NCBI GenBank assembly: GCA_002779995.1
Contig: PEWX01000069.1
Location: 1 to 64,000 of the forward strand
Direction of reading: 5' to 3'
Length of the DNA: 64,000 nucleotides
Source: Piscirickettsiaceae bacterium CG07_land_8_20_14_0_80_44_28
Lineage (GTDB): Bacteria > Pseudomonadota > Gammaproteobacteria > Thiomicrospirales > Thiomicrospiraceae
Shown: positions 1 through 64,000 of the stretch, piece after piece
Layout of the letters: each line of letters opens with the position of its first letter
Numbering within the stretch: the first letter of the stretch is position 1
Made by a program: the position numbers and the translations under genes
The notes under the pieces: generated by a model
What the model was told of the DNA's origin: nothing
Database searches by the model: none
The model's input: only the letters and a program-made list of their open reading frames with translations

Positions 1-1
1 T

Positions 2-145
2 ACCGTACAGTTTATAGTGCGTGGGGAAGTGGTCTTAATCTGGGCATCAGGCTTATTAACCTTGGCCTGGTCACAAGATCTCACTTCCCTTTACTTAGCG
101 TCCTTAGTAAATTCTCTTTATTTCAGAGAACACGTCAACATATAA
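2..145 (+). CDS. 3' end of an unrecognised, possibly membrane protein (partial)
   Basis: An open frame enters from the left edge and ends with TAA at 143-145, giving 47 residues with a hydrophobic stretch (VVLIWASGLLTLAWS) near the middle. I do not recognise the family. Frame 1 is also open across the edge to about position 192, so the assignment is weak. From about 146 to 286 I see no gene. Confidence 0.3.
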   Translation, partial: TVQFIVRGEVVLIWASGLLTLAWSQDLTSLYLASLVNSLYFREHVNI

Positions 146-286
146 GGCCTAGTCATTTTTATCTATTTTTTTGGGTGTTTTTGTTGGATGGATAAGCTTG
201 TCCAGACATCCTGTCTTACTGTTGTGCTCCAAATATTTTATGAAAGGGCACTAAAGGTTATTAGCGAATTTTTTTTCCGCCAGTCT

Positions 287-313
287 CTTGAAAATAATTC
301 GTTTGCCACTATA
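287..313 (+). promoter_or_regulatory. Possible heat-shock (sigma-32-like) promoter of groESL
   Basis: CTTGAAA at 287-293 matches the sigma-32 -35 consensus, and CCACTATA at 306-313, 12 bases further on, is an imperfect match to the CCCATnTA -10. It lies just upstream of the better housekeeping promoter of the same operon. The -35 match is exact and the -10 is degenerate, so this is a suggestion only. Confidence 0.42.
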
Positions 314-317
314 AGGG

Positions 318-345
318 TTGACACTGATTAATCAATCAATACAAT
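318..345 (+). promoter_or_regulatory. Sigma-70 promoter of groES-groEL
   Basis: TTGACA at 318-323 and TACAAT at 340-345, separated by 16 bases, form a strong housekeeping promoter. The expected start of transcription falls inside the CIRCE operator that begins at 348, so a repressor bound there would block initiation directly. Confidence 0.72.
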
Positions 346-347
346 TA

Positions 348-374
348 TTAGCACTCTCATTGCTTGAGTGCTAA
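348..374 (+). promoter_or_regulatory. CIRCE operator (HrcA binding site)
   Basis: TTAGCACTC at 348-356, nine spacer bases, then GAGTGCTAA at 366-374: a perfect CIRCE inverted repeat. In other bacteria HrcA repressor binds this element to control groESL and dnaK operons. It overlaps the transcription start region of the groES promoter and lies 57 bases before the groES start codon. hrcA itself is not in this window. Confidence 0.95.
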
Positions 375-430
375 TTAAAACCTTTTTTGGTAGTCTAACG
401 CTTTGATTTATTTATTATTAGGAGAAAAGA

Positions 431-721
431 ATGAACATTAAACCGCTACATGATCGTGTTGTGATTCGACAAGTAGAAGAACAAAAAGAATCTGCCGGGG
501 GGATTTTGCTTCCTGGTTCAGCACAAGAAAAAGAAAATATCGGTGAAGTGGTGGCTGTTGGTCCTGGAAAGGCATCTGATAGTGGAAGCATCGTTACGAT
601 GACTGTGAAAGTGGGCGACAAGGTCATGTTTGGACAGTATTCTGGACAGGAAGTTAAAGATGACCAAGGTAATGCGCTTAAGGTAATGCGTGAAGACGAC
701 ATTATCGCAATTATTGAGTAA
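431..721 (+). CDS. groES: Co-chaperonin GroES
   Basis: This is the 10 kDa co-chaperonin that caps the GroEL barrel and enables ATP-dependent folding in the cytoplasm. The 96-residue length and the opening [14 protein letters not shown], the mobile-loop region ([20 protein letters not shown]) and the C-terminal [10 protein letters not shown] are typical of the family. An AGGAG ribosome site at 420-424 precedes the start. It is co-transcribed with groEL 56 bases downstream and sits behind a CIRCE operator, so it is probably repressed by HrcA and heat-inducible. Confidence 0.98.
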
Positions 722-765
722 GTGACCTATTGATCGATTACTATTTGGTTAACCTAACAATATAA

Positions 766-2418
<1,653 letters not shown>

Positions 2419-2448
2419 TTCAGTCGCACAAAACCCTTGTGTTACCAA

Positions 2449-2478
2449 AAAGCCCCTCTTCTTGAGGGGCTTTTTTTG
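2449..2478 (+). terminator. Rho-independent terminator of groESL
   Basis: Stem AGCCCCTC (2451-2458), loop TTCTT, stem GAGGGGCT (2464-2471), followed by a run of T. It lies 33 bases after the groEL stop and closes the operon. Confidence 0.93.
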
Positions 2479-2552
2479 CCTATAATATCCTTAGATTTCG
2501 TTCAAATCATAACAGTGATAGAATGGGTTTTCTTATAGATGGAAGAGACTGA

Positions 2553-3602
2553 ATGAAACAAATGACATATAAAGTAGGTATTGTTGGGGGTACGGGCTAT
2601 ACCGGTGTTGAGTTATTAAGGTTACTGGCAAAACATCCGGCTATTGAAGTGGTGGCAATTACCTCTCGTAGTGAAGCAGGGGTAGCCGTTGCTGACATGT
2701 ATCCGAATTTACGGGGTTATTATGATTTGGCTTTTACGGAACCATCAGAAGCCGTATTAATCGGGTGTGATTTGGTCTTTTTTGCCACGCCGCACGGTGT
2801 GGCGATGGAGATGGCGCCCAGTTTGGTTGCAGCAGGGGTTAAAGTCATTGATTTGGCGGCTGATTTTCGGGTTGAAGATCTTTCAATTTGGTCAAAATGG
2901 TATGGTTTGGAACATACCTGCCCTGAGTTAATGGGGGCGGTGGCTTATGGTTTGCCTGAACTGTTTCGTGAACAGATTCAACAAGCCAAAGTCATTGCGA
3001 ATCCGGGCTGCTATCCAACCAGCATTTTATTGGCTGCCGTTCCTTTGTTGCGGTCAGGCCTGGTTAAATTAGATGACATTGTTGCTGATGGTAAATCAGG
3101 GGTCAGTGGTGCCGGGCGGGGGGCTAGTGTGGCGATGTTGGGGGCTGAAATGAGTGAAAGCTTTAAAGCCTATGGCATTCAAGGACATCGTCATTTACCG
3201 GAAATGCAAGAAAAGCTTCAGCAGTTGACGGGGCAGACAGTTGGGTTAACCTTTGTACCGCACCTGGCGCCCATGGTTAGAGGAATGGAGTCAAGTGTTT
3301 ATATGACGTTGACTGCGGATGCCAGTGAGGCGGCTTTACATTCAATTTTGGCCACGACGTATGAGGATGAACCTTTTGTGGATGTGATGCCGTTAGGCAG
3401 TATGCCTGAAACCAGAATGGTCAAAGGCTCTAATATGTGTCGGTTAGCGGTTTATCGTCCACAAGGGGGTTCAAAGGTGGTCGTGGTTTCCGTCATTGAT
3501 AATCTTGTTAAAGGCGCAGCAGGACAGGCGATTCAAAATATGAATATCCTATTGGGTTTACCTGAATCCCTTGCCTTGGAGCAAATTGCATTGATGCCTT
3601 AA
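2553..3602 (+). CDS. argC: N-acetyl-gamma-glutamyl-phosphate reductase
   Basis: This enzyme catalyses the NADPH-dependent reduction of N-acetylglutamyl phosphate to the semialdehyde in arginine biosynthesis. The protein has 349 residues. A Rossmann motif GGTGYTG lies at residues 12-18, and the catalytic cysteine (Cys153) sits in [20 protein letters not shown] and the C-terminal [10 protein letters not shown] are also family hallmarks. GGAAGAG at 2541-2547 is the ribosome site. It stands alone between groESL and erpA, unlinked to other arg genes in the window. Confidence 0.97.
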
Positions 3603-3695
3603 ATAGACGGGTGCCATTATTAAGGAACATCCGTGACGGCATGCCTTGCATTTGGTACAATTGTTTTTTAGATTGCCATTCAGTAGGAGATAATC

Positions 3696-4037
3696 ATGTC
3701 TGAAATGCCAACCCCTGTTAACTTTACCGAAGCAGCCGCTATAAAGGTTAATGGATTAATTCAGGATGAAGGAAATCCGGAATTAAAATTACGCGTCTAT
3801 ATTACCGGAGGTGGCTGTTCCGGGTTTCAGTATGGTTTTACATTTGATGAATCACAAACAGAAGAAGATACTGTCGTTGAAAAGGATGGGGTGAAATTAA
3901 TGATTGACCCGATGAGCTTTCAATATCTTGTCGGTGCAAAAATTGATTATGTTGAGGATTTGCAAGGTGCACGTTTTGTAATAGAAAATCCTAATGCAAC
4001 AACCACCTGTGGATGCGGTTCCTCTTTTGGGGTTTGA
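3696..4037 (+). CDS. erpA: Iron-sulfur cluster insertion protein ErpA
   Basis: This is an A-type carrier that delivers Fe-S clusters to apo-enzymes, classically including the isoprenoid enzyme IspG. The 113-residue protein carries the three ligand cysteines at 41 (GGGCSGF), 105 and 107 (TTCGCGSSF), the spacing expected for ErpA. The full-length match favours ErpA over IscA. An AGGAG site lies upstream of the start. The gene sits between argC and citrate synthase and is probably transcribed with one or both of them. Confidence 0.93.
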
Positions 4038-4094
4038 CAAGCAATGATTGCTCTCCAAACAACCATCACCTTCACGAATCATTAGGGTTTAATT

Positions 4095-5282
4095 ATGGAT
4101 TACATTCCTGGCTTAGCAGGCGTTCCTGCCACCGAGTCCGAGATCTCTTATATTGATGGTAATAAAGGAGAGTTGACTTACCGTGGCTACAATATTATGG
4201 AGTTGGCCGAGTATTCTTCTTTTGAAGAAACGACTTTACTGTTGCTTTTCGGAAACTTGCCAAATGCCACTGAACTAGCGGATTTTGAATCTAAATTGCG
4301 GGATGCCCGTCGGGTTAAATACAATCTTAGAGAAATTATGAAAAACTTACCTGCCACCACCCACCCCATGCATATGTTGCAGGTTGCAGTGGCGAGCTTG
4401 GCAAGTTTTTATCCCAGTACCGAATATATGAAAGGTGGCACCGAAAACCAAGAATATATTAATGAAGTGACCGTGAATATTATTTCGCATATGGGCACAT
4501 TAGTGGCAATGTGGGAGCACATGCGCAATGGCTATGACCCGATTGAACCTCGTAAGGATTTAACCTATGCCGAAAATTTTTTGTATATGGTTACAGGGGA
4601 GCAGCCGGATAAGGATTGGGCAAGATTATTGGATGCGTGTTTAATTTTGCATGCCGAACATACCATTAATGCTTCAACCTTTACGACGATGGTAACAGGC
4701 TCAACACTTGCAAACCCTTGCTCGGTAATCTCCTCTGCAATTGCTTCCTTGTCGGGTCCTTTACATGGCGGTGCTAATCAAAAAGTCATTGAAATGTTAG
4801 ATGAAATTGGTAAGCCGCAAAATGCCAGAGCCTATATTGAGAAGCGACTGTCTGAGAAAAAAGTGATTTGGGGGATGGGGCATCGAGAGTATAAAACCAA
4901 AGACCCTCGTGCCACCATTTTACAAAAGTTATCTTCAGAGTTGCTCAAAAATAAAAGTGAGCAAGGGTCGTTGAGTCAAGCCTTTGAAACCGCAAAGGAA
5001 GTCGAGCATGTGTGTGAAGCGTTACTGAGTCATAAAGGCGTTTACCCAAATGTGGACTTTTATTCGGGCATCCTTTACAAGGAAATGGGCTTTGATTCAG
5101 GGCTATTCACACCGATTTTTGCGGTAGCACGCTCTGCTGGTTGGATGGCACACTGGCGTGAGCAGCTTCAAAATAATAAGATATTTCGACCCACTCAAAT
5201 CTATAAAGGTGCCGGCAATTCTTGTTACCTTCCCATGGAGAAAAGAGGTGCCGGGCTCAGCCAGGCATTTTCCGATCAATAA
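4095..5282 (+). CDS. gltA: Citrate synthase
   Basis: Condenses acetyl-CoA and oxaloacetate to citrate. At 395 residues this is the shorter Bacillus/archaeal-style citrate synthase rather than the long hexameric NADH-inhibited enterobacterial type. The active-site regions are visible: LHAEHTINASTF, GPLHGGANQ, GMGHREYKTKDPRA and PNVDFYSGILYKEMGF. A 2-methylcitrate synthase cannot be fully excluded from sequence alone, but no prpB/prpD neighbours are present. The symbol is given by function; the sequence type is closer to citZ/citA. Confidence 0.9.
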   Translation: MDYIPGLAGVPATESEISYIDGNKGELTYRGYNIMELAEYSSFEETTLLLLFGNLPNATELADFESKLRDARRVKYNLREIMKNLPATTHPMHMLQVAVASLASFYPSTEYMKGGTENQEYINEVTVNIISHMGTLVAMWEHMRNGYDPIEPRKDLTYAENFLYMVTGEQPDKDWARLLDACLILHAEHTINASTFTTMVTGSTLANPCSVISSAIASLSGPLHGGANQKVIEMLDEIGKPQNARAYIEKRLSEKKVIWGMGHREYKTKDPRATILQKLSSELLKNKSEQGSLSQAFETAKEVEHVCEALLSHKGVYPNVDFYSGILYKEMGFDSGLFTPIFAVARSAGWMAHWREQLQNNKIFRPTQIYKGAGNSCYLPMEKRGAGLSQAFSDQ

Positions 5283-5311
5283 TCGAAGGTGTCGATGCGT
5301 TAAGCTTTCGA

Positions 5312-6421
5312 TTAAATGGGTGACCAAACCCCTCCTAAAATAGAGTTTTTATTGGCTCCGGTAATCGACGTTAATGCGATCGGACGATTTTCCAGTCGCT
5401 CTTTGGCTAACCATGCGCACATCATCGCTTCAATAGCATGTGGGTTGATTGACTGGATTTGTGTTGACTGTACAGGGTAAGGCAGGTGTTTTTGCAAACG
5501 CTGTATCAATGTTTGGTTTTCGGCACCACCACCACATACCCAAATAGCTTGTGGTTGTTTTGGAAGTTGTGTCAGTGCCATTAATAGGGTTTCGACGGTT
5601 AATTGTGCCAGTGTACTGAGTAGATCCTCGACCGTATAAGTTGTTAGGTTATGGGTGTTTTTTTGAAGCCAAATGGCATTAAAATATTCTTTTCCCGTTG
5701 ATTTGGGTGCTGGCTTTTTAAAATAAGGGTCTGATAACCATCTCGAAAGCAATTCTGGAATAACCTGACCCTTTGCCGCTAAGGCTCCACTTTTATCGTA
5801 AGCTTGAGCCAATGTTGTTTGGCAGTAGCTATCCATTAATCCATTTCCCGGCCCTGAATCAAAGCCGATAACCTCTTGGCCGTCTAAGTAAGTAAGATTG
5901 GCAATTCCACCAATATTGATAATGACAACGGGTTGAGACGACTGAAATAAAACTCGGTGAAAAGCGGGTGCCAGTGGGGCGCCTTGCCCCTGGTGTGCAA
6001 GATCATCTACTCTGAAGTCAGCCACTGTGCAGATACCTGTATGCTTCGCGATAAAGGCTGGGTGACCAATTTGCAAACTCATCGGAATGGCTGGCGCATG
6101 GTGAATGGTCTGGCCATGACTGCCTATCGCACGAACTTGGCTTGGCTGTGTTTGAGTTACCTCTAATAAAGCGCAGGCGGCCTGACTAAACTGATTTGCG
6201 ACTTCATATTCGAGTTGACATAAAGTGGATAACGCGAGATTAGGATCTTGATTTAAGTCATCTAACTGCTGCCTCAGGGAGGTCGGATAAGGGTAGGTTA
6301 AAAAGCCTTTTAAAACGGGATCTTCTCTTTGGAAGTCTACTAAAGCTGCATCCACACCATCCAAGCTAGTGCCAGACATCAATCCAATAAACAGCGTTGG
6401 GTTATTCAAAATTTGAGGCAA
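5312..6421 (-). CDS. anmK: Anhydro-N-acetylmuramic acid kinase
   Basis: Phosphorylates and hydrates 1,6-anhydro-MurNAc released during cell-wall turnover to MurNAc-6-phosphate. The 369-residue protein shows the ASKHA-type signature FIGLMSGTSLDGVDAAL at its start, IGSHGQTIHH, and NIGGIANLTYL with GFDSGPGN. The start codon overlaps the 3' end of the upstream M23 peptidase gene by 20 bases, so the two are translated from one transcript. The pairing joins wall hydrolysis with recycling and is common in gammaproteobacteria. Confidence 0.96.
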   Translation of the reverse strand: MPQILNNPTLFIGLMSGTSLDGVDAALVDFQREDPVLKGFLTYPYPTSLRQQLDDLNQDPNLALSTLCQLEYEVANQFSQAACALLEVTQTQPSQVRAIGSHGQTIHHAPAIPMSLQIGHPAFIAKHTGICTVADFRVDDLAHQGQGAPLAPAFHRVLFQSSQPVVIINIGGIANLTYLDGQEVIGFDSGPGNGLMDSYCQTTLAQAYDKSGALAAKGQVIPELLSRWLSDPYFKKPAPKSTGKEYFNAIWLQKNTHNLTTYTVEDLLSTLAQLTVETLLMALTQLPKQPQAIWVCGGGAENQTLIQRLQKHLPYPVQSTQIQSINPHAIEAMMCAWLAKERLENRPIALTSITGANKNSILGGVWSPI

Positions 6422-7694
6422 TTTGTGTATGAGGGTCGAGTCTGCTCAGCTGAGCCGACATCAAGCCGGAAAATTGATTGAAATGGTTTTGATGCTTCTT
6501 GGGAACTGGGCTAGCATCGGGAAACTTAACTTTTAATGGATCAATATAGCGTCCATTTTTGCGGAATTCATAATGTAAATGGGGGCCGGAGGCCATACCG
6601 GTCTGTCCAATATAACCGATCACCTGTCCTTGCTTGATCCATTGTCCGCGTTTAAAAGAACCAAATTTAGACATGTGGGCATAAACAGTGGTGTATTTAT
6701 CAGCGTGCCGGATAAAAATGACCTTGCCATAGCTGCGGCTCCAATAGCGTTTAATAATTTGCCCGTCTCCTGTCGCACGAATCGGTGTCCCTGTTGGTCC
6801 GCCATAATCGACCCCACGATGAGCCCGCCATTTTTTTAATACCGGGTGGAAGCGTTTGGGTTTATATCGAGAGGTAATTCGGACATAATCAACCGGGTTT
6901 CTGAGAAAGGCTTTACGCAAGTTCTGGTTATGGTGATCGTAATAGCCGATCGTCTCATTATTGTTATCCTTGAGTAAAAATGCAGTATGGCGTTCATTTC
7001 CGCCCGTTATAATTTCTGCAGCCAGAATGTCACCATCATCAATATACTCACCTTGAATATAGCGCTGTTCATAAATAACTTTAAAGGGGTCACCGGAACG
7101 GAGTTGACGGATGAAATCAATTTCCCAAGAAAAGATATCGGCTAAATTCATAATGGTTTTTGCACTTAAACCTTGCGCTTCCCCGCTGAGATAAAATGAG
7201 TGTTGGATTAATCCACTGGCGGTGACAATTTTGGTTTCTACCGGGAAATGAATTTCTTGAATCTCAAATCCATCCTCTGTGGCAATGAGTTGATAATGGG
7301 TCTGTTGCGTTTTTGGATAGAGTATTTTTTTAAGGTTTTGGTCTTTATCAAGCCAAATTTGCAATGTGTCCCCAGCGGTTAATTGCGTTAGCCATTCACT
7401 GTTTGGTGATTGGGTAATTTGATAAGTCGTGGCAGCATCAATCCCTACTTGGTTTAAGGCTTCAGATAAAGAACCATTGGGTTTGATTTGAATGTGTTGT
7501 TTTTGCCAGTTTTTTTCCGGTGTCTTCGGCTTGATGTTTGTTTCGTCGGTGATGGGGGGCAGTGGCATGAGCATTCTTTTTGGCGACTCGGATGCTGTGG
7601 CAAACTGAATAGCCAAAAGAAAGACTGAAATAAATAATAGCAAAAAATGCATTAAGGGGTTGTATCTGCTCACAATATTTAGGTTTCGCTTCAT
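6402..7694 (-). CDS. M23 family murein endopeptidase (MepM/YebA-like)
   Basis: Predicted periplasmic zinc metallopeptidase that cleaves peptidoglycan cross-bridges. Residues about 15-35 form an N-terminal membrane or signal segment, the middle resembles the OapA/LysM-like region of MepM proteins, and the C-terminal LytM domain keeps the zinc ligands in HRGVDYG (HxxxD) and HLHYEFR (HxH). Length (430) matches MepM. It is the first gene of the pair with anmK. The exact substrate bond is inferred from the family. Confidence 0.92.
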   Translation of the reverse strand: MKRNLNIVSRYNPLMHFLLLFISVFLLAIQFATASESPKRMLMPLPPITDETNIKPKTPEKNWQKQHIQIKPNGSLSEALNQVGIDAATTYQITQSPNSEWLTQLTAGDTLQIWLDKDQNLKKILYPKTQQTHYQLIATEDGFEIQEIHFPVETKIVTASGLIQHSFYLSGEAQGLSAKTIMNLADIFSWEIDFIRQLRSGDPFKVIYEQRYIQGEYIDDGDILAAEIITGGNERHTAFLLKDNNNETIGYYDHHNQNLRKAFLRNPVDYVRITSRYKPKRFHPVLKKWRAHRGVDYGGPTGTPIRATGDGQIIKRYWSRSYGKVIFIRHADKYTTVYAHMSKFGSFKRGQWIKQGQVIGYIGQTGMASGPHLHYEFRKNGRYIDPLKVKFPDASPVPKKHQNHFNQFSGLMSAQLSRLDPHTQIASNFE

Positions 7695-7802
7695 AGTTTA
7701 GGAATATCTTGAGTGTTTGAACTTAAATTATACTGAAAAAAGTAGTATTTTTAGCCTTTTTATGCGGTTAGCTGGTAACGGTCAGAGTGTAAGCGATGCG
7801 GG

Positions 7803-8042
7803 TTAAGTGCTCAAAGAACTGACTTTAATGGTGATTAATTGATAATTAGCTTGATTTTCAATGTGGAGAAAGGCATGTTTATTCAGACGACACCAGCTGC
7901 GAACATCTTTTTCAGCCGCCTTGTCCGTTGTGCGCAGCTGAATAATCTGACCCGGCTCACATTGACGTACCTGTTGTTGTAGCTTAATGATAGGCATCGG
8001 GCATTTTAAACCAATTGCGTCAATCTCAAGGGCTTCAGGCAT
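7803..8042 (-). CDS. tusA: TusA family sulfur-carrier protein
   Basis: A 79-residue sulfurtransferase with the family motif GLKCPMPIIKL; Cys14 is the sulfur-carrying residue. TusA relays sulfane sulfur from cysteine desulfurase to tRNA thiolation, and in sulfur oxidisers related proteins also pass sulfur toward the dissimilatory pathway. The gene is single, divergent from glyQ and without sulfur-oxidation neighbours, so the housekeeping role is favoured but not proven. Confidence 0.9.
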   Translation of the reverse strand: MPEALEIDAIGLKCPMPIIKLQQQVRQCEPGQIIQLRTTDKAAEKDVRSWCRLNKHAFLHIENQANYQLITIKVSSLST

Positions 8043-8044
8043 AT

Positions 8045-8068
8045 TTTTTATTCGTAACTTGTTATAAT
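8045..8068 (+). promoter_or_regulatory. Possible glyQS promoter
   Basis: A perfect TATAAT at 8063-8068 lies in the divergent tusA/glyQ gap, with a run of T but no good -35 at the proper distance. The hexamer is nearly palindromic, so it could serve either direction. Confidence 0.3.
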
Positions 8069-8151
8069 TGTCGCTATTTTACGTTACTTTCGAGTTTAAG
8101 GCGAATCTCTGTGTGAGAAAGGCCTATTAATTTATTGAACAGGAATCAACA

Positions 8152-9078
8152 GTGTCAAACAATGCGGCAACCGATATTTCAACTTTTCAAGGCTTAATTC
8201 AAACCCTTCAAGCTTACTGGGCAGAGCAGGGCTGTGTCATTATGCAACCTTATGATAATGAGATGGGGGCGGGAACTTTTCATCCGTCTACCTTTTTAAG
8301 GTCGATTGGCCCTGAACCTTGGCGAGCTGCTTATGTTCAGCCCTGTCGGCGTCCAACAGATGGTCGATACGGTGAAAACCCAAACCGACTACAGCATTAC
8401 TACCAATTTCAAGTGATGTTGAAGCCCTCTCCGGATACGATTCAAGAGTTGTATTTGGATTCATTAAAAGCGTTAGGGATTAACCCTTTAGAACATGATA
8501 TTCGATTCGTAGAAGATAACTGGGAATCCCCGACCTTAGGGGCTTGGGGGCTCGGCTGGGAAGTGTGGATGAATGGGATGGAAGTGACCCAGTTTACCTA
8601 TTTTCAGCAGGTGGGTGGGCTAGAGTGTCGTCCCGTTACCGGAGAGATTACCTATGGACTGGAACGAATTGCCATGTATTTGCAAGGCGTTAACAGTGTC
8701 TATGATTTGACTTGGGTGAAGGGACCTGCCGGCAAAGTGACTTATGGAGATGTGTTCCATCAAAATGAAGTGGAAATGTCACGCTATAACTTTGAAAAAG
8801 CCGATACTGAAATTTTGTTCCGAACCTTTGATGAATGCGAGTCTACCTTTAGTCGATTGGTGGCGGATAAATTACCCTTACCGGCATACGAACAAGTATT
8901 AAAAGCTTCTCATGCGTTTAATTTATTAGATGCGCGTCATGCCATTAGCGTAACGGAACGAGCACGTTTTATTGGGCGAGTACGCAATATGGCCAAACAA
9001 ATCGCTGAGGCCTATTATGAAGGGCGCGAAACACTCGGATTCCCTCTGGTCAAATCCGATAAAGCGGAGGGGCAATAA
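8152..9078 (+). CDS. glyQ: Glycyl-tRNA synthetase alpha subunit
   Basis: Catalytic subunit of the heterotetrameric (alpha2beta2) class II synthetase charging tRNA-Gly. The 308 residues contain the characteristic opening [29 protein letters not shown] and [14 protein letters not shown]. The start is GTG at 8152, supported by AGGAA at 8141-8145. glyS follows immediately, its ribosome site being inside the last glyQ codons, so the subunits are translationally coupled. Confidence 0.98.
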
Positions 9079-9079
9079 C

Positions 9080-11161
9080 ATGACCTTGAAAACAGCAGAT
9101 TTTTTAGTCGAAATTGGAACCGAAGAACTTCCGCCGAAAGCCTTAAAAAGTTTATCAGATGCCTTTATGAAAGGGGTTAAGCAGGGGCTAGAGGAAGCAG
9201 CGTTAAGTTTTGATGAGGTGATGGCTTATGCATCCCCCCGTCGTCTAGCGGTGATGGTCAAGGCCTTACAGACCAAGCAAGCTGATAAAATGGTTGAACG
9301 AAAAGGGCCGGCAAAAAAAGCGTCTTTTGATGCAGATGGCAACCCCTCTAAAGCGCTACTTGGTTTTGCAAGAGGCTGTGGTGCTGATGTTTCAGAGCTA
9401 TCCGAAATTGAAACCGATAAAGGCATTTGGATGGTCTACCATTTAGAGCAGAAGGGTCAATTCACCCGGGAACTGTTGCCGAATATCGTCAATCAAGCAT
9501 TAAGTCAGTTGCCTATCCCCAAGCGTATGCGCTGGGGAGATTTGGATGTCGAATTTGTTCGTCCGGTTCACTGGGCGCTGATGTTGTTTGATGAGGCGGT
9601 GGTGCCTGCGACGGTGTTGGGGCACGAAACCTCGAATGCGACCCACGGCCACCGTTTTCATGCACCGCAAGCGATAAAAATCACCAGGCCTGGTGATTAT
9701 TTGACCCTATTGCGTGAACAAGGCTATGTCCAAGCCGATTTCGCTGAACGCAAAGCTTCTATTTTTAAACAGGTGACTGATGCTGCACAAGCCGTCGGTG
9801 GGGTTGCCGAGATTGATGAGGATTTACTGGATGAAGTGACGGCCTTAAATGAGTGGCCGACAGCCGTTGTGGGCGCGTTTGATGAAAGCTTTTTGGCGGT
9901 TCCCTCAGAAGCGTTAATTTCCGCCATGAAAGGGCATCAAAAGTACTTTCATGTTTTGGATGCCAATGGCCGCTTAATGGCGAAGTTTATTACCATTTGT
10001 AATATAGAAAGCGTGAATCCTGAATCGGTTAAAAAAGGAAATGAACGGGTGATTCGCCCAAGACTTTCAGATGCAACTTTTTTCTGGAATCAAGATCGTA
10101 AGCGGCCATTAGATGATTTCTTACCCCGTTTAAAAACCGTGGTGTTCCAACAAAAACTCGGCACGCTATTTGATAAAACTGAACGCTTGGAAACCCTGGC
10201 AGTCAAGATTGGACGTCCGCTTGGTGAGCCGGCACAGATTTTGGAAAGAGCGGCGCGTTTATCAAAATGTGACTTGATGACAGAGATGGTCGGCGAGTTT
10301 CCCGAGTTACAAGGCATAATGGGGCGTTACTATGCGCAAGCACAACAGGAAGATACTCGGGTCGTTCGCGCGATTGATGACCAGTATCAACCCCGTTTTG
10401 CAGGAGATGGATTGCCCGATTCAGCCGTTTCACAAGCCTTAGCCATCGCCGATAAGTTGGATACCATTACCGGTATTTATGGGATCGGTCAGTTACCGAC
10501 CGGAGATAAAGATCCTTTTGCATTGCGTCGTTCCGCTTTAGGCTTGCTGCGTATTATCATAGAAAAAGAATTGGATTTAGATTTACAGCTTATGATTCGT
10601 TTCAGCTTAGATCTTCATGCCAATATCTCCACCACGGATGCGTTGGTGGGGGGAATCTATGAATTTATTATCAGCCGCTTAAAGGCTTATTATGCGGCAA
10701 AAGGCGTTAGCTCAGAACAATTTGAAGCTGTCAGGGTTTGTGAGCCAACCCATCCATTGGATTTTGCAAAACGAATTGATGCTGTCTGTCAGTTCAGTAA
10801 AATGGAGGCCGCAGAGAGCTTAAGTGCTGCCAATAAACGGATTGCTAATATTTTGAAAAAGGTCACGGTCACGGTCACGTTACCTGAAGTCGTTGAGTCA
10901 AATCTCTTTGAGGAAGATGCTGAACGAGATTTGTTTGAGGCACTGGATGCATTACGTGAATCTGTCAGTATGAAGATTGCAGCGCGTGACTATTCAGGTG
11001 CGATGCAATTATTGGCAACCATTCGTCAGCCAGTCGATGCCTTCTTTGATGGTGTGATGGTGATGGCGGAGGATGAAGCTGTCAAGCAAAATCGCTTGGC
11101 TTTACTCAACCAAATTTATCAGCTGTTTAGACAAGTGGCGGATATTTCAAGGTTGTCATAA
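9080..11161 (+). CDS. glyS: Glycyl-tRNA synthetase beta subunit
   Basis: tRNA-binding subunit of the tetrameric glycyl-tRNA synthetase, 693 residues starting MTLKTADFLVEIGTEELPP. The frame is open further upstream (to 8972), but ATG 9080 is one base after the glyQ stop, has the strong site GGAGGGG at 9066-9072 and matches the family N-terminus. A 20-base palindrome of the dispersed CCAGGCCTGG family (9679-9698) lies in frame and encodes ITRPGDY. Near the C-terminus a GGTCAC triplet repeat (about 10860-10877) encodes alternating Val-Thr. Confidence 0.98.
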   Translation: MTLKTADFLVEIGTEELPPKALKSLSDAFMKGVKQGLEEAALSFDEVMAYASPRRLAVMVKALQTKQADKMVERKGPAKKASFDADGNPSKALLGFARGCGADVSELSEIETDKGIWMVYHLEQKGQFTRELLPNIVNQALSQLPIPKRMRWGDLDVEFVRPVHWALMLFDEAVVPATVLGHETSNATHGHRFHAPQAIKITRPGDYLTLLREQGYVQADFAERKASIFKQVTDAAQAVGGVAEIDEDLLDEVTALNEWPTAVVGAFDESFLAVPSEALISAMKGHQKYFHVLDANGRLMAKFITICNIESVNPESVKKGNERVIRPRLSDATFFWNQDRKRPLDDFLPRLKTVVFQQKLGTLFDKTERLETLAVKIGRPLGEPAQILERAARLSKCDLMTEMVGEFPELQGIMGRYYAQAQQEDTRVVRAIDDQYQPRFAGDGLPDSAVSQALAIADKLDTITGIYGIGQLPTGDKDPFALRRSALGLLRIIIEKELDLDLQLMIRFSLDLHANISTTDALVGGIYEFIISRLKAYYAAKGVSSEQFEAVRVCEPTHPLDFAKRIDAVCQFSKMEAAESLSAANKRIANILKKVTVTVTLPEVVESNLFEEDAERDLFEALDALRESVSMKIAARDYSGAMQLLATIRQPVDAFFDGVMVMAEDEAVKQNRLALLNQIYQLFRQVADISRLS
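9679..9698. repeat. CCAGGCCTGG-family palindrome inside glyS
   Basis: A perfect 20-base palindrome, arm AATCACCAGG, within the glyS frame, preceded by A-rich and followed by T-rich sequence. It shares the core CCAGGCCTGG with copies near 11270, 17460, 26097, 32082, 34610 and 57237. Confidence 0.85.
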
Positions 11162-11208
11162 TGTAAACGGGGCTTTTCGAGGCTTTAAGACAGCGTCTCG
11201 AGTTGATT

Positions 11209-11252
11209 AACGGACTCACAGCCGTACCTGCTGTTGAGTCCGTTTTGTTTTA
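11209..11252 (+). terminator. Terminator after glyS
   Basis: A long hairpin: AACGGACTCACAGC (11209-11222) pairs with GCTG and TGAGTCCGTT (11230-11244) with one bulged base, followed by TTTTGTTTT. It separates glyQS from gmhB-plsC. Confidence 0.88.
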
Positions 11253-11262
11253 CCGGCAAGCT

Positions 11263-11288
11263 AAAAGTGACCAGGCCTGGTTATTTTT
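11263..11288. repeat. CCAGGCCTGG-family palindrome between glyS and gmhB
   Basis: Arms AAAAGTGACCAGG and CCTGGTTATTTTT pair fully if two G-T pairs are allowed. It lies just after the glyS terminator and only 27 bases before the gmhB start codon, so it is in the gmhB leader rather than at a gene end. Confidence 0.82.
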
Positions 11289-11314
11289 CTCTGGTTTTAA
11301 GGAACAAACCTGCT

Positions 11315-11851
11315 ATGAAAATCATTGTGTTAGATCGTGATGGGGTCATTAATGAAGACTCGGATGATTATATTAAAACCCCGGAAGAATGGCAGCCGAT
11401 TCCGGGGAGTCTTGAAGCCATTGCATTGCTGAAAAAACGCGGCTGGACAGTGGCGGTTGCAACCAATCAATCCGGCATTCGACGAGGCTATTACAATCGT
11501 CAAACCTTGCATGCCATGCATCAAAAATTTCAAGCCTTGTTACAGTCATATTCAGTGGGTATTGATTGGATCAGTTATTCGCCTTATGTTGCTGATGATG
11601 AGAGCCCTTGCCGTAAACCGCAAACGGGGATGTTGAGAGCGATTGAAAATCGATTTGGCTGTTCTTTACAAGGTCAACCCATGGTGGGGGATTCGTTAGC
11701 GGATATTCGGGTGGCGAAAACCCATAAGATGCAACCTTTTTTGGTTAAAACGGGTAAAGGACAGCGCACCATTGATTCTTTAGACCCTTGTTTGGAGGGG
11801 GTGCCTGTTTATGATTCATTAGCCGCAGCCGTGGAGAAAAATTGGTTATGA
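11315..11851 (+). CDS. gmhB: D-glycero-D-manno-heptose 1,7-bisphosphate 7-phosphatase-like HAD hydrolase
   Basis: HAD-superfamily phosphatase for the ADP-heptose branch of lipopolysaccharide core synthesis. The nucleophile region DRDGVINED lies at residues 7-15, followed by ATNQSGI, CRKPQTGM and MVGDSLADI. Start chosen at ATG 11315 (MKIIVLDRDG, with AAGGAA upstream); an upstream open frame adds 27 unrelated residues. Length is 178. The cysteine/histidine zinc loop of enterobacterial GmhB is reduced to a single Cys before RKP, so this is the zinc-less type or a relative with another substrate. Its 3' end overlaps plsC by 4 bases. Confidence 0.85.
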   Translation: MKIIVLDRDGVINEDSDDYIKTPEEWQPIPGSLEAIALLKKRGWTVAVATNQSGIRRGYYNRQTLHAMHQKFQALLQSYSVGIDWISYSPYVADDESPCRKPQTGMLRAIENRFGCSLQGQPMVGDSLADIRVAKTHKMQPFLVKTGKGQRTIDSLDPCLEGVPVYDSLAAAVEKNWL

Positions 11852-12576
11852 AATTTTGGTATTTTTTAAGGTCGTTGGTTTTTAGCTTTGGTCAAATGGT
11901 CACTTTAGTGTTTTTTTCTCTATTTGGTTTGTTGCTCGCGCCGTTTTCACATCAAGTTCGTTATCGTTTTATTCATTATTGGGCACGCTTTTGCATCTGG
12001 TGGTTAAGGTGGACTTGTGGAGTTCAATATCGTGTGTTTGGGGCTGAAAATATCGACTTATCCAAAGCTGGTTTGGTTTTTGCTAGACATGAATCGGCAT
12101 GGGAAACTTTTGCATTTCAGGCGATTTTTCCTCAACTGACCTTTGTGTTGAAGAAGGAATTGTTGAAAATTCCTTTTTTTGGTTGGGGGCTAGCGATGCT
12201 CAGCCCCATTGCCATTGATCGAAAGGCCGGTCGAAAAGCCATTAAACAGGTCGTGACAGAAGGTTGTCAAAGGATTGACAAGGGTGTGTGGGTGGTGATT
12301 TTCCCGGAAGGGACTCGAATGCCGGCCGGTGTTCCCGGACAAATAAAATCGGGGGGTGCCATGTTGGCCAAAAAAGCCCAAGCGCCTGTTTATTTAGTTG
12401 CGCATAATGCGGGTAGCTGCTGGCCTAAAAACAGTTTTATCAAAACACCCGGAACGATCGATGTTTATATCAGTCCGCCATTGGATGTGACGGAATTGAC
12501 CGTCGCAGATATTAATCAAAAAACAGAGGAATGGTTGTTTGAGCCCCATACTCCCCCAAAGCAGGAGGGTTTTTAA
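11848..12576 (+). CDS. plsC: 1-acyl-sn-glycerol-3-phosphate acyltransferase family protein
   Basis: Predicted inner-membrane acyltransferase making phosphatidic acid. ATG 11848 overlaps the gmhB TGA (ATGA), with GGAG at 11833-11836. The N-terminus is hydrophobic; the catalytic box is HESAWE, an HX4E version of the usual HX4D that occurs in this gammaproteobacterial subfamily, and the acyl-acceptor motif FPEGTRMPAG follows. The glyQS-gmhB-plsC order is common in gammaproteobacteria. Confidence 0.9.
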   Translation: MKFWYFLRSLVFSFGQMVTLVFFSLFGLLLAPFSHQVRYRFIHYWARFCIWWLRWTCGVQYRVFGAENIDLSKAGLVFARHESAWETFAFQAIFPQLTFVLKKELLKIPFFGWGLAMLSPIAIDRKAGRKAIKQVVTEGCQRIDKGVWVVIFPEGTRMPAGVPGQIKSGGAMLAKKAQAPVYLVAHNAGSCWPKNSFIKTPGTIDVYISPPLDVTELTVADINQKTEEWLFEPHTPPKQEGF

Positions 12577-12600
12577 GCGGCAAGAACACAGTGATAATAA

Positions 12601-13422
12601 ATGAGTAAATTGGCAACCTTTATTGGCGTCATTTTAGGACTGATTATTGTCGGCATGAGTATGTTTGACTTTGAAAAAGGACAAATACTGATGGCCTTCT
12701 TTAATTGGCAAGGTCTGCTGGTTGTATTGGGGGGGACATTTGCCGCCACCTTTATTAATTACCCATTAAGCCAAGTTGGTTGCGCACTGAGTGGCGTGGG
12801 CAAAATATTCCTATCAGAACCCGCTTCTGAACATGAAGCCATTGAACAAATTTTGTATTTAAGTCACATCGTTCAGAAAAAAGGCATTTTGGGCGTTGAG
12901 CGCGAAATTGATTTGTTATCAGACCCTTTCTTAAAATTTTCTATTTCAGAAATGATGGTGTATCGGGACATAGATTTGTTACGTCACAGCCTGGAAAATC
13001 GATTGAATTCCATGCGGTTACGTCACTTATCTTGCCAAGATATGTTCAATAATATGGCCGCCTATGCCCCCGCTTTTGGCATGATGGGAACGGTGATGGG
13101 ATTGATTATGATGATGACCGCACAAATGGCACCAACGGATCCCTCAGCATTTTCGGGGGGGACGGATAATATGTTGGCCAACCTATTACAAGGCATGGGC
13201 TTGGCACTGGTCACCACTTTTTATGGGGTGCTTTTTGCCAATCTTGTGTTTATTCCAACCGCAGGCAAACTGAAAGTGTTGTCAGATGCAGAATTGTTTA
13301 AAAATGAAATTTTAATTTTTGGCACTTTAGGCCTTAAGCAGGAACAGTCCCCGCTTCTGTTACAAGAGAGTTTAATGGCCTTTGTAAACGAAAAAACCAA
13401 ACAAAAACTTTCTGCTCAATAA
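12601..13422 (+). CDS. MotA/TolQ/ExbB-type proton channel protein (MotA-like stator)
   Basis: A 273-residue inner-membrane protein with four predicted membrane segments: two at the start (about residues 4-24 and 33-55) and two near 150-215. YAPAFGMMGTVMGLIMMM contains the conserved proline-glycine region of the MotA/PomA third helix. It begins a three-gene group with two OmpA-domain MotB-like proteins. No clear ribosome site precedes ATG 12601, which is 25 bases after the plsC stop. No flagellar genes are in the window, so the device it powers is unknown. Confidence 0.87.
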   Translation: MSKLATFIGVILGLIIVGMSMFDFEKGQILMAFFNWQGLLVVLGGTFAATFINYPLSQVGCALSGVGKIFLSEPASEHEAIEQILYLSHIVQKKGILGVEREIDLLSDPFLKFSISEMMVYRDIDLLRHSLENRLNSMRLRHLSCQDMFNNMAAYAPAFGMMGTVMGLIMMMTAQMAPTDPSAFSGGTDNMLANLLQGMGLALVTTFYGVLFANLVFIPTAGKLKVLSDAELFKNEILIFGTLGLKQEQSPLLLQESLMAFVNEKTKQKLSAQ

Positions 13423-13431
13423 GAGACGCCT

Positions 13432-14169
13432 ATGAAAGCGCATGAGATCATCGAGTTAGAGGAGCAGCAGGCTTTAAAGCAGTTGCGACGCAATAAATCT
13501 TGGCAGCTGGTCTTTGTGGCATTATTTACTGCGCTGTTAGCTTTTTTCGTGTTAATTGTCGCGATGATTGAGGTTGAAACCAATGCCAAAAAACGCGATT
13601 ACCAACGTCTTGTCAATAGCCTTTATCAACAAGTTAACTTTGAAAAGGAACGCATGGGGTTGAGTTGGTTGAATACTGAGAATACCCTTGCTAAGGGGAT
13701 ACGAATGACAATTGATGCCGATGTTTTTCAAGACACCCCGCTGTTTATGTCTGCCCGAGCCAGAGTGAATCCCCGCTATATGCCTTATGTAAACCGCTTG
13801 GTTGAGTTACTGAAACGGTTGCAGTTACAAAAGATGCAAGATCGTTATCCAGACTGGGTAAGCACTTTGCAAGCACCGGGAACGGATTTTGTGGTCACCA
13901 TTCGTGTTGAAGGTCATACCGATGCCAACCCAATGACGGGGATGGGTATGTATCGATCTAACTATGAACTCAGTGCTTTACGTGCCTATGCCATTATGGA
14001 TTTACTGAGAATCTATACCCAACTGCCCAGCCGTCAATTTGCCATTGCCGGTTACGGCCCTTTTTATCCGTTAAATTCGGCAAATCCTTTTGCAGCCGAA
14101 AACCGTCGCGTTGAAATCTATCTATTGCCACAAGTGATTCCAAAGAGGGGTCAAGATGGCAACGGTTAG
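13432..14169 (+). CDS. MotB-like OmpA-domain protein lacking the membrane aspartate
   Basis: Short basic N-terminus, one membrane helix (about residues 24-46, WQLVFVALFTALLAFFVLIV) and a C-terminal OmpA/MotB peptidoglycan-binding domain (VEGHTDANPM, then YGPFYPLN and NRRVEIYLL). Aligning TALLAFF with MotB TAMMAFF puts Ala30 where MotB has its proton-binding aspartate. The gene starts 9 bases after the MotA-like gene and overlaps the next MotB-like gene by 14 bases. A structural, non-conducting stator half is inferred. Confidence 0.8.
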   Translation: MKAHEIIELEEQQALKQLRRNKSWQLVFVALFTALLAFFVLIVAMIEVETNAKKRDYQRLVNSLYQQVNFEKERMGLSWLNTENTLAKGIRMTIDADVFQDTPLFMSARARVNPRYMPYVNRLVELLKRLQLQKMQDRYPDWVSTLQAPGTDFVVTIRVEGHTDANPMTGMGMYRSNYELSALRAYAIMDLLRIYTQLPSRQFAIAGYGPFYPLNSANPFAAENRRVEIYLLPQVIPKRGQDGNG

Positions 14170-14830
14170 ATCTGAAAAAGCCCGGTCTGCTTGGCTATTT
14201 TCTTTTGGCGATGTGCTGACGCTATTGATTACCTTTTTTATTATGATGATCGTGCTCAATAAAGGGGAAATCACCAAAGTACAGCGCTGGAGTGATATAC
14301 AGTTAAAAAATGTTTATGAGGGGTTGGCAGATGAAATGCAAAGCGCCCAGTTTGTTGAAATCGAATATCAATTACAAGGTACGGTTATCCAGGTAAATAA
14401 CGACAATGCATTTTTACGAGGAGGGTATGACCCTTCTCCTGCATTTGAAAAGGAATTAAAGCAGGTTGGTGATAAGTTGCGATCTATGGCGCTTTTTAAA
14501 GTTCAACCCAGCGAAATGCCCCCTTATGTACAAAAATATATGGAGGCAGACGACCTTGTGTGGCGGCCGGAAATCTCGATTGAAGGTCATACCGATAGCG
14601 ATGCGATAGACCCGAATTCCGCATTAAGGAATAATTGGTTTTTGAGTACCATGCGTGCGCAAGCCGTGATGCGTATTTTGTTTAGCGCCAGTGGGCTTGA
14701 TCAGTCTTTGTTTAGCATGGCGGGTTATGGAGAACACCGTCCAAAAGTCGATAACGATAGTCTTCAAGGTAAAGCGCAAAACCGACGGGTTCAAATTATT
14801 GTTTCAGCGACCTTTGAAAAAGCGCCTTAA
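14156..14830 (+). CDS. MotB-like OmpA-domain protein with intact membrane aspartate
   Basis: A 224-residue second MotB-like protein. Its membrane helix [21 protein letters not shown] keeps the ionisable aspartate (Asp19), and the C-terminal OmpA domain has [19 protein letters not shown] and NRRVQIIV. It overlaps the preceding MotB-like gene by 14 bases, so both are probably made in similar amounts. Together they suggest a mixed B-subunit pair for one MotA-like channel. Its stop overlaps the convergent chemoreceptor stop by 4 bases. Confidence 0.82.
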
Positions 14831-14836
14831 GCGCTT
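14820..14836. terminator. Possible bidirectional terminator at convergent stops
   Basis: AAGCGC (14820-14825), loop CTTAA, GCGCTT (14831-14836): a short hairpin covering both overlapping stop codons, with A-rich sequence to its left. Weak because the stem is short. Confidence 0.35.
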
Positions 14837-16605
14837 AATGCGAGTGGTGATTGAACTGTAAATTGAGATACCGATGTCATTAATGCTTGACTCAGATCAG
14901 TTAATTGATCGGCATTGTTAGCCGTTTCTTCAACCAAGCCGGCATTTTGCTGTATCCCTTGATCAATATCGGCTATCGTCCGGTTGACTTGGTTAATGCC
15001 TTTTGCCTGCGCTTGACTGCTGTTGGAAATATGGATAATCAATTCATTGACTGCTTGAATATGGTCTGCTAGCTGATCAAATTCTAGCTGGGTTTTGTGT
15101 AAATGTTCTGAGCCATTTTGAACTTCTTCAACGACTTGATGAATCACACCGCGAATGTCCGTGGCGGCCTGCGCTGATTGGCTTGCCAAGTGACGAACTT
15201 CACCTGCAACTACTGCAAATCCTCGGCCTTGTTCTCCGGCGCGAGCCGCTTCCACCGCTGCATTGAGTGCCAATAGATTGGTTTGGAAGGCAATATTATC
15301 AATCAGTTCGATAAACGAATTAATCGCATCGCTGGATTGCGATATTTTCGTCATAGACTCGACAGAAGCGCGCATTATGGCTTGCCCTTGGTTGGCCTGT
15401 GATAGGGTCTGTTGGCTGAGGGTTTGGGCTTCTTTTGCATTTTCTGCCGTTTCATTAATGGACGCTGAGATTTGATTGATGACCTGAGCAGTATTTTCCA
15501 GTGCGTCTGCTTGGTGTTTGGTGCGATTAGATAGATCTTGATTGCCACTTGCAATTTGCTGAATACCTTCTGAAACCGTACGTGAGTGTTGCATGACTTG
15601 ATAAATCGTTTGGTTTAAATGCTGTGTGGTTTTATTTAAATTGACTTTTAATAGGTCTAGGTCGCCCTCAAAATGAGTGTCGATGTGGTACGTGAGATTT
15701 CCTTGTTTCAGCGCATCAACCGCAGAGTTAAAACTTTTGATACCTAGGGATAAGCTATTGATGGTTTTGTTGATATTGTTTTTGAGTTCGGCTAAACGAC
15801 CGGAGCAATCAATTTCAATGCGATGATCATAGTCGGCTTGATGGACTTTTTCCATGATTTGGTTAGTTTGTTCAATGATGGTATCCATTTGTTGCATCGC
15901 ATGATCAACGCTATGACGCACTTTTCCGTTAACTTGTTGATTCATCCGTGAAGAAAAGTTTCCTTGGCTGAGGTGAGTGGTCACTTCTTCTAAAGAGTTC
16001 ATGGTGATTTCTAAGCTGGAAATCGCATCGTTAACATTGTCTCTAAGAATGAGTAAATCACCGTGTGCATCGACATCACAACGCACACTAAATTCGCCAT
16101 GGGAAACTTGTGACAATCGTTGGTTAATTTGGTCGAAATTATTTTTGAGTCCTTGAGTCAATCGATTAAAGCATTGCGATACTTGGCCAACTTCATCCGG
16201 GTGTTTAACGGGAATGACTTGTGAAAAATCATTGGTTGAAGTCGTTTCGGTAATGCCTTTCTCTAAAGATTTTAGCGGACGAACGATTTTATGTATTAAA
16301 GTGCTGTACATCAGTATAAAAAAAGCACTGACTGTCGAAAGGACGGCTACAATGAACCATAAGAGTAAGTTCATTAACGCATCGATTTTATTAGAAATAC
16401 GCGTTAACAGGACTTGATTATCGGGCGAATTCGCCAGGGTTGATAATCCTGTATGAAAGCTTTGCCAATCTTGGTGAATTTCTGATAGATTGTGATGTAA
16501 GAAGCTAAAAGCGCCTGTAAAAAATACACCGGCCAACGCCATCATGATTAATAAAATACGGCTTAAGGTGACAATTTTGGTTTGACTCCATAAGTGAGAA
16601 AACAT
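14827..16605 (-). CDS. Methyl-accepting chemotaxis protein
   Basis: A 592-residue chemoreceptor. Membrane helices at about 13-33 and 77-100 enclose a very small periplasmic part (about 45 residues). A HAMP domain follows, then a long region with repeated HAMP-like segments (about 160-330). The C-terminal signalling hairpin carries the near-invariant tip [20 protein letters not shown] and [14 protein letters not shown]. The tiny periplasmic loop argues against classical ligand binding, so it may sense membrane or internal state. It is convergent with the MotB-like pair. Confidence 0.94.
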
Positions 16606-16737
16606 AATAATCGATCTCCAAAATAGTTTCCCCTAGTTTTTCAATCTTAAATAATGGGGCGAAAACACTTATCATAATGGATGAGCCGGGTTGTTTGAAA
16701 TTCAAGTTTTCTATCGTTCCCCAAGAGATTTAATCTT

Positions 16738-17427
16738 TTAATGAGGCAGTTGCCAGTTAATGGGTGCCAGTTGATGGTGTTGGAGGTAGCTGTTGGTTTG
16801 TGAAAAGGGACGGCTGCCAAAAAAACCTCGGTAAGCTGACAAAGGCGAAGGGTGTGGGCTTCGAATAATGCAGTGTCGATTAGATGGGATAAATTGTCCT
16901 TTTTTTTGTGCATAAGCGCCCCATAAAATAAAAACAAGATGGTCTTTTTGAGTTGCCAATGCTTGAATAATGGCATCGGTAAAGGTTTCCCATCCCCGGT
17001 TTTGGTGTGAATTTGCCCGTCCCGCTTCGACGGTCAGCACCGCATTGAGTAACAATACGCCTTGATCTGCCCAAGGCTGTAAGTAGCCACAGTGTTGGTT
17101 ATCAATATTTAAATCGGTTTGCAGTTCTTTATTCATGTTTTGTAACGACTTTGGCAAAGGCTGAACATCCGGTAGCACCGAAAAACTTAATCCATGTGCA
17201 TGGCCGGGCGTGGGATAAGGATCTTGTCCTAATATCACCACTTTGACCTGTTCAAATGGCGTTGAATTTAACGCATTAAACCAAAGACTGGATTTGGGTA
17301 ATATCTGTTTCCCCGCCCGTTTCTCAGCGATTAAAAATTGTTTTAACTGCTGCATATAGGGTTTTTCAAATTCAGGTTCTAAAATATTTAACCAAGAAGG
17401 AATCAGTTGAATAGGGTGATTTGGCAT
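16738..17427 (-). CDS. ung: Uracil-DNA glycosylase
   Basis: Family 1 glycosylase that removes uracil from DNA. The 229 residues contain the water-activating motif as GQDPYPTPGHAHGLSFSV (Asp69), a variant of the usual GQDPYH, plus LLLNAVLTVE and the DNA-intercalating loop HPSPLSAYRGFFG. It is divergent from parE, with a dispersed palindrome in the shared upstream gap. The stretch 16606-16737 between ung and the chemoreceptor shows no gene. Confidence 0.96.
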   Translation of the reverse strand: MPNHPIQLIPSWLNILEPEFEKPYMQQLKQFLIAEKRAGKQILPKSSLWFNALNSTPFEQVKVVILGQDPYPTPGHAHGLSFSVLPDVQPLPKSLQNMNKELQTDLNIDNQHCGYLQPWADQGVLLLNAVLTVEAGRANSHQNRGWETFTDAIIQALATQKDHLVFILWGAYAQKKGQFIPSNRHCIIRSPHPSPLSAYRGFFGSRPFSQTNSYLQHHQLAPINWQLPH

Positions 17428-17448
17428 GAAAAACCTTAGATTACAGTT

Positions 17449-17476
17449 AAAAAATGGCCAGGCCTGGCTATTTTTG
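17449..17476. repeat. CCAGGCCTGG-family palindrome in the ung/parE divergent gap
   Basis: Arms AAAAATGGCCAGG and CCTGGCTATTTTT, pairing throughout with one G-T. It sits upstream of both divergent genes, where a terminator for either would make little sense, which argues for a repeat or protein-binding role. Confidence 0.82.
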
Positions 17477-17569
17477 ATGGAGGGTTAACCCGCAAGACCG
17501 CTTAAATTGTACACGCTAAGTGGTTTGAATCCAAATGGGTTACGGGGTAATATAGCGCCTTGTCTTTGA

Positions 17570-19507
<1,938 letters not shown>

Positions 19508-19516
19508 ACTTTTGGG

Positions 19517-19870
19517 TTAAACCGGCTTGGCTTTTAAACTTAATTCATGAAGCCTTTTTTTATAGTCAATGAAATCTTCAATAATGGCTTGTTCATGCGG
19601 TGTGGGTTCGATAAATTCAATGGCCAAAGAATAACCGTTGGGGGTGTCGTGAACAGCTCGAACATAACCAAATAAATCCATGTCATTAAAAACCTTAAGT
19701 GCAGGAAGCTCAAAAAAGACTTCTAATCGGGTGCCAATGGCAGCTTTTTTGGTTGACTCAACTTCAATGCCGGTTTTGGAAATGGCTTTCAACTGACCCG
19801 GTGCGGTGACCGTTTGGCCTTTTAACTCAATGTGTCTATCGGTAGCAACGGATGGCGATTGAAATAACAT
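19517..19870 (-). CDS. PilZ-domain-like protein
   Basis: A 117-residue soluble protein of PilZ-like beta-rich character (LKAISKTGIEVES, GYVRAVHDTPNGYSLAIEFIEP). The RxxxR part of the c-di-GMP motif is not obvious, so binding is uncertain. It lies 11 bases downstream of a second PilZ-type gene on the same strand, and the two likely form an operon convergent with parE. Confidence 0.65.
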   Translation of the reverse strand: MLFQSPSVATDRHIELKGQTVTAPGQLKAISKTGIEVESTKKAAIGTRLEVFFELPALKVFNDMDLFGYVRAVHDTPNGYSLAIEFIEPTPHEQAIIEDFIDYKKRLHELSLKAKPV

Positions 19871-19881
19871 CTAGTTGTGCC

Positions 19882-20229
19882 TTATTGGTGGTGATGGTGT
19901 TTACGGATAAAATCATTAATAACCGATTGCAGATAGTTCGAGAGGTCTTTAAACTGAATCCCGATTAAGTATTGATGGCGAACCTGTGCGGTTCGAGCGG
20001 CAATGCCACATAAGATGATTTCTTTGTTGTTGATATTGGGAAGACCGAAGGTAATTTGAATTTCGCTTCCTTCTTGAATGGGGGTTTCACTGAGAACGCC
20101 TGTACCAATAATGGATAAGTCAATCATTTTAGCCGAAATGGTTTGTTGATCCGCTTTCATACAAATCGGGCGTTCGGTGGAAACTCTTTCAGCATTTCTT
20201 TTATTGATGTCAAAAGTTGGCTGTGTCAT
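19882..20229 (-). CDS. PilZ domain protein (probable c-di-GMP receptor)
   Basis: A 115-residue single-domain protein. ERVSTERP near the N-terminus and IDLSIIGTGV (DxSxxG) match the two halves of the PilZ c-di-GMP motif. The C-terminus ends in a histidine run (KHHHHQ). First gene of a two-gene group with the PilZ-like gene downstream. PilZ proteins commonly tune motility or surface attachment, and stator and chemoreceptor genes are nearby, but the target is not known. Confidence 0.78.
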   Translation of the reverse strand: MTQPTFDINKRNAERVSTERPICMKADQQTISAKMIDLSIIGTGVLSETPIQEGSEIQITFGLPNINNKEIILCGIAARTAQVRHQYLIGIQFKDLSNYLQSVINDFIRKHHHHQ

Positions 20230-20433
20230 AGTGAGTGCTTAACCTTTAAGTTTATTCACGAATAACACTATGATAAATTAACTGAATCAATTTGGGAATA
20301 TATTGATTGATTCTATATGAGTGGTGCCTGCCCTTCATATAAAAAGCGTATCGGTAAACGTGCGGGTAATGAATGAGTGATTGATTGATAACCTGAGACC
20401 CAGTCAGCAAAGGTTTCAGCATAGGAGGCAAGT

Positions 20434-20718
20434 GTGGATTTTGAGATTATCGTGGAAAATATAAAATGTGGCGGTTGTGCCAATAGCATTCAAAATCAGC
20501 TAAATAGCTTAGATGGCGTGAGTCATACCCAAGTAGATGTTGAGACTGGAAAAGTTAGTTGTCAATTAGTTTCAGAAGCGCGGATAGACTCGGTCAAGAA
20601 ACACCTTTTAAAGTTAGGGTATCCAGCGGCAGGAAGTGTTGAGGGATTGGGTGCAATGGGTGCAAAAGCAAAATCCTATGTTTCCTGTGCCATTGGCAAA
20701 ATGCAAAAAGAAGCTTAA
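20434..20718 (+). CDS. Heavy-metal-associated (HMA) domain protein
   Basis: A 94-residue protein beginning with an HMA fold: the metal-binding loop is KCGGCANSI (CxxC), followed by LDGVSHTQVDVETGKVSC. Residues after about 70 form a short extra tail. The start is GTG 20434 with a perfect AGGAGG at 20423-20428. A small hairpin (CTGAGACC/GGTTTCAG, about 20392-20419) lies just before this site. It resembles CopZ-type chaperones, but no metal-transport ATPase is nearby; it is 33 bases upstream of parC. Confidence 0.82.
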   Translation: MDFEIIVENIKCGGCANSIQNQLNSLDGVSHTQVDVETGKVSCQLVSEARIDSVKKHLLKLGYPAAGSVEGLGAMGAKAKSYVSCAIGKMQKEA

Positions 20719-20751
20719 CGATACCAATTACATGAAACCGCGAGAGATAAA

Positions 20752-22980
20752 ATGAGTCAGCAAATGATTAATTATGAAGGGATTGAACAGCAGTCGGTTG
20801 CGCAGTTTACAGAAAAGGCTTATTTAGATTATGCGATGTATGTCATTTTGGATCGTGCGTTACCGCATATTGGCGATGGTTTAAAGCCTGTACAGCGTCG
20901 TATTATTTTTGCCATGTCTGAACTGGGGTTGAAGTCAACGGGTAAACATAAAAAATCAGCTAGAACGGTGGGGGATGTTCTGGGTAAATTTCATCCTCAT
21001 GGTGATTCGGCTTGCTATGAAGCAATGGTGCTGATGGCTCAGTCGTTTTCTTTTCGTTACCCATTGGTGGATGGTCAGGGCAACTGGGGGTCTGTTGACG
21101 ATCCTAAATCCTTTGCGGCGATGCGTTATACCGAAGCAAAATTATCTAAGTTTAGTGATGTTTTGCTCGAGGAAGCAAGTCAAGGTACGGTTGATTGGGT
21201 GGCTAATTTTGATGGCAGTTTAGATGAGCCGTCAGTGTTGCCGGCAAGAGTGCCGCATGTATTATTAAATGGAACTTCGGGGATTGCTGTGGGAATGGCA
21301 ACCGATATTCCACCGCATAATTTACAGGAGGTGGTATCCGCTTGTGTTGCTTTACTCGATGACGATCGTTTAACTGTTGAGCAATTGTGCGATTATGTGC
21401 AAGGACCCGATTATCCGAATCATGCTTGGGTTATCACCCCAAAATCGGAACGGTTAAAGTTGTATGAAACGGGCAGTGGCTCGATTCGTCAAAGAGCGCG
21501 TTATTTTGTTGAAGATGGTGTGAATGTGGTGATTGATGCTTTGCCTTTTCAAGTTTCCGGGGCAAAGATTTTGGAACAAATTGCCGCACAAATGCGTGCA
21601 AAAAAACTTCCGATGGTGGTGGATTTACGAGATGAATCTGATCATGAAAACCCCATTCGACTGGTGATTGAATTGCGCTCTAAACGGGTGGATGCCGAAA
21701 TGGCAATGCTGCACCTGTTTGCCACGACCGATCTTGAAAAAAGCTATCGTGTCAATCTAAATGTCATAGGGCTAAATGGCCGGCCGCAAGTTAAAAGCTT
21801 AAAAACCATGCTTTCTGAGTGGCTGGTGTTCCGAACGGAAACGGTGCGCCGGCGATTGCAATATCGTTTAGATAAGGTATTGGCGCGACTGCATATCTTA
21901 GATGGGCTTTTAATTGCATTTTTAAATATTGATGAAGTGATTGCGATTATTCGAGAAGAAGATCGTCCTAAGCCGGTATTGATTGAGCGGTTTGGGTTGA
22001 CGGCAATTCAAGCAGAGGCCGTTTTGGAATTAAAATTACGGCATCTTGCGCGTCTTGAAGAAATGCGAATTCGTTCAGAACAGGAAGCCTTAGAGAAGGA
22101 GCGCCAAAAAATCGAAAAGACGTTGGCGAGTTCGGCTCGGATGAAAACATTGGTGAAAAAAGAATTGTTAGCCGATGCACAAGTCTATGGTAATGATCGT
22201 CGCTCGTTGATTTTGGATGCGCCAGCGGCTCAGGCGCTCAGTGAGCAGGATTTACTCCCTTCTGAACCCATTACCGTGGTGTTGTCTGAAAACGGCTGGG
22301 TGCGCGCTGCAAAAGGTCACGATGTTGATGGCACGGCTCTGAGCTATAAATCCGGTGATGCATTTCATGCCCAGGTTTCGGGGCAAAGCCGCAATATGGC
22401 GATATTTTTAGATTCAACAGGGCGTGCATATAGCATTGCTGCCCATACATTGCCTTCCGCAAGAAGTCATGGTGAACCTTTAACAGGGCGATTGACTTTG
22501 GCAAAAGGGGCACAATTTACCCAGGTTTTATTGGGGGCGCCAACAGAAAAAGTCGTTTTGGCTTCAAGCAGCGGTTATGGGTTTATTACCCAATTGGAAA
22601 ATTTGATTTCTAAAAATAAAGCGGGTAAAGCGGTCATGTCCTTGCCGAAGGGGAGTCAGTTGTTAACGCCGGCACACTATCAACCAGGTGATTGGATTGC
22701 CGTGGTAACGGATGAACCTCGGTTATTGGTTTTTGACAGTCAAGAATTGCCAGAACTTGCAAAAGGCAAAGGCAATAAGTTAATACAGTTGCCAAAGAAT
22801 TGCCAAGTCACGGCGGTGTTTGCCTTTACGCCAGGAAAAAAACTGGAATTGGTGGCAGGAGATTATGCAAAAGCCTTTGGGGGTTCCGCTATTGAAGAAG
22901 CCTTTGCCGGTCGTGCGAAGCGGGGTATCCCTTTGCCCAGAACTTTAAAGAAGTGTACAAAAATTCGTATTCAAGACTAA
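20752..22980 (+). CDS. parC: DNA topoisomerase IV subunit A
   Basis: DNA-cleaving subunit of topoisomerase IV. The breakage-reunion domain carries the catalytic tyrosine Tyr126 ([11 protein letters not shown]). The quinolone region reads [13 protein letters not shown], with the susceptible-type Ser86 and Glu90. The C-terminal beta-pinwheel is present, and the length is 742. It is near parE but separated from it by the PilZ genes and the HMA gene. Confidence 0.97.
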
Positions 22981-23052
22981 TATTTATTTGGTTGGTATTG
23001 ATATTGCTTGTAATCGCGTAGTTTATAAGAATACGGTTGAAAAGTAGCCATT

Positions 23053-23892
23053 ATGATTTCAAAAATTATCGCAATACTCGTCATACTGGGAAGTTCTGCA
23101 GGTGGGTTTTTATGGTCTGGCGGGGCACTCAGTTCTTTATGGCATCCAGCCGAGTTATTGGTCATTTTAGGGCTTGGTTTGGGGGTGTTTCTTAGTTCGA
23201 CACCCGTTTATATTTGGAAGAAAACCCTCGTTTTTACAGGACGTTTTTTTAAGGGTGGACGGGTTAATCAAAAAATCTATATTGAAGTGCTAAGTTTGTT
23301 AGATGACTTGGCTAGGCTAGTGCGTGCTGACGGCCTTTTGGCGTTAGATCGCCATATGGAAGATCCTGATAATAGTGCGATTTTTAATAAATATCCTTTG
23401 GTGATGAAACATCGTGAACTTAAGAAATTTATTGTCGATAATTTTAGCTTTTTATTGTTGAATCCTCCCCAGTCGTTAAATTTTGAACATTACTTGGACA
23501 ACCAAATTGATGATATTGTCCAATCGATGATGGAAGTCCCTAAGGCAACGGGCAAGATTGCTAACTTAATGCCCGGATTCGGGATTATTGCTGCCGTTAT
23601 GGGGGTGATTTTGACGATGAATTTATTAGGGGGGGATATGGATGTTTCATTAATCGGAACCTCAATTGGCGCTGCATTGGTGGGAACTTTAACGGGGATC
23701 TTTTTTGCGTTTTCAGTTATTGCGCCTTATACCCATGCGGTAGAAATTATGATTCGCCAAGATAAAGCTATCTTTTCTGTCGTTGCATCTTTTCTTCTGG
23801 CCTTTTCTTATGGCGTTTCGCCTGCAATGGCTTTCGAGATTGGCCGTCAACGCGTGCCACCAGAGTTTGAAATTCCTAGATCGGGAAGCTAA
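23053..23892 (+). CDS. motA: Flagellar-type motor stator protein MotA
   Basis: A 279-residue four-helix inner-membrane proton channel subunit. The N-terminal helix pair, a cytoplasmic loop with charged residues and the Pro-Gly region LMPGFGIIAAVMGVILTMNLLGG are typical of MotA. The motB gene follows after 2 bases. No strong ribosome site is visible before ATG 23053. This pair is of ordinary MotA-MotB type, unlike the one-plus-two set at 12.6-14.8 kb. Confidence 0.9.
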   Translation: MISKIIAILVILGSSAGGFLWSGGALSSLWHPAELLVILGLGLGVFLSSTPVYIWKKTLVFTGRFFKGGRVNQKIYIEVLSLLDDLARLVRADGLLALDRHMEDPDNSAIFNKYPLVMKHRELKKFIVDNFSFLLLNPPQSLNFEHYLDNQIDDIVQSMMEVPKATGKIANLMPGFGIIAAVMGVILTMNLLGGDMDVSLIGTSIGAALVGTLTGIFFAFSVIAPYTHAVEIMIRQDKAIFSVVASFLLAFSYGVSPAMAFEIGRQRVPPEFEIPRSGS

Positions 23893-23894
23893 TA

Positions 23895-24617
23895 ATGTCA
23901 AAAAAACATCATCATGAAAGTAATGAAGAAGGGGGTGCTTGGGAAATTGCGCTTGCCGATTTGATGACAACTTTGATGGTGTTCTTTTTGGTGATGTGGC
24001 TATTGTCAATTGTTGACAGCGACAAACGAAATGCTTTTGTTAACGGTTTGATGGGGAAGGGGACTTCGGGTGATGTGTTAAGTGAAGAAGTGACCGGTGA
24101 GAAAGTTGAGTCTGAATCTATTAACCCTATCGCGGAAATAAAACAACCGATCACCACGGATGAAATCAAAGAGGTTTTATCTGAGGTGGATCCTAAAGAC
24201 ATTGATATTGAAGAAACTGAAGATTACACCAAAATCACCTTGCGATCGGATAGTTTCTTTGAAAGCGGGCGAGCGTCTATTACCGATAAAACTCGGGAGC
24301 AGTTGGAGCAACTGGGTGAGTCTTTAGCAGGTCGAGATCAAGGGTTGACGATTACCGGTTATACTGACAGTATTCCCATTAAAAATTTACAGTTCCCCTC
24401 TAACTGGGAGCTTTCTGCTGCTCGTGCCGCAACAGTCGCGCGTACTTTTATTTATATGGGCGTTGAGTCAGCATTGGTTACTATTGAGGGTAAAGCTGAT
24501 AATGAACCCGTTGCACCCAATACCACGGCTTATGGCCGGTCGTTAAATCGGCGAGTCATTATTTTGGTGAATAAAAAAGCTCAGACTAAACCGGATGTCT
24601 CTCCCATACCCCATTAA
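23895..24617 (+). CDS. motB: Flagellar-type motor stator protein MotB
   Basis: A 240-residue partner of MotA. The membrane helix reads WEIALADLMTTLMVFFLVMWLL with the proton-binding aspartate Asp22; a plug/linker region follows, then the OmpA-like peptidoglycan-binding domain (ITGYTDSIPI, ELSAARAATVAR, NRRVIILV). It starts 2 bases after motA. The N-terminus contains a histidine cluster (KKHHHES). Confidence 0.92.
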   Translation: MSKKHHHESNEEGGAWEIALADLMTTLMVFFLVMWLLSIVDSDKRNAFVNGLMGKGTSGDVLSEEVTGEKVESESINPIAEIKQPITTDEIKEVLSEVDPKDIDIEETEDYTKITLRSDSFFESGRASITDKTREQLEQLGESLAGRDQGLTITGYTDSIPIKNLQFPSNWELSAARAATVARTFIYMGVESALVTIEGKADNEPVAPNTTAYGRSLNRRVIILVNKKAQTKPDVSPIPH

Positions 24618-24671
24618 GCAAACTAAAGATGGCTCGTCTGCACTTTGATTGCATTTGCGCTGAGTTGAGTT

Positions 24672-25433
24672 TTACGTTGAACAAGTCGGGCAGTTTGACT
24701 CCTTCGGGAGCTTTAAGGTGCGAATCTGCAGGGTGAGCCCGTCAATAATCATTAACTTTCCGGCTAAGGTCGGTAAATTGAGTAAGGCTTTAATCGCTTC
24801 CATGGCTTGCATGGACCCTATCATTCCAACGAGGGGAGCAAGAACGCCATTTTGTGTGCAGGTTTCGTTTTGTTGACCAGCCGATTTGTATAGGCACTGG
24901 TAACAAGGAGAGGTCTCATTTCTAAAATCGAAAGTCGTCAATTGTCCTTCCCAGCGGATGGCTGCGCCGGAAACCAGTGGTTTTTTGTTTTCAAAGCAGG
25001 CCTGGTTTAAGGCATAGCGGCTGGCAAAGTTATCGGTACAATCTAGCACAATGTCCGCTCGATGCACGAGTTCGTTCAGTTCTGTTGTGTCAAGTTGATG
25101 ATTGATGGGGTCAATCTGAATGTGGCGATTTAACGCTTGAAGTTGTTTTTTTGCAGAAATAACCTTGGCCTCACCCAGTTGCCGTTCAGTATGAATGATT
25201 TGGCGTTGGAGATTGGAGTCATCGACGGTATCAAAGTCCACCAGCGTCAGCGAGCCGACCCCGGCAGCCGCTAAATATAAAGCAGCGGGCGAACCCAACC
25301 CGCCCAGGCCAAAAATCACCGCATGCGATTGAGCTAGGATTAACTGGCCTGAATAGTCGATTTCAGACAGCAGTATCTGACGGCTATATCGGCTGAGTTC
25401 GTCATCGTTGAGTTCCGTTTTGTGTGGGTTCAT
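24672..25433 (-). CDS. moeB: Adenylyltransferase/sulfurtransferase MoeB (ThiF/HesA family)
   Basis: E1-like enzyme that adenylates the C-terminal Gly-Gly of MoaD in molybdopterin synthesis. The 253 residues contain the nucleotide motif FGLGGLGSPAALYLAAAGVG, LVDFDTVDDSNLQRQ, the zinc cysteines CYQC and CPTC, and an active-site cysteine region (ENETCTQNGVL-like). ThiF is the alternative, but its position after hemA-prfA-prmC is the classical location of moeB. An inverted-repeat element separates it from prmC. Confidence 0.85.
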   Translation of the reverse strand: MNPHKTELNDDELSRYSRQILLSEIDYSGQLILAQSHAVIFGLGGLGSPAALYLAAAGVGSLTLVDFDTVDDSNLQRQIIHTERQLGEAKVISAKKQLQALNRHIQIDPINHQLDTTELNELVHRADIVLDCTDNFASRYALNQACFENKKPLVSGAAIRWEGQLTTFDFRNETSPCYQCLYKSAGQQNETCTQNGVLAPLVGMIGSMQAMEAIKALLNLPTLAGKLMIIDGLTLQIRTLKLPKESNCPTCST

Positions 25434-25454
25434 TGTCGATTTTTTGTCTCTTTG

Positions 25455-25594
25455 TCATTAAGAGATTTTTGCACGAGAGGGCGTCACGAATAAAAAGGGT
25501 TAAAAATTGCCCATATTTTTGTTAAAAAACGAGCCAATAGTCGGCTATTAGCTGCGTTTTTCGCGCCTCACTCATGCAAAAGTCTCATTGAGTT
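25455..25594. repeat. MITE-like imperfect inverted-repeat element between moeB and prmC
   Basis: Outer arms AGAGATTTTTGCACGAGAGG (25461-25480) and, inverted, CCTCACTCATGCAAAAGTCTC (about 25566-25585) pair with few mismatches. An inner pair AGCCAATAG/CTATTAGCT (about 25532-25552) lies off-centre. No coding potential. It could be a small non-autonomous element or a structured RNA in the prmC-moeB transcript. No second copy was noticed in the window. Confidence 0.6.
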
Positions 25595-25600
25595 AAAAAT

Positions 25601-26473
25601 TTATTTTTGACCAATCGTTATTCTAGGGCGCTGGCCATAGTCTTGTCGAGTCTCAATATGATAAAAACCCGCTTGCTGAAACAGCTTTTGAACGGTGTTA
25701 CCTTGTTGATAGCCATGTTCAATCATCAGCCAACCTTTCGTTTTTAAATGATTTTGTGCTTGTGAAATCAGTTTGCGAATGTCATTGAGGCCATCCGTGC
25801 CAGAAATAAGCGCTGTTTTGGGTTCGAAGCGAACATCTCCTTGATCAAGGTGCGGATCTTGGCTTTCGATATAGGGTGGATTGCTGATTAATAAATCAAA
25901 AGTTTGGTCGGCAACCGGCGCTAGCCAATCGCCTTGCTTGAAGGTAATGTCAAGCCGGTGTCGTTTAGCGTTGCGTTGTGCGACCATGATCGCATCTTCG
26001 CTTAAGTCAATGGCGGTGGCTAGGCAGTTTGGTTGTTGGTGTTTTAAAGTGCAAGCAATGGCGCCGGAACCGGTTCCTAAGTCACAAAACGACCAGGCCT
26101 GGTCGTTTTTAACGGCCATTTTTTCCAACACGGTTTCAATCAAAATTTCAGTATCCGGTCTTGGAATTAAGGTTGCCTCGGTGACATAGAAGTCCAGCCC
26201 AAAAAAAGCGCGCTCGCCGATTAGATAGGCAATGGGTTTACCTATTACGCGCTGCTCTAATAGCTGAAAAAAATGGATTTTCTCGGTGGGTGAGAGTCGT
26301 TTTTCTGGCCAGGTATAGAGGTAAGTTCGGTTTTTACCCAGCACAAATCCAAGTAATATTTCCGCATCTAAAGCGATGGTATCAGACTCGGATGTGGCCA
26401 GTTTTAATTTAGCCCAGCTCAATGCTTGCTCAATTCTCAGCGGTTCTGGATCGGTTAAGGCGTCAGTCTTCAT
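25601..26473 (-). CDS. prmC: Peptide chain release factor N5-glutamine methyltransferase PrmC
   Basis: Methylates the GGQ glutamine of release factors. The SAM motif [11 protein letters not shown] and catalytic [12 protein letters not shown] are present; length is 290. Overlaps the upstream prfA by 11 bases, linking enzyme and substrate. A 24-base perfect palindrome of the dispersed family lies in frame just before the SAM motif and encodes KNDQAWSF, looking like a short extra insert. Confidence 0.96.
26086..26109. repeat. CCAGGCCTGG-family palindrome inside prmC
   Basis: A perfect 24-base palindrome with arm AAAACGACCAGG. On the coding strand it reads in frame as KNDQAWSF, immediately before the SAM-binding glycine loop. 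Confidence 0.88.
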
Positions 26474-27551
26474 TGCTCAAGTTGGCAAGTTGTTCTGCTT
26501 GGTATTCATTGATCAAAGGCTCAATGATTTGATTTAACCCCCCTTGCATGACTTCATCAAGTTTGTAAAGGGTGAGGTTGATGCGGTGATCCGTTACTCG
26601 CCCTTGAGGGTAGTTGTAGGTGCGAATACGCTCAGAGCGGTCGCCGCTGCCCACGAGACTTTTTCGTTCTTGTGCAATTTCTTGGTCGTGGGCACGTTGC
26701 CGTTCGTCCATAATGCGTGAGGCTAGCAATGACATGGCTCTGGCACGGTTTTTATGTTGAGAGCGCTCATCTTGGCATTCCACGACTGTGCCGGTCGGTA
26801 AGTGGGTAATTCGAATTGCGGAGTCGGTTTTGTTTACGTGCTGACCCCCTGCACCGGATGCTCGGAAGGTATCGACTTTTAGATCGGCGGGGTTGAGATC
26901 AATTTGTTCAACGTCAGCTGCTTCCGGCATGATAACGACGGTTGCTGCTGAAGTATGGACACGCCCTTGGGTTTCTGTTGCCGGAACCCGTTGAACTCGG
27001 TGTGCACCGGATTCAAATTTTAATTTTGAATAGGCACCGTCTCCAATAATTCGTACAATGATTTCCTTGAATCCACCGTGTTCACCTTCTTGCGAATTGA
27101 TGAGTTCAACTTGCCAGCGTTGTGTTTCGGCATAGCGACTGTACATTTTGAATAGATCCCCAGCGAAAATGGCGGCCTCGTCCCCCCCCGTGCCGGCACG
27201 AATTTCTAAAAAGATATTGGCATCATCATTTGGATCTTTCGGGAGTAACATTTTTTGAAGCTCAGATTCAAGCTTGGCTTTATTTTTCTCTAACAATGGC
27301 AACTCTTCTTGCCCCATCTCTTTAAGGTCGGAATCCCCAGATTTGATCATGGCTTTCGCTTCTTGAAGGTCGGCTTCGTTGCTCATGAAATCGTTAAATG
27401 CATTAACAACAGGGGTGAGTTGTGCATGTTCTTTACTTAAAGACCGAAACTTATTCTGATGGGTAATCACTTCAGGGTCAGAAATAAGGTGGTTGATTTC
27501 TTCTAGGCGCTCAACGAGACCTTCAAGCTTGGCGCGAATGGATTTTTTCAT
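26463..27551 (-). CDS. prfA: Peptide chain release factor 1
   Basis: RF1 ends translation at UAA and UAG. 362 residues with the catalytic [13 protein letters not shown] and the central domain with the stop-recognition region. Middle gene of hemA-prfA-prmC: 8 bases after hemA and overlapping prmC by 11 bases. An 8-base C run at 27182-27189 (G run on the coding strand) lies in the conserved [14 protein letters not shown]. Confidence 0.98.
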
Positions 27552-27559
27552 AGGAGGTT

Positions 27560-28849
27560 TTAGCTTTCTTTTTGAATGGGGTCTTCGGTGGGCTTGACAG
27601 TGGGTAAAAGTAGTCTTTTGGCGGCATCAAGGACTTCTCTTTCGCCGTTTAACCCCGCTTGATTAAGGTTGTATGTCGAGGTGTGCAGTATTTTGTTGGT
27701 CAGTTGATTGGCCAGTTTTGTGAGCAATGTGGAAGGGTCTGCACCCAATTCGAGTTGGTGGTGCGTTTCACTTAACAGTTGTTGTTTTAGTTCATGCGCT
27801 TGTTGTCGGTAGCTTTGAATGATCGGGCTAACGACTTGAGTTGCTTTGAATTGATTGATAAAAACCTGGGCTTGAGCGTCGATAATTTCTTCTGCAGCTA
27901 AGGCCGCATCTTGGCGAGATTGTTTATTTTCTTCAATAATTTCTTGTAAGTCATCCACGCTATAAAGATAGGTGTCACTAAAGTCGCCTACTTTGGCTTC
28001 AATGTCTCTTGGCACCGCTATATCAACCATAAACATGGGTTTATGGCGACGTTTTTTCAATGCACTTTCGACCATGTCAGTATGAATAATGGCATTCGGG
28101 CTAGCGGTAGAGGCGATGACAATGTCGGCTTCGTGAAGGTGATTGCTTATTTCATCTAGATTGATGGCATAGCCACCCAGCGCTTCGGTTAATTGATGGG
28201 CTTTTGATAGGGTTCGATTGGCAATAATAAGGTTGCCGATTTGATTCTCTTTGAGGTGGCGGGCGACCAGTTCAATGGTTTCACCCGCACCAATTAACAG
28301 TGCATTTTGCGCTTTTAAACAACCAAAAAACTGCTTGGACAAGGCAACTGCAGCAAAGGCGACAGAAACGGGACTTGAGCCGATTTCTGTGTCGGTGCGA
28401 ACTTGCTTAGCGGTTTTAAAGATGCATTGAAATAATGCGTGTAATGTTTGGTGAATGCTATCATTCTTGTGGGCTAGGTGATAAGCATCCTTGATTTGCC
28501 CAAGTATTTGCGGTTCACCCAAAACCAAAGAATTGAGCCCGCTGGCAACACGCATAATGTGCTTGATGGCTTCGAGTTCAGTGTATTCGTACAAAAATTG
28601 TGAAATGCTTTGTTCTTGTAGTTGAAAGAACTGATGAAGCCAATCGTATAGGGCGTGCGTGTCTTCGTTGTTTAAAGTCGCATAAATCTCAGTACGATTA
28701 CAGGTTGATAAGATAACGCATTCTGTGGCAAGAGATTGGGTTTTAAGTTCAGACAAAGCAAGCCGAACTTGTTCCGGTGAAAAAGAAATTTTTTCACGAA
28801 TATCCACTGGTGCCGTTTCGTGGTTTACACCCAAAACAAATAATTTCAT
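27560..28849 (-). CDS. hemA: Glutamyl-tRNA reductase
   Basis: NADPH-dependent reduction of Glu-tRNA to glutamate-1-semialdehyde, the first step of haem synthesis. The catalytic cysteine is Cys50 in [40 protein letters not shown] and [10 protein letters not shown] are typical. Start taken at ATG 28849 ([14 protein letters not shown]), the family N-terminus; an in-frame TTG at 28867 would add six residues. Neither start has a strong ribosome site. Opens the hemA-prfA-prmC-moeB operon. Confidence 0.96.
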
Positions 28850-28975
28850 AAGGAATCGTTTAGCCAAAAAGGAGAAAAATAATGCAATTTAAGGGATGTA
28901 ATTTTGCTAAATTATAGCCTTAATTGCAAGTTTTACAGTGTGTTTTTATACTTTTATCAATTCGTGGGGAAAGAT

Positions 28976-30790
28976 TTGACGGGAATAATACAGTTTAAGT
29001 CGGTTGTTTTGGGGGGTCTTTTGCTCAATTTATTGATTTTGGGGGGTTGTGGTCAGCTCGCTACCAAAACATCGCCAGAGCAGCAAACATCAAGCCCAAA
29101 AACCGTGTCGGACGACTCAACTCAAGCGCGCGCTTCTCAAGATGAGCTTAATTTGAGCAGTATCGATTTATCCCCTGAAGATATGTATCGTGTGCTTTTG
29201 GCAGAAATGTTGGTGGTTAAAGGGGATGTGCACTCTGGCTACAAGGTCATGTTCGAAGTTGCCACTAGGACACGATCTCCTCAATTGGCAGAGCGTACCT
29301 TTAAATTATCGATGGCGACTTATGATTTAAAGGCGATTGCTTCAGCAGCGGCTTTGTGGCGAGAGGTTTCTCCGCAACAGCCTTTGGCGTGGAAGGCTTC
29401 CTATATTATGCAAGCTCGTGATGGCAAGATTCAGGAAGCCCTGTCAAGCTGGGATCGTTTTCAAGCATTATCGCCAAATGATTTAGTGCATGACTTGATG
29501 GAAACGGGTGTTCGTATGACCCAGGCCGTTCAGCCTGAAAATGGGATGGCATTTTTACAGCAGTTGCATCAAAAGTTTCCACAAGAAGTTGTGATGAATT
29601 ATGTGCTGGGCATGGCGGCCGAAGCTTATAAAGAGTTTGATGTTGCGATTGAACAGTTGGAAAAAACGTTACAAAGGTTGCCGCTATTAGATCCAGCCAA
29701 GATAGATGCAGCGCTTAAGCAACAGTTGTATCGCGAATCTCATCATTTACTAGCCAGTGCCTATCTAAAGTCCGGGCAGTCCGACTTAGGGTTGGTTCGC
29801 TTGGCTAAATATATGCAAGCGAATGGTCAAGATTGGGAGTTTCAAGAACGATATGCGCGAATGGAAGTGAAGGTGGGGCGGTTTAATTCGGCTGAAGCAC
29901 GTTATCTAAAAGTGGTTAAAAATGAGCCTGAAGCCAGCACCTCTAAATTATCGGCTGCCTTGTTAATGCTAGAAAGAGAAGCTTATGATGAAGCCGAGAC
30001 ATTATTGTTAGAGCTGGAAAACGTGATGCCCTATCGTTCCAGTGCTTTGTACTACTTAGGTCTTGCTGCGCAAAGGCAACAGCGACTTGGAGCAGCCAAG
30101 CAGTACTTTCAACAAATTACCACCAATGATTATTTGTTGGATGCCCGATTGCACATGGCAGAGATTGATTTCCCCAAGGTGGGTCTTGCAAAAACCTTGG
30201 AAAGCTTGGACGCTATCTCAGTGACCGACGTGTCAGATCAAGTCAAGTTATTACAGGCAAAAGCGATTTTTTATAATAAAGCCGGAAAAAAGCAGAAATC
30301 AATCATGCTTTATGATCAAGCGATTGCCTTACAGGAAAAGAAGGTTGAACTTTATTTGATGCAAGCGATGCTGTTTTATGACTTATCCTTGTTTGAACAA
30401 TATGAGGCTAATTTAAAACAAGCCTTAGACATTGATGGTGATGATGTCGAAATCTTAAATGCGTTGGGGTATTTTTATGCGGAGCAAAAGCGTGAGCTAG
30501 CCTATGCACAACAGTTGTTGGAAAAGGCCTTGTTATTGGCGCCGAATAGATATTATATTTTAGACAGTCGAGGGTGGTTGGCGTATCAGCAAGGTCGCTA
30601 CCAAGAAGCAGAGTCGTACCTTCGGCAAGCGTTTAAATTACAGGTTGATGAGGAAGTTTTGGTGCACCTAATCCAAACACTTTGGAAAATGGAGCGCTTT
30701 AAAGAGGCTAAAAAACTTTGGGTGGATTACAAGGATCAATTTCCTCAAAATGAAGTATTACAAAGTTTGATCATCAATTTAAGGCAATGA
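28976..30790 (+). CDS. Tetratricopeptide-repeat lipoprotein
   Basis: A predicted lipoprotein of about 604 residues, divergent from hemA. The frame opens at 28904, but TTG 28976 is chosen: GGGGA (28966-28970) lies just before it and the product begins with a classical lipoprotein signal, MTGIIQFKSVVLGG, ending in the lipobox LGGC. The rest is alpha-helical TPR repeats (for example NALGYFYAEQKRELAYAQQL and GWLAYQQGRYQEAESYLRQA). Such TPR proteins next to hemA are widespread and often precede lolB; here lolB and ispE are absent. Probably an outer-membrane assembly scaffold, by inference. Confidence 0.85.
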   Translation: MTGIIQFKSVVLGGLLLNLLILGGCGQLATKTSPEQQTSSPKTVSDDSTQARASQDELNLSSIDLSPEDMYRVLLAEMLVVKGDVHSGYKVMFEVATRTRSPQLAERTFKLSMATYDLKAIASAAALWREVSPQQPLAWKASYIMQARDGKIQEALSSWDRFQALSPNDLVHDLMETGVRMTQAVQPENGMAFLQQLHQKFPQEVVMNYVLGMAAEAYKEFDVAIEQLEKTLQRLPLLDPAKIDAALKQQLYRESHHLLASAYLKSGQSDLGLVRLAKYMQANGQDWEFQERYARMEVKVGRFNSAEARYLKVVKNEPEASTSKLSAALLMLEREAYDEAETLLLELENVMPYRSSALYYLGLAAQRQQRLGAAKQYFQQITTNDYLLDARLHMAEIDFPKVGLAKTLESLDAISVTDVSDQVKLLQAKAIFYNKAGKKQKSIMLYDQAIALQEKKVELYLMQAMLFYDLSLFEQYEANLKQALDIDGDDVEILNALGYFYAEQKRELAYAQQLLEKALLLAPNRYYILDSRGWLAYQQGRYQEAESYLRQAFKLQVDEEVLVHLIQTLWKMERFKEAKKLWVDYKDQFPQNEVLQSLIINLRQ

Positions 30791-30887
30791 TCTGTTCCTA
30801 GCGCTTCTTACATCGGATGTTTTTTGGGTTTTTACCTGTGGCAAAGCGACAATTATTGCTTTAGAAGAACTTTTTCCTAAAAAACGC

Positions 30888-30915
30888 TTGATTTGCGGGT
30901 TTTAAAATGGATAAT
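30888..30915 (+). promoter_or_regulatory. Promoter of tRNA-Gln
   Basis: TTGATT at 30888-30893 and GATAAT at 30910-30915 with a 16-base spacer, about 34 bases before the tRNA. No clear terminator is seen between the TPR gene and this promoter. Confidence 0.6.
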
Positions 30916-30948
30916 ACGCACCTGTCTTTGATGACAGCGATAAACAGT

Positions 30949-31023
30949 TGGGCTATAGCCAAGCGGTAAGGCAACGGGTTTTGATCCCGTCATGCGCAGG
31001 TTCGAATCCTGCTAGCCCAGCCA
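30949..31023 (+). tRNA. tRNA-Gln (anticodon TTG)
   Basis: A 75-base cloverleaf: acceptor TGGGCTA (30949-30955) pairs with TAGCCCA (31013-31019), anticodon stem ACGGG/CCCGT flanks TTG at 30981-30983, and the T arm GCAGGTTCGAATCCTGC is perfect. The CCA end (31021-31023) is encoded. It is 63 bases upstream of prs. Confidence 0.97.
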
Positions 31024-31086
31024 TTATCCTTCCTAATTTTCTTCATATCATTTTTTTCCTGGTTTTCGCCATAGGAGTTGCCATTC

Positions 31087-32052
31087 ATGGCTTACAAAAA
31101 TGTCCGATTATTTGCCGGAAACGCAAATGTCAGCTTAGCTGAAAAAATTTCTTCCTCTATCGAAATTCCATTAGGTAAAGCAGATGTTGGACGCTTTAGT
31201 GATGGCGAAATTATGGTTCAAATTAATGAATCAGTTCGTGGAAAAGATGTTTACGTTTTACAACCTACCTGTACCCCCGAGCCTGCCGTTAATTTAATGG
31301 AACTACTGGTGATGATAGATGCGCTAAAACGTGCGTCGGCAAAGCGCATTACGGCGGTGGTTCCTTATTATGGTTTTGCCCGCCAAGACCGTCGCCCACA
31401 TTCAGCTAGGGTTCCTATTACAGCGCGCTTAGCTGCTGATATGATTACGGTTGCCGGCGCCGATCGTTTGATTACCGTTGATCTTCACTCTGACCAAATT
31501 CAAGGGTTCTTTGATATCCCGGTTGATAATATTTATGCTTCACCCACCTTGGTGGATGATATGCGCTCTTCCGGCCATATTGCAGGTGATAACATGATGG
31601 TGGTTTCACCCGATATGGGAGGGGTTGTTCGCGCCCGAGCTGTGGCTAAAGCGCTGGGGTGTGAAATGGCGATTATTGATAAGCGTCGTCCAAAGGCCAA
31701 TGTGGCACAGATCATGAACATTATTGGAGATGTCTCCGGTCGTGATTGTATTTTGGTTGATGATATGGTCGATACGGCTGGCACGCTTTGTAAAGCGGCA
31801 GGTGCACTGAAAGAGCACGGAGCAAAGAGTGTGACTGCTTATGTGGTGCATGCTGTTTTGTCCGGTTCTGCCGTGGAGACGATTAACAACTCTTGTTTAA
31901 CCGAGTTGGTGGTGACAGATACCATTCCGTTATCCGAGGCTGGAATGGCTTCTGAGCGTATTCGTCGTGTTTCCATCGCGCCTGTGTTAGGCGAAACCAT
32001 TCGCCGAGTTCATCAAGAAGAGTCTGTTTCTGAGTTAATGCCCATTCGTTAA
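31087..32052 (+). CDS. prs: Ribose-phosphate pyrophosphokinase
   Basis: Makes PRPP for nucleotide, histidine and tryptophan synthesis. Start at ATG 31087 ([14 protein letters not shown]), with AGGAG at 31073-31077. Family motifs seen: [23 protein letters not shown] and the PRPP-binding loop [15 protein letters not shown]. 321 residues. It ends in a 28-base palindrome with a T run that can terminate transcription. Confidence 0.98.
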
Positions 32053-32068
32053 AAGTTTAATTGCAGCG

Positions 32069-32096
32069 TAAAAATGACCAGGCCTGGTCATTTTTA
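32069..32096. repeat. CCAGGCCTGG-family palindrome after prs (terminator-like)
   Basis: The longest perfect copy: 28 bases, arm TAAAAATGACCAGG, 17 bases after the prs stop. Its T-rich right arm lets it work as a terminator for prs. Confidence 0.9.
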
Positions 32097-32152
32097 GCGG
32101 TTTAAAGCCTTGTTTTCTTAAGTTAATCCCTTTTGTTTCTGAAAAAAATCGG

Positions 32153-32257
32153 TATAATACCGCTCTTTGTTTCTGTGCTTGGTCGCGAGCATGGAGTTTT
32201 GGGGGGAACCCCGTTTATTTACAGGCGAACGACGCCTGGATTTATGGAGTAATAAAA
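32153..32257 (+). promoter_or_regulatory. rplY promoter -10 and structured leader
   Basis: A perfect TATAAT at 32153-32158 precedes a roughly 90-base leader holding two small hairpins: GGGG(AA)CCCC near 32200-32213 and AGGCG/CGCCT near 32223-32238. The -35 is poor and closely spaced (TTGTTT). Such a leader could allow translational feedback by L25, but this is only a suggestion. Confidence 0.5.
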
Positions 32258-32839
32258 ATGGATCAAGTTTGGACAGCAGAACTCCGTACAGAAGAAGGGA
32301 AGGGTGCGAGCCGCCGCCTTCGTCTTACGGGGAAAGTACCCGCCATTGTGTATGGTGGTGATCAAGAAGCAAAATCAGTTGCTTTGAAAAGTAATCAAAT
32401 TGAACGTGCTTTAAGATTAAATGTTGATTTGTATAACACAGTGCTAACGCTTGAGGGTGAAGGTGTTTCAGAGCAATGTGTGATTAAAGATTTACAACGT
32501 CATCCAGCCACTGGTTTTATTTCCCATGTTGATTTCCAGCGTGCAACAGATAAGTCGGTGATCGTAAAACGTGTTCCGCTTAACTTTGTTGGTAAAGAAA
32601 CCGCACCGGGTGTGAAAATCGGTGGGATTATGTCCTTTATGCAGTCAAATGTTGAAGTGACTTGTTTGACTAAAGACTTGCCGACAGCAATTGAAGTGGA
32701 TGTGTCTCAGTTGGAAGCTGGCGAGAGCCTACGTTTATCTGAGCTAACCGTTCCGGATGGTGTAAAACTAACGGCGCTGACACATGGCAACTCTGATTAC
32801 GATCAAGCAGTTGTGGGTATCAGTAAAGTTAAGCGTTAA
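32258..32839 (+). CDS. rplY: Ribosomal protein bL25 (Ctc/TL5 long form)
   Basis: 5S rRNA-binding ribosomal protein. At 193 residues this is the long form: an N-terminal L25 domain (RTEEGKGASRRLRLTGKVPAIVYGG) plus a TL5-type C-terminal domain. The prs-rplY-pth-ychF order is conserved in gammaproteobacteria. It is followed after 33 bases by pth. Confidence 0.95.
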   Translation: MDQVWTAELRTEEGKGASRRLRLTGKVPAIVYGGDQEAKSVALKSNQIERALRLNVDLYNTVLTLEGEGVSEQCVIKDLQRHPATGFISHVDFQRATDKSVIVKRVPLNFVGKETAPGVKIGGIMSFMQSNVEVTCLTKDLPTAIEVDVSQLEAGESLRLSELTVPDGVKLTALTHGNSDYDQAVVGISKVKR

Positions 32840-32872
32840 TTTAAAGCGTTTAAAGCAAAAGAAAGCCCGCTT

Positions 32873-33448
32873 ATGTCCTGTATAAAGTTGATTGTTGGTC
32901 TTGGTAATCCCGGCAAACAATATGAAAATACGCGACATAATGCGGGTTTTTGGTTTGTGGAGGAAGTTGCACGCCAATATCAGTTGCAATTTCGTCCAGA
33001 AACCAAATTTTTAGGAGAGGTGGCTCGGGTTCAGTCGAATGGCCATGATGTTTGGTTGCTTAAACCGATGACTTTTATGAATCGTAGCGGTCAGTCGATT
33101 CAATCTTTAGCCAATTTTTACAAAATTTCTCCCGACCAAATTTTGGTTGTACATGATGAGTTGGATCTGTCCCCTGGCACTGCCAAGCTAAAATCGGGTG
33201 GCGGTCATGGCGGGCACAATGGGCTAAGAGACACCATTGCTGCATTAGGCACTCCGGCATATTTGCGGTTGCGCTTAGGAATCGGCCATCCAGGGCATCG
33301 AGATCAGGTGGTGGATTATGTTTTGCATCCACCCTCCAAGCCGGATTTACAACAAATTGAAACGGCTATTTATGAAGCTACGCGGGTTTTGCCGGATTTG
33401 TTTGCAGGAGAGTTGTCGAAAGCAATGCAGCAATTACATTCGCTGTAG
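32873..33448 (+). CDS. pth: Peptidyl-tRNA hydrolase
   Basis: Releases tRNA from prematurely dropped peptidyl-tRNA. 191 residues with VGLGNPGKQYENTRHNAGFWFV (catalytic His region), PMTFMNRSGQ, VHDELDLSPG and GGGHGGHNGLRD. The ribosome site is weak (AAAGAAAG), which fits coupling to rplY. Confidence 0.97.
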   Translation: MSCIKLIVGLGNPGKQYENTRHNAGFWFVEEVARQYQLQFRPETKFLGEVARVQSNGHDVWLLKPMTFMNRSGQSIQSLANFYKISPDQILVVHDELDLSPGTAKLKSGGGHGGHNGLRDTIAALGTPAYLRLRLGIGHPGHRDQVVDYVLHPPSKPDLQQIETAIYEATRVLPDLFAGELSKAMQQLHSL

Positions 33449-33490
33449 TGTCGTTTGTTAAATTAATTATCAAGGTATTAGGAGTTCAGA

Positions 33491-34582
33491 ATGGGAATTA
33501 AGTGTGGCATCGTTGGATTACCAAACGTAGGAAAATCTACGCTGTTTAATGCTTTAACCAATGCAGGCATTGAGTCTGCAAACTATCCATTTTGTACAAT
33601 TGAACCCAATGTCGGAGTTGTGCCGGTTCCAGATGAAAGAGAAGATGCTTTAGCTGAAATCGTCAAGCCCGAGCGCGTACTATCGGCCACAGTCGATTTT
33701 ATGGACATTGCAGGTTTGGTTGAAGGTGCATCCAAAGGCGAGGGGCTGGGCAATAAGTTTTTAGCCAATATCCGGGAAACCGATGCCATAGTGCAAGTGG
33801 TTCGTTGTTTTGAAAATGACGACATTGTCCATGTTGCCGGTAAGATTGATCCCGTCTCCGATATTGAAATTATTAATATGGAACTGATTCTGGCGGATAT
33901 GGACTCACTGCAAAAGGCGGTGCAAAAAGTACAACGAGTTGCGAAAAGTGGTGACAAAGAAGCCGTTGCCAAACAGGCTGTCTATGAAAAAGTCTTGCAG
34001 GAAGTCGAAAATGGCAAGCTGGTTCGATTGGTTGAACTGAATGATGACGAAGCCAAACTTTTACAAGATTTACACCTGCTGACCATCAAACCCATGATGT
34101 ATATAGCCAACGTCAATGAGGATGGCTTTGAAAATAATCCACTACTAGACAGTGTAAAGGCTATTGCAGACGAGCAAGGGGCAGTCGTTGTGCCAATTAG
34201 TGCTGAAATTGAAGAGCAAGTTGCAGAGCTTGATGACGAAGACAAGGCTGAATTCTTAGCTGAAATGGGGCAACAAGAGCCTGGGTTAAATCGTGTCATT
34301 CGTGCGGCTTACCAGCTATTGGGTCTGCAAACCTATTTCACGGCAGGCGTTAAGGAAGTCCGAGCTTGGACCGTTAAGAAAGGTGCAACTGCGCCGCAGG
34401 CGGCTGGCGTTATTCATACCGATTTTGAAAAAGGATTTATTCGTGCTGAAGTCACCGCTTATGAAGATTTTATTGCCTTCAAAGGGGATGCAGGTGCAAA
34501 AGCAGCCGGCAAGCAGCGTTTAGAGGGAAAAGAATATATTGTTCAAGACGGGGATGTCATGCATTTCCGTTTTAATGTTTAA
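33491..34582 (+). CDS. ychF: Redox-regulated ribosome-associated ATPase YchF
   Basis: Obg-family P-loop protein (OLA1/YchF) that prefers ATP. The G1 motif [15 protein letters not shown], the G3 motif [10 protein letters not shown] and the C-terminal TGS-like domain ([18 protein letters not shown], ending VMHFRFNV) are complete in 363 residues. AGGAG upstream. Last backbone protein gene before tRNA-Met. Confidence 0.97.
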
Positions 34583-34594
34583 GTCTGTGTGAAT

Positions 34595-34626
34595 CGCTAA
34601 AATTGCCAGGCCTGGTCGTTTTAAGC
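34595..34626. repeat. CCAGGCCTGG-family palindrome after ychF
   Basis: CGCTAAAA and TTTTAAGCG flank the core CCAGGCCTGG (34606-34615), with unpaired TTG and TCG between. It lies 13 bases after the ychF stop and can fold as a terminator-like hairpin. It is the most diverged of the intergenic copies. Confidence 0.75.
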
Positions 34627-34688
34627 GAAAAAGCGATAAAACGCTGTTGACAAGGGCGTTAAAAATTCTATAATACCGCAATCTTTTT

Positions 34689-34765
34689 GGCTACATAGCT
34701 CAGCTGGTTAGAGCACATCACTCATAATGATGGGGTCCCAGGTTCAAATCCCGGTGTAGCCACCA
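34689..34765 (+). tRNA. tRNA-Met (elongator, anticodon CAT)
   Basis: A 77-base cloverleaf: acceptor GGCTACA (34689-34695) pairs with TGTAGCC (34755-34761), and the anticodon CAT at 34723-34725 sits in loop CTCATAA. CCA is encoded at 34763-34765. The sequence closely follows elongator tRNA-Met rather than initiator. The integrase gene begins 222 bases downstream, marking this tRNA as the likely island attachment gene. Confidence 0.95.
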
Positions 34766-34771
34766 TTTCCT

Positions 34772-34803
34772 AAAGCCCACTTGGTCTCAAGTGGGCTTTT
34801 TTT
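34772..34803 (+). terminator. Terminator of tRNA-Met
   Basis: AAAGCCCACTTG (34772-34783), loop GTCT, CAAGTGGGCTTT (34788-34799), then T run. A strong hairpin right after the tRNA. Confidence 0.93.
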
Positions 34804-34898
34804 ATGTCTTGAAACCTTACTACATAAGGCCTGGCGGCTTTTTGTTAGTCTCACCAAGTCTCCTTTGATTTCATTCTATTTCATTAAATCTTAAAAGA

Positions 34899-34974
34899 AA
34901 TGGTATGCAAAATGGTATGTAAAATTTTACATACCCTACTTATGGTCTGAAAAGTTAACTTTGCATACCATTTG
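34899..34974. repeat. TGGTATG repeats upstream of integrase (probable arm-type or operator sites)
   Basis: Direct copies AATGGTATGCA (34899-34909) and AATGGTATGTA (34911-34921), an inverted TTTTACATACC (34925-34935) and an inverted TTGCATACCATTT (34961-34973) crowd the integrase leader. An 18-base exact copy of TGGTATGCAAAATGGTAT (34901-34918) recurs at 63983-64000. They could be integrase arm-binding sites and/or autoregulatory operators. Confidence 0.6.
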
Positions 34975-34986
34975 AGGAGACAAAAA

Positions 34987-36213
34987 ATGCTTACAGCAAT
35001 GAAAATAAAAGGTTTTAGACCTACAGCCAGTGTTTACCGTAAAGCAGATATAAACGGATTGTATTTAACCATTTACCCTAATGGTAATAAAAAGTGGGAA
35101 TTTAGGTTCTTATCACCCATTCACAATAAAAGACGGTCATTGAGGGTTGGTGATGCTCAGTTTCTGAGTTTATCTGACGCTAGGAATGAAGTTCTTAGGC
35201 TAAATCAATTGCTTTCACAAGGAATTGACCCAATAGAGCAAAAAAAAATTGAAGAGCTGAACATTCAGCAGCAGGCTCAGGCTCAGTATCAGTTGGATAA
35301 TCGAATTACATTCGCTCAGCTTTATCATGAATTTGGAGTGTTCTGTTCTTCATCGTTTGGTGGAGGAGAACCTCGATGGATGCCATATACTCAGCAAAAG
35401 CATGATGAGCGTTTTGCCAATCATGTTTTACCCTTTATTGGCGGTATGCCGGTCGCAGAAATTACTGAAGATAATATTACCAATCTTTTATTGGCTATAC
35501 AGGCTAGAGGAACCTTGTCAATAAGGGATAAGGTTAAGCAAGTTCTGACATCGATATTTCAATATGCTTTTGATAAAAAATATTGTCAAAGAAATGTGAT
35601 GAAATTTCTGCCTGTATCCATTTTTGCTAAGCGAGAATCTAATCACTTTAAACATATTACGACTGATAAGGAATTAAGTGAGTTTCTTTATCAAACCTCA
35701 AGCATCCAAGCTTCGTTTGAAGTGGTTTGTGCTATTCGATTGGGAATAATGTTCTTTTTAAGACCGAGTGAATTAGTCGGTATGCGTTGGAATGATGTGG
35801 ATTTTGAAGGAAGGGTTGCAGATGTCTATTCAAGCAAAATAAAAAAGATTCATACAGTTCCGTTGTCAACTCAGGCAATAGACCTTCTGACAAGCTTGTA
35901 TGGCCTTACAGGACACTCTCCTTATGTATTCCTATCGTCCTATAGTAATAATGCAGAACCGATCAGTCGTGATAGCCTAGGAAACGCACTCAGAAGAAAT
36001 GGGATAAAAAATATCCACCCACATGGTTTTAGGCATACGGCAAGCACTATGTTAAATGAAATGGACTTCAGTGCAGACGCAATTGAGCTTCAGTTAAGCC
36101 ATAAAGTCCAAGGCGTTAGGGGTGTTTACAATAAGGCTCAGAAGTTGGATGAAAGGAGAATCCTCATGCAAGCATGGTCTGATCATCTCCAGAAGCTAGG
36201 ATGGGCATATTAA
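34987..36213 (+). CDS. P4-type tyrosine recombinase (island integrase)
   Basis: A 408-residue integrase. The N-terminal DUF4102-like arm-binding domain (GLYLTIYPNGNKKWEFRF) is followed by a SAM-like core-binding domain (about 105-205) and the catalytic domain with Arg259, His346, Arg349, His372 and nucleophile Tyr381. ATG 34987 follows GAGGAGA; an in-frame TTG at 34972 lies inside that site. The family typically inserts at tRNA 3' ends, fitting the tRNA-Met next door. Confidence 0.93.
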   Translation: MLTAMKIKGFRPTASVYRKADINGLYLTIYPNGNKKWEFRFLSPIHNKRRSLRVGDAQFLSLSDARNEVLRLNQLLSQGIDPIEQKKIEELNIQQQAQAQYQLDNRITFAQLYHEFGVFCSSSFGGGEPRWMPYTQQKHDERFANHVLPFIGGMPVAEITEDNITNLLLAIQARGTLSIRDKVKQVLTSIFQYAFDKKYCQRNVMKFLPVSIFAKRESNHFKHITTDKELSEFLYQTSSIQASFEVVCAIRLGIMFFLRPSELVGMRWNDVDFEGRVADVYSSKIKKIHTVPLSTQAIDLLTSLYGLTGHSPYVFLSSYSNNAEPISRDSLGNALRRNGIKNIHPHGFRHTASTMLNEMDFSADAIELQLSHKVQGVRGVYNKAQKLDERRILMQAWSDHLQKLGWAY

Positions 36214-36290
36214 TATTCAAATTGTGTAAAAATCAAAATACTATTTGAGTCAATCTGATCCAAGATTTGATTGATATATATTGACTATTT

Positions 36291-36324
36291 AAGGCTGTAA
36301 ATGAATTGTTTACAGCCTTTTTTA
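36291..36324 (+). terminator. Terminator after the integrase, just before alpA
   Basis: A perfect 11-base stem AAGGCTGTAAA (36291-36301) and TTTACAGCCTT (36309-36319), loop TGAATTG, then a T run. It ends only 15 bases before the AlpA start codon, so read-through would be needed for alpA expression from any promoter upstream; it may act as an attenuator. Confidence 0.9.
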
Positions 36325-36338
36325 TTGGGAGAAAGAAA

Positions 36339-36515
36339 ATGAAATTATTACGAATTAAACAAGTGATTGAAATAACAACATTGAGCCGCAGTACTATTTA
36401 TCGTTTGATTGCTAAAGGTGAGTTTCCAAAAGGCAAAAATCTTTCGAGTCGGACTGTGGTGTGGGATGAGTTGGATATAATGAACTGGATAAATAGTGCG
36501 GATCAGGATGGGTAA
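36339..36515 (+). CDS. AlpA-family DNA-binding regulator/excisionase
   Basis: A 58-residue winged-helix protein of the AlpA/MerR-like superfamily (MKLLRIKQVIEITTLSRSTIYRLI, then FPKGKNLSSRTVVWDELDI). These small proteins activate integrase or act as recombination directionality factors in P4-type islands. ATG 36339 is supported by GGGAGA at 36327-36332. It is convergent with radC, with only 2 bases between the stops. Confidence 0.88.
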   Translation: MKLLRIKQVIEITTLSRSTIYRLIAKGEFPKGKNLSSRTVVWDELDIMNWINSADQDG

Positions 36516-36517
36516 TA

Positions 36518-37015
36518 TCAAATCTTGCCGTATTTAGCATAGGAGTAATGCTCACCGTTCCCAATAATAATGTGATCCAACATTCGAACCTCAATAAGCA
36601 TTAGCGTCTTTTTGATTTGATCGGTAAGTTGATCATCAGCACTTGATGGTTGGCAATGGCCACTTGGATGGTTGTGAAATAAAATCACCGCAGCCGCATT
36701 AACAGAAAGGATTTGTTTAACAATTTCTCTGGGATAGACAGATGCTTGATTGATGGTGCCACGAAAAAGAATTTCGTGACTGATAATTCGATGTTGCTGA
36801 TCAAGAAAGATCGCACCAAAAACCTCATGCTCAAGTTCCTGTAGTAACGTTTGCAGATAATCAAAACAGGCATCGGGCGAACAGAGTGTTCGCCCTTTGC
36901 GTAATCGTTGACGAGCAAGATATTTAGCCATATTCAAAATATCCTGCTCACCGATTGCTTGGTTAGTAATGTAATTACCTGGTTGATCGCCTGCCTTAAA
37001 AGGCTTAGGCAGCAT
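36518..37015 (-). CDS. RadC/JAB-domain protein
   Basis: A 165-residue RadC-family protein with the complete JAMM motif HNHPSG followed by the metal-binding aspartate (HxH-x10-D). It lacks the N-terminal helix-hairpin-helix of chromosomal RadC, as usual for island-borne copies. Despite the name, a repair role is not established; island versions travel with anti-restriction or recombination modules. Overlaps the DUF932 gene by 11 bases. Confidence 0.92.
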   Translation of the reverse strand: MLPKPFKAGDQPGNYITNQAIGEQDILNMAKYLARQRLRKGRTLCSPDACFDYLQTLLQELEHEVFGAIFLDQQHRIISHEILFRGTINQASVYPREIVKQILSVNAAAVILFHNHPSGHCQPSSADDQLTDQIKKTLMLIEVRMLDHIIIGNGEHYSYAKYGKI

Positions 37016-37859
37016 AAAACTCTCCTTGGATAATATTGGAAGGCATTGATTGAGAGGGTTGATGTTTTAGTTTGGAAAACTCATCGGTTAGTTGCCAAAG
37101 CGCTCGATTCAATCGTACATCTTCAGATACCGAATGAATGGCTCTTGTTCTGGTTGAACGCCCGGTCGATGAGCGGCCAATTAATCCGCCTTTCATTAAG
37201 TTTTCTTGCACTCGGTTAAAAGTTTTCCAAAGGCTGGGTTCCTTATCTTCATTGCGTCTGGCCTGCAACAGGGCTTCAGGGGATATAGGGCTTTGTGATT
37301 GCCATTCTTCACCATAACGTAAAGACAAGGCAGCCCTAGCAAATAGATATGCTTCCTCTCTGGAAATCAAGGTCGATTGAAACGTCTCAACACTATCAGA
37401 GATGTTTTCAATCTCACCTGCCAATTGCAAAGAGCCATCGATAATGTTCTCAACAATATTCTTACCGTGCTTGACTCTAATGTGCCCTAACTCCCCAGCA
37501 GGAGTTACCATGCCGTTTGAACACACTAATCGAAACAGACCTAGATCAAGTTGGTAGGCAGCACTTCGGTCATGTGAGTTAGTCAGAACCAATTCACTAA
37601 CCGAATCCCCCACCGTCATTTGACGGTCAGGGTCTTGTCGAAAACGAATCATGTGACGGGCAAGGTGCTTTTTATCAAAGTCACGGGACTTTGTTTGTTG
37701 CGCTCTGACCGGATACCAGCCTTCAGTTTGTAAAGCATCGACCACATTGATAGTTGGCACAAATCCATAACGGTCTGAAACGGCTGTATCAGGTGATTCT
37801 GCAAATATAGCGGGTGCTGTTTTATAAAGTTGTTGTTGGGTTAAAATATTCATAGCCAT
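37005..37859 (-). CDS. DUF932 domain protein
   Basis: A 284-residue protein of the DUF932 family, common on plasmids, phages and integrative elements beside single-strand recombination genes. Recognisable parts include YGFVPTINVVDAL, VRAQQTKSRD, MIRFRQD and ELVLTNSHDRSAAYQL. Function unknown. A GGAG ribosome site lies before ATG 37859. Part of a five-gene leftward block. Confidence 0.85.
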   Translation of the reverse strand: MAMNILTQQQLYKTAPAIFAESPDTAVSDRYGFVPTINVVDALQTEGWYPVRAQQTKSRDFDKKHLARHMIRFRQDPDRQMTVGDSVSELVLTNSHDRSAAYQLDLGLFRLVCSNGMVTPAGELGHIRVKHGKNIVENIIDGSLQLAGEIENISDSVETFQSTLISREEAYLFARAALSLRYGEEWQSQSPISPEALLQARRNEDKEPSLWKTFNRVQENLMKGGLIGRSSTGRSTRTRAIHSVSEDVRLNRALWQLTDEFSKLKHQPSQSMPSNIIQGEFYAA

Positions 37860-37884
37860 GATGGTGTCTCCATTAATTGTTTAG

Positions 37885-38787
37885 TTAAGCGTTAAGCGAT
37901 TGCGTTTGTTGCGCTAATCGTTCATTCAGATTGGCAGCAACATTGGGCTGTTGATTGCCTTGATCCTGTTGTGCCGTATTAGGGGGATAAAACTCTTCCA
38001 ACACCGTTTCTACGGTGTCTTCATCGTCTTCAAAGTGACCATTGGCAAAACCTACCTTTGCCGCCTTATCCAAGGCATCTTGGTCAAACCCCATTTCTTT
38101 TCGGTGTGCATCCAATTGTTTTGCTTGCTCTAGCGTTTGTTGTAAATCCAAGCCGGTGCGTAAGGTCAAGTCCACGTAGTAGATGGGTTTACCAAAGCTT
38201 TGCCGTGTCGATTTACCACGAACCTTTAAAGCCAAGGGTAAACAAGCCAATCGATTACCAGACAGGGCTTGAAAGTAACTCAAGCGAGAGGCAAGGGTTC
38301 GTATTGAGTTGAACCCCGATGTTCTAAATACAAAACTGCCAATGGGGTCATCGCTCTGTTCTGATTCAGGAGTCACAACCACATTCAATCGTCCATAGGG
38401 CTTACAACCTGATTGAGCCAACTCACAGTGATCTGGTGAAGGACAGGGGAGGGTTTCATAACCGTTTTGAGTGTTACGAGAACAGCTTTCTCCATTACCA
38501 ATACAAATCGGTCGTGCTGTTTGTCGGTCAAACAAACAATATTCGGCACGTAGGTTTAAGTCTGGATCGTTGAACATCAATTGCACAGGAATCGACCGTA
38601 GTTTCTTTTGGCCGTCTCTGAGCTGTTCATCGAACGGGTGTTTTATCCAGCCTTGAGTGGTTTGGATTTGACTGGTGATGGTGAATTGGTCATCTTTTTG
38701 TGGCAGACGCTTACCATTCTTTTCCACCACTTGACCAATCGTAATCCGACCAATCATCGGTGGGGTTATCATTAATCCTTTTAACAT
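37885..38787 (-). CDS. Phage/plasmid gp3-like protein ('hydrolase or metal-binding')
   Basis: A 300-residue protein of the family usually labelled hydrolase or metal-binding, related to recombination directionality factor-like phage gp3. A cysteine-rich stretch (GESCSRNTQNGYETLPC, then CELAQSGCKPYG) probably binds zinc. The C-terminus is low-complexity, Gln/Asn-rich. No enzymatic activity can be claimed. Confidence 0.75.
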   Translation of the reverse strand: MLKGLMITPPMIGRITIGQVVEKNGKRLPQKDDQFTITSQIQTTQGWIKHPFDEQLRDGQKKLRSIPVQLMFNDPDLNLRAEYCLFDRQTARPICIGNGESCSRNTQNGYETLPCPSPDHCELAQSGCKPYGRLNVVVTPESEQSDDPIGSFVFRTSGFNSIRTLASRLSYFQALSGNRLACLPLALKVRGKSTRQSFGKPIYYVDLTLRTGLDLQQTLEQAKQLDAHRKEMGFDQDALDKAAKVGFANGHFEDDEDTVETVLEEFYPPNTAQQDQGNQQPNVAANLNERLAQQTQSLNA

Positions 38788-38811
38788 GCGGGTCTCCTTT
38801 TAAAAGGGCAT

Positions 38812-38838
38812 AAAAAAACCTAGGACAATGCCTAGGTC
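38812..38838 (-). terminator. Terminator between the YqaJ exonuclease and the gp3-like gene
   Basis: On the minus strand GACCTAGG, loop CATTGT, CCTAGGT, then seven T. It lies after the exonuclease stop and before the gp3-like start, so the block may be attenuated here. Confidence 0.8.
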
Positions 38839-38862
38839 TATTGGGATGAGGTAAAGATGACG

Positions 38863-39909
38863 TTATGAGGATTGCACTAGAAAACGCCGTGTACCGGGTT
38901 TGTCGATCAGGTAGGTTTGGTAGAGGTCGGGTTGCTCAGTCTTTAAACGTTTCGTATCCAATCCTTTAGAGGGTTTGGATTGTCGCCAAAAGATTTTTCC
39001 ATCTGCAAAAACGGCAATGCTGTTGTCACCCATCCTTTCTTGAAGTTGGTGTTTCAATAAGGCTTCCTTTTCCGTCAAGGCTGATAATTCATCTCGTACC
39101 GATAACAATTGGCTAAACAAATGATTTTCATCTGGGCTTTCAGAAAAATCGACCGTTTGATGGTTATCGTTCGGATAAAGCTGTCTAAGCGCTCTACCCG
39201 AAGACGCACTGGCATCAACAGGTGGTGGGATATTGTTTTGGACTCGGTGCCAAAAGGCTTTTTCCATTTCAATTAAATTAGCAATCAGAACTTCATCGCG
39301 TTCCAAACGATAAATTTCTAGTTTTTGACCTGCAATAAGAACCGCGACATCGGCTGCTTGTTGACCGGTAACAGCTAACTGATGCTGAACCTGTAATTGA
39401 ATATAGTCCGGTACACCATTTTCCCAAGATTTAGCCGAATGCATCCCTGCGGTTTTACATTCTAAAATCTGGACTTGTTCATCGCCGACAACCTCACGAT
39501 CCAAGTTGGCTAACATCCAAGGGTGTTCTGAATGTTGCAAAATTGAATTAACCCGTCGGACTTTACGACCTGTGCGCTTTGCATAATGCTCTGCAACAAT
39601 CGGCTCAAGTATCGTGCCCCACACTAAAGGCGAGTCTTCGGTCATTTTCGGTTGTATAGGTTGGATTTTTCCCGTCTTTTCCATCCATAGCTCTAATTGA
39701 GACTTAAAGGGATTCAACCCACAGGCGGTAGCCGCATCACTGGAACCAATGCCTTGATTGCGGTACTTTAACCAAAGGTTTTGATCTAGTTGATTCGTTG
39801 AAATGATTCGCATCGCTTGAGCATGACGACGAGAAGCTTGTTGGCTTGATGTCGTTAAAGATTGAATGGAAGCTGCTGAAACCTTATTGGGCGTTGTAAT
39901 GGTTACCAT
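38863..39909 (-). CDS. YqaJ-family viral recombinase (lambda-exonuclease-like)
   Basis: Predicted 5'-3' exonuclease of recombineering modules. 348 residues from ATG 39909 (GAGGGAAA upstream; an in-frame GTG at 39924 would add five). Motifs GIGSSDAATACGLNPFKS, WGTILEPIVAEHYA, ANLDREVVGD and ILECKTAG provide the PD-(D/E)xK nuclease core. A single-strand annealing protein partner is not seen in this window. Confidence 0.9.
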   Translation of the reverse strand: MVTITTPNKVSAASIQSLTTSSQQASRRHAQAMRIISTNQLDQNLWLKYRNQGIGSSDAATACGLNPFKSQLELWMEKTGKIQPIQPKMTEDSPLVWGTILEPIVAEHYAKRTGRKVRRVNSILQHSEHPWMLANLDREVVGDEQVQILECKTAGMHSAKSWENGVPDYIQLQVQHQLAVTGQQAADVAVLIAGQKLEIYRLERDEVLIANLIEMEKAFWHRVQNNIPPPVDASASSGRALRQLYPNDNHQTVDFSESPDENHLFSQLLSVRDELSALTEKEALLKHQLQERMGDNSIAVFADGKIFWRQSKPSKGLDTKRLKTEQPDLYQTYLIDKPGTRRFLVQSS

Positions 39910-39910
39910 A

Positions 39911-40261
39911 TCAATTTCCCTCACTCATAACTAAATCGGATTCCGCAAACTGATGATGGCAATGATTGCACTCATAGTTCTTCAAAACCTTTTTATCAAT
40001 ATGTTCACCGATTTCAGCACCAGCCAACCCGCCTGATGATGCACCAAGCAGACCGCCTATAACCGCACCACTAAATGATCCGACGCCGATACCAACTGGA
40101 CCGGCAAAAGCACCGAAAGCGGCACCTTGTCGGGCACCACCAACAGCACCCATCACGCCTAAAGTGCCACCACCAATTAATCCGGCGGTTCCACCAACGG
40201 TTTTTGCTAAATGTTTAGCGACCACAAACTGTGATCCGCAACTTGGACAATGCACTGCCAT
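39911..40261 (-). CDS. Zinc-ribbon protein with glycine-rich hydrophobic centre
   Basis: A 116-residue protein: an N-terminal CPSCG and a C-terminal CNHCH form a split zinc ribbon around a glycine-zipper region (about 25-85, rich in GG, GA and GV repeats) that could insert in membranes. ATG 40261 is backed by AAGGAGAAA; an in-frame upstream Met adds six residues. First gene of the leftward block. Function unknown. Confidence 0.72.
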   Translation of the reverse strand: MAVHCPSCGSQFVVAKHLAKTVGGTAGLIGGGTLGVMGAVGGARQGAAFGAFAGPVGIGVGSFSGAVIGGLLGASSGGLAGAEIGEHIDKKVLKNYECNHCHHQFAESDLVMSEGN

Positions 40262-40680
40262 AATATTTCTCCTTTTCAATAAGTGAAGTAAAGAAGGTGC
40301 AATCCCTTCTTACATGACAGTGGTATGTGGTTGAGATATTTTTAAATCATCAGGAGGTTTGATCTTTGAGGATGGGAATTAGCGAAGGTTCACTCAAATA
40401 AATTTTTCGAATTAATTTTGTCCATAGTATGAGTTAGGTTTTTAACTGAGTAAATGGGTTTTAAGGAAAATAGACTTTTTAGCGTACTAAATGCTAGGAA
40501 AAGACAGTGATTTAATAATGAAATATTGATGATTTTCAGGGGTTAATGGTGCTATAAATAATTATATTCATCATGCCTAAGTAATGATGAATGAATACTA
40601 CACACTACCCATATAATCCTTAACCAGATAACTAAAGTTAATACCTGACTCCGTTACTAATAAAGAAAATGGAGTTAACC
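40262..40680. other. A+T-rich divergent intergenic region
   Basis: About 420 bases separating the leftward recombination block from the replication-like gene. No open frame of note and no clear hairpin seen. It presumably holds promoters for both directions. Confidence 0.5.
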
Positions 40681-41418
40681 ATGAACAATTACACACAGGT
40701 ATATCGTAATCAAAATATATTCAGTACTTACCCTAAACGCCATCCCCTCAATTTAGATATTTGCTTGCACTATGACAACCAGTATAGAGGTGCCGAGGTC
40801 AATGTGAATGGTGGTCCAATGGTCAGAGAGTACATGGATGGACTGATAGAAACCTATCAAAAGCAAAGCGCTGATTATTCACGGGTGTTTGCAGTTATGG
40901 TGAGTTTATCATTCCCTAAAGACTGGACAGAAGAACAGCGTATTAGCAGGGATTATTATTCTCGATTTATGGATTCCTTGAATGCTCAAATCAGGCACTT
41001 TAATGATGGTAAAAAAGAGCATGGTCAAAGCAGAGGTTCTAGAGTTCGGTTTTGTCGAGTTATTGAAGACGGTCAAAACCCAACGGGAGATGAACAACAT
41101 GCTAAAGGGTTTCACATTCATGCAGTATTATTTTTCAATGGTCACCAGTTCAATACGCTAGGGGATTTTAATTCTGGTTTGGTTAACCTTGGGTTTCGCA
41201 TTGAAAGTGCTTGGGCGAGTGCTTTAGCTGTGGATGTTGCAATGATTAAGTATTTGGGATTAGTTGATTTTAGTGGAGGAGGGTACTTGATTGATTCAAA
41301 TGCTTCTGACCGAGGAAATAAAAGGCAAGAGATGTTTTATCATTACTCATACATCTGCAAGGCTTATTCCAAGCGATTTGACGTGCCTGTAAAGGCGTTT
41401 AGTCGTAGTCGGGGGTAG
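40681..41418 (+). CDS. Inovirus Gp2/YagK-YfjJ family replication-like protein
   Basis: A 245-residue protein of the inovirus-type Gp2 (YagK/YfjJ) family found in satellites and islands. KGFHIHAVLFF contains a hydrophobic-flanked HxH (His145, His147) resembling the HUH metal site of rolling-circle initiators, and MFYHYSYICKAYSKRF carries tyrosines further on. ATG 40681 follows GGAG at 40671-40674; an in-frame ATG at 40669 is possible. A replication role is inferred from the family. Confidence 0.8.
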   Translation: MNNYTQVYRNQNIFSTYPKRHPLNLDICLHYDNQYRGAEVNVNGGPMVREYMDGLIETYQKQSADYSRVFAVMVSLSFPKDWTEEQRISRDYYSRFMDSLNAQIRHFNDGKKEHGQSRGSRVRFCRVIEDGQNPTGDEQHAKGFHIHAVLFFNGHQFNTLGDFNSGLVNLGFRIESAWASALAVDVAMIKYLGLVDFSGGGYLIDSNASDRGNKRQEMFYHYSYICKAYSKRFDVPVKAFSRSRG

Positions 41419-41435
41419 GAGAATTTTGTGAGAAA

Positions 41436-41594
41436 ATGTCTATGGTGCATGGTGTGGGTGACCTTGAATTACGAGAGCGCCTTGAGGTGTGCATTAGCGA
41501 TTTTTTTAGGGAAGTTGATGACAATTCCCTGCTAGAAAGAAAAAATCTGTTCAAGCACCTTACATACTTTGCTACTGCGGCTGATGCATTTTAA
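41436..41594 (+). CDS. Small 52-residue hypothetical protein
   Basis: A short frame right after the Gp2-like gene: begins MSMVHGVGDLELRERLEV and ends YFATAADAF. Acidic and helical in appearance, with no known motif. GGAGA at 41417-41421 is rather far upstream, so the start is uncertain. The 17-base spacing to the upstream gene suggests co-transcription. Confidence 0.45.
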   Translation: MSMVHGVGDLELRERLEVCISDFFREVDDNSLLERKNLFKHLTYFATAADAF

Positions 41595-42195
41595 ATACCC
41601 TCGTGACCGATCCAGAGATGAAAAAGATACAGTCGTGGTCGAGGTGGTGATTTTGTTGTTTCATGCTGCATTCCTATTCGTTTTTTAAGTCACATTTTAA
41701 CGTGTCTTTGTGTACGAATTATTGTATCCAGTCCACAAAGTCGAGAATGATATCAGGAGTAATAACGTTAGACTAGCTGCTACTATAGCAAGTAGTCTTG
41801 CAAAGCAGGATGCCTCATAGTCAATCAATCTTCGACATCTCGACTCTATTTCTTCTTATGTGTAATGTAATTTTTACCATAAAAAGTATCTAGTTTTTTC
41901 AGTCCTTACCATTGTTTGGTCGGTCTGCTAGGTATTGAGTAGGAATAGAATGTTGACCTATTTTTGTCATGCTAAAATGGAAATTCGATTTGACAGCATA
42001 TTCTCAAATTTGTGTGTTGTGCATTTCAGTAGGGCCAAGGGTCAGTTAGTAGTGAGTGATTAGTGATAGGGTCTCATTTTAGCAAAAAACATACTAAGAT
42101 ATTGGATATATAATGTAAGATACTTCTTGAATCTTCACTAAGATATCATCAAAAAACAAACTAAAGTTTTTGGATATAAAAGCATTAAGGATAAG
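41595..42195. other. Non-coding A+T-rich stretch with an imperfect direct repeat
   Basis: About 600 bases without a convincing frame. Near its end two copies of a roughly 30-base block, 42083-42113 and 42150-42179, share CAAAAAACA, ACTAA and TTGGATATA, 67 bases apart. They lie just before the unknown gene at 42196 and may be duplicated promoter or operator sequence. Confidence 0.45.
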
Positions 42196-43605
42196 ATGGC
42201 AATGGAAAATGAACCCCCTTTTTTGCAAAAATCCGCAAGCGATCATAGGCCGAAAATTCCAAAAATCAACGTAAAAAAGTCTCAGCTTAAAAAGTTAGAA
42301 AACCTATTAGTCGCCATTGATGGTGTGGAATCAAATTTACAAATCGATGGCTACGTTTCTGCCATTCATAAGCACTATTTGTGTTCGATCCAAGTATATC
42401 GATTATTTCTCAATAGTATCTGTTCTGCTACCAAGTTTGCACTTCACGAGACCAATAACTTTCATGCAAACGATAATCAATCTGTTTTTAAGCTTAGGCC
42501 TCAAGCCCTGTTTAGACATTTGACTGAAATGATGGCTTTATTGACAAAGACCGACTCTAATGGAAATATCTGTATAAAGAAAATGTCAGCGTTTAACCCC
42601 GTTGTGGAGGAATTATTTCAGCGACTTAAGGGTGGAGAGTTACTTCAATTACCATTTGTCCAGAATCAGCGTTTTAGTCTAATTAAATGTTTGAATAGCG
42701 GGTTTAATCATGAGACCCAACGTGTTTTAAATGATTATCTGAATAAGGTATTTGCGGTGGTTCGTGATGTATACAGCGTAAATTGTGACCGTATCCATAA
42801 TCAAAAAATTCTCTCGCTCAGTCATGAAGAAAAACAGTGGCAATATATAAAAACATTATTTCAGCGTCATGAACGGCTTTATCTCCTGCGAGCTTTAGTG
42901 AAGGTCAGGCTGACCAATCCTGATCACTTGATGGAGGTTAATAAGCAATTGCTTGATAACTCGGCTGACTTTTTCAGAACCTACAAAAAAATGCCCTATG
43001 GTGAGTGCATTCATGGCTTTTTATGGCGATTGGAACCCGCATATTTAGATGATGTAGGTTTGCAACTTGTCCTATTTTGTAATTTTGCGGCAATGGATAT
43101 GGATCCCTATGCGATAAAGCTTGCTGTGATCAATCACTGGTTTAAACGTATTGACCCACAGGCATTGGAAATTGAAAGACCTGAAGCTCTTTTACGACCC
43201 ATTCGTATGAATGCAGAAGGATTTGAGTATAGTTTTGAATTCCTACAGCAAAGTAAGCTATCGGAATTAAAAAAAATGAACCAAAACGCTCTAATAAAGC
43301 GTGATCCAAAAGCACCCGCTTCACCTGTGCATTTGTTTGGTAATATGACTCTAAAGTCGAATCCTGAAGCTTCAAAATCTCTTAGGGCTCTCAGTCAATA
43401 TTTTGTACTGACTCAGGAGTTTTTTCCTTTGCAAGGGGTTTTTACGCAGGAATTGGTCAGGCCAACTCGAGGGGATGCCTCTAATCCACAAATATACAAA
43501 AAGAAGCAAAAAATTCATGGTCGAGGGCAGTTTCATTCTAAAAAACCTCGAAAAAAAACTAAAGATTACCCGTTGTGCATTATGAAGAATAAAGGGGATT
43601 TATAG
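42196..43605 (+). CDS. Unknown island protein, 3' end replaced by an IS982 insertion
   Basis: A 469-residue frame I do not recognise. It is mostly helical and ends very basic (KKKQKIHGRG, HSKKPRKKTKD). The left end of the IS982-family element begins at 43568, so residues from about 458 on (YPLCIMKNKGDL) are encoded by the insertion sequence, and the native C-terminus is lost or displaced. AAGGA precedes ATG 42196. Confidence 0.7.
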   Translation: MAMENEPPFLQKSASDHRPKIPKINVKKSQLKKLENLLVAIDGVESNLQIDGYVSAIHKHYLCSIQVYRLFLNSICSATKFALHETNNFHANDNQSVFKLRPQALFRHLTEMMALLTKTDSNGNICIKKMSAFNPVVEELFQRLKGGELLQLPFVQNQRFSLIKCLNSGFNHETQRVLNDYLNKVFAVVRDVYSVNCDRIHNQKILSLSHEEKQWQYIKTLFQRHERLYLLRALVKVRLTNPDHLMEVNKQLLDNSADFFRTYKKMPYGECIHGFLWRLEPAYLDDVGLQLVLFCNFAAMDMDPYAIKLAVINHWFKRIDPQALEIERPEALLRPIRMNAEGFEYSFEFLQQSKLSELKKMNQNALIKRDPKAPASPVHLFGNMTLKSNPEASKSLRALSQYFVLTQEFFPLQGVFTQELVRPTRGDASNPQIYKKKQKIHGRGQFHSKKPRKKTKDYPLCIMKNKGDL

Positions 43606-43673
43606 AAAAATGCAAGTTACTCATACACTTGCAGTGTTAAGAATTTTATTTTCGTCAAAAAACATGAATCTTA

Positions 43674-44767
43674 TTACGCGGTTTCAAGTAATAACTGCAA
43701 TTTCTAAATTATGCTGCAAGTAAATCTACCTGCAGCCCCATAAACAATTCATTTGGCGTTTTGCCACCTCGTGTTTTTCGAGGTCGATTATTTAATCTGT
43801 CCATCACAAATTGAACTTGTTCTTGAGTGATGTCCCTCAGGTCGGTACCTTTGGGAAAATACTGTCTTATCAAGCCATTGATATTCTCATTGATACCCCG
43901 TTCCCATGAGGCATAAGGGTGAGCAAAATACACTTGCGCTTCCAATGCAGTAGCCATTGCCTCATGTTCTGCAAACTCTTTGCCGTTATCATACGTTATC
44001 GTATGAACGCATTCTTTGAGTGGCCCTAACACGGCAACAACGGCTTCTCTGAGTTTGTCAGCGAATTTGCCCTGTAATGGAACAATGATCGTATAAAGCG
44101 TCTTTCGCTCAACCAGGGTCAATAGCGCTCCTTTATGGCCTTTGCCTATGATCGTATCGCCTTCCCAGTCTCCGATTCGAGTCTTTTCATCCACCACTTT
44201 GGGGCGTTCATCAATCGAGACTCGATTGACAATTTGACCACGACGGTCATACGTTCCATAACGCTTGCGATAGGGTTTATTGGCAATACGCAAGTGCTTG
44301 TACAGCTCGCCACCTTCAGCCTTATCTTCATAGATAAACTGGTAGATCGTTTCATGGTGAAGCTTGATTCTACATTGTTTTTCAAGATAGCCTACGACTT
44401 GTTCGGGGCTCAAGTCCTTTTGAACGAGGCTGCATATCCATTCTTTCACATCGAGTGTCAACTTAATTCGCTTTTCGGCGAATTGACGTCGTTCTACACT
44501 CAGGGTATTGGCTTGTTTAGGGCGATAACCTCGCTTACCTCGATTACGGCTTAATTCTCGGCTGATTGTGGATTCGCTTCGATTCAAATTTTTGGCAATG
44601 TCTTTTTGCGTCAAACCCTCTTTCAAAAGTCCGTAAATCTGGTATCGTTCACCTTCAGTCAGTTGGCTATAGTTCATTGTGCTCATCTCTTGGTCGGGAA
44701 AAGCCTATGAGTGTAGCTCAACTGGCTTCCCTATTCTAGATTGCACTTATTATCCGAATCTGCGTTA
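43674..44767. mobile_element. IS30-family insertion sequence (copy 1), inside the IS982 element
   Basis: About 1.09 kb. Imperfect ends of about 28 bases, 43674-43701 and inverted 44740-44767, share ACGC, TTC and TAATAA plus TGCAAT, and resemble the ends of copy 2 near 50 kb. It interrupts the very start of the IS982 transposase frame. Boundaries are approximate. Confidence 0.8.
43709..44686 (-). CDS. IS30-family transposase (copy 1)
   Basis: A 325-residue transposase that appears intact. N-terminal helix-turn-helix typical of IS30 (LTEGERYQIYGLLKEGLTQKDIAKNLNRS), then the DDE core: GDWEGDTIIGK, TYDNGKEFAEHE and WERGINENINGLIRQYFPKGTD. It differs from copy 2 throughout, so the two are separate arrivals rather than a recent duplication. 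Confidence 0.95.
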   Translation of the reverse strand: MSTMNYSQLTEGERYQIYGLLKEGLTQKDIAKNLNRSESTISRELSRNRGKRGYRPKQANTLSVERRQFAEKRIKLTLDVKEWICSLVQKDLSPEQVVGYLEKQCRIKLHHETIYQFIYEDKAEGGELYKHLRIANKPYRKRYGTYDRRGQIVNRVSIDERPKVVDEKTRIGDWEGDTIIGKGHKGALLTLVERKTLYTIIVPLQGKFADKLREAVVAVLGPLKECVHTITYDNGKEFAEHEAMATALEAQVYFAHPYASWERGINENINGLIRQYFPKGTDLRDITQEQVQFVMDRLNNRPRKTRGGKTPNELFMGLQVDLLAA

Positions 44768-45627
44768 GTAACTTACAAAGCTTTTATACCAAATTTTTAG
44801 CCGTATTAGAAAAAATTGAACCCTCAGACAACTTTTTAAATCCAAAATTGTCAGATAAAGAACTTCTGTCACTCGCTTTAGCATCAGAGGCCCGTGGTAT
44901 TGACTCTGAGAATCACCTGTTTAAACAACTACCACAGTCTTTGAAAGGTCGGATAGAACGAAGCGTCTACAACCGAAGGCGACGAAGATTAACGCCCAAG
45001 TTAGAAATGCTCAGAAACAAGGTTTCTGAGCAAATCATCCCAAGTGAACAATATCACTTGATTGATTCTATGCCACTAGAGACCTGTAAAATCTCTAGAG
45101 CTAAAAGAAGCACAGTTTGCCATGCCGATGAGTAAACATCTCCGGATTATGGGTTTTGTGCTGCACAAAATATGCATTATTTTGGATACAAGATTCATGC
45201 GGTATGTACAGTGCAAGGCGTCATCAAGATATTTGACATCTCGAAAGCCTCTTGCCACGACATCTTCTATTTGAATGACGTAAAAAGCCAATTAAACCAC
45301 TGTGTTTTGATTGGCGATAAAGGCTATTTAAGTCGAGCTGTGCAAGCGGATTTGTTTGAAGAATCAGGTATTGAGTTGTCAACGCCAAAACGGGCTAATC
45401 AACCAGATGCTAAACTCTATCCCAAAGAGTTTAGACGAGCTAGAAAACGGATTGAAACCCTGTTTTCACAACTGTGTGACCAGTTTATGATTAGACGAAA
45501 CTACGCAAAACAGTTCCAAGGTTTTACAGCTCGTATTAGTGCAAAGATTACAGCATTCACCTTTATTCAATGGCTGAATGTGCAAAATGGTAACAAAATG
45601 AACAACATTAAAATCGCATTTTCATAA
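44768..45627 (+). pseudogene. IS982-family transposase, interrupted and with a nonsense codon
   Basis: One frame runs through both parts: NLQSFYTKFLAVLEKI, then LIDSMPLETCKISRAKR, a stop TAA at 45133-45135, then on in the same frame with TSPDYGFC and MHYFGYKIHAVCTVQG, VLIGDKGYLS, RIETLFSQL to the end. The 5' end abuts the nested IS30. Two independent lesions make this copy inactive. Confidence 0.88.
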
Positions 45628-45710
45628 TGCACAACGGGTTAAATTGCTATTTCTCTATTAATAAAATGGCTCAATGCCTACAAAAAAATCGATCTAGAAA
45701 AATATTTTAT

Positions 45711-45734
45711 TTAACAGTTGTATTTTACAGTTAA
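45711..45734. promoter_or_regulatory. Imperfect palindrome upstream of the MerR gene
   Basis: TTAACAGTTGTA and TTTTACAGTTAA form a 24-base near-palindrome, 40 bases before the MerR-type start. A reasonable candidate for an autoregulatory operator; no -35/-10 pair is convincing. Confidence 0.4.
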
Positions 45735-45774
45735 TGTGTATTACTATGTGTTTAACAGATTCAGGGAGACAATC

Positions 45775-46185
45775 ATGGAAACACACTACTCATTAGCCGA
45801 ATTATCACAACTGGTTGATATATCAGCTAGAACCATCCGTTTCTATATGAGTAAAGGCTTGGTCGATAAGCCGCTAGGTGCAAGAAAAACTGCATACTAC
45901 ACCGACAAACACTTGCAGCAGTTATTGACAGTTATTAACTGGCAGAAAGAAGGTCTCTCTTTAGATGAAATCTTTCAACAACAAAACCAATTAACATCAA
46001 AACAACCCCCTCAATTCAAGCCTGGAGATGTTCAAGTTGTTCATCGCATCCATATTGCCGAAGGTGTTGAGCTGAATGTCGATTTACTCAAAACCCATCT
46101 TTCACAAACCCAGATTCGTCGGTTGTCTGATGACATTTATGGATGGTTAACTGAAAACTTAGAACAGGAGAAAGCAGATGTTTAG
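45775..46185 (+). CDS. MerR-type transcriptional regulator
   Basis: A 136-residue protein from ATG 45775 (METHYSLAELSQLVDISART), with GGGAGA upstream; an earlier in-frame Met adds 19 residues. The helix-turn-helix (ISARTIRFYMSKGLVDKPLG) is MerR-like. The C-terminal part lacks the cysteines of metal-sensing MerR proteins. It overlaps the VIT/vWA gene by 8 bases, so the two are translationally coupled. Confidence 0.85.
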   Translation: METHYSLAELSQLVDISARTIRFYMSKGLVDKPLGARKTAYYTDKHLQQLLTVINWQKEGLSLDEIFQQQNQLTSKQPPQFKPGDVQVVHRIHIAEGVELNVDLLKTHLSQTQIRRLSDDIYGWLTENLEQEKADV

Positions 46186-48265
46186 AATGGAAGACCGAGC
46201 ATTTAATTCGAATCGTAACCCAAAGCTCTTACCTGTTCAAATGTCATCTGACATTGAAATCGAAGTGAATGATCTCTTAGTTAAAACAAGAATGATTCAA
46301 ACCTTCACGAATACCTCTGATGAACCAATTGAAGCGATTCATTCAATTCCTGTACCTTCTGATAGTACGCTTGTCGATTTTAAGGTTCATAAAAACAACC
46401 AAACATGGCAAGGTACTGTGATGGCTAAAGCCAAAGCAGATCAGGCTTATGAAAATGCATTCGAAGATGGTAACTCTGCTTTTCAATTAAAACGCTCAAA
46501 AGAAGACTTACTTTCTTTGGCTTTGGGTAACCTACTGTCAAAAGAAACACTTCGTATCAAACTGGAATTAGCGTTTCCTTTGCAATGGATTGCAGGACAA
46601 GCACAACTTTATTTGCCTTTGGTTATGGGAGAACGATATGGTCAATCTAACCTGCTTCCTGAAGAGGATCCTGAAAATTCTTTTCTCGCTGAATACCCGT
46701 TGAATATCAAGTTAAAGCTAAATGGTGCCTTAGCTTCAGCAACAGTTGATTCACCAAGTCATCCATTAATATCTGTAAATCAAGCCAATCAGTATGAAAC
46801 CAAAGACAAAGGACTTTTAGATAGAGATTTAAAAATTAACTTCTCAAATGTTTCCGAAATATGTCCAAGCTTTAGCGTAAACAAACAAGAAGGTGATTAT
46901 CTTGGGTTGATTAACATTGTCACGCCAGTCGACGAAAACCAAATGGCGGAATCTAGAGATATCCTTTTTGTATTGGATTGTAGTGGTTCCATGAATGGAA
47001 CCCCCATGACACAACTCAAAAAGGTCATGCGAAAATTACTCGGACAGATGAGACCACAAGATCGGTTTAATCTATTTCTATACGGTTCATCGGTAGAGTC
47101 GGTATTTGATGAAATCCAGCCAGTGACTGAAGACAACATATTAAATGCCAAACGTTATATACGGCGTAAATTGTCTGCTAATTTGGGTGGCACAGAAACT
47201 TTAAGGGCTCTTTTAACAGCTTTGATGAGTTATAAAAAAAGCCAACCAATCGATATTGTCCTGATTACCGATGGCGATATTTGGATGGATCAAAGTGATA
47301 ACCAATTTAAACTCGTTAAGGCCTATGCTCATCAGGAAAATGTTCGAATTTTTCCCATAGGGGTAGGTCATGCCACAACAGAAAAAACCGTCAAACAACT
47401 CGCTGAGATGTCCAGTGGTAGTTATGTGCTGACAAACCCTAACGAAGATATTAGTTTCACCATAGAGGCGCACTTTAGAAGACTGTTTAGTGAACCATTA
47501 AATATCACACTAAAAACTGAAAATGAATGGCATCAGATACCAACGGTCTATCAGGGCGATGGGGTTCAGATTCCCGTATGGTTCAAAACACAACCCAATC
47601 AGATTGATATTGAGATTTCATCGACTCACTTTAATGAAAGCTACAACCTTACAACGACTGATGATAACAGAGCCTTTACAAGAAAATGGATAGCTGACCG
47701 GCGCTATCAAACACTAGATACAAAAGAAAAAGAAAGTTTTGCCATTAAGCATCAAATTCTAACAGATAAAACGGATTACTTGATTGAGTTGACTAGATCA
47801 GAATCTGAAAAAACAGATGAATTGCCGAGTCTAGTAAAAGTTCCACAAATGGATGTTTATGAATCTAATGATGGTCACAGAGTTATGAGTGGTCGAATAC
47901 CTGCGTTTTTAAGAAAACATAGCGATTCCACTATGGACGACATCAAGTTTTCATTAAAAAGCTCCTTTTCAGATAAGACAACTTCTTTTGAAGAGCCCGT
48001 AGATATTGAGCAAATCAAACAGATTAAACAATTGATTGAATATTTAAACCAAGTGACATCTGGTGAGGTCGAATTTGAAATTATCAGACTTGCTGAATTA
48101 AACCTCTCTGAGGGCATTTTAGACTCTGTCAGGCTCATTATATTTGAATCAGGTGAACAAAAAACGGTTCAGATCCTTCAAGAGCTGTGCTCAAAACATT
48201 CTGAGTGGAGGGCGATTAAAGGTGAATTAGAAATCTACGTTTTCAAGCTTTTTATAGGAAGGTAA
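46178..48265 (+). CDS. VIT and von Willebrand factor A domain protein
   Basis: A 695-residue protein without a signal peptide. The N-terminal VIT domain (about 15-140; TRMIQTFTNTSDEPIEAIHSIPVP) is followed by a vWA domain (about 260-440) with a complete metal-ion site: DCSGS, the threonine in GGTET and ITDGDI. The C-terminal 200 residues are unclassified. AGGAGAAAG precedes ATG 46178. No AAA ATPase partner is present, unlike MoxR-vWA pairs. Cytoplasmic location is inferred from the missing signal. Confidence 0.9.
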   Translation: MFRMEDRAFNSNRNPKLLPVQMSSDIEIEVNDLLVKTRMIQTFTNTSDEPIEAIHSIPVPSDSTLVDFKVHKNNQTWQGTVMAKAKADQAYENAFEDGNSAFQLKRSKEDLLSLALGNLLSKETLRIKLELAFPLQWIAGQAQLYLPLVMGERYGQSNLLPEEDPENSFLAEYPLNIKLKLNGALASATVDSPSHPLISVNQANQYETKDKGLLDRDLKINFSNVSEICPSFSVNKQEGDYLGLINIVTPVDENQMAESRDILFVLDCSGSMNGTPMTQLKKVMRKLLGQMRPQDRFNLFLYGSSVESVFDEIQPVTEDNILNAKRYIRRKLSANLGGTETLRALLTALMSYKKSQPIDIVLITDGDIWMDQSDNQFKLVKAYAHQENVRIFPIGVGHATTEKTVKQLAEMSSGSYVLTNPNEDISFTIEAHFRRLFSEPLNITLKTENEWHQIPTVYQGDGVQIPVWFKTQPNQIDIEISSTHFNESYNLTTTDDNRAFTRKWIADRRYQTLDTKEKESFAIKHQILTDKTDYLIELTRSESEKTDELPSLVKVPQMDVYESNDGHRVMSGRIPAFLRKHSDSTMDDIKFSLKSSFSDKTTSFEEPVDIEQIKQIKQLIEYLNQVTSGEVEFEIIRLAELNLSEGILDSVRLIIFESGEQKTVQILQELCSKHSEWRAIKGELEIYVFKLFIGR

Positions 48266-48523
48266 TTTAAGTTAAATCTCTATCGAGGCTATGGCTAAAC
48301 AGTTGAAGCCTATTTCACTAGATTACCTGAGCTGACTATTGAGGGGTTGAGCCATGTACAAAGAATTAAAGCGATTGCAGAAGCAAGGCGGATAAAAGTA
48401 CCCCCTTAAATTACAAATAAAAAATATGGCATTGGTGTAGAGCACCAATTACATAATTATTTCTGAGAACCTATGCCGGTTGTCGATAGCCCGTAAGGTT
48501 AAATAATAAAGTACGGAGAATAT
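48266..48523. other. Gap with a small gene remnant
   Basis: Contains a short open stretch ending in TAA near 48410 (LTIEGLSHVQRIKAIAEARR, then IKVPP) without a start or ribosome site. It looks like the tail of a lost gene. Nothing else seen. Confidence 0.3.
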
Positions 48524-48835
48524 ATGAATAAATACGAGACAAAGCTCTTTGAGATATCAAATCCAGAAGAAGGTAAAAAACGTGATTTATATGATTATAA
48601 CAACACGGAATCATGTGATTTATGCACCAAAAGCCTAGCAGAGTGTAATTTTTTTATTGATGGAGAAGTTAGAGGAAGTTTATCTTGGGCGAATATGTGT
48701 CCAAAATGCTTTTCCACTCGGGGTAGTAGTATCAGATGGGGAAAAGGGCAGCTTTATATGAAACAACCAGATGGCTCATGGGTAATGTCTGCTGGATTTC
48801 CACCGGAAGATATTGAAGAAGATGAAGATTGGTAG
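48524..48835 (+). CDS. Small zinc-finger-like hypothetical protein
   Basis: 103 residues with two CxxC pairs (SCDLC and MCPKC), the spacing of a treble-clef or zinc ribbon, and an acidic tail (EDIEEDEDW). GGAG precedes the ATG. Family not recognised. Confidence 0.65.
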   Translation: MNKYETKLFEISNPEEGKKRDLYDYNNTESCDLCTKSLAECNFFIDGEVRGSLSWANMCPKCFSTRGSSIRWGKGQLYMKQPDGSWVMSAGFPPEDIEEDEDW

Positions 48836-48939
48836 TCTGGCTAGTTTCAAGGCTATCAGGATCTATGGAGTGCCTTTGTTCATAGTTTTGAACTGGAAAT
48901 TTTATATATCGCTGTTAGCCTTTTTGGGTTCTAAAATCA

Positions 48940-49007
48940 TCTTTCGACTTTACTCTAGCCGAAAAAAATAAAATTATAGCCAACAAGCCAATCAACCAGA
49001 TGAACGC
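48940..49007. repeat. Imperfect direct repeat, copy 1
   Basis: Begins TCTTTCGACT and ends with CCAATCAACCAGATGAAC; the same block with about three quarters identity recurs at 58370-58438, beside the WYL gene. A remnant of a partly duplicated segment. Confidence 0.6.
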
Positions 49008-49064
49008 CCTCTTTTAGTGTTTTGTTTAGCGGACAAAATTAAATTTTTTAGAAAGGTATATTTG

Positions 49065-49472
49065 ATGACCTATTTGATGCAAATTATTTTTTTCTATGTA
49101 ACTTTGACAGTCATATTGATTATTCTAGGTTTAATTTATAACTGGTTAGATATAAATATTCCACGTGCAGTCTCTTCTAATGTTGACAACAATCCGATAG
49201 GGGTGCTAATTGTTTTATTGATTATCCTCTTTGTTGGATTTATGGGGTGGACTATTCCAGAGACAGTAAATGCTTATTTAGTCACACATCCAGACTTCGA
49301 TGTTCGAACTGTTAAGCATCCTTCGATAAAAGAAGTGCCATATTTTGCTCGCGTATATAAGGTGTTATTTGCTTTAGCTGCGGTTTCAATCTTGATTAGA
49401 GGAGCAGTTTTATGGAGAGATTTGTATTTTTTAGGAGCTATTATCATTGGCATTGTCTGGCTTTTTCAATAG
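49065..49472 (+). CDS. Hypothetical membrane protein
   Basis: 135 residues from ATG 49065 (GAAAGG upstream; an in-frame ATG at 49017 is less likely) with four hydrophobic segments (about 5-28, 46-66, 92-110, 115-133). No family recognised. It sits between the repeated block and a decayed WYL fragment. Confidence 0.55.
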   Translation: MTYLMQIIFFYVTLTVILIILGLIYNWLDINIPRAVSSNVDNNPIGVLIVLLIILFVGFMGWTIPETVNAYLVTHPDFDVRTVKHPSIKEVPYFARVYKVLFALAAVSILIRGAVLWRDLYFLGAIIIGIVWLFQ

Positions 49473-49524
49473 GTGATGATTTAAGTGTATCGTACTGCCT
49501 CAAACTACTTTAATTTAAGAAATG

Positions 49525-49590
49525 AATTCATTACAGATCTAGAGCTACCTATAATGTTTTAGCGACTTCATCTCTAAGCTCAAAGCATGT
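49525..49590 (-). pseudogene. Decayed 3' fragment resembling the WYL regulator
   Basis: On the minus strand GAGCTTAGA at 49573-49581 and the following bases align with the last codons of the WYL gene at 58522-59514 (region encoding PLELRKEIANTLGTALKL) with frequent mismatches and no open frame. Together with the nearby repeat it indicates an old duplication. Confidence 0.45.
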
Positions 49591-49608
49591 ATTAAAAGTG
49601 CTTAATAT

Positions 49609-49885
49609 CTATATACGCCTTAATACTGTTTCTTTATCCCAAAGGGATTGTAAAAGGATTGCAAAAACACTTGATGTCAATGTCAGTACGATGATTATCT
49701 GAAAACCACTTGGTGGTAACTGTGTAACAGACCCAATGGCATAAATCCCTTGAAAACCTATCAATCCTATTAAAATCAACCAAATCAAAATCGTATAAAA
49801 AAACAATAAAAAAGTGGGATACAAGCCTCTTATTAAACTTTGTGAAGTATTGAGCTTAGGCCTCAAGTAACGAAAATCAATAAAA
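49609..49885 (-). pseudogene. C-terminal half of a membrane-protein gene split by IS30 copy 2
   Basis: Encodes IDFRYLRPKLNTSQ onward, with two hydrophobic segments, ending SLWDKETVLRRI. The apparent frame extends into the insertion sequence to 49974, but that start is artificial. Removing the IS and one copy of a 3-base duplication (AAA) joins it in frame with the part at 50973-51514, giving a 271-residue protein. Confidence 0.82.
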
Positions 49886-50972
49886 CTTGAATTCGCATAA
49901 CAAGTGCAATTTACTTGTAAGAAAAAAGGCCAACTGAAATAGAATGCTAATTTTCTTACCACAGGAAATTGCAATGAACTATAAACAGCTGACCAACGGT
50001 GAACGATACCAAATAAAAGCCTATTTGAAAATAGGTTTATCGATTAAAGAGATTGCACAGTATCTAGGTCGCCATCCCTCAACAATTGGTCGAGAAATAA
50101 AGCGAAATACAGGGTTAAGAGGATACCGCCCTAAGCAGGCCAATCAGTTCGCTGTAGAGCGAAGATATGCAGCTGAAAAAGCGATTAAACTCACTTCGGC
50201 CATTAAGGACCAGATAAAGAAATTAATTCGACTAGAACTCAGTCCAGAGCAGATCTGCGACTATCTCGAAAAACACGGAGTTGTAAAGTTACATCATGAA
50301 ACAATCTATCGCATGGTATTAACGGATAAAAAGCAAAAAGGTACACTGTATCAGCACCTTAGGCATTTACATAAAACCCATAGAAAGCGGTATGGGAGTT
50401 ATGACCGACGGGGAAGGATCAAAAATGCCACTAGCATTGAAGAGCGCCCAAAGATTGTCGATGACAAAGCCAGGATTGGTGACTGGGAAGGTGACACCAT
50501 TATTGGTAAAGACCGAAAAAGCGCCATTTACACACTGGTAGAAAGAAAAACTCTCTATACCATTATCGTTAAACTCACTGGCAAGAATGCCAAAGATCTT
50601 GCCGATAAAGCCATAAAAGTCCTCAAACCGATGGCAGAGAAGATTCACACCATCACCTATGACAATGGTTTAGAATTTGCCGAACACGAACATATGGCAG
50701 AAGAATTAAACGCAAAGATCTACTTTGCACACCCATACTCCTCTTGGGAAAGAGGGATAAATGAGAATACCAACGGCCTGATTCGTCAGTATTTTCCAAA
50801 AGGAACTGACTTCAATCTAGTCACCCAAGAACAAATCGATTTTGTAATGAACCGGCTCAACAGCCGTCCCCGAAAAACACGGGGAGGAAAACAACCTGTT
50901 GAGCTATTTTTAGGAAAAGCTGTAGACTTATTAGCGGCTTAAATACAATTGCACTTAATATGCGAATTCAAG
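49886..50972. mobile_element. IS30-family insertion sequence (copy 2)
   Basis: 1087 bases bounded by 26-base inverted repeats: CTTGAATTCGCATA, two variable bases, AAGTGCAATT at 49886-49911 and inverted at 50947-50972. AAA on both sides fits a 3-base target duplication, which is supported because excision with it restores the interrupted frame. Confidence 0.93.
49974..50942 (+). CDS. IS30-family transposase (copy 2)
   Basis: 322 residues from ATG 49974 (MNYKQLTNGERYQIKAYL), apparently intact. The helix-turn-helix region is followed by the DDE core: GDWEGDTIIGK, TYDNGLEFAEHE and WERGINENTNGLIRQYFPKGTD. An upstream in-frame Met inside the element adds ten residues without a better ribosome site. 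Confidence 0.96.
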   Translation: MNYKQLTNGERYQIKAYLKIGLSIKEIAQYLGRHPSTIGREIKRNTGLRGYRPKQANQFAVERRYAAEKAIKLTSAIKDQIKKLIRLELSPEQICDYLEKHGVVKLHHETIYRMVLTDKKQKGTLYQHLRHLHKTHRKRYGSYDRRGRIKNATSIEERPKIVDDKARIGDWEGDTIIGKDRKSAIYTLVERKTLYTIIVKLTGKNAKDLADKAIKVLKPMAEKIHTITYDNGLEFAEHEHMAEELNAKIYFAHPYSSWERGINENTNGLIRQYFPKGTDFNLVTQEQIDFVMNRLNSRPRKTRGGKQPVELFLGKAVDLLAA

Positions 50973-51514
50973 AAACCAAAATAAAGTACAAAATTCAAAA
51001 ACATTATTGTAGAAAATAAAATAGCATCACTATAATCATTTGCGACAATTGAAGAAAACTTTATAAGCTCTCCAGAGCTTAGCACTGCGAAGACACCAAA
51101 AAAAGCGGTTGCCAATAATTTTGGAATAAAAAAAATGCTTAAAAAAGCTATCAAAATGTTGCTATTCTTTCGTTTTAGGTCGTATGCTTTTAAAACATTG
51201 CCGCGCTCCATATAAAAGCGAAAAGCTTCCCTTAGCATGTTTTGGGGTTGTTTTTTTGTTTTTGCTTGTTCAAAGAGCTTAGGGTTATTACTTAATATGT
51301 CACCAACAGTTTTCTCTCTATTATAGATTTCTTCATCTTCTGATAATTCGAACTCGATTTTATTGCCTTTTAATCCGCCGGTTACTATTTTTTCAAAAAA
51401 ACGACGCATCTTCTTGTGGTTATCGGTTTTCCCTTCAAGCTTTATATCAGGATTATTTTTATAAAAGCTTAAAAGTTCAGATATAGTTTCAGAATTATGA
51501 TTCAAATTGTTCAT
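50973..51514 (-). pseudogene. N-terminal half of the IS30-split membrane protein of the Mod-helicase-nuclease operon
   Basis: Hydrophilic N-terminus of about 110 residues, then two membrane segments (about 122-146 and 158-178), ending VLYFGF at the insertion. The last residues of the surviving frame (NSHIKCNCI) come from the insertion sequence. ATG 51514 overlaps the nuclease gene by 20 bases, so it was the fourth gene of the operon. With the downstream half it would have four membrane helices. Function unknown. Confidence 0.82.
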
Positions 51515-52634
51515 GCGCTTCACCAAAGTAACCGTCATCAGAGTTTGCAGTATTAACAGGGCTATGATGCTGTCCTTTCATTAAATTATTAATTAAAGGT
51601 GCATAAGAACTGTTCCCAAGCCCAAATAACTTAATTTTTTTTATTTCTTCAATGTCAACTTTGCGCACTCCTCCCTTCGTGTCCAAAATAACAACTAAGT
51701 TTTTTTTAATATAGTCAACGGACTCTAAGAATGAATCACGTTCAAAAACCACTTCAAATACAATATTGATTGCTGATTCTTCTGGAATCCCAAAAAAAAT
51801 CAGTGTCTTGAAAAGCAACCCTATATATCCACCTGGGAAATCTGCTTCTTCATCCGAGTTTATAGGTTCAGATTGCGCTATAAACAAGCGTTTGGCGGTT
51901 TTTTCACACGAACTGACCTCATCAGCCAAAATCCAATTAATAAGGCCTTGATATTTTTTTTCCTCAAAAAATATTCCAAACCGTTCATACTTAGCCTTCG
52001 TTTTAAAGCTGGGATTCCAGCCAACAATACTTGGAAAACTTAGCGTTTCCATTTTACTGGTTGAAACAAAACAACCTCGGTAACGCCAGTTTTCAAATTC
52101 GCCCCCGATCTGGCTATTTATTTCAGCAATAGAAAGCGTATTTGAAAGGTACTTATAGTGGCTAAATCCTTTATCATTCATTTCAGACTTCAAGCCTTTT
52201 GTATCCACTAGCGTTACAACTCCAGAACTTTTACACTTGACCTTAAAAAAAATAGCAAAATCAGGGTAATAGGTATCATGTTCACCATATCTCAAGCCAA
52301 TACCTGTCTTTGGCAAATTTCTTAACAGGAAAACTTCATAATTAGTGTTTTCATGTTGATAAGGAATATGAGACCCAATAAACTTTTTTGCGTTTTCTCT
52401 GGTTACGCCAAGGGTTTGTACAAAGTTAATGATAAATTGCGTTTCGCTTTTATCTAAAGTGCCTGGACGGCCTTTACAACATTGGCTGTTATCAATTGGC
52501 CAAGGGTTTTGAATTGCACCGGGAATGTTATAAAACGCATCACCATCTTTGTCTTGTACGATATCCAGAATATGATCAAAATTTTCTGTTTTACAGTCAT
52601 TGTCGAATTGACTAAATAAATCACCCTGTGACAT
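51495..52634 (-). CDS. PD-(D/E)xK-like nuclease protein of a Type III-like system
   Basis: 379 residues from ATG 52634, which shares a base with the helicase stop (TAATG) and follows GGAGAAAG. YYPDFAIFF (Pro124-Asp125) and VTLVDTKG (Asp144, Lys146) form a PD-x18-DxK arrangement with the expected spacing of a restriction nuclease core. In ordinary Type III Res proteins this domain is fused to the helicase C-terminus. No methylase or helicase motifs are present. Confidence 0.75.
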   Translation of the reverse strand: MSQGDLFSQFDNDCKTENFDHILDIVQDKDGDAFYNIPGAIQNPWPIDNSQCCKGRPGTLDKSETQFIINFVQTLGVTRENAKKFIGSHIPYQHENTNYEVFLLRNLPKTGIGLRYGEHDTYYPDFAIFFKVKCKSSGVVTLVDTKGLKSEMNDKGFSHYKYLSNTLSIAEINSQIGGEFENWRYRGCFVSTSKMETLSFPSIVGWNPSFKTKAKYERFGIFFEEKKYQGLINWILADEVSSCEKTAKRLFIAQSEPINSDEEADFPGGYIGLLFKTLIFFGIPEESAINIVFEVVFERDSFLESVDYIKKNLVVILDTKGGVRKVDIEEIKKIKLFGLGNSSYAPLINNLMKGQHHSPVNTANSDDGYFGEAHEQFES

Positions 52635-55042
52635 TAAACTTTCTCCACTGATAACACTGATGAGTCTAAGCACTCAGGAATTGGGTCAAGTTGATAATGA
52701 CTCTGTGCTCTTTCATCTTTTTTATATTTTGCTGTTACCGCACTGGTAAGAATTTGCAATGCAAGTTTTTGCATACGCTCTAAATCCTCAAGGTTCTGGA
52801 CAGATAAATGCCGAGAATAGCCAATAATTTCATATCGTCCACTTTCAAAAAACTGACTTATGGTTGGTTTTGAAAATATTAAATTCCACCAGCCCTTTAT
52901 TTGGCGCAATTCACATAAATCAAAATAAAGTTGTTCAATTTTAATCAAAGGAAAAATATTCGCTTTGAACAAAGGGGTAATGTCTTCACCTTCCGACAGA
53001 ATCCGTTCGGTTTGTAACTCACCAGACTCATTGGCATCCGTTTGAGTACCTGAATAAATTAAGGATTTTTTAACTACGTTAATAGCAGAAAACCAATTGT
53101 CATTCAGAACACATTGATAATCTGTTTTTGGTCGCGTGAGCAACTTAGGTTGTGGCATAGGCTGTAGAGGCTCAATGATGTTTTGCTCTACCACTTTGGG
53201 AGACTCTAATGAGATGCCCTGTTTTTCAAGTGCATTAATAAACGTATCCAGCCAGCCTGCACCTGCACCAAAAATCAATGCTGTCTGCAATAGCTGATAA
53301 CCACCTACATTGATTAAACGCTTACCTAATCCCTCAACCCCTTTTAAACGCACCATTCGCCCAAACATTTGCACAATCAATGCACCTTCAGATGTTCCCA
53401 GGCGCATAATCGAAAGCGTGCTTGCACGATAATTATTCCAACCTTCCGCAAAGCGCCGTGAGCCCATTAAAATATTAATGGTCGAGTGTTGCGCAGAAAT
53501 CTCATCAAACAACGAATTTGAGTCAATATCGTCTCCAAATGGAATCTTTTCTTTTTCCGCGAATGCTTTATAGCCTTCTAAAGTACCGATATTCACCACA
53601 CCGAAATACTGTACGCTTTCGCCATTAAAAACGCCCAAACCCAACTCTTTATTGGCCGTGCTTTTGATTTGACGCAAAATGAGATTAGGTGTTTGATTAG
53701 CCGAAACCCCAAAAACATCGTGATAAATTCTTTTCACCAAATCATCTAAATCTTTAGATTGTTTTTTAATTAACTGTAATGTTTCAGCAGATAAACTTTG
53801 CTGCAAATCTTGATCGGTTAACAACGCTTTAAGGTTTTGCTTAAAATTTATTGGTTCAAATAGTTTTCGAATAAACAAAATCCCTTTTTGCATATCAGAG
53901 CTCAAATCAGGATCAGAGCTATTTGCCGTTAGCCCCAACATCACCCACAAAGGCTTTTCGACTTGCCATTCAGGTGAAAAATTAGCGGCTTTTTTCTTTT
54001 CAAATAAAACCAATTGATGCCAATATCCCAGTAACGAAGCGAATAAAGCCGTTTCATACTCTTGTTTATGGCGGTTTTGAATTTTTGGCTGTTTGCCATA
54101 GCCATCAGCATAAAATTTATCGTAAGCATAGTCATAAGCCACGCTTTTGGCATATTGGCTCAGTACGTTTTGATTTTGCGCCACTTGACCCAGCGTTGCA
54201 GAAAACTCAACAATCATGCCTTTTTTCGGGTTGGTCGAATCTGCGTGTAATCCCGCTAATTTCAACTGCACCTTTTTCCACTGACTTTCGACTTTATCGG
54301 TGTTGCCGGACTGGCCCTTATGCCCCTCATCAACCAGCACCAAAAAACGCCCTTTAAAGTCATCTATCGGTAAGGTTTTAGCATTTTTTCCGGTTACTTG
54401 TCGGTCAACAAACTTTGAAAACTCACTGACCAAAATGTCATTTGATGACAAGCCACGCGGGTTTCCTGTTGGGTTTTCACCAGAATATAAAATGATATTT
54501 TTATCTTTTAAGCCGACTAATTCAGATGCGTGTTGCTGTGATAAATTGGCATTGGGTGAGAGTAAAAAAATCGCATCAAACTTTTGTCCAAATTGTGCTA
54601 ACAATTCAATGGTCACTTGCAAAACCAGCGTTTTACCCGATGCGGTGGCCATCCAAAAAGCCAGCATATTCAAATCATTCTCACCAAAAGAAAACGACTC
54701 CGCTTTAAAGCCATCAGCAAACGCATTCAACTCCATCAAGTATTCAGCTTGCGAAAGATTTTCAATCCAATACAAATGCAAAGCCGCCATCAGTAAGGCA
54801 ATATATTGATAGTAGCGTGGTGTAAATCCCACTTTAGCAATTGCGGTATCTAAAGCATCGAGTACAACGGTTTGTTGTGAAGTGGTTAATCCGCGTAATA
54901 ACTGAGAAGCTGGCAGACGAAATTCGCCTTTAATACCCTCGAACTCTTTGAGCAAGGACTCCAACCGTTTAATATCGAGTTGTGCTTTATGGCATATGAA
55001 CTCTTTTAAAACCAGGTTTTCATGCAAGAGTGGCTGTGCCAT
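52634..55042 (-). CDS. Type III restriction-type SF2 helicase (Res without nuclease domain)
   Basis: An 802-residue DEAD/DEAH-family translocase. Walker A MATASGKT, Walker B VDEGHKG, motif III FSATLG and motif VI QMFGRMVRLKG are complete. It is shorter than typical Res (about 970) because the nuclease domain is absent and is encoded by the next gene. The start is immediately after the mod stop, with GGAGCG inside the mod end. Expected role: ATP-dependent translocation or sensing on unmodified DNA. Confidence 0.9.
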   Translation of the reverse strand: MAQPLLHENLVLKEFICHKAQLDIKRLESLLKEFEGIKGEFRLPASQLLRGLTTSQQTVVLDALDTAIAKVGFTPRYYQYIALLMAALHLYWIENLSQAEYLMELNAFADGFKAESFSFGENDLNMLAFWMATASGKTLVLQVTIELLAQFGQKFDAIFLLSPNANLSQQHASELVGLKDKNIILYSGENPTGNPRGLSSNDILVSEFSKFVDRQVTGKNAKTLPIDDFKGRFLVLVDEGHKGQSGNTDKVESQWKKVQLKLAGLHADSTNPKKGMIVEFSATLGQVAQNQNVLSQYAKSVAYDYAYDKFYADGYGKQPKIQNRHKQEYETALFASLLGYWHQLVLFEKKKAANFSPEWQVEKPLWVMLGLTANSSDPDLSSDMQKGILFIRKLFEPINFKQNLKALLTDQDLQQSLSAETLQLIKKQSKDLDDLVKRIYHDVFGVSANQTPNLILRQIKSTANKELGLGVFNGESVQYFGVVNIGTLEGYKAFAEKEKIPFGDDIDSNSLFDEISAQHSTINILMGSRRFAEGWNNYRASTLSIMRLGTSEGALIVQMFGRMVRLKGVEGLGKRLINVGGYQLLQTALIFGAGAGWLDTFINALEKQGISLESPKVVEQNIIEPLQPMPQPKLLTRPKTDYQCVLNDNWFSAINVVKKSLIYSGTQTDANESGELQTERILSEGEDITPLFKANIFPLIKIEQLYFDLCELRQIKGWWNLIFSKPTISQFFESGRYEIIGYSRHLSVQNLEDLERMQKLALQILTSAVTAKYKKDERAQSHYQLDPIPECLDSSVLSVEKV

Positions 55043-57997
55043 TTATCGCTCCAAAAACACGTGTTCAAGTGACTTTAATTCGGCATCCATATTCAGCGCC
55101 AACTCACCGCACTGATTGCTATAAACCACATCCGCGGGGTGTTTTTCGCAAATAGATTTTACCCAGACTGAATCTTGTTTAGCACAATCACGCCATGCCA
55201 CGGTCACACTTTGTTGCGTGCGATTGGTTTGACCAGTGATTATCACGCCTTTGCCGTCCAAATACAGCTTATCGACCTTTAGACCGAGCAGGTAAATCAA
55301 GCTTTCAACCATGTCCACTTCAGTGACTTCAATATCTACGCCTTTAACAATATTCAAAGTGTGGTTAAAAGCAGAGTCAAAGCTATTCTCTTTTATCTGA
55401 CAGGATGCATCTTCCAGCAAATAACGCATGGAAGCAGCAGCATCAAACGGCAACGATAAATCATTAGGCTCAGAGATATTTTCTAACGAATCTTCATATT
55501 GTTCTAAACGGTGATAGCGGGTGAAAAAGCCGTGACCTTCTAAGTTATTTGGTTTGCCATCTGTCCAGTGCAAACCAGCGGTTAGTTTTTTGATTCTCGG
55601 TAACAATAATTGATGAAAATAGTTAGCAGTTTCAACCATTAAAAACTTCAAGTTAATTTTTAAATCGGAGTTACTACGAAGTACCGCATCAACCGTTGTA
55701 CCACTTCCTCCAAAAAAATCGAGAACATAATCACCATTAACAGTATTGATTCCAATTAGCCTTTGGATTAATTGAACGGGTTTAGGGTTGTCAAAAAGGT
55801 CTTTTCCAAAATAAGACTTTAAGAGCGAGCTACCTTTGCTTGTTGTGCCATCATTTTCCAATACATTCGAATCAGCAATTAAAGTTCTGGGTTTTTTCCC
55901 CTTTGGTAATCTTTGTTTAAAATGTACAGAATATCCATCATCATTTTTTACAAACCTAATTTCGCCATTCTTTTTGTCTTCTAAAAACCTTTTCTTACTT
56001 CTCAACCAGCTTATTTTGTTGCCGTCTTTATCAAACTCCAGCACGCTTCCGTCGGGACATTCGATAGGATAGTATTGTTTTCCCGACTTTCTTTTAAAGG
56101 TATCCCAATAGAATTTTGAAATATCATCTTCTTCTTTATATCTATCCATGTATTCAGGGGAATATGTTTCAAATAGTTTTTCCAAGCTGTGAATATTCTT
56201 CGCATAAGCAAAAACAGTTTCATGTTCAATTGCGAAATATCTTGAATCGTTGCCCCCCCCTTTCTTCTTTTTCCATATTAAACTTGTTAACCTGTTATTT
56301 TTGTCAAAGACTAAATCCTTGGCCTGTTTAAGGTTCTGTTCTTCATTTTTGTCAATAGATGTGTATAACAAAGCATCCGCAGATAGAAGCGACCTGCATT
56401 TAGAGAGTCTATTATGAATCATTGTTATCCAAGTAGAACTCATATAACCATCTTTATAAGGAAAACCATCATCACCCGTGTTATAAGGCGGATCAATATA
56501 GGTGCATTTAACCTGCTCCCGATACTTCTCTTGCATTAAATTTAACGCTTGCCAGTTATCAGAATGAAATAATGTGCCGTCAAGCAAATCATCAAGTGCT
56601 TGATTAGTATTCTCAGCAATAGCAGTAAGCATTTGCCATTTAAAATCATTGGAAAAATGTTTCGTATCCACTGGCAAAGGCAAATAGAGTGTTTCTGCAT
56701 TTTGATCGTCTTTAATCTGTACAGACTCGATGGAGCCATATTCGCCAAGATTTAAATCGCGCCATTCCTGGATTTGTTTGTCACTGGCTAGAATGTCAGC
56801 TATTAAATGCTCGCCACCGTATTCAGCTAATTTATTGAGACTGATAATGTAATTGGTTTCAATCACTAGCTTTTTTCTTTCCCAGAGGGTTTTCTGAAAG
56901 TCCTCCAACTCGCCTAAAAACGCATTAATTTTTTCACCGATTTGCTGAATGGCTTTGGCGGCTTTAAAAGTTTTTGCAAGCGTAGATTCATCTGCCAGCA
57001 TTGCATCCAGGTGCATGACATTGTTTTTAATAAAAAAGGCTAAATTGGTATCCAGTTCTTCTTTTAGGTTTTGATGGATAAAAAAATCGGCTTGATTGCG
57101 TTTGATGTATTTGTTCAGAATCGTGCGGATTCGGCTTTCATCCGTACCGGTCTGTTGGGCGATTTCTTGGTGTTTTAGCGGTTTCTCAATATCCCGTGTT
57201 GCGCCTTTTTTAACGTATTCCAAGGTTAATACCCAGGCCTGGTCTTTTTTAACCAATGAGCCAAACTTGTACATGGCCTTTTTGTCAGGATTGCTTTCTT
57301 TTTTGAGCTTTTCCAAAGTTTCTTTAAGTTGTTCAGCATCCACTCGCACAATCAAATCCGAACCGTCTGATAATTTGGCGTGATAATCGCTGTATAGATC
57401 GCCGGACTTGATGTAGTACATACCCTCGGTTGCCCAGTGGAATTCTACATCTTCACCACTGGTTTGAACAAAACGCTTGGTGCTGTCGTTATTCCTGGTG
57501 AAAGTTCGCTGGGTAATAAAATCGCCATCGGCATAGTTTTGTGAATAAAACTCATAGAGTTTAGAAAAGATAAATGACTTTTTAGACTGTGTTTGCTGCG
57601 TTCCTTGCCATGCTTCATAAAGATTTAAAATCGGCTCGTAGAGCTTTTTTTCTTTATTACTCGAAACATTGGCATATTTACTTTTTACCGATGACATTGC
57701 ACTGTCAATCGGAAGCGATTGATCAATTTCAAATTCGTTTAGCTCTTCTCGGATTTCCTTTTCGAAATCGTTGCCTTCAAAATTTTGTTCAGTGGTAGCT
57801 TCATCAATAATTTTCTGAATTGTTCCGGGCTGATAACCTGTATCAGTCATGTCACCTAAAAAGAGTTTGATTTTTTGATTATGGTTGTGTATGACTCGAT
57901 AAATACCAAAATCTAAACCTACAGCATCTTTAAGCTGAAAGATTTCAGTCATTAACTCAATAAATTTTTGCTCTTGTTGATCTTCAGATTGAGCCAT
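55043..57997 (-). CDS. Type III-like site-specific DNA adenine methyltransferase (Mod)
   Basis: A 984-residue beta-class N6-adenine methyltransferase: catalytic DPPYNTG at about 502-508 precedes the SAM motif DFFGGSGTT at about 760-768. An unusually long N-terminal half (about 450 residues) precedes the catalytic core and includes a likely helix-turn-helix (EIAQQTGTDESRIRTILNKY). An eight-G run on the coding strand (56253-56260) encodes Gly580-582, upstream of the SAM motif. A CCAGGCCTGG core at 57233-57242 encodes DQAW. GGAGA precedes ATG 57997. First gene of the operon. Confidence 0.92.
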   Translation of the reverse strand: MAQSEDQQEQKFIELMTEIFQLKDAVGLDFGIYRVIHNHNQKIKLFLGDMTDTGYQPGTIQKIIDEATTEQNFEGNDFEKEIREELNEFEIDQSLPIDSAMSSVKSKYANVSSNKEKKLYEPILNLYEAWQGTQQTQSKKSFIFSKLYEFYSQNYADGDFITQRTFTRNNDSTKRFVQTSGEDVEFHWATEGMYYIKSGDLYSDYHAKLSDGSDLIVRVDAEQLKETLEKLKKESNPDKKAMYKFGSLVKKDQAWVLTLEYVKKGATRDIEKPLKHQEIAQQTGTDESRIRTILNKYIKRNQADFFIHQNLKEELDTNLAFFIKNNVMHLDAMLADESTLAKTFKAAKAIQQIGEKINAFLGELEDFQKTLWERKKLVIETNYIISLNKLAEYGGEHLIADILASDKQIQEWRDLNLGEYGSIESVQIKDDQNAETLYLPLPVDTKHFSNDFKWQMLTAIAENTNQALDDLLDGTLFHSDNWQALNLMQEKYREQVKCTYIDPPYNTGDDGFPYKDGYMSSTWITMIHNRLSKCRSLLSADALLYTSIDKNEEQNLKQAKDLVFDKNNRLTSLIWKKKKGGGNDSRYFAIEHETVFAYAKNIHSLEKLFETYSPEYMDRYKEEDDISKFYWDTFKRKSGKQYYPIECPDGSVLEFDKDGNKISWLRSKKRFLEDKKNGEIRFVKNDDGYSVHFKQRLPKGKKPRTLIADSNVLENDGTTSKGSSLLKSYFGKDLFDNPKPVQLIQRLIGINTVNGDYVLDFFGGSGTTVDAVLRSNSDLKINLKFLMVETANYFHQLLLPRIKKLTAGLHWTDGKPNNLEGHGFFTRYHRLEQYEDSLENISEPNDLSLPFDAAASMRYLLEDASCQIKENSFDSAFNHTLNIVKGVDIEVTEVDMVESLIYLLGLKVDKLYLDGKGVIITGQTNRTQQSVTVAWRDCAKQDSVWVKSICEKHPADVVYSNQCGELALNMDAELKSLEHVFLER
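56253..56260. repeat. Homopolymeric C8/G8 tract in mod
   Basis: Eight C on the plus strand, eight G in the mod frame, inside KKKKGGGND. Slippage here would shift the frame before the SAM-binding motif. G/C runs of seven occur elsewhere in the window, so the tract alone does not prove phase variation. Confidence 0.55.
57233..57242. repeat. CCAGGCCTGG core inside mod
   Basis: Only the 10-base core is perfect; the right side continues TCTTTTTT like the backbone copies. It is the single copy seen in the island and, as in prmC, is read as DQAW. Confidence 0.7.
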
Positions 57998-58176
57998 TGA
58001 TTACAGTCTCCATTTCCCTTTTTGGTATTAAGATAATATTTAGGTTTTGAAGAATAACATAGTATCGTTATCAATCTCTTTTCTATTATCTTCAATTTAC
58101 TTGGTTAATCTGGTCACGAGAGAGGAATTTTCCATTAATTTTAATCTGTGACTTTTATAATTTGGATTTTAAAAAA

Positions 58177-58350
58177 ATGGTTATTATAAGTGGATTGGCA
58201 ACTACCTTGGTAGTATGGCTATTAGATCAAATTAATATCTTTTCTGTAAACGATAAAAAAGCACGGCTAGCGTTAAAGAGATATTTGAATGATCAACGTC
58301 AATTATTGTGTGGTGAGGCCTGTGTTTATATAGTCAGTTTTGATGTTTAA
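58177..58350 (+). CDS. Possible small membrane-anchored peptide
   Basis: 57 codons from ATG 58177 (MVIISGLATTLVVWLLDQ) with one N-terminal hydrophobic helix and a basic middle. No ribosome site is evident, and the region shows signs of decay, so it may not be a real gene. Confidence 0.25.
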   Translation: MVIISGLATTLVVWLLDQINIFSVNDKKARLALKRYLNDQRQLLCGEACVYIVSFDV

Positions 58351-58369
58351 TAATAATCTGCTTAAACTG

Positions 58370-58438
58370 TCTTTCGACTCCAATCTACCCGAAAAAAAAT
58401 ATCAGTATCACCAATAGCCCAATCAACCAAATAAACTG
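58370..58438. repeat. Imperfect direct repeat, copy 2
   Basis: Partner of the block at 48940-49007; begins TCTTTCGACTCC and contains CCCAATCAACCAAATAAAC. It lies about 85 bases downstream of the WYL gene stop. Confidence 0.6.
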
Positions 58439-58521
58439 AGAAGCCAGTCTGATCAAAAATAAAAGGATGGCACTGATCCATGAAAACATTGTCTAAACGC
58501 CTTTAATTAAAAGTGACACTG

Positions 58522-59514
58522 TTATTGTTGGTACAGCTTTAATGCTGTTCCCAGAGTGTTAGCAATTTCTTTTCTAAGCTCTAAAGGCTCAATCACCTCA
58601 ACGCCATCTCCAAAGCCCAAAATCCACCAACGTAATTCTTTATTGTTAAACACCTCAGTCTGGACAGTGATGTGATTATCTGTAACCGTGTGTGTTTGTG
58701 AAGCATTGATAGGGGACTCAAGTAAATGGCTACCAGCTGAACTGGAGAATCTCAGCGTGATATTGATACTCTGATCTGATAATGAAAATCCTAGCTTACC
58801 GCTGTTAATATACTGCTCTAAATCAAAATCGACTGGATAAACAAAACTGCCACATATCTCAACATCTCTAAACCGATGAAGCGCCAGTTGAATGTAATCA
58901 TCATATTGATCGGTATTGCATATCACATAAGTCATGGCATCACGAACAACAATACCCAACGGCTCAATTGTCATTGTCTTATCAGCATTTGAGTTTTTTG
59001 AAAAATACACAACTCTCAACGTTTTTTGACAAAGCACTGCATCATAAATCGTATTAGAAATACCAGCATTCACCTCAACCGGCTGTAAGTGAAAACCTCT
59101 CGCATGAATATGAACCTTTTTACGCCAATCCAACAGATCATCCGAATGCAACTCATTAAGCACTTCCTCAGCCTGTTTAAAGTGCTTCTCAATAATATTC
59201 AATTGCGCCTTAGGAAACGTCTGAATTAAAAACTTCTGAGCCATTAATAACGTCATCGCAACACAAGGAGAAAATCCAGGAATATGTTTACCACTATCAA
59301 ACTCAGCCCAAGACCAACCATAGGGTTTAGAACGATCATCCTGAACTAAGGGGAACAGATGACTAAGATAATTCAAATCCCGTTGTAAAGAACGCATCTC
59401 AACATGAATGCCTTCCTCATTCAGGGCCGTCTTTAGCTCAGCAGTTGATATCTTTCTGGGATGGGCGGGAATTCTTTGCAGAAGGTTCCATTGTCTTAAC
59501 AGTGCATCAGCCAT
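58522..59514 (-). CDS. WYL-domain transcriptional regulator
   Basis: 330 residues: an N-terminal winged helix-turn-helix (LRQWNLLQRIPAHPRKIS), a central WYL domain (about 130-215; KTLRVVYFSKNSNADKTMTIEPLGIVVRD, IQLALHRFRDVEI) and a WCX-type C-terminus (LRWWILGFGDGVEVIEPLELR). Regulators of this kind control many defence operons and respond to nucleic-acid-like ligands in studied cases. It is divergent from an unknown gene, with a clean inverted repeat in the shared promoter gap, and follows the Type III-like operon. Confidence 0.92.
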   Translation of the reverse strand: MADALLRQWNLLQRIPAHPRKISTAELKTALNEEGIHVEMRSLQRDLNYLSHLFPLVQDDRSKPYGWSWAEFDSGKHIPGFSPCVAMTLLMAQKFLIQTFPKAQLNIIEKHFKQAEEVLNELHSDDLLDWRKKVHIHARGFHLQPVEVNAGISNTIYDAVLCQKTLRVVYFSKNSNADKTMTIEPLGIVVRDAMTYVICNTDQYDDYIQLALHRFRDVEICGSFVYPVDFDLEQYINSGKLGFSLSDQSINITLRFSSSAGSHLLESPINASQTHTVTDNHITVQTEVFNNKELRWWILGFGDGVEVIEPLELRKEIANTLGTALKLYQQ

Positions 59515-59560
59515 AGGGTGGTCTCATTTTTAGTTCTGTGTCAGAAATAATAAAGCGTGT

Positions 59561-59581
59561 GTGCGTCTTATTGTGACGCAC
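59561..59581. promoter_or_regulatory. Inverted repeat in the WYL divergent promoter gap
   Basis: GTGCGTC (59561-59567), seven bases, GACGCAC (59575-59581): a perfect 7-7-7 dyad between divergent genes, a natural operator for the WYL regulator. Confidence 0.6.
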
Positions 59582-59640
59582 CTATGGTTAAAATACAAAA
59601 TAGATCGGTTATTAACCCAGGTTGACTTAAAGGAGCCATG

Positions 59641-60315
59641 ATGCAAGCGATTGATCCGGATTCAGTAACAATCAATATTGGTGAAGCACTCGGCAGTCTT
59701 AGTGTAATTGAAGTAACGTCCTGGAAAAGAGGCATAAGCTGGATTCTGCATGAACTCAAAAACATTCGTCAAGAATACCCCGTATGGGAACTACCTAGAT
59801 TCACATTAGGGTTTATTGAGAAAGTATGTAAAGAATCCGGAACACAACTGGGTATTCCTCAGGAAGTATCGGATGCGATTAAACGATTTGAAGACCAATT
59901 CTACGATCATTGCTGTGCCGCTCTCTGGTTTGTCAGCCGTTCCTATGAAGCCAAACAACTGCTAATGGATATGCCCATCATCTTCTGGTGTGTATTGGAA
60001 TATGCTGAAAAAAATGAATTAGATACCGATGAAGTGTTTGCTTTGTTTTGTGAAAAACGCAGTCACATCCTAAAGCTCGTCGGATTATCAGGTACTAAAT
60101 CTCAAATCAAAGCGCTACGAAAACTCCACTTTCCAAAACAATTTGAATCAAAACACTTAGATCAACTCATCAAATTCTTTGAACTGTTTACCCCTCAACA
60201 AATAGGGCGTCTACAGTATCTCGACATGAATGTTGTTACAAAATTAAATAGCGACCCTAGTCTCATAAATACAAATGGGTATGCCGATCAGGTTCAGAAA
60301 GTCCTAGCTGGATAA
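59641..60315 (+). CDS. Unknown protein divergent from the WYL regulator
   Basis: About 224 residues, mostly helical with several Trp and Cys residues (FYDHCCAALWFVSRSYEAKQ, PIIFWCVLEYAEKN). No family recognised. AGGAG at 59631-59635 fits ATG 59641 better than ATG 59638. It is followed by a 190-base gap before the next operon. Being opposite a WYL regulator it is probably controlled by it. Confidence 0.7.
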   Translation: MQAIDPDSVTINIGEALGSLSVIEVTSWKRGISWILHELKNIRQEYPVWELPRFTLGFIEKVCKESGTQLGIPQEVSDAIKRFEDQFYDHCCAALWFVSRSYEAKQLLMDMPIIFWCVLEYAEKNELDTDEVFALFCEKRSHILKLVGLSGTKSQIKALRKLHFPKQFESKHLDQLIKFFELFTPQQIGRLQYLDMNVVTKLNSDPSLINTNGYADQVQKVLAG

Positions 60316-60506
60316 AGAATTTTGTCGAATGGAATAATCTTACTTGAAGGAGTGTTAACTCTGAGTAACGGAGTTCCTCGCTTGGAGGGAAGAGTATATT
60401 TTGTACTGGTAAAATTTCGAACGAAATGTTAAAAGCTTATCTTGGAACAGTGATTCATCAACCAACACCGTTTGAATCAAATCAAACTAAAGAAAAGGGA
60501 TGTTAG
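60316..60506. other. Leader region of the three-gene operon
   Basis: About 190 bases without a gene. A small inverted repeat GTTAACTCTGAGTAACGGAG-like stretch (60355-60374) and A-rich sequence before the start at 60507 suggest a promoter region, but no exact -35/-10 pair stands out. Confidence 0.3.
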
Positions 60507-62204
60507 ATGTCAGGTATAAACCAGTTCATAATTGAAAATCTTTCAGAATGTACAACAATCAAGTCAAAGTTATATATTTCTCCTGAAATTCCTCAAAATA
60601 TTATTGAAAAATTTGTCAAGGCAATTGAATTTGATGGTGACTCAAACTCAATTTTAGGTGTTATTGATAGTTCTGCTCTAGGCATATCAAAGGGAACTGT
60701 ACTCACAGGAAAAAGATTTATTTTTAAAGATGCATTAAAAAGTGCTTATTCAGTTATGTATTCGGATATTTCTGGAGCTGAAGTTGAAGAAACAGTAAAT
60801 GAAAAAGGGAAAGTGAATAAGTTTTTGCATATTAATCTTAAAGAGGATTATAGGTATACAATTAGCGATACTTCCGAAATTCACTATGAAAATATAGCTG
60901 GATTACTAAATAAATTGGTTTCAGATTTTGATCTTTATGAAGAGCAAGGCCAATTAACTCCTATCGATCAGTTAAGTGATGAGTTAAAAAAAGCTTACGT
61001 CAAGATAATTATTAACATGACCTATTCAGATGATGGTGAAGTTGATCAAAAAGAGTTTTCTGAAGTTATGCAACTGATGACTAGAATTGATCTCGTATCA
61101 GATTCCAGAGTAGATGTCAGGAACTATTTAGTTTCTAGTGAAGGTCTTTTGACAACTGAAGAGTTGATAAGGACTTTGGATGAAAATACGCCAGATGGAA
61201 TGAGAAAATCCATTCACCTTTCTCTTGTTAAAGACTTGATTAGTATTTATGCTTCGACAAAGTCTGAGGTTAAAGCAGATTTTGATTTTTTGAAAGAAGC
61301 CCAAGTATATTTGGATATAACAGATGATCAAGTTGATTTAGCAGTTGATGCAATAAAGCAAGATTATAAGATTCTTAATAGATCATATACTGATGACCAA
61401 ATTACAAAAAGTATAAAAGAATTGTCATCTAAAGCTGCGGCTGTAGGTATTCCGCTTGGAGCAATATACTTATCTGGTTCTGTGATTGGGATGTCAGCAG
61501 CGGGTATGACTTCTGGTTTAGCAACGATTGGTATGGGAGGAGTTTTAGGCTTATCAAGTATGGCTACAGGTATTGGTGCGGCAGTGATTCTTGGTGTTGT
61601 AGCTTACAAAGGTGTTAAATATTTAACAAACTCTGGTACTGAGGAAGGTGATAAGAGAAGAGAATTGATGTTACAAAATGTAATTAGGCTTAATCAAAAA
61701 ACGTTAAATTTAATTATTCAGGATATTAATGAGTTAGTTAAGCGGTTAAATATCGCTCTTAAAGATGCAGCTGTCACAAAAGAACAGGTTCAAATGCTGG
61801 GGAAAAAATTGGCAGTTTTTATTGGCGCTTCAGAAGAGCTCTCAAAGAAAAATCAAAGAGACTCAGCAAGCCAAGCGAGATTATCTTGTCCTGAATTCTT
61901 AGATGTTGAGCGACTAAAGGTAATCTCTAAAGAAGGAATTGATAAAAAACCTTATAACTTTGTATTAAGTCATTATGAAGAAAATGTAGTTGTAGAGAAA
62001 GATGAACAAGGAGGTGAAGTTGAAAAGCATGTTTTACGGCTCAGAAAAGATCTGTCTACCGAGAAATTAGTGAGCCTTGGTGATGTTTTAACTTCATTGG
62101 GTTACAACGAAACCAGTAGTGCAGTTAAAAGTAAGGCCGAGAACTTAAAGAAAAAAGCATCGGAAGAGGCAAAAAATAGATTTGGAGGCTTTTTCTCAAA
62201 ATGA
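60507..62204 (+). CDS. Unknown protein: PH-like, TerB-like and glycine-rich membrane regions
   Basis: 565 residues. Residues about 40-130 (GISKGTVLTGKRFIFK, YSDISGAEVEE) look like a bacterial pleckstrin-homology fold. About 150-285 is TerB-like helical (VKIIINMTYSDDGEVDQKEF). 308-374 is a glycine-rich hydrophobic span able to form membrane hairpins, followed by a coiled region and a Lys-rich C-terminus. A good frame with a ribosome site (AAAGGGATG-like) before the ATG. It overlaps the next gene by 4 bases. Domain calls are from visual pattern only. Confidence 0.75.
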   Translation: MSGINQFIIENLSECTTIKSKLYISPEIPQNIIEKFVKAIEFDGDSNSILGVIDSSALGISKGTVLTGKRFIFKDALKSAYSVMYSDISGAEVEETVNEKGKVNKFLHINLKEDYRYTISDTSEIHYENIAGLLNKLVSDFDLYEEQGQLTPIDQLSDELKKAYVKIIINMTYSDDGEVDQKEFSEVMQLMTRIDLVSDSRVDVRNYLVSSEGLLTTEELIRTLDENTPDGMRKSIHLSLVKDLISIYASTKSEVKADFDFLKEAQVYLDITDDQVDLAVDAIKQDYKILNRSYTDDQITKSIKELSSKAAAVGIPLGAIYLSGSVIGMSAAGMTSGLATIGMGGVLGLSSMATGIGAAVILGVVAYKGVKYLTNSGTEEGDKRRELMLQNVIRLNQKTLNLIIQDINELVKRLNIALKDAAVTKEQVQMLGKKLAVFIGASEELSKKNQRDSASQARLSCPEFLDVERLKVISKEGIDKKPYNFVLSHYEENVVVEKDEQGGEVEKHVLRLRKDLSTEKLVSLGDVLTSLGYNETSSAVKSKAENLKKKASEEAKNRFGGFFSK

Positions 62205-63712
62205 CGGAAGAAAAAAGTAGACATTATGATGCTGGATCAGCACTCCTAGTCCAAAAGCACCAGGTTGACACTCTTGACAGGAAAACACTTGAAGTAGCTT
62301 CAGGAGTAAGCTCCTTAGAGCAGTTGCAGAGAGAAACTATTGATGAATTTAATGCACTAAATGATCAATTAGACTCTTTGTTGGCTTTAAAAGGAGTTGA
62401 ATTTTCAGAAGCGAGTGCTGAAATGTCTATCGATGTTGAGTTATTGCTTGATGAGTCAGAAAGAAAAGTTCGATCTGAATTCCATTCCATTGAAGAGGTA
62501 GGCCAAGTCGATTATTCAGAAGACATGGACTGGGATGGCTATATAAACTCAGTTCATAAGTACGCTGAAGAGAATGGTATTGATTTATCGAAGGATCCTT
62601 TTGAGCAATTGATGTCAGATAGTCAGAGGGTTGAGCTTGAAAAACGAATTGACGAAGACTTGACGTATAAAAATGCTAATTGTGATGAATATGATTACAT
62701 GATTGCTGGTACCTGCGGCATGATTGGTGGGTTAGTTGATATTTTTTTTGTAGGAATTCCTGGAGACAGCAGCTTTATAAATAAGGGTGCAGATGCATTT
62801 GTTGATAAAAGCGTTCAGGGTTTTGCTTCTTTAATGGGGTGGGAAGGGGCCAGAGAAGGCTCTGATTCTACAAAAAGTGCTATTGGATATTTAGAACGAA
62901 AATATAAAGTAAATTATGATCAACGCTCTTCGGTGGATTCTCAGGGTAAAGTGAAGTTGAGTACGATAAATCATCATATTAAAAGCTTAGCTCATTCCCC
63001 TGATATTGTAGGTCTCTTTTTTTCCATACTTAGCCAGTTTACAAACACTGCGCATTTTGTAGAGGGTGGTCAGTTGATAGCTATTGATACTGATGATTTT
63101 GAGCTTAAGGGTCATAATTTTCCAGCAAAGGTTTTTTGCGGTTTCGTGAATTGGCTCGGACATCTCTTTTCTGATACGGCAGGTTCCTCAGGTGCACAAG
63201 GAAGAGGATCAGGTATCCCAATTCCCTTCTACTCGCTTCTTCAGTTTTTAGACGTTGGAAAGTTTGGTAAACATGATGATAGTTTTGCTAAAGTAGCTGT
63301 AAAAGTTTTTGAACAGGGGTATGACCTCAGGCACGGAATTGCAATGTCCATACCTGTTTTAATTACGGAGTTGCTAACTCGAATTTCTTGGACAGTAAAG
63401 CAACGTTACTATCATGAAAAGGAATGGGCTGATTGTATGCCAAGCACGAGCAATCCAGAGTTACGAAGAATGTTATTGGTGTCCCATGGAACTCTTTGTT
63501 TAATGGATGGTATCGATGCAGGTCTGAGGTCGGGGGGGAATATTGTTAGTTTTATGTTAAGGGCAAACTTAATTGCTTGGGGACGCTTTGGCGTTTCTGC
63601 TGTAAAAGAGGTTAATGCTTGGTACTTGACTGGAAAACTTGATGTTGAAGCGGCTAATGAAGAGCTCGATAAAGAGTATGAGCGATTATTAGGTAATGTT
63701 CGTGTTAATTAA
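62201..63712 (+). CDS. Unknown 503-residue protein of the same operon
   Basis: ATG 62201 overlaps the upstream stop (ATGA), so the pair is translationally coupled. An acidic helical N-terminus (about 1-155) precedes a glycine-rich hydrophobic stretch (YMIAGTCGMIGGLVDIFFVG, about 166-185) and a C-terminal part with several hydrophobic segments (HGIAMSIPVLITELLTRISW, FMLRANLIAWGRFGVSAV). No family recognised. A G7 run lies at 63532-63538. Confidence 0.72.
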   Translation: MTEEKSRHYDAGSALLVQKHQVDTLDRKTLEVASGVSSLEQLQRETIDEFNALNDQLDSLLALKGVEFSEASAEMSIDVELLLDESERKVRSEFHSIEEVGQVDYSEDMDWDGYINSVHKYAEENGIDLSKDPFEQLMSDSQRVELEKRIDEDLTYKNANCDEYDYMIAGTCGMIGGLVDIFFVGIPGDSSFINKGADAFVDKSVQGFASLMGWEGAREGSDSTKSAIGYLERKYKVNYDQRSSVDSQGKVKLSTINHHIKSLAHSPDIVGLFFSILSQFTNTAHFVEGGQLIAIDTDDFELKGHNFPAKVFCGFVNWLGHLFSDTAGSSGAQGRGSGIPIPFYSLLQFLDVGKFGKHDDSFAKVAVKVFEQGYDLRHGIAMSIPVLITELLTRISWTVKQRYYHEKEWADCMPSTSNPELRRMLLVSHGTLCLMDGIDAGLRSGGNIVSFMLRANLIAWGRFGVSAVKEVNAWYLTGKLDVEAANEELDKEYERLLGNVRVN

Positions 63713-63746
63713 TACACGAACATCGAAAGACTGATTGGAGAAAAAA

Positions 63747-64000
63747 GTGATTGCTGATATTCATGATAAAGCTTTAGAGATATATCTGGCTCATTCAAAA
63801 GCTGTACAAGGTTTTACATTTGCTACAAGAGTAAGAGATACGGCAAATAGAATGTCTAAAGACGTTTGGTTTCAAGGATCAAATTATGTCTTTACCTCTC
63901 CATATAAGGCTGGCGACAAACATAGTAAAACTAAAACCATTGGATTTGAGATTACTGAACATGTTGTTCTCAATAGTTCATTTGGTATGCAAAATGGTAT
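63747..64000 (+). CDS. Third gene of the operon, cut by the window end (partial)
   Basis: GTG 63747 with GGAG at 63737-63740 starts VIADIHDKALEIYLAHSKAV, 34 bases after the previous stop, and stays open for 84 codons to the edge. TFATRVRDTANRMSKDVWFQ and NYVFTSPYKAGDKHSKTKTI follow. Not recognised. Its last visible codons (GMQNG) overlap the 18-base copy of the integrase-leader repeat. Confidence 0.6.
   Translation, partial: MIADIHDKALEIYLAHSKAVQGFTFATRVRDTANRMSKDVWFQGSNYVFTSPYKAGDKHSKTKTIGFEITEHVVLNSSFGMQNG
63983..64000 (+). repeat. Second copy of the integrase-leader 18-mer
   Basis: TGGTATGCAAAATGGTAT, identical to 34901-34918 and in the same orientation, running off the window edge. It is inside an open frame, so it may be coincidence or the right flank of the island. 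Confidence 0.45.

Follow-up and report, generated by a model that had tools for sequence, protein, structure and literature searches.

Bunzi is reportedly one of the defence systems in Millman et al. 2022, and the family is said to be named from a defence system that was tested experimentally in that work. Its components are listed elsewhere as BnzA and BnzB (PMC11206119), one review enters it under TerB with reference to Millman et al. (PMC10952713), and a review from 2026 places it among the systems whose mechanism is unknown (PMC12926258). PDC-M09 is a phage defence candidate in PADLOC, and in Bacillota a BnzB homologue (E 1.5e-100) precedes a protein that matches its component PDC-M09A. 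Shango, which consists of TerB, a helicase and an ATPase, is described without BnzB.

The window analysed here is a stretch of 64,000 nucleotides (positions 1-64000 of contig C80, which extends to 65385) from a genome of 2.28 Mb in 122 contigs. Near its end are two plus-strand genes with ATG starts, bnzA (60507..62204, 565 aa) and bnzB (62201..63712, 503 aa), which share 4 bases with the sequence ATGA. In PADLOC, BnzA matches PDLC03833 with E 1.6e-170 (residues 2-563 against profile positions 2-543 of 544) and BnzB matches PDLC03834 with E 1.3e-199 (residues 3-498 against 3-502 of 504), which establishes the family of both proteins and the intactness of both genes. Since both are full-length family members, the two frames stand far above chance. 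The locus is very probably a complete two-gene Bunzi anti-phage system in a defence island of low GC, and we put the probability of this at about 0.85, a figure that covers its identity and anatomy. Nothing of substance separates it from Bunzi as catalogued: both proteins match over their full length, the gene order is the same, the genes overlap or abut as they do elsewhere, and identity of BnzB to the nearest relative compared does not exceed about 61%. It is an ordinary further copy of a catalogued system, and what it adds to Bunzi is modest.

A first-pass annotation of this DNA had described an uncharacterised operon of three genes that matched no defence system. The absence of a match was a mistake, as PADLOC has the pair as Bunzi; it does fit with Pfam and NCBIfam, where neither BnzA nor BnzB reaches the cut-off of any family. 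The defence role that it proposed was well founded, the pair being Bunzi, and its assignment of domains in BnzA also stands, whereas the third gene does not belong to the conserved unit. The two intact genes, their 4-base overlap and the neighbours had been seen correctly, but not the unit of three.

The GC content drops from a level of about 0.44 and is mostly 0.34-0.40 in the bnzAB part of the window. On one side are, as had been noted, a WYL/WCX regulator and a Type III-like operon, the latter read from the minus strand. The Type III-like set (window 50942-57997, minus strand) comprises a methyltransferase of 984 aa, a helicase of 802 aa and a separate gene of 392 aa with a weak hint of an endonuclease domain (PF19778, E 0.17), and the restriction subunit appears to be split across two genes. 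Divergent from the WYL regulator is a 225-aa gene of no family (59638-60315, plus strand), which has a single relative, 29% identical and from the same family of organisms, in 273 other genomes of the class. This gene was rejected as a part of Bunzi for lack of a relative at any other Bunzi locus, and so was the WYL gene, which gave only weak matches (E 3e-6 to 2e-4) at four loci, all of them holders of BnzB operons of type II or III (see below). Sigma-70-like sites around bnzA are not more frequent than in shuffled sequence, and a direct DNA search of complete E. coli genomes gave no match to the locus, as is expected at such divergence.

BnzA combines several modules, and its AlphaFold model, built from 30 alignment rows, has a mean pLDDT of 79.6 and is poor only at residues 335-380. 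The beta-rich N-terminus, at about residues 1-145 (60507..60941), is a PH-like domain: the model matches the bacterial PH domains 3dcx and 3hsa in Foldseek (probability 0.97-1.00, target TM 0.55-0.61, E 0.03-0.3), an output that gives no query range, the beta-rich part of the model being residues 49-120. It is followed by a TerB-like helical domain at about residues 155-295 (60969..61391), of which residues 175-275 match the TerB alignment (PF05099) in hhalign with the BnzA alignment as query (E 1.7e-5 over 97 columns, probability 79%). The single-sequence Pfam scan missed TerB in the window's BnzA, and it is visible only by profile-profile comparison; the same hhalign procedure gave no match to TerB for BnzB or for the 370-aa partner protein described below. 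Residues 309-374 (61431..61628) form a clearly hydrophobic stretch rich in Gly and Ala, probably a membrane hairpin, which holds most of the invariant columns of BnzA, many of them glycines, and where AlphaFold confidence is low. Long helices or a coiled coil are predicted at residues 383-459 (61653..61883). The PH-like fold, the TerB-like domain and the glycine-rich membrane span had all been suggested in the first-pass annotation, and each is borne out here.

The model of BnzB, from 48 alignment rows, has a mean pLDDT of 88.6 and consists of an N-terminal helix (residues 5-64) followed by a helical core. Several hydrophobic segments had been noted in this protein, but there is one strong stretch, at residues 166-193 (Kyte-Doolittle above 1.3). 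It lies within a conserved core (residues 162-342, 62684..63226) with a set of residues, D165, D180, D240, H258, H265, H321, S324 and D325, that is invariant in 86/86 homologues, distant plasmid and phage rows included. Neither profile nor fold searches named an enzyme family for BnzB; no known structure was found by sequence, and no solved or viral structure is alike by fold in Foldseek (best E 0.31 and 0.02, with very low TM-scores). The membrane-bound metal-dependent hydrolases of the YdjM/PF04307 type show a superficial likeness in their motifs (HH..S..H, GH..SD and G.P.PF), but profile-profile comparison of the 48- and 86-row BnzB alignments and of sub-regions with the YdjM alignment gave no homology (hhalign probability <1%, local E 0.15-0.27), and BnzB was rejected as a hydrolase of that kind.

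The pair is conserved far beyond this genome. Contigs were scanned with the BnzB alignment and the best 80 of 103 loci kept; of these, 32 are of the fused type (L015-L044, L053 and L068), and BnzA adjoins BnzB in 32/32. Gene neighbourhoods had been proposed as a check on the operon, and they show that genes 1 and 2 do co-occur, but gene 3 does not. The BnzA gene is upstream in 31 of the 32, and L033, which is cut by a contig end, retains the C-terminus of BnzA; in most of these loci the two genes share a few bases or are separated by no more than about 50. The fused type spans four phyla (Pseudomonadota, Campylobacterota, Thermodesulfobacteriota and Bacillota). In the BnzB tree the window groups with rows from Thiorhodovibrio and Marinospirillum (support 100), inside a set from the first three of these phyla, and the further fused loci are from Bacillota. 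The occurrence is sporadic, with a single strong BnzB match across 369 genomes of the class, namely that of the window itself, and two full matches to BnzA in 398 genomes of the phylum.

Some loci depart from the common arrangement. In the nearest relative of the window (L016:4604-5353, minus strand, and L015) the match to BnzA is confined to its membrane and C-terminal half, and a gene with an LRAT domain (PF04970, E 1.6e-12) stands on the opposite strand in place of the PH/TerB half. Genes with one or two PH-like domains of the BnzA kind (E 1e-13 to 3e-22) are found near Bunzi in Pseudomonas and Desulfovibrio (L019:7667-9235, L021:7706-9259 and L040:1050-2207, the last on the minus strand), and these are possibly duplicated sensors. 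An Acetobacter plasmid (L013:4677-7854) has a shortened bnzA close to an IS30 transposase, and the 11-kb stretch contains no annotated bnzB.

Behind bnzB in the window is a third frame on the same strand, from TTG 63735 or GTG 63747 to the window edge at 64000, where it is cut; its stop was found on the contig at 64025, which makes it 92-96 aa long. The better start is the GTG, which stands behind GGAG and 34 bases past bnzB, so that the spacing given in the first-pass annotation (a 4-base overlap, then 34 bases) is right, while the TTG is 22 bases away. A strong hairpin terminator of 12 pairs with a run of T follows at 64073-64100. A required small partner, e.g. an antitoxin or inhibitor, might be placed in just this way, on the same strand, 22-34 bases downstream, with a plausible ribosome site and a terminator just beyond, but no third gene is conserved across the other Bunzi loci, and this frame is without a relative at those loci, elsewhere in its own genome, in 273 other genomes of the class, or in the plasmids, phages and viral contigs searched; Pfam, NCBIfam and PHROGs are blank as well. 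A system of three genes is for these reasons very improbable. As it has no relatives in anything searched, the third frame was rejected as a component of Bunzi, and the earlier claim that it belongs to a conserved operon is not upheld; it is an incidental downstream frame of this genome, a putative gene. Even a little less credible is that the pair is a housekeeping or plasmid-maintenance membrane operon with no link to defence. Conjugative plasmids do carry distant homologues, once in the vicinity of ter genes, but a sporadic spread of 1 strong match in 369 genomes of the class and 2 in 398 of the phylum, the carriage by phages as well as plasmids, and a family name that reportedly derives from an experimentally tested defence system all count against such a role.

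How the two proteins would work together can be sketched, with some hesitation, from their anatomy. The Gly-rich hairpin may anchor BnzA to the inner membrane, where its PH/TerB half would pick up a signal of infection in the cytoplasm. BnzA might then activate BnzB, located at the same membrane, and BnzB would act through a putative active site that is rich in Asp and His and probably binds metal, so that the phage is stopped or the infected cell killed. This scheme, a membrane-anchored sensor and a membrane effector with an Asp/His-rich active site, is tentative, and we would hold it clearly below an even chance. Slightly more doubtful is that BnzB, within the same Bunzi identity, is no enzyme, and that BnzA and BnzB together make a pore or channel in the membrane by which the infected cell is depolarised, the conserved acidic and His residues lining the channel or binding ions. 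The Gly-rich hydrophobic stretch is after all the most conserved part of BnzA, and the hydrophobic helix of BnzB bears conserved Asp residues; against this, Foldseek found no channel fold, and invariant sets of His, Ser and Asp more typically mark catalytic or metal sites.

Homologues of BnzB occur with four sets of partners. Set I is the fused BnzA, as in the window. In set II, BnzB is followed by a Gly-rich membrane protein of roughly 370 aa that matches PADLOC PDC-M09A (E 1.4e-70), and a branch with support 100 sets its 32 rows apart from the rest of the BnzB tree. Set III has a Gly-rich membrane protein and in many loci also a stand-alone TerB, which reaches PF05099 above cut-off in all three proteins scanned (6e-7, 5.5e-6 and 1.4e-8), and a small Cys-rich protein with a weak resemblance to CxxCxxCC. 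At L045, L049, L050, L052, L054-L058 and L064 the BnzB homologue is accompanied by a TerB gene, a gene for a Gly-rich membrane protein and, at some of these loci, a small Cys-rich gene. The parts of BnzA appear in these relatives as separate genes next to BnzB, which supports the modular reading of BnzA given above. Profiles link the membrane partners of sets II and III weakly to BnzA, and a common ancestry with its membrane part is possible. Membrane parts resembling that of BnzA also gave weak PADLOC matches to LeoBC/LeoC (E 4e-4 to 4e-3), which were not counted as homology, because the matching region is rich in Gly and Ala. Set IV is found on plasmids of the IncHI type, and the two examined, L008:6718-9467 (IncHI2A) and L011:6403-9152 (IncHI1B), have genes for a trypsin-like protease, a membrane protein of 165 aa that matches positions 301-414 of the BnzA profile (E 1.6e-6), and a BnzB homologue (E 1.3e-53); in L008 these genes are about 8 kb from terD. 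With tblastn, relatives of BnzB were found in 491 plasmid records, mostly conjugative and mostly from Enterobacteriaceae. A Streptococcus phage (L010:4010-6005) carries a distant homologue of BnzB; a sigma-70-region-4 gene and an HTH_16 gene precede it, an EsxA-like gene follows, and no BnzA-like partner was seen there.

The window differs from the other described systems. The PDC-M09A partner has neither a PH nor a TerB module and its gene order is reversed, whereas the window has a fused BnzA, which in PADLOC has no match to PDC-M09A at E 0.1; no PDC-M09A partner of about 300-370 aa is present. What it has in common with Shango goes no further than a TerB-type domain within a defence operon. 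The TerB-helicase-ATPase trio is absent: the adjacent genes are BnzB, WYL and the Type III-like restriction genes, and the nearby helicase is one of the last. It is conceivable, if rather unlikely, that membrane defence operons with BnzB at their core make up a wider superfamily that has so far gone unrecognised. BnzB would then be a metal-dependent membrane enzyme of new fold, and the sensor parts that go with it (PH, TerB, Gly-rich membrane protein, small CxxCxxCC protein and trypsin-like protease) would be swapped, fused or split by lineage, with Bunzi and PDC-M09 at one end of the range and, at the other, the operons beside ter genes on IncHI2 resistance plasmids.

The comparison across Bunzi yields testable handles, namely the invariant Asp/His set of BnzB and the natural operons in which TerB and membrane genes are separate, and these are useful since the 2026 review still lists the mechanism of Bunzi as unknown. 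Operons of the ter type are common on IncHI2-type plasmids and have long been linked to phage inhibition, and for that reason the distant pair of BnzB and membrane protein on IncHI2 plasmids may merit interest as phage defence.
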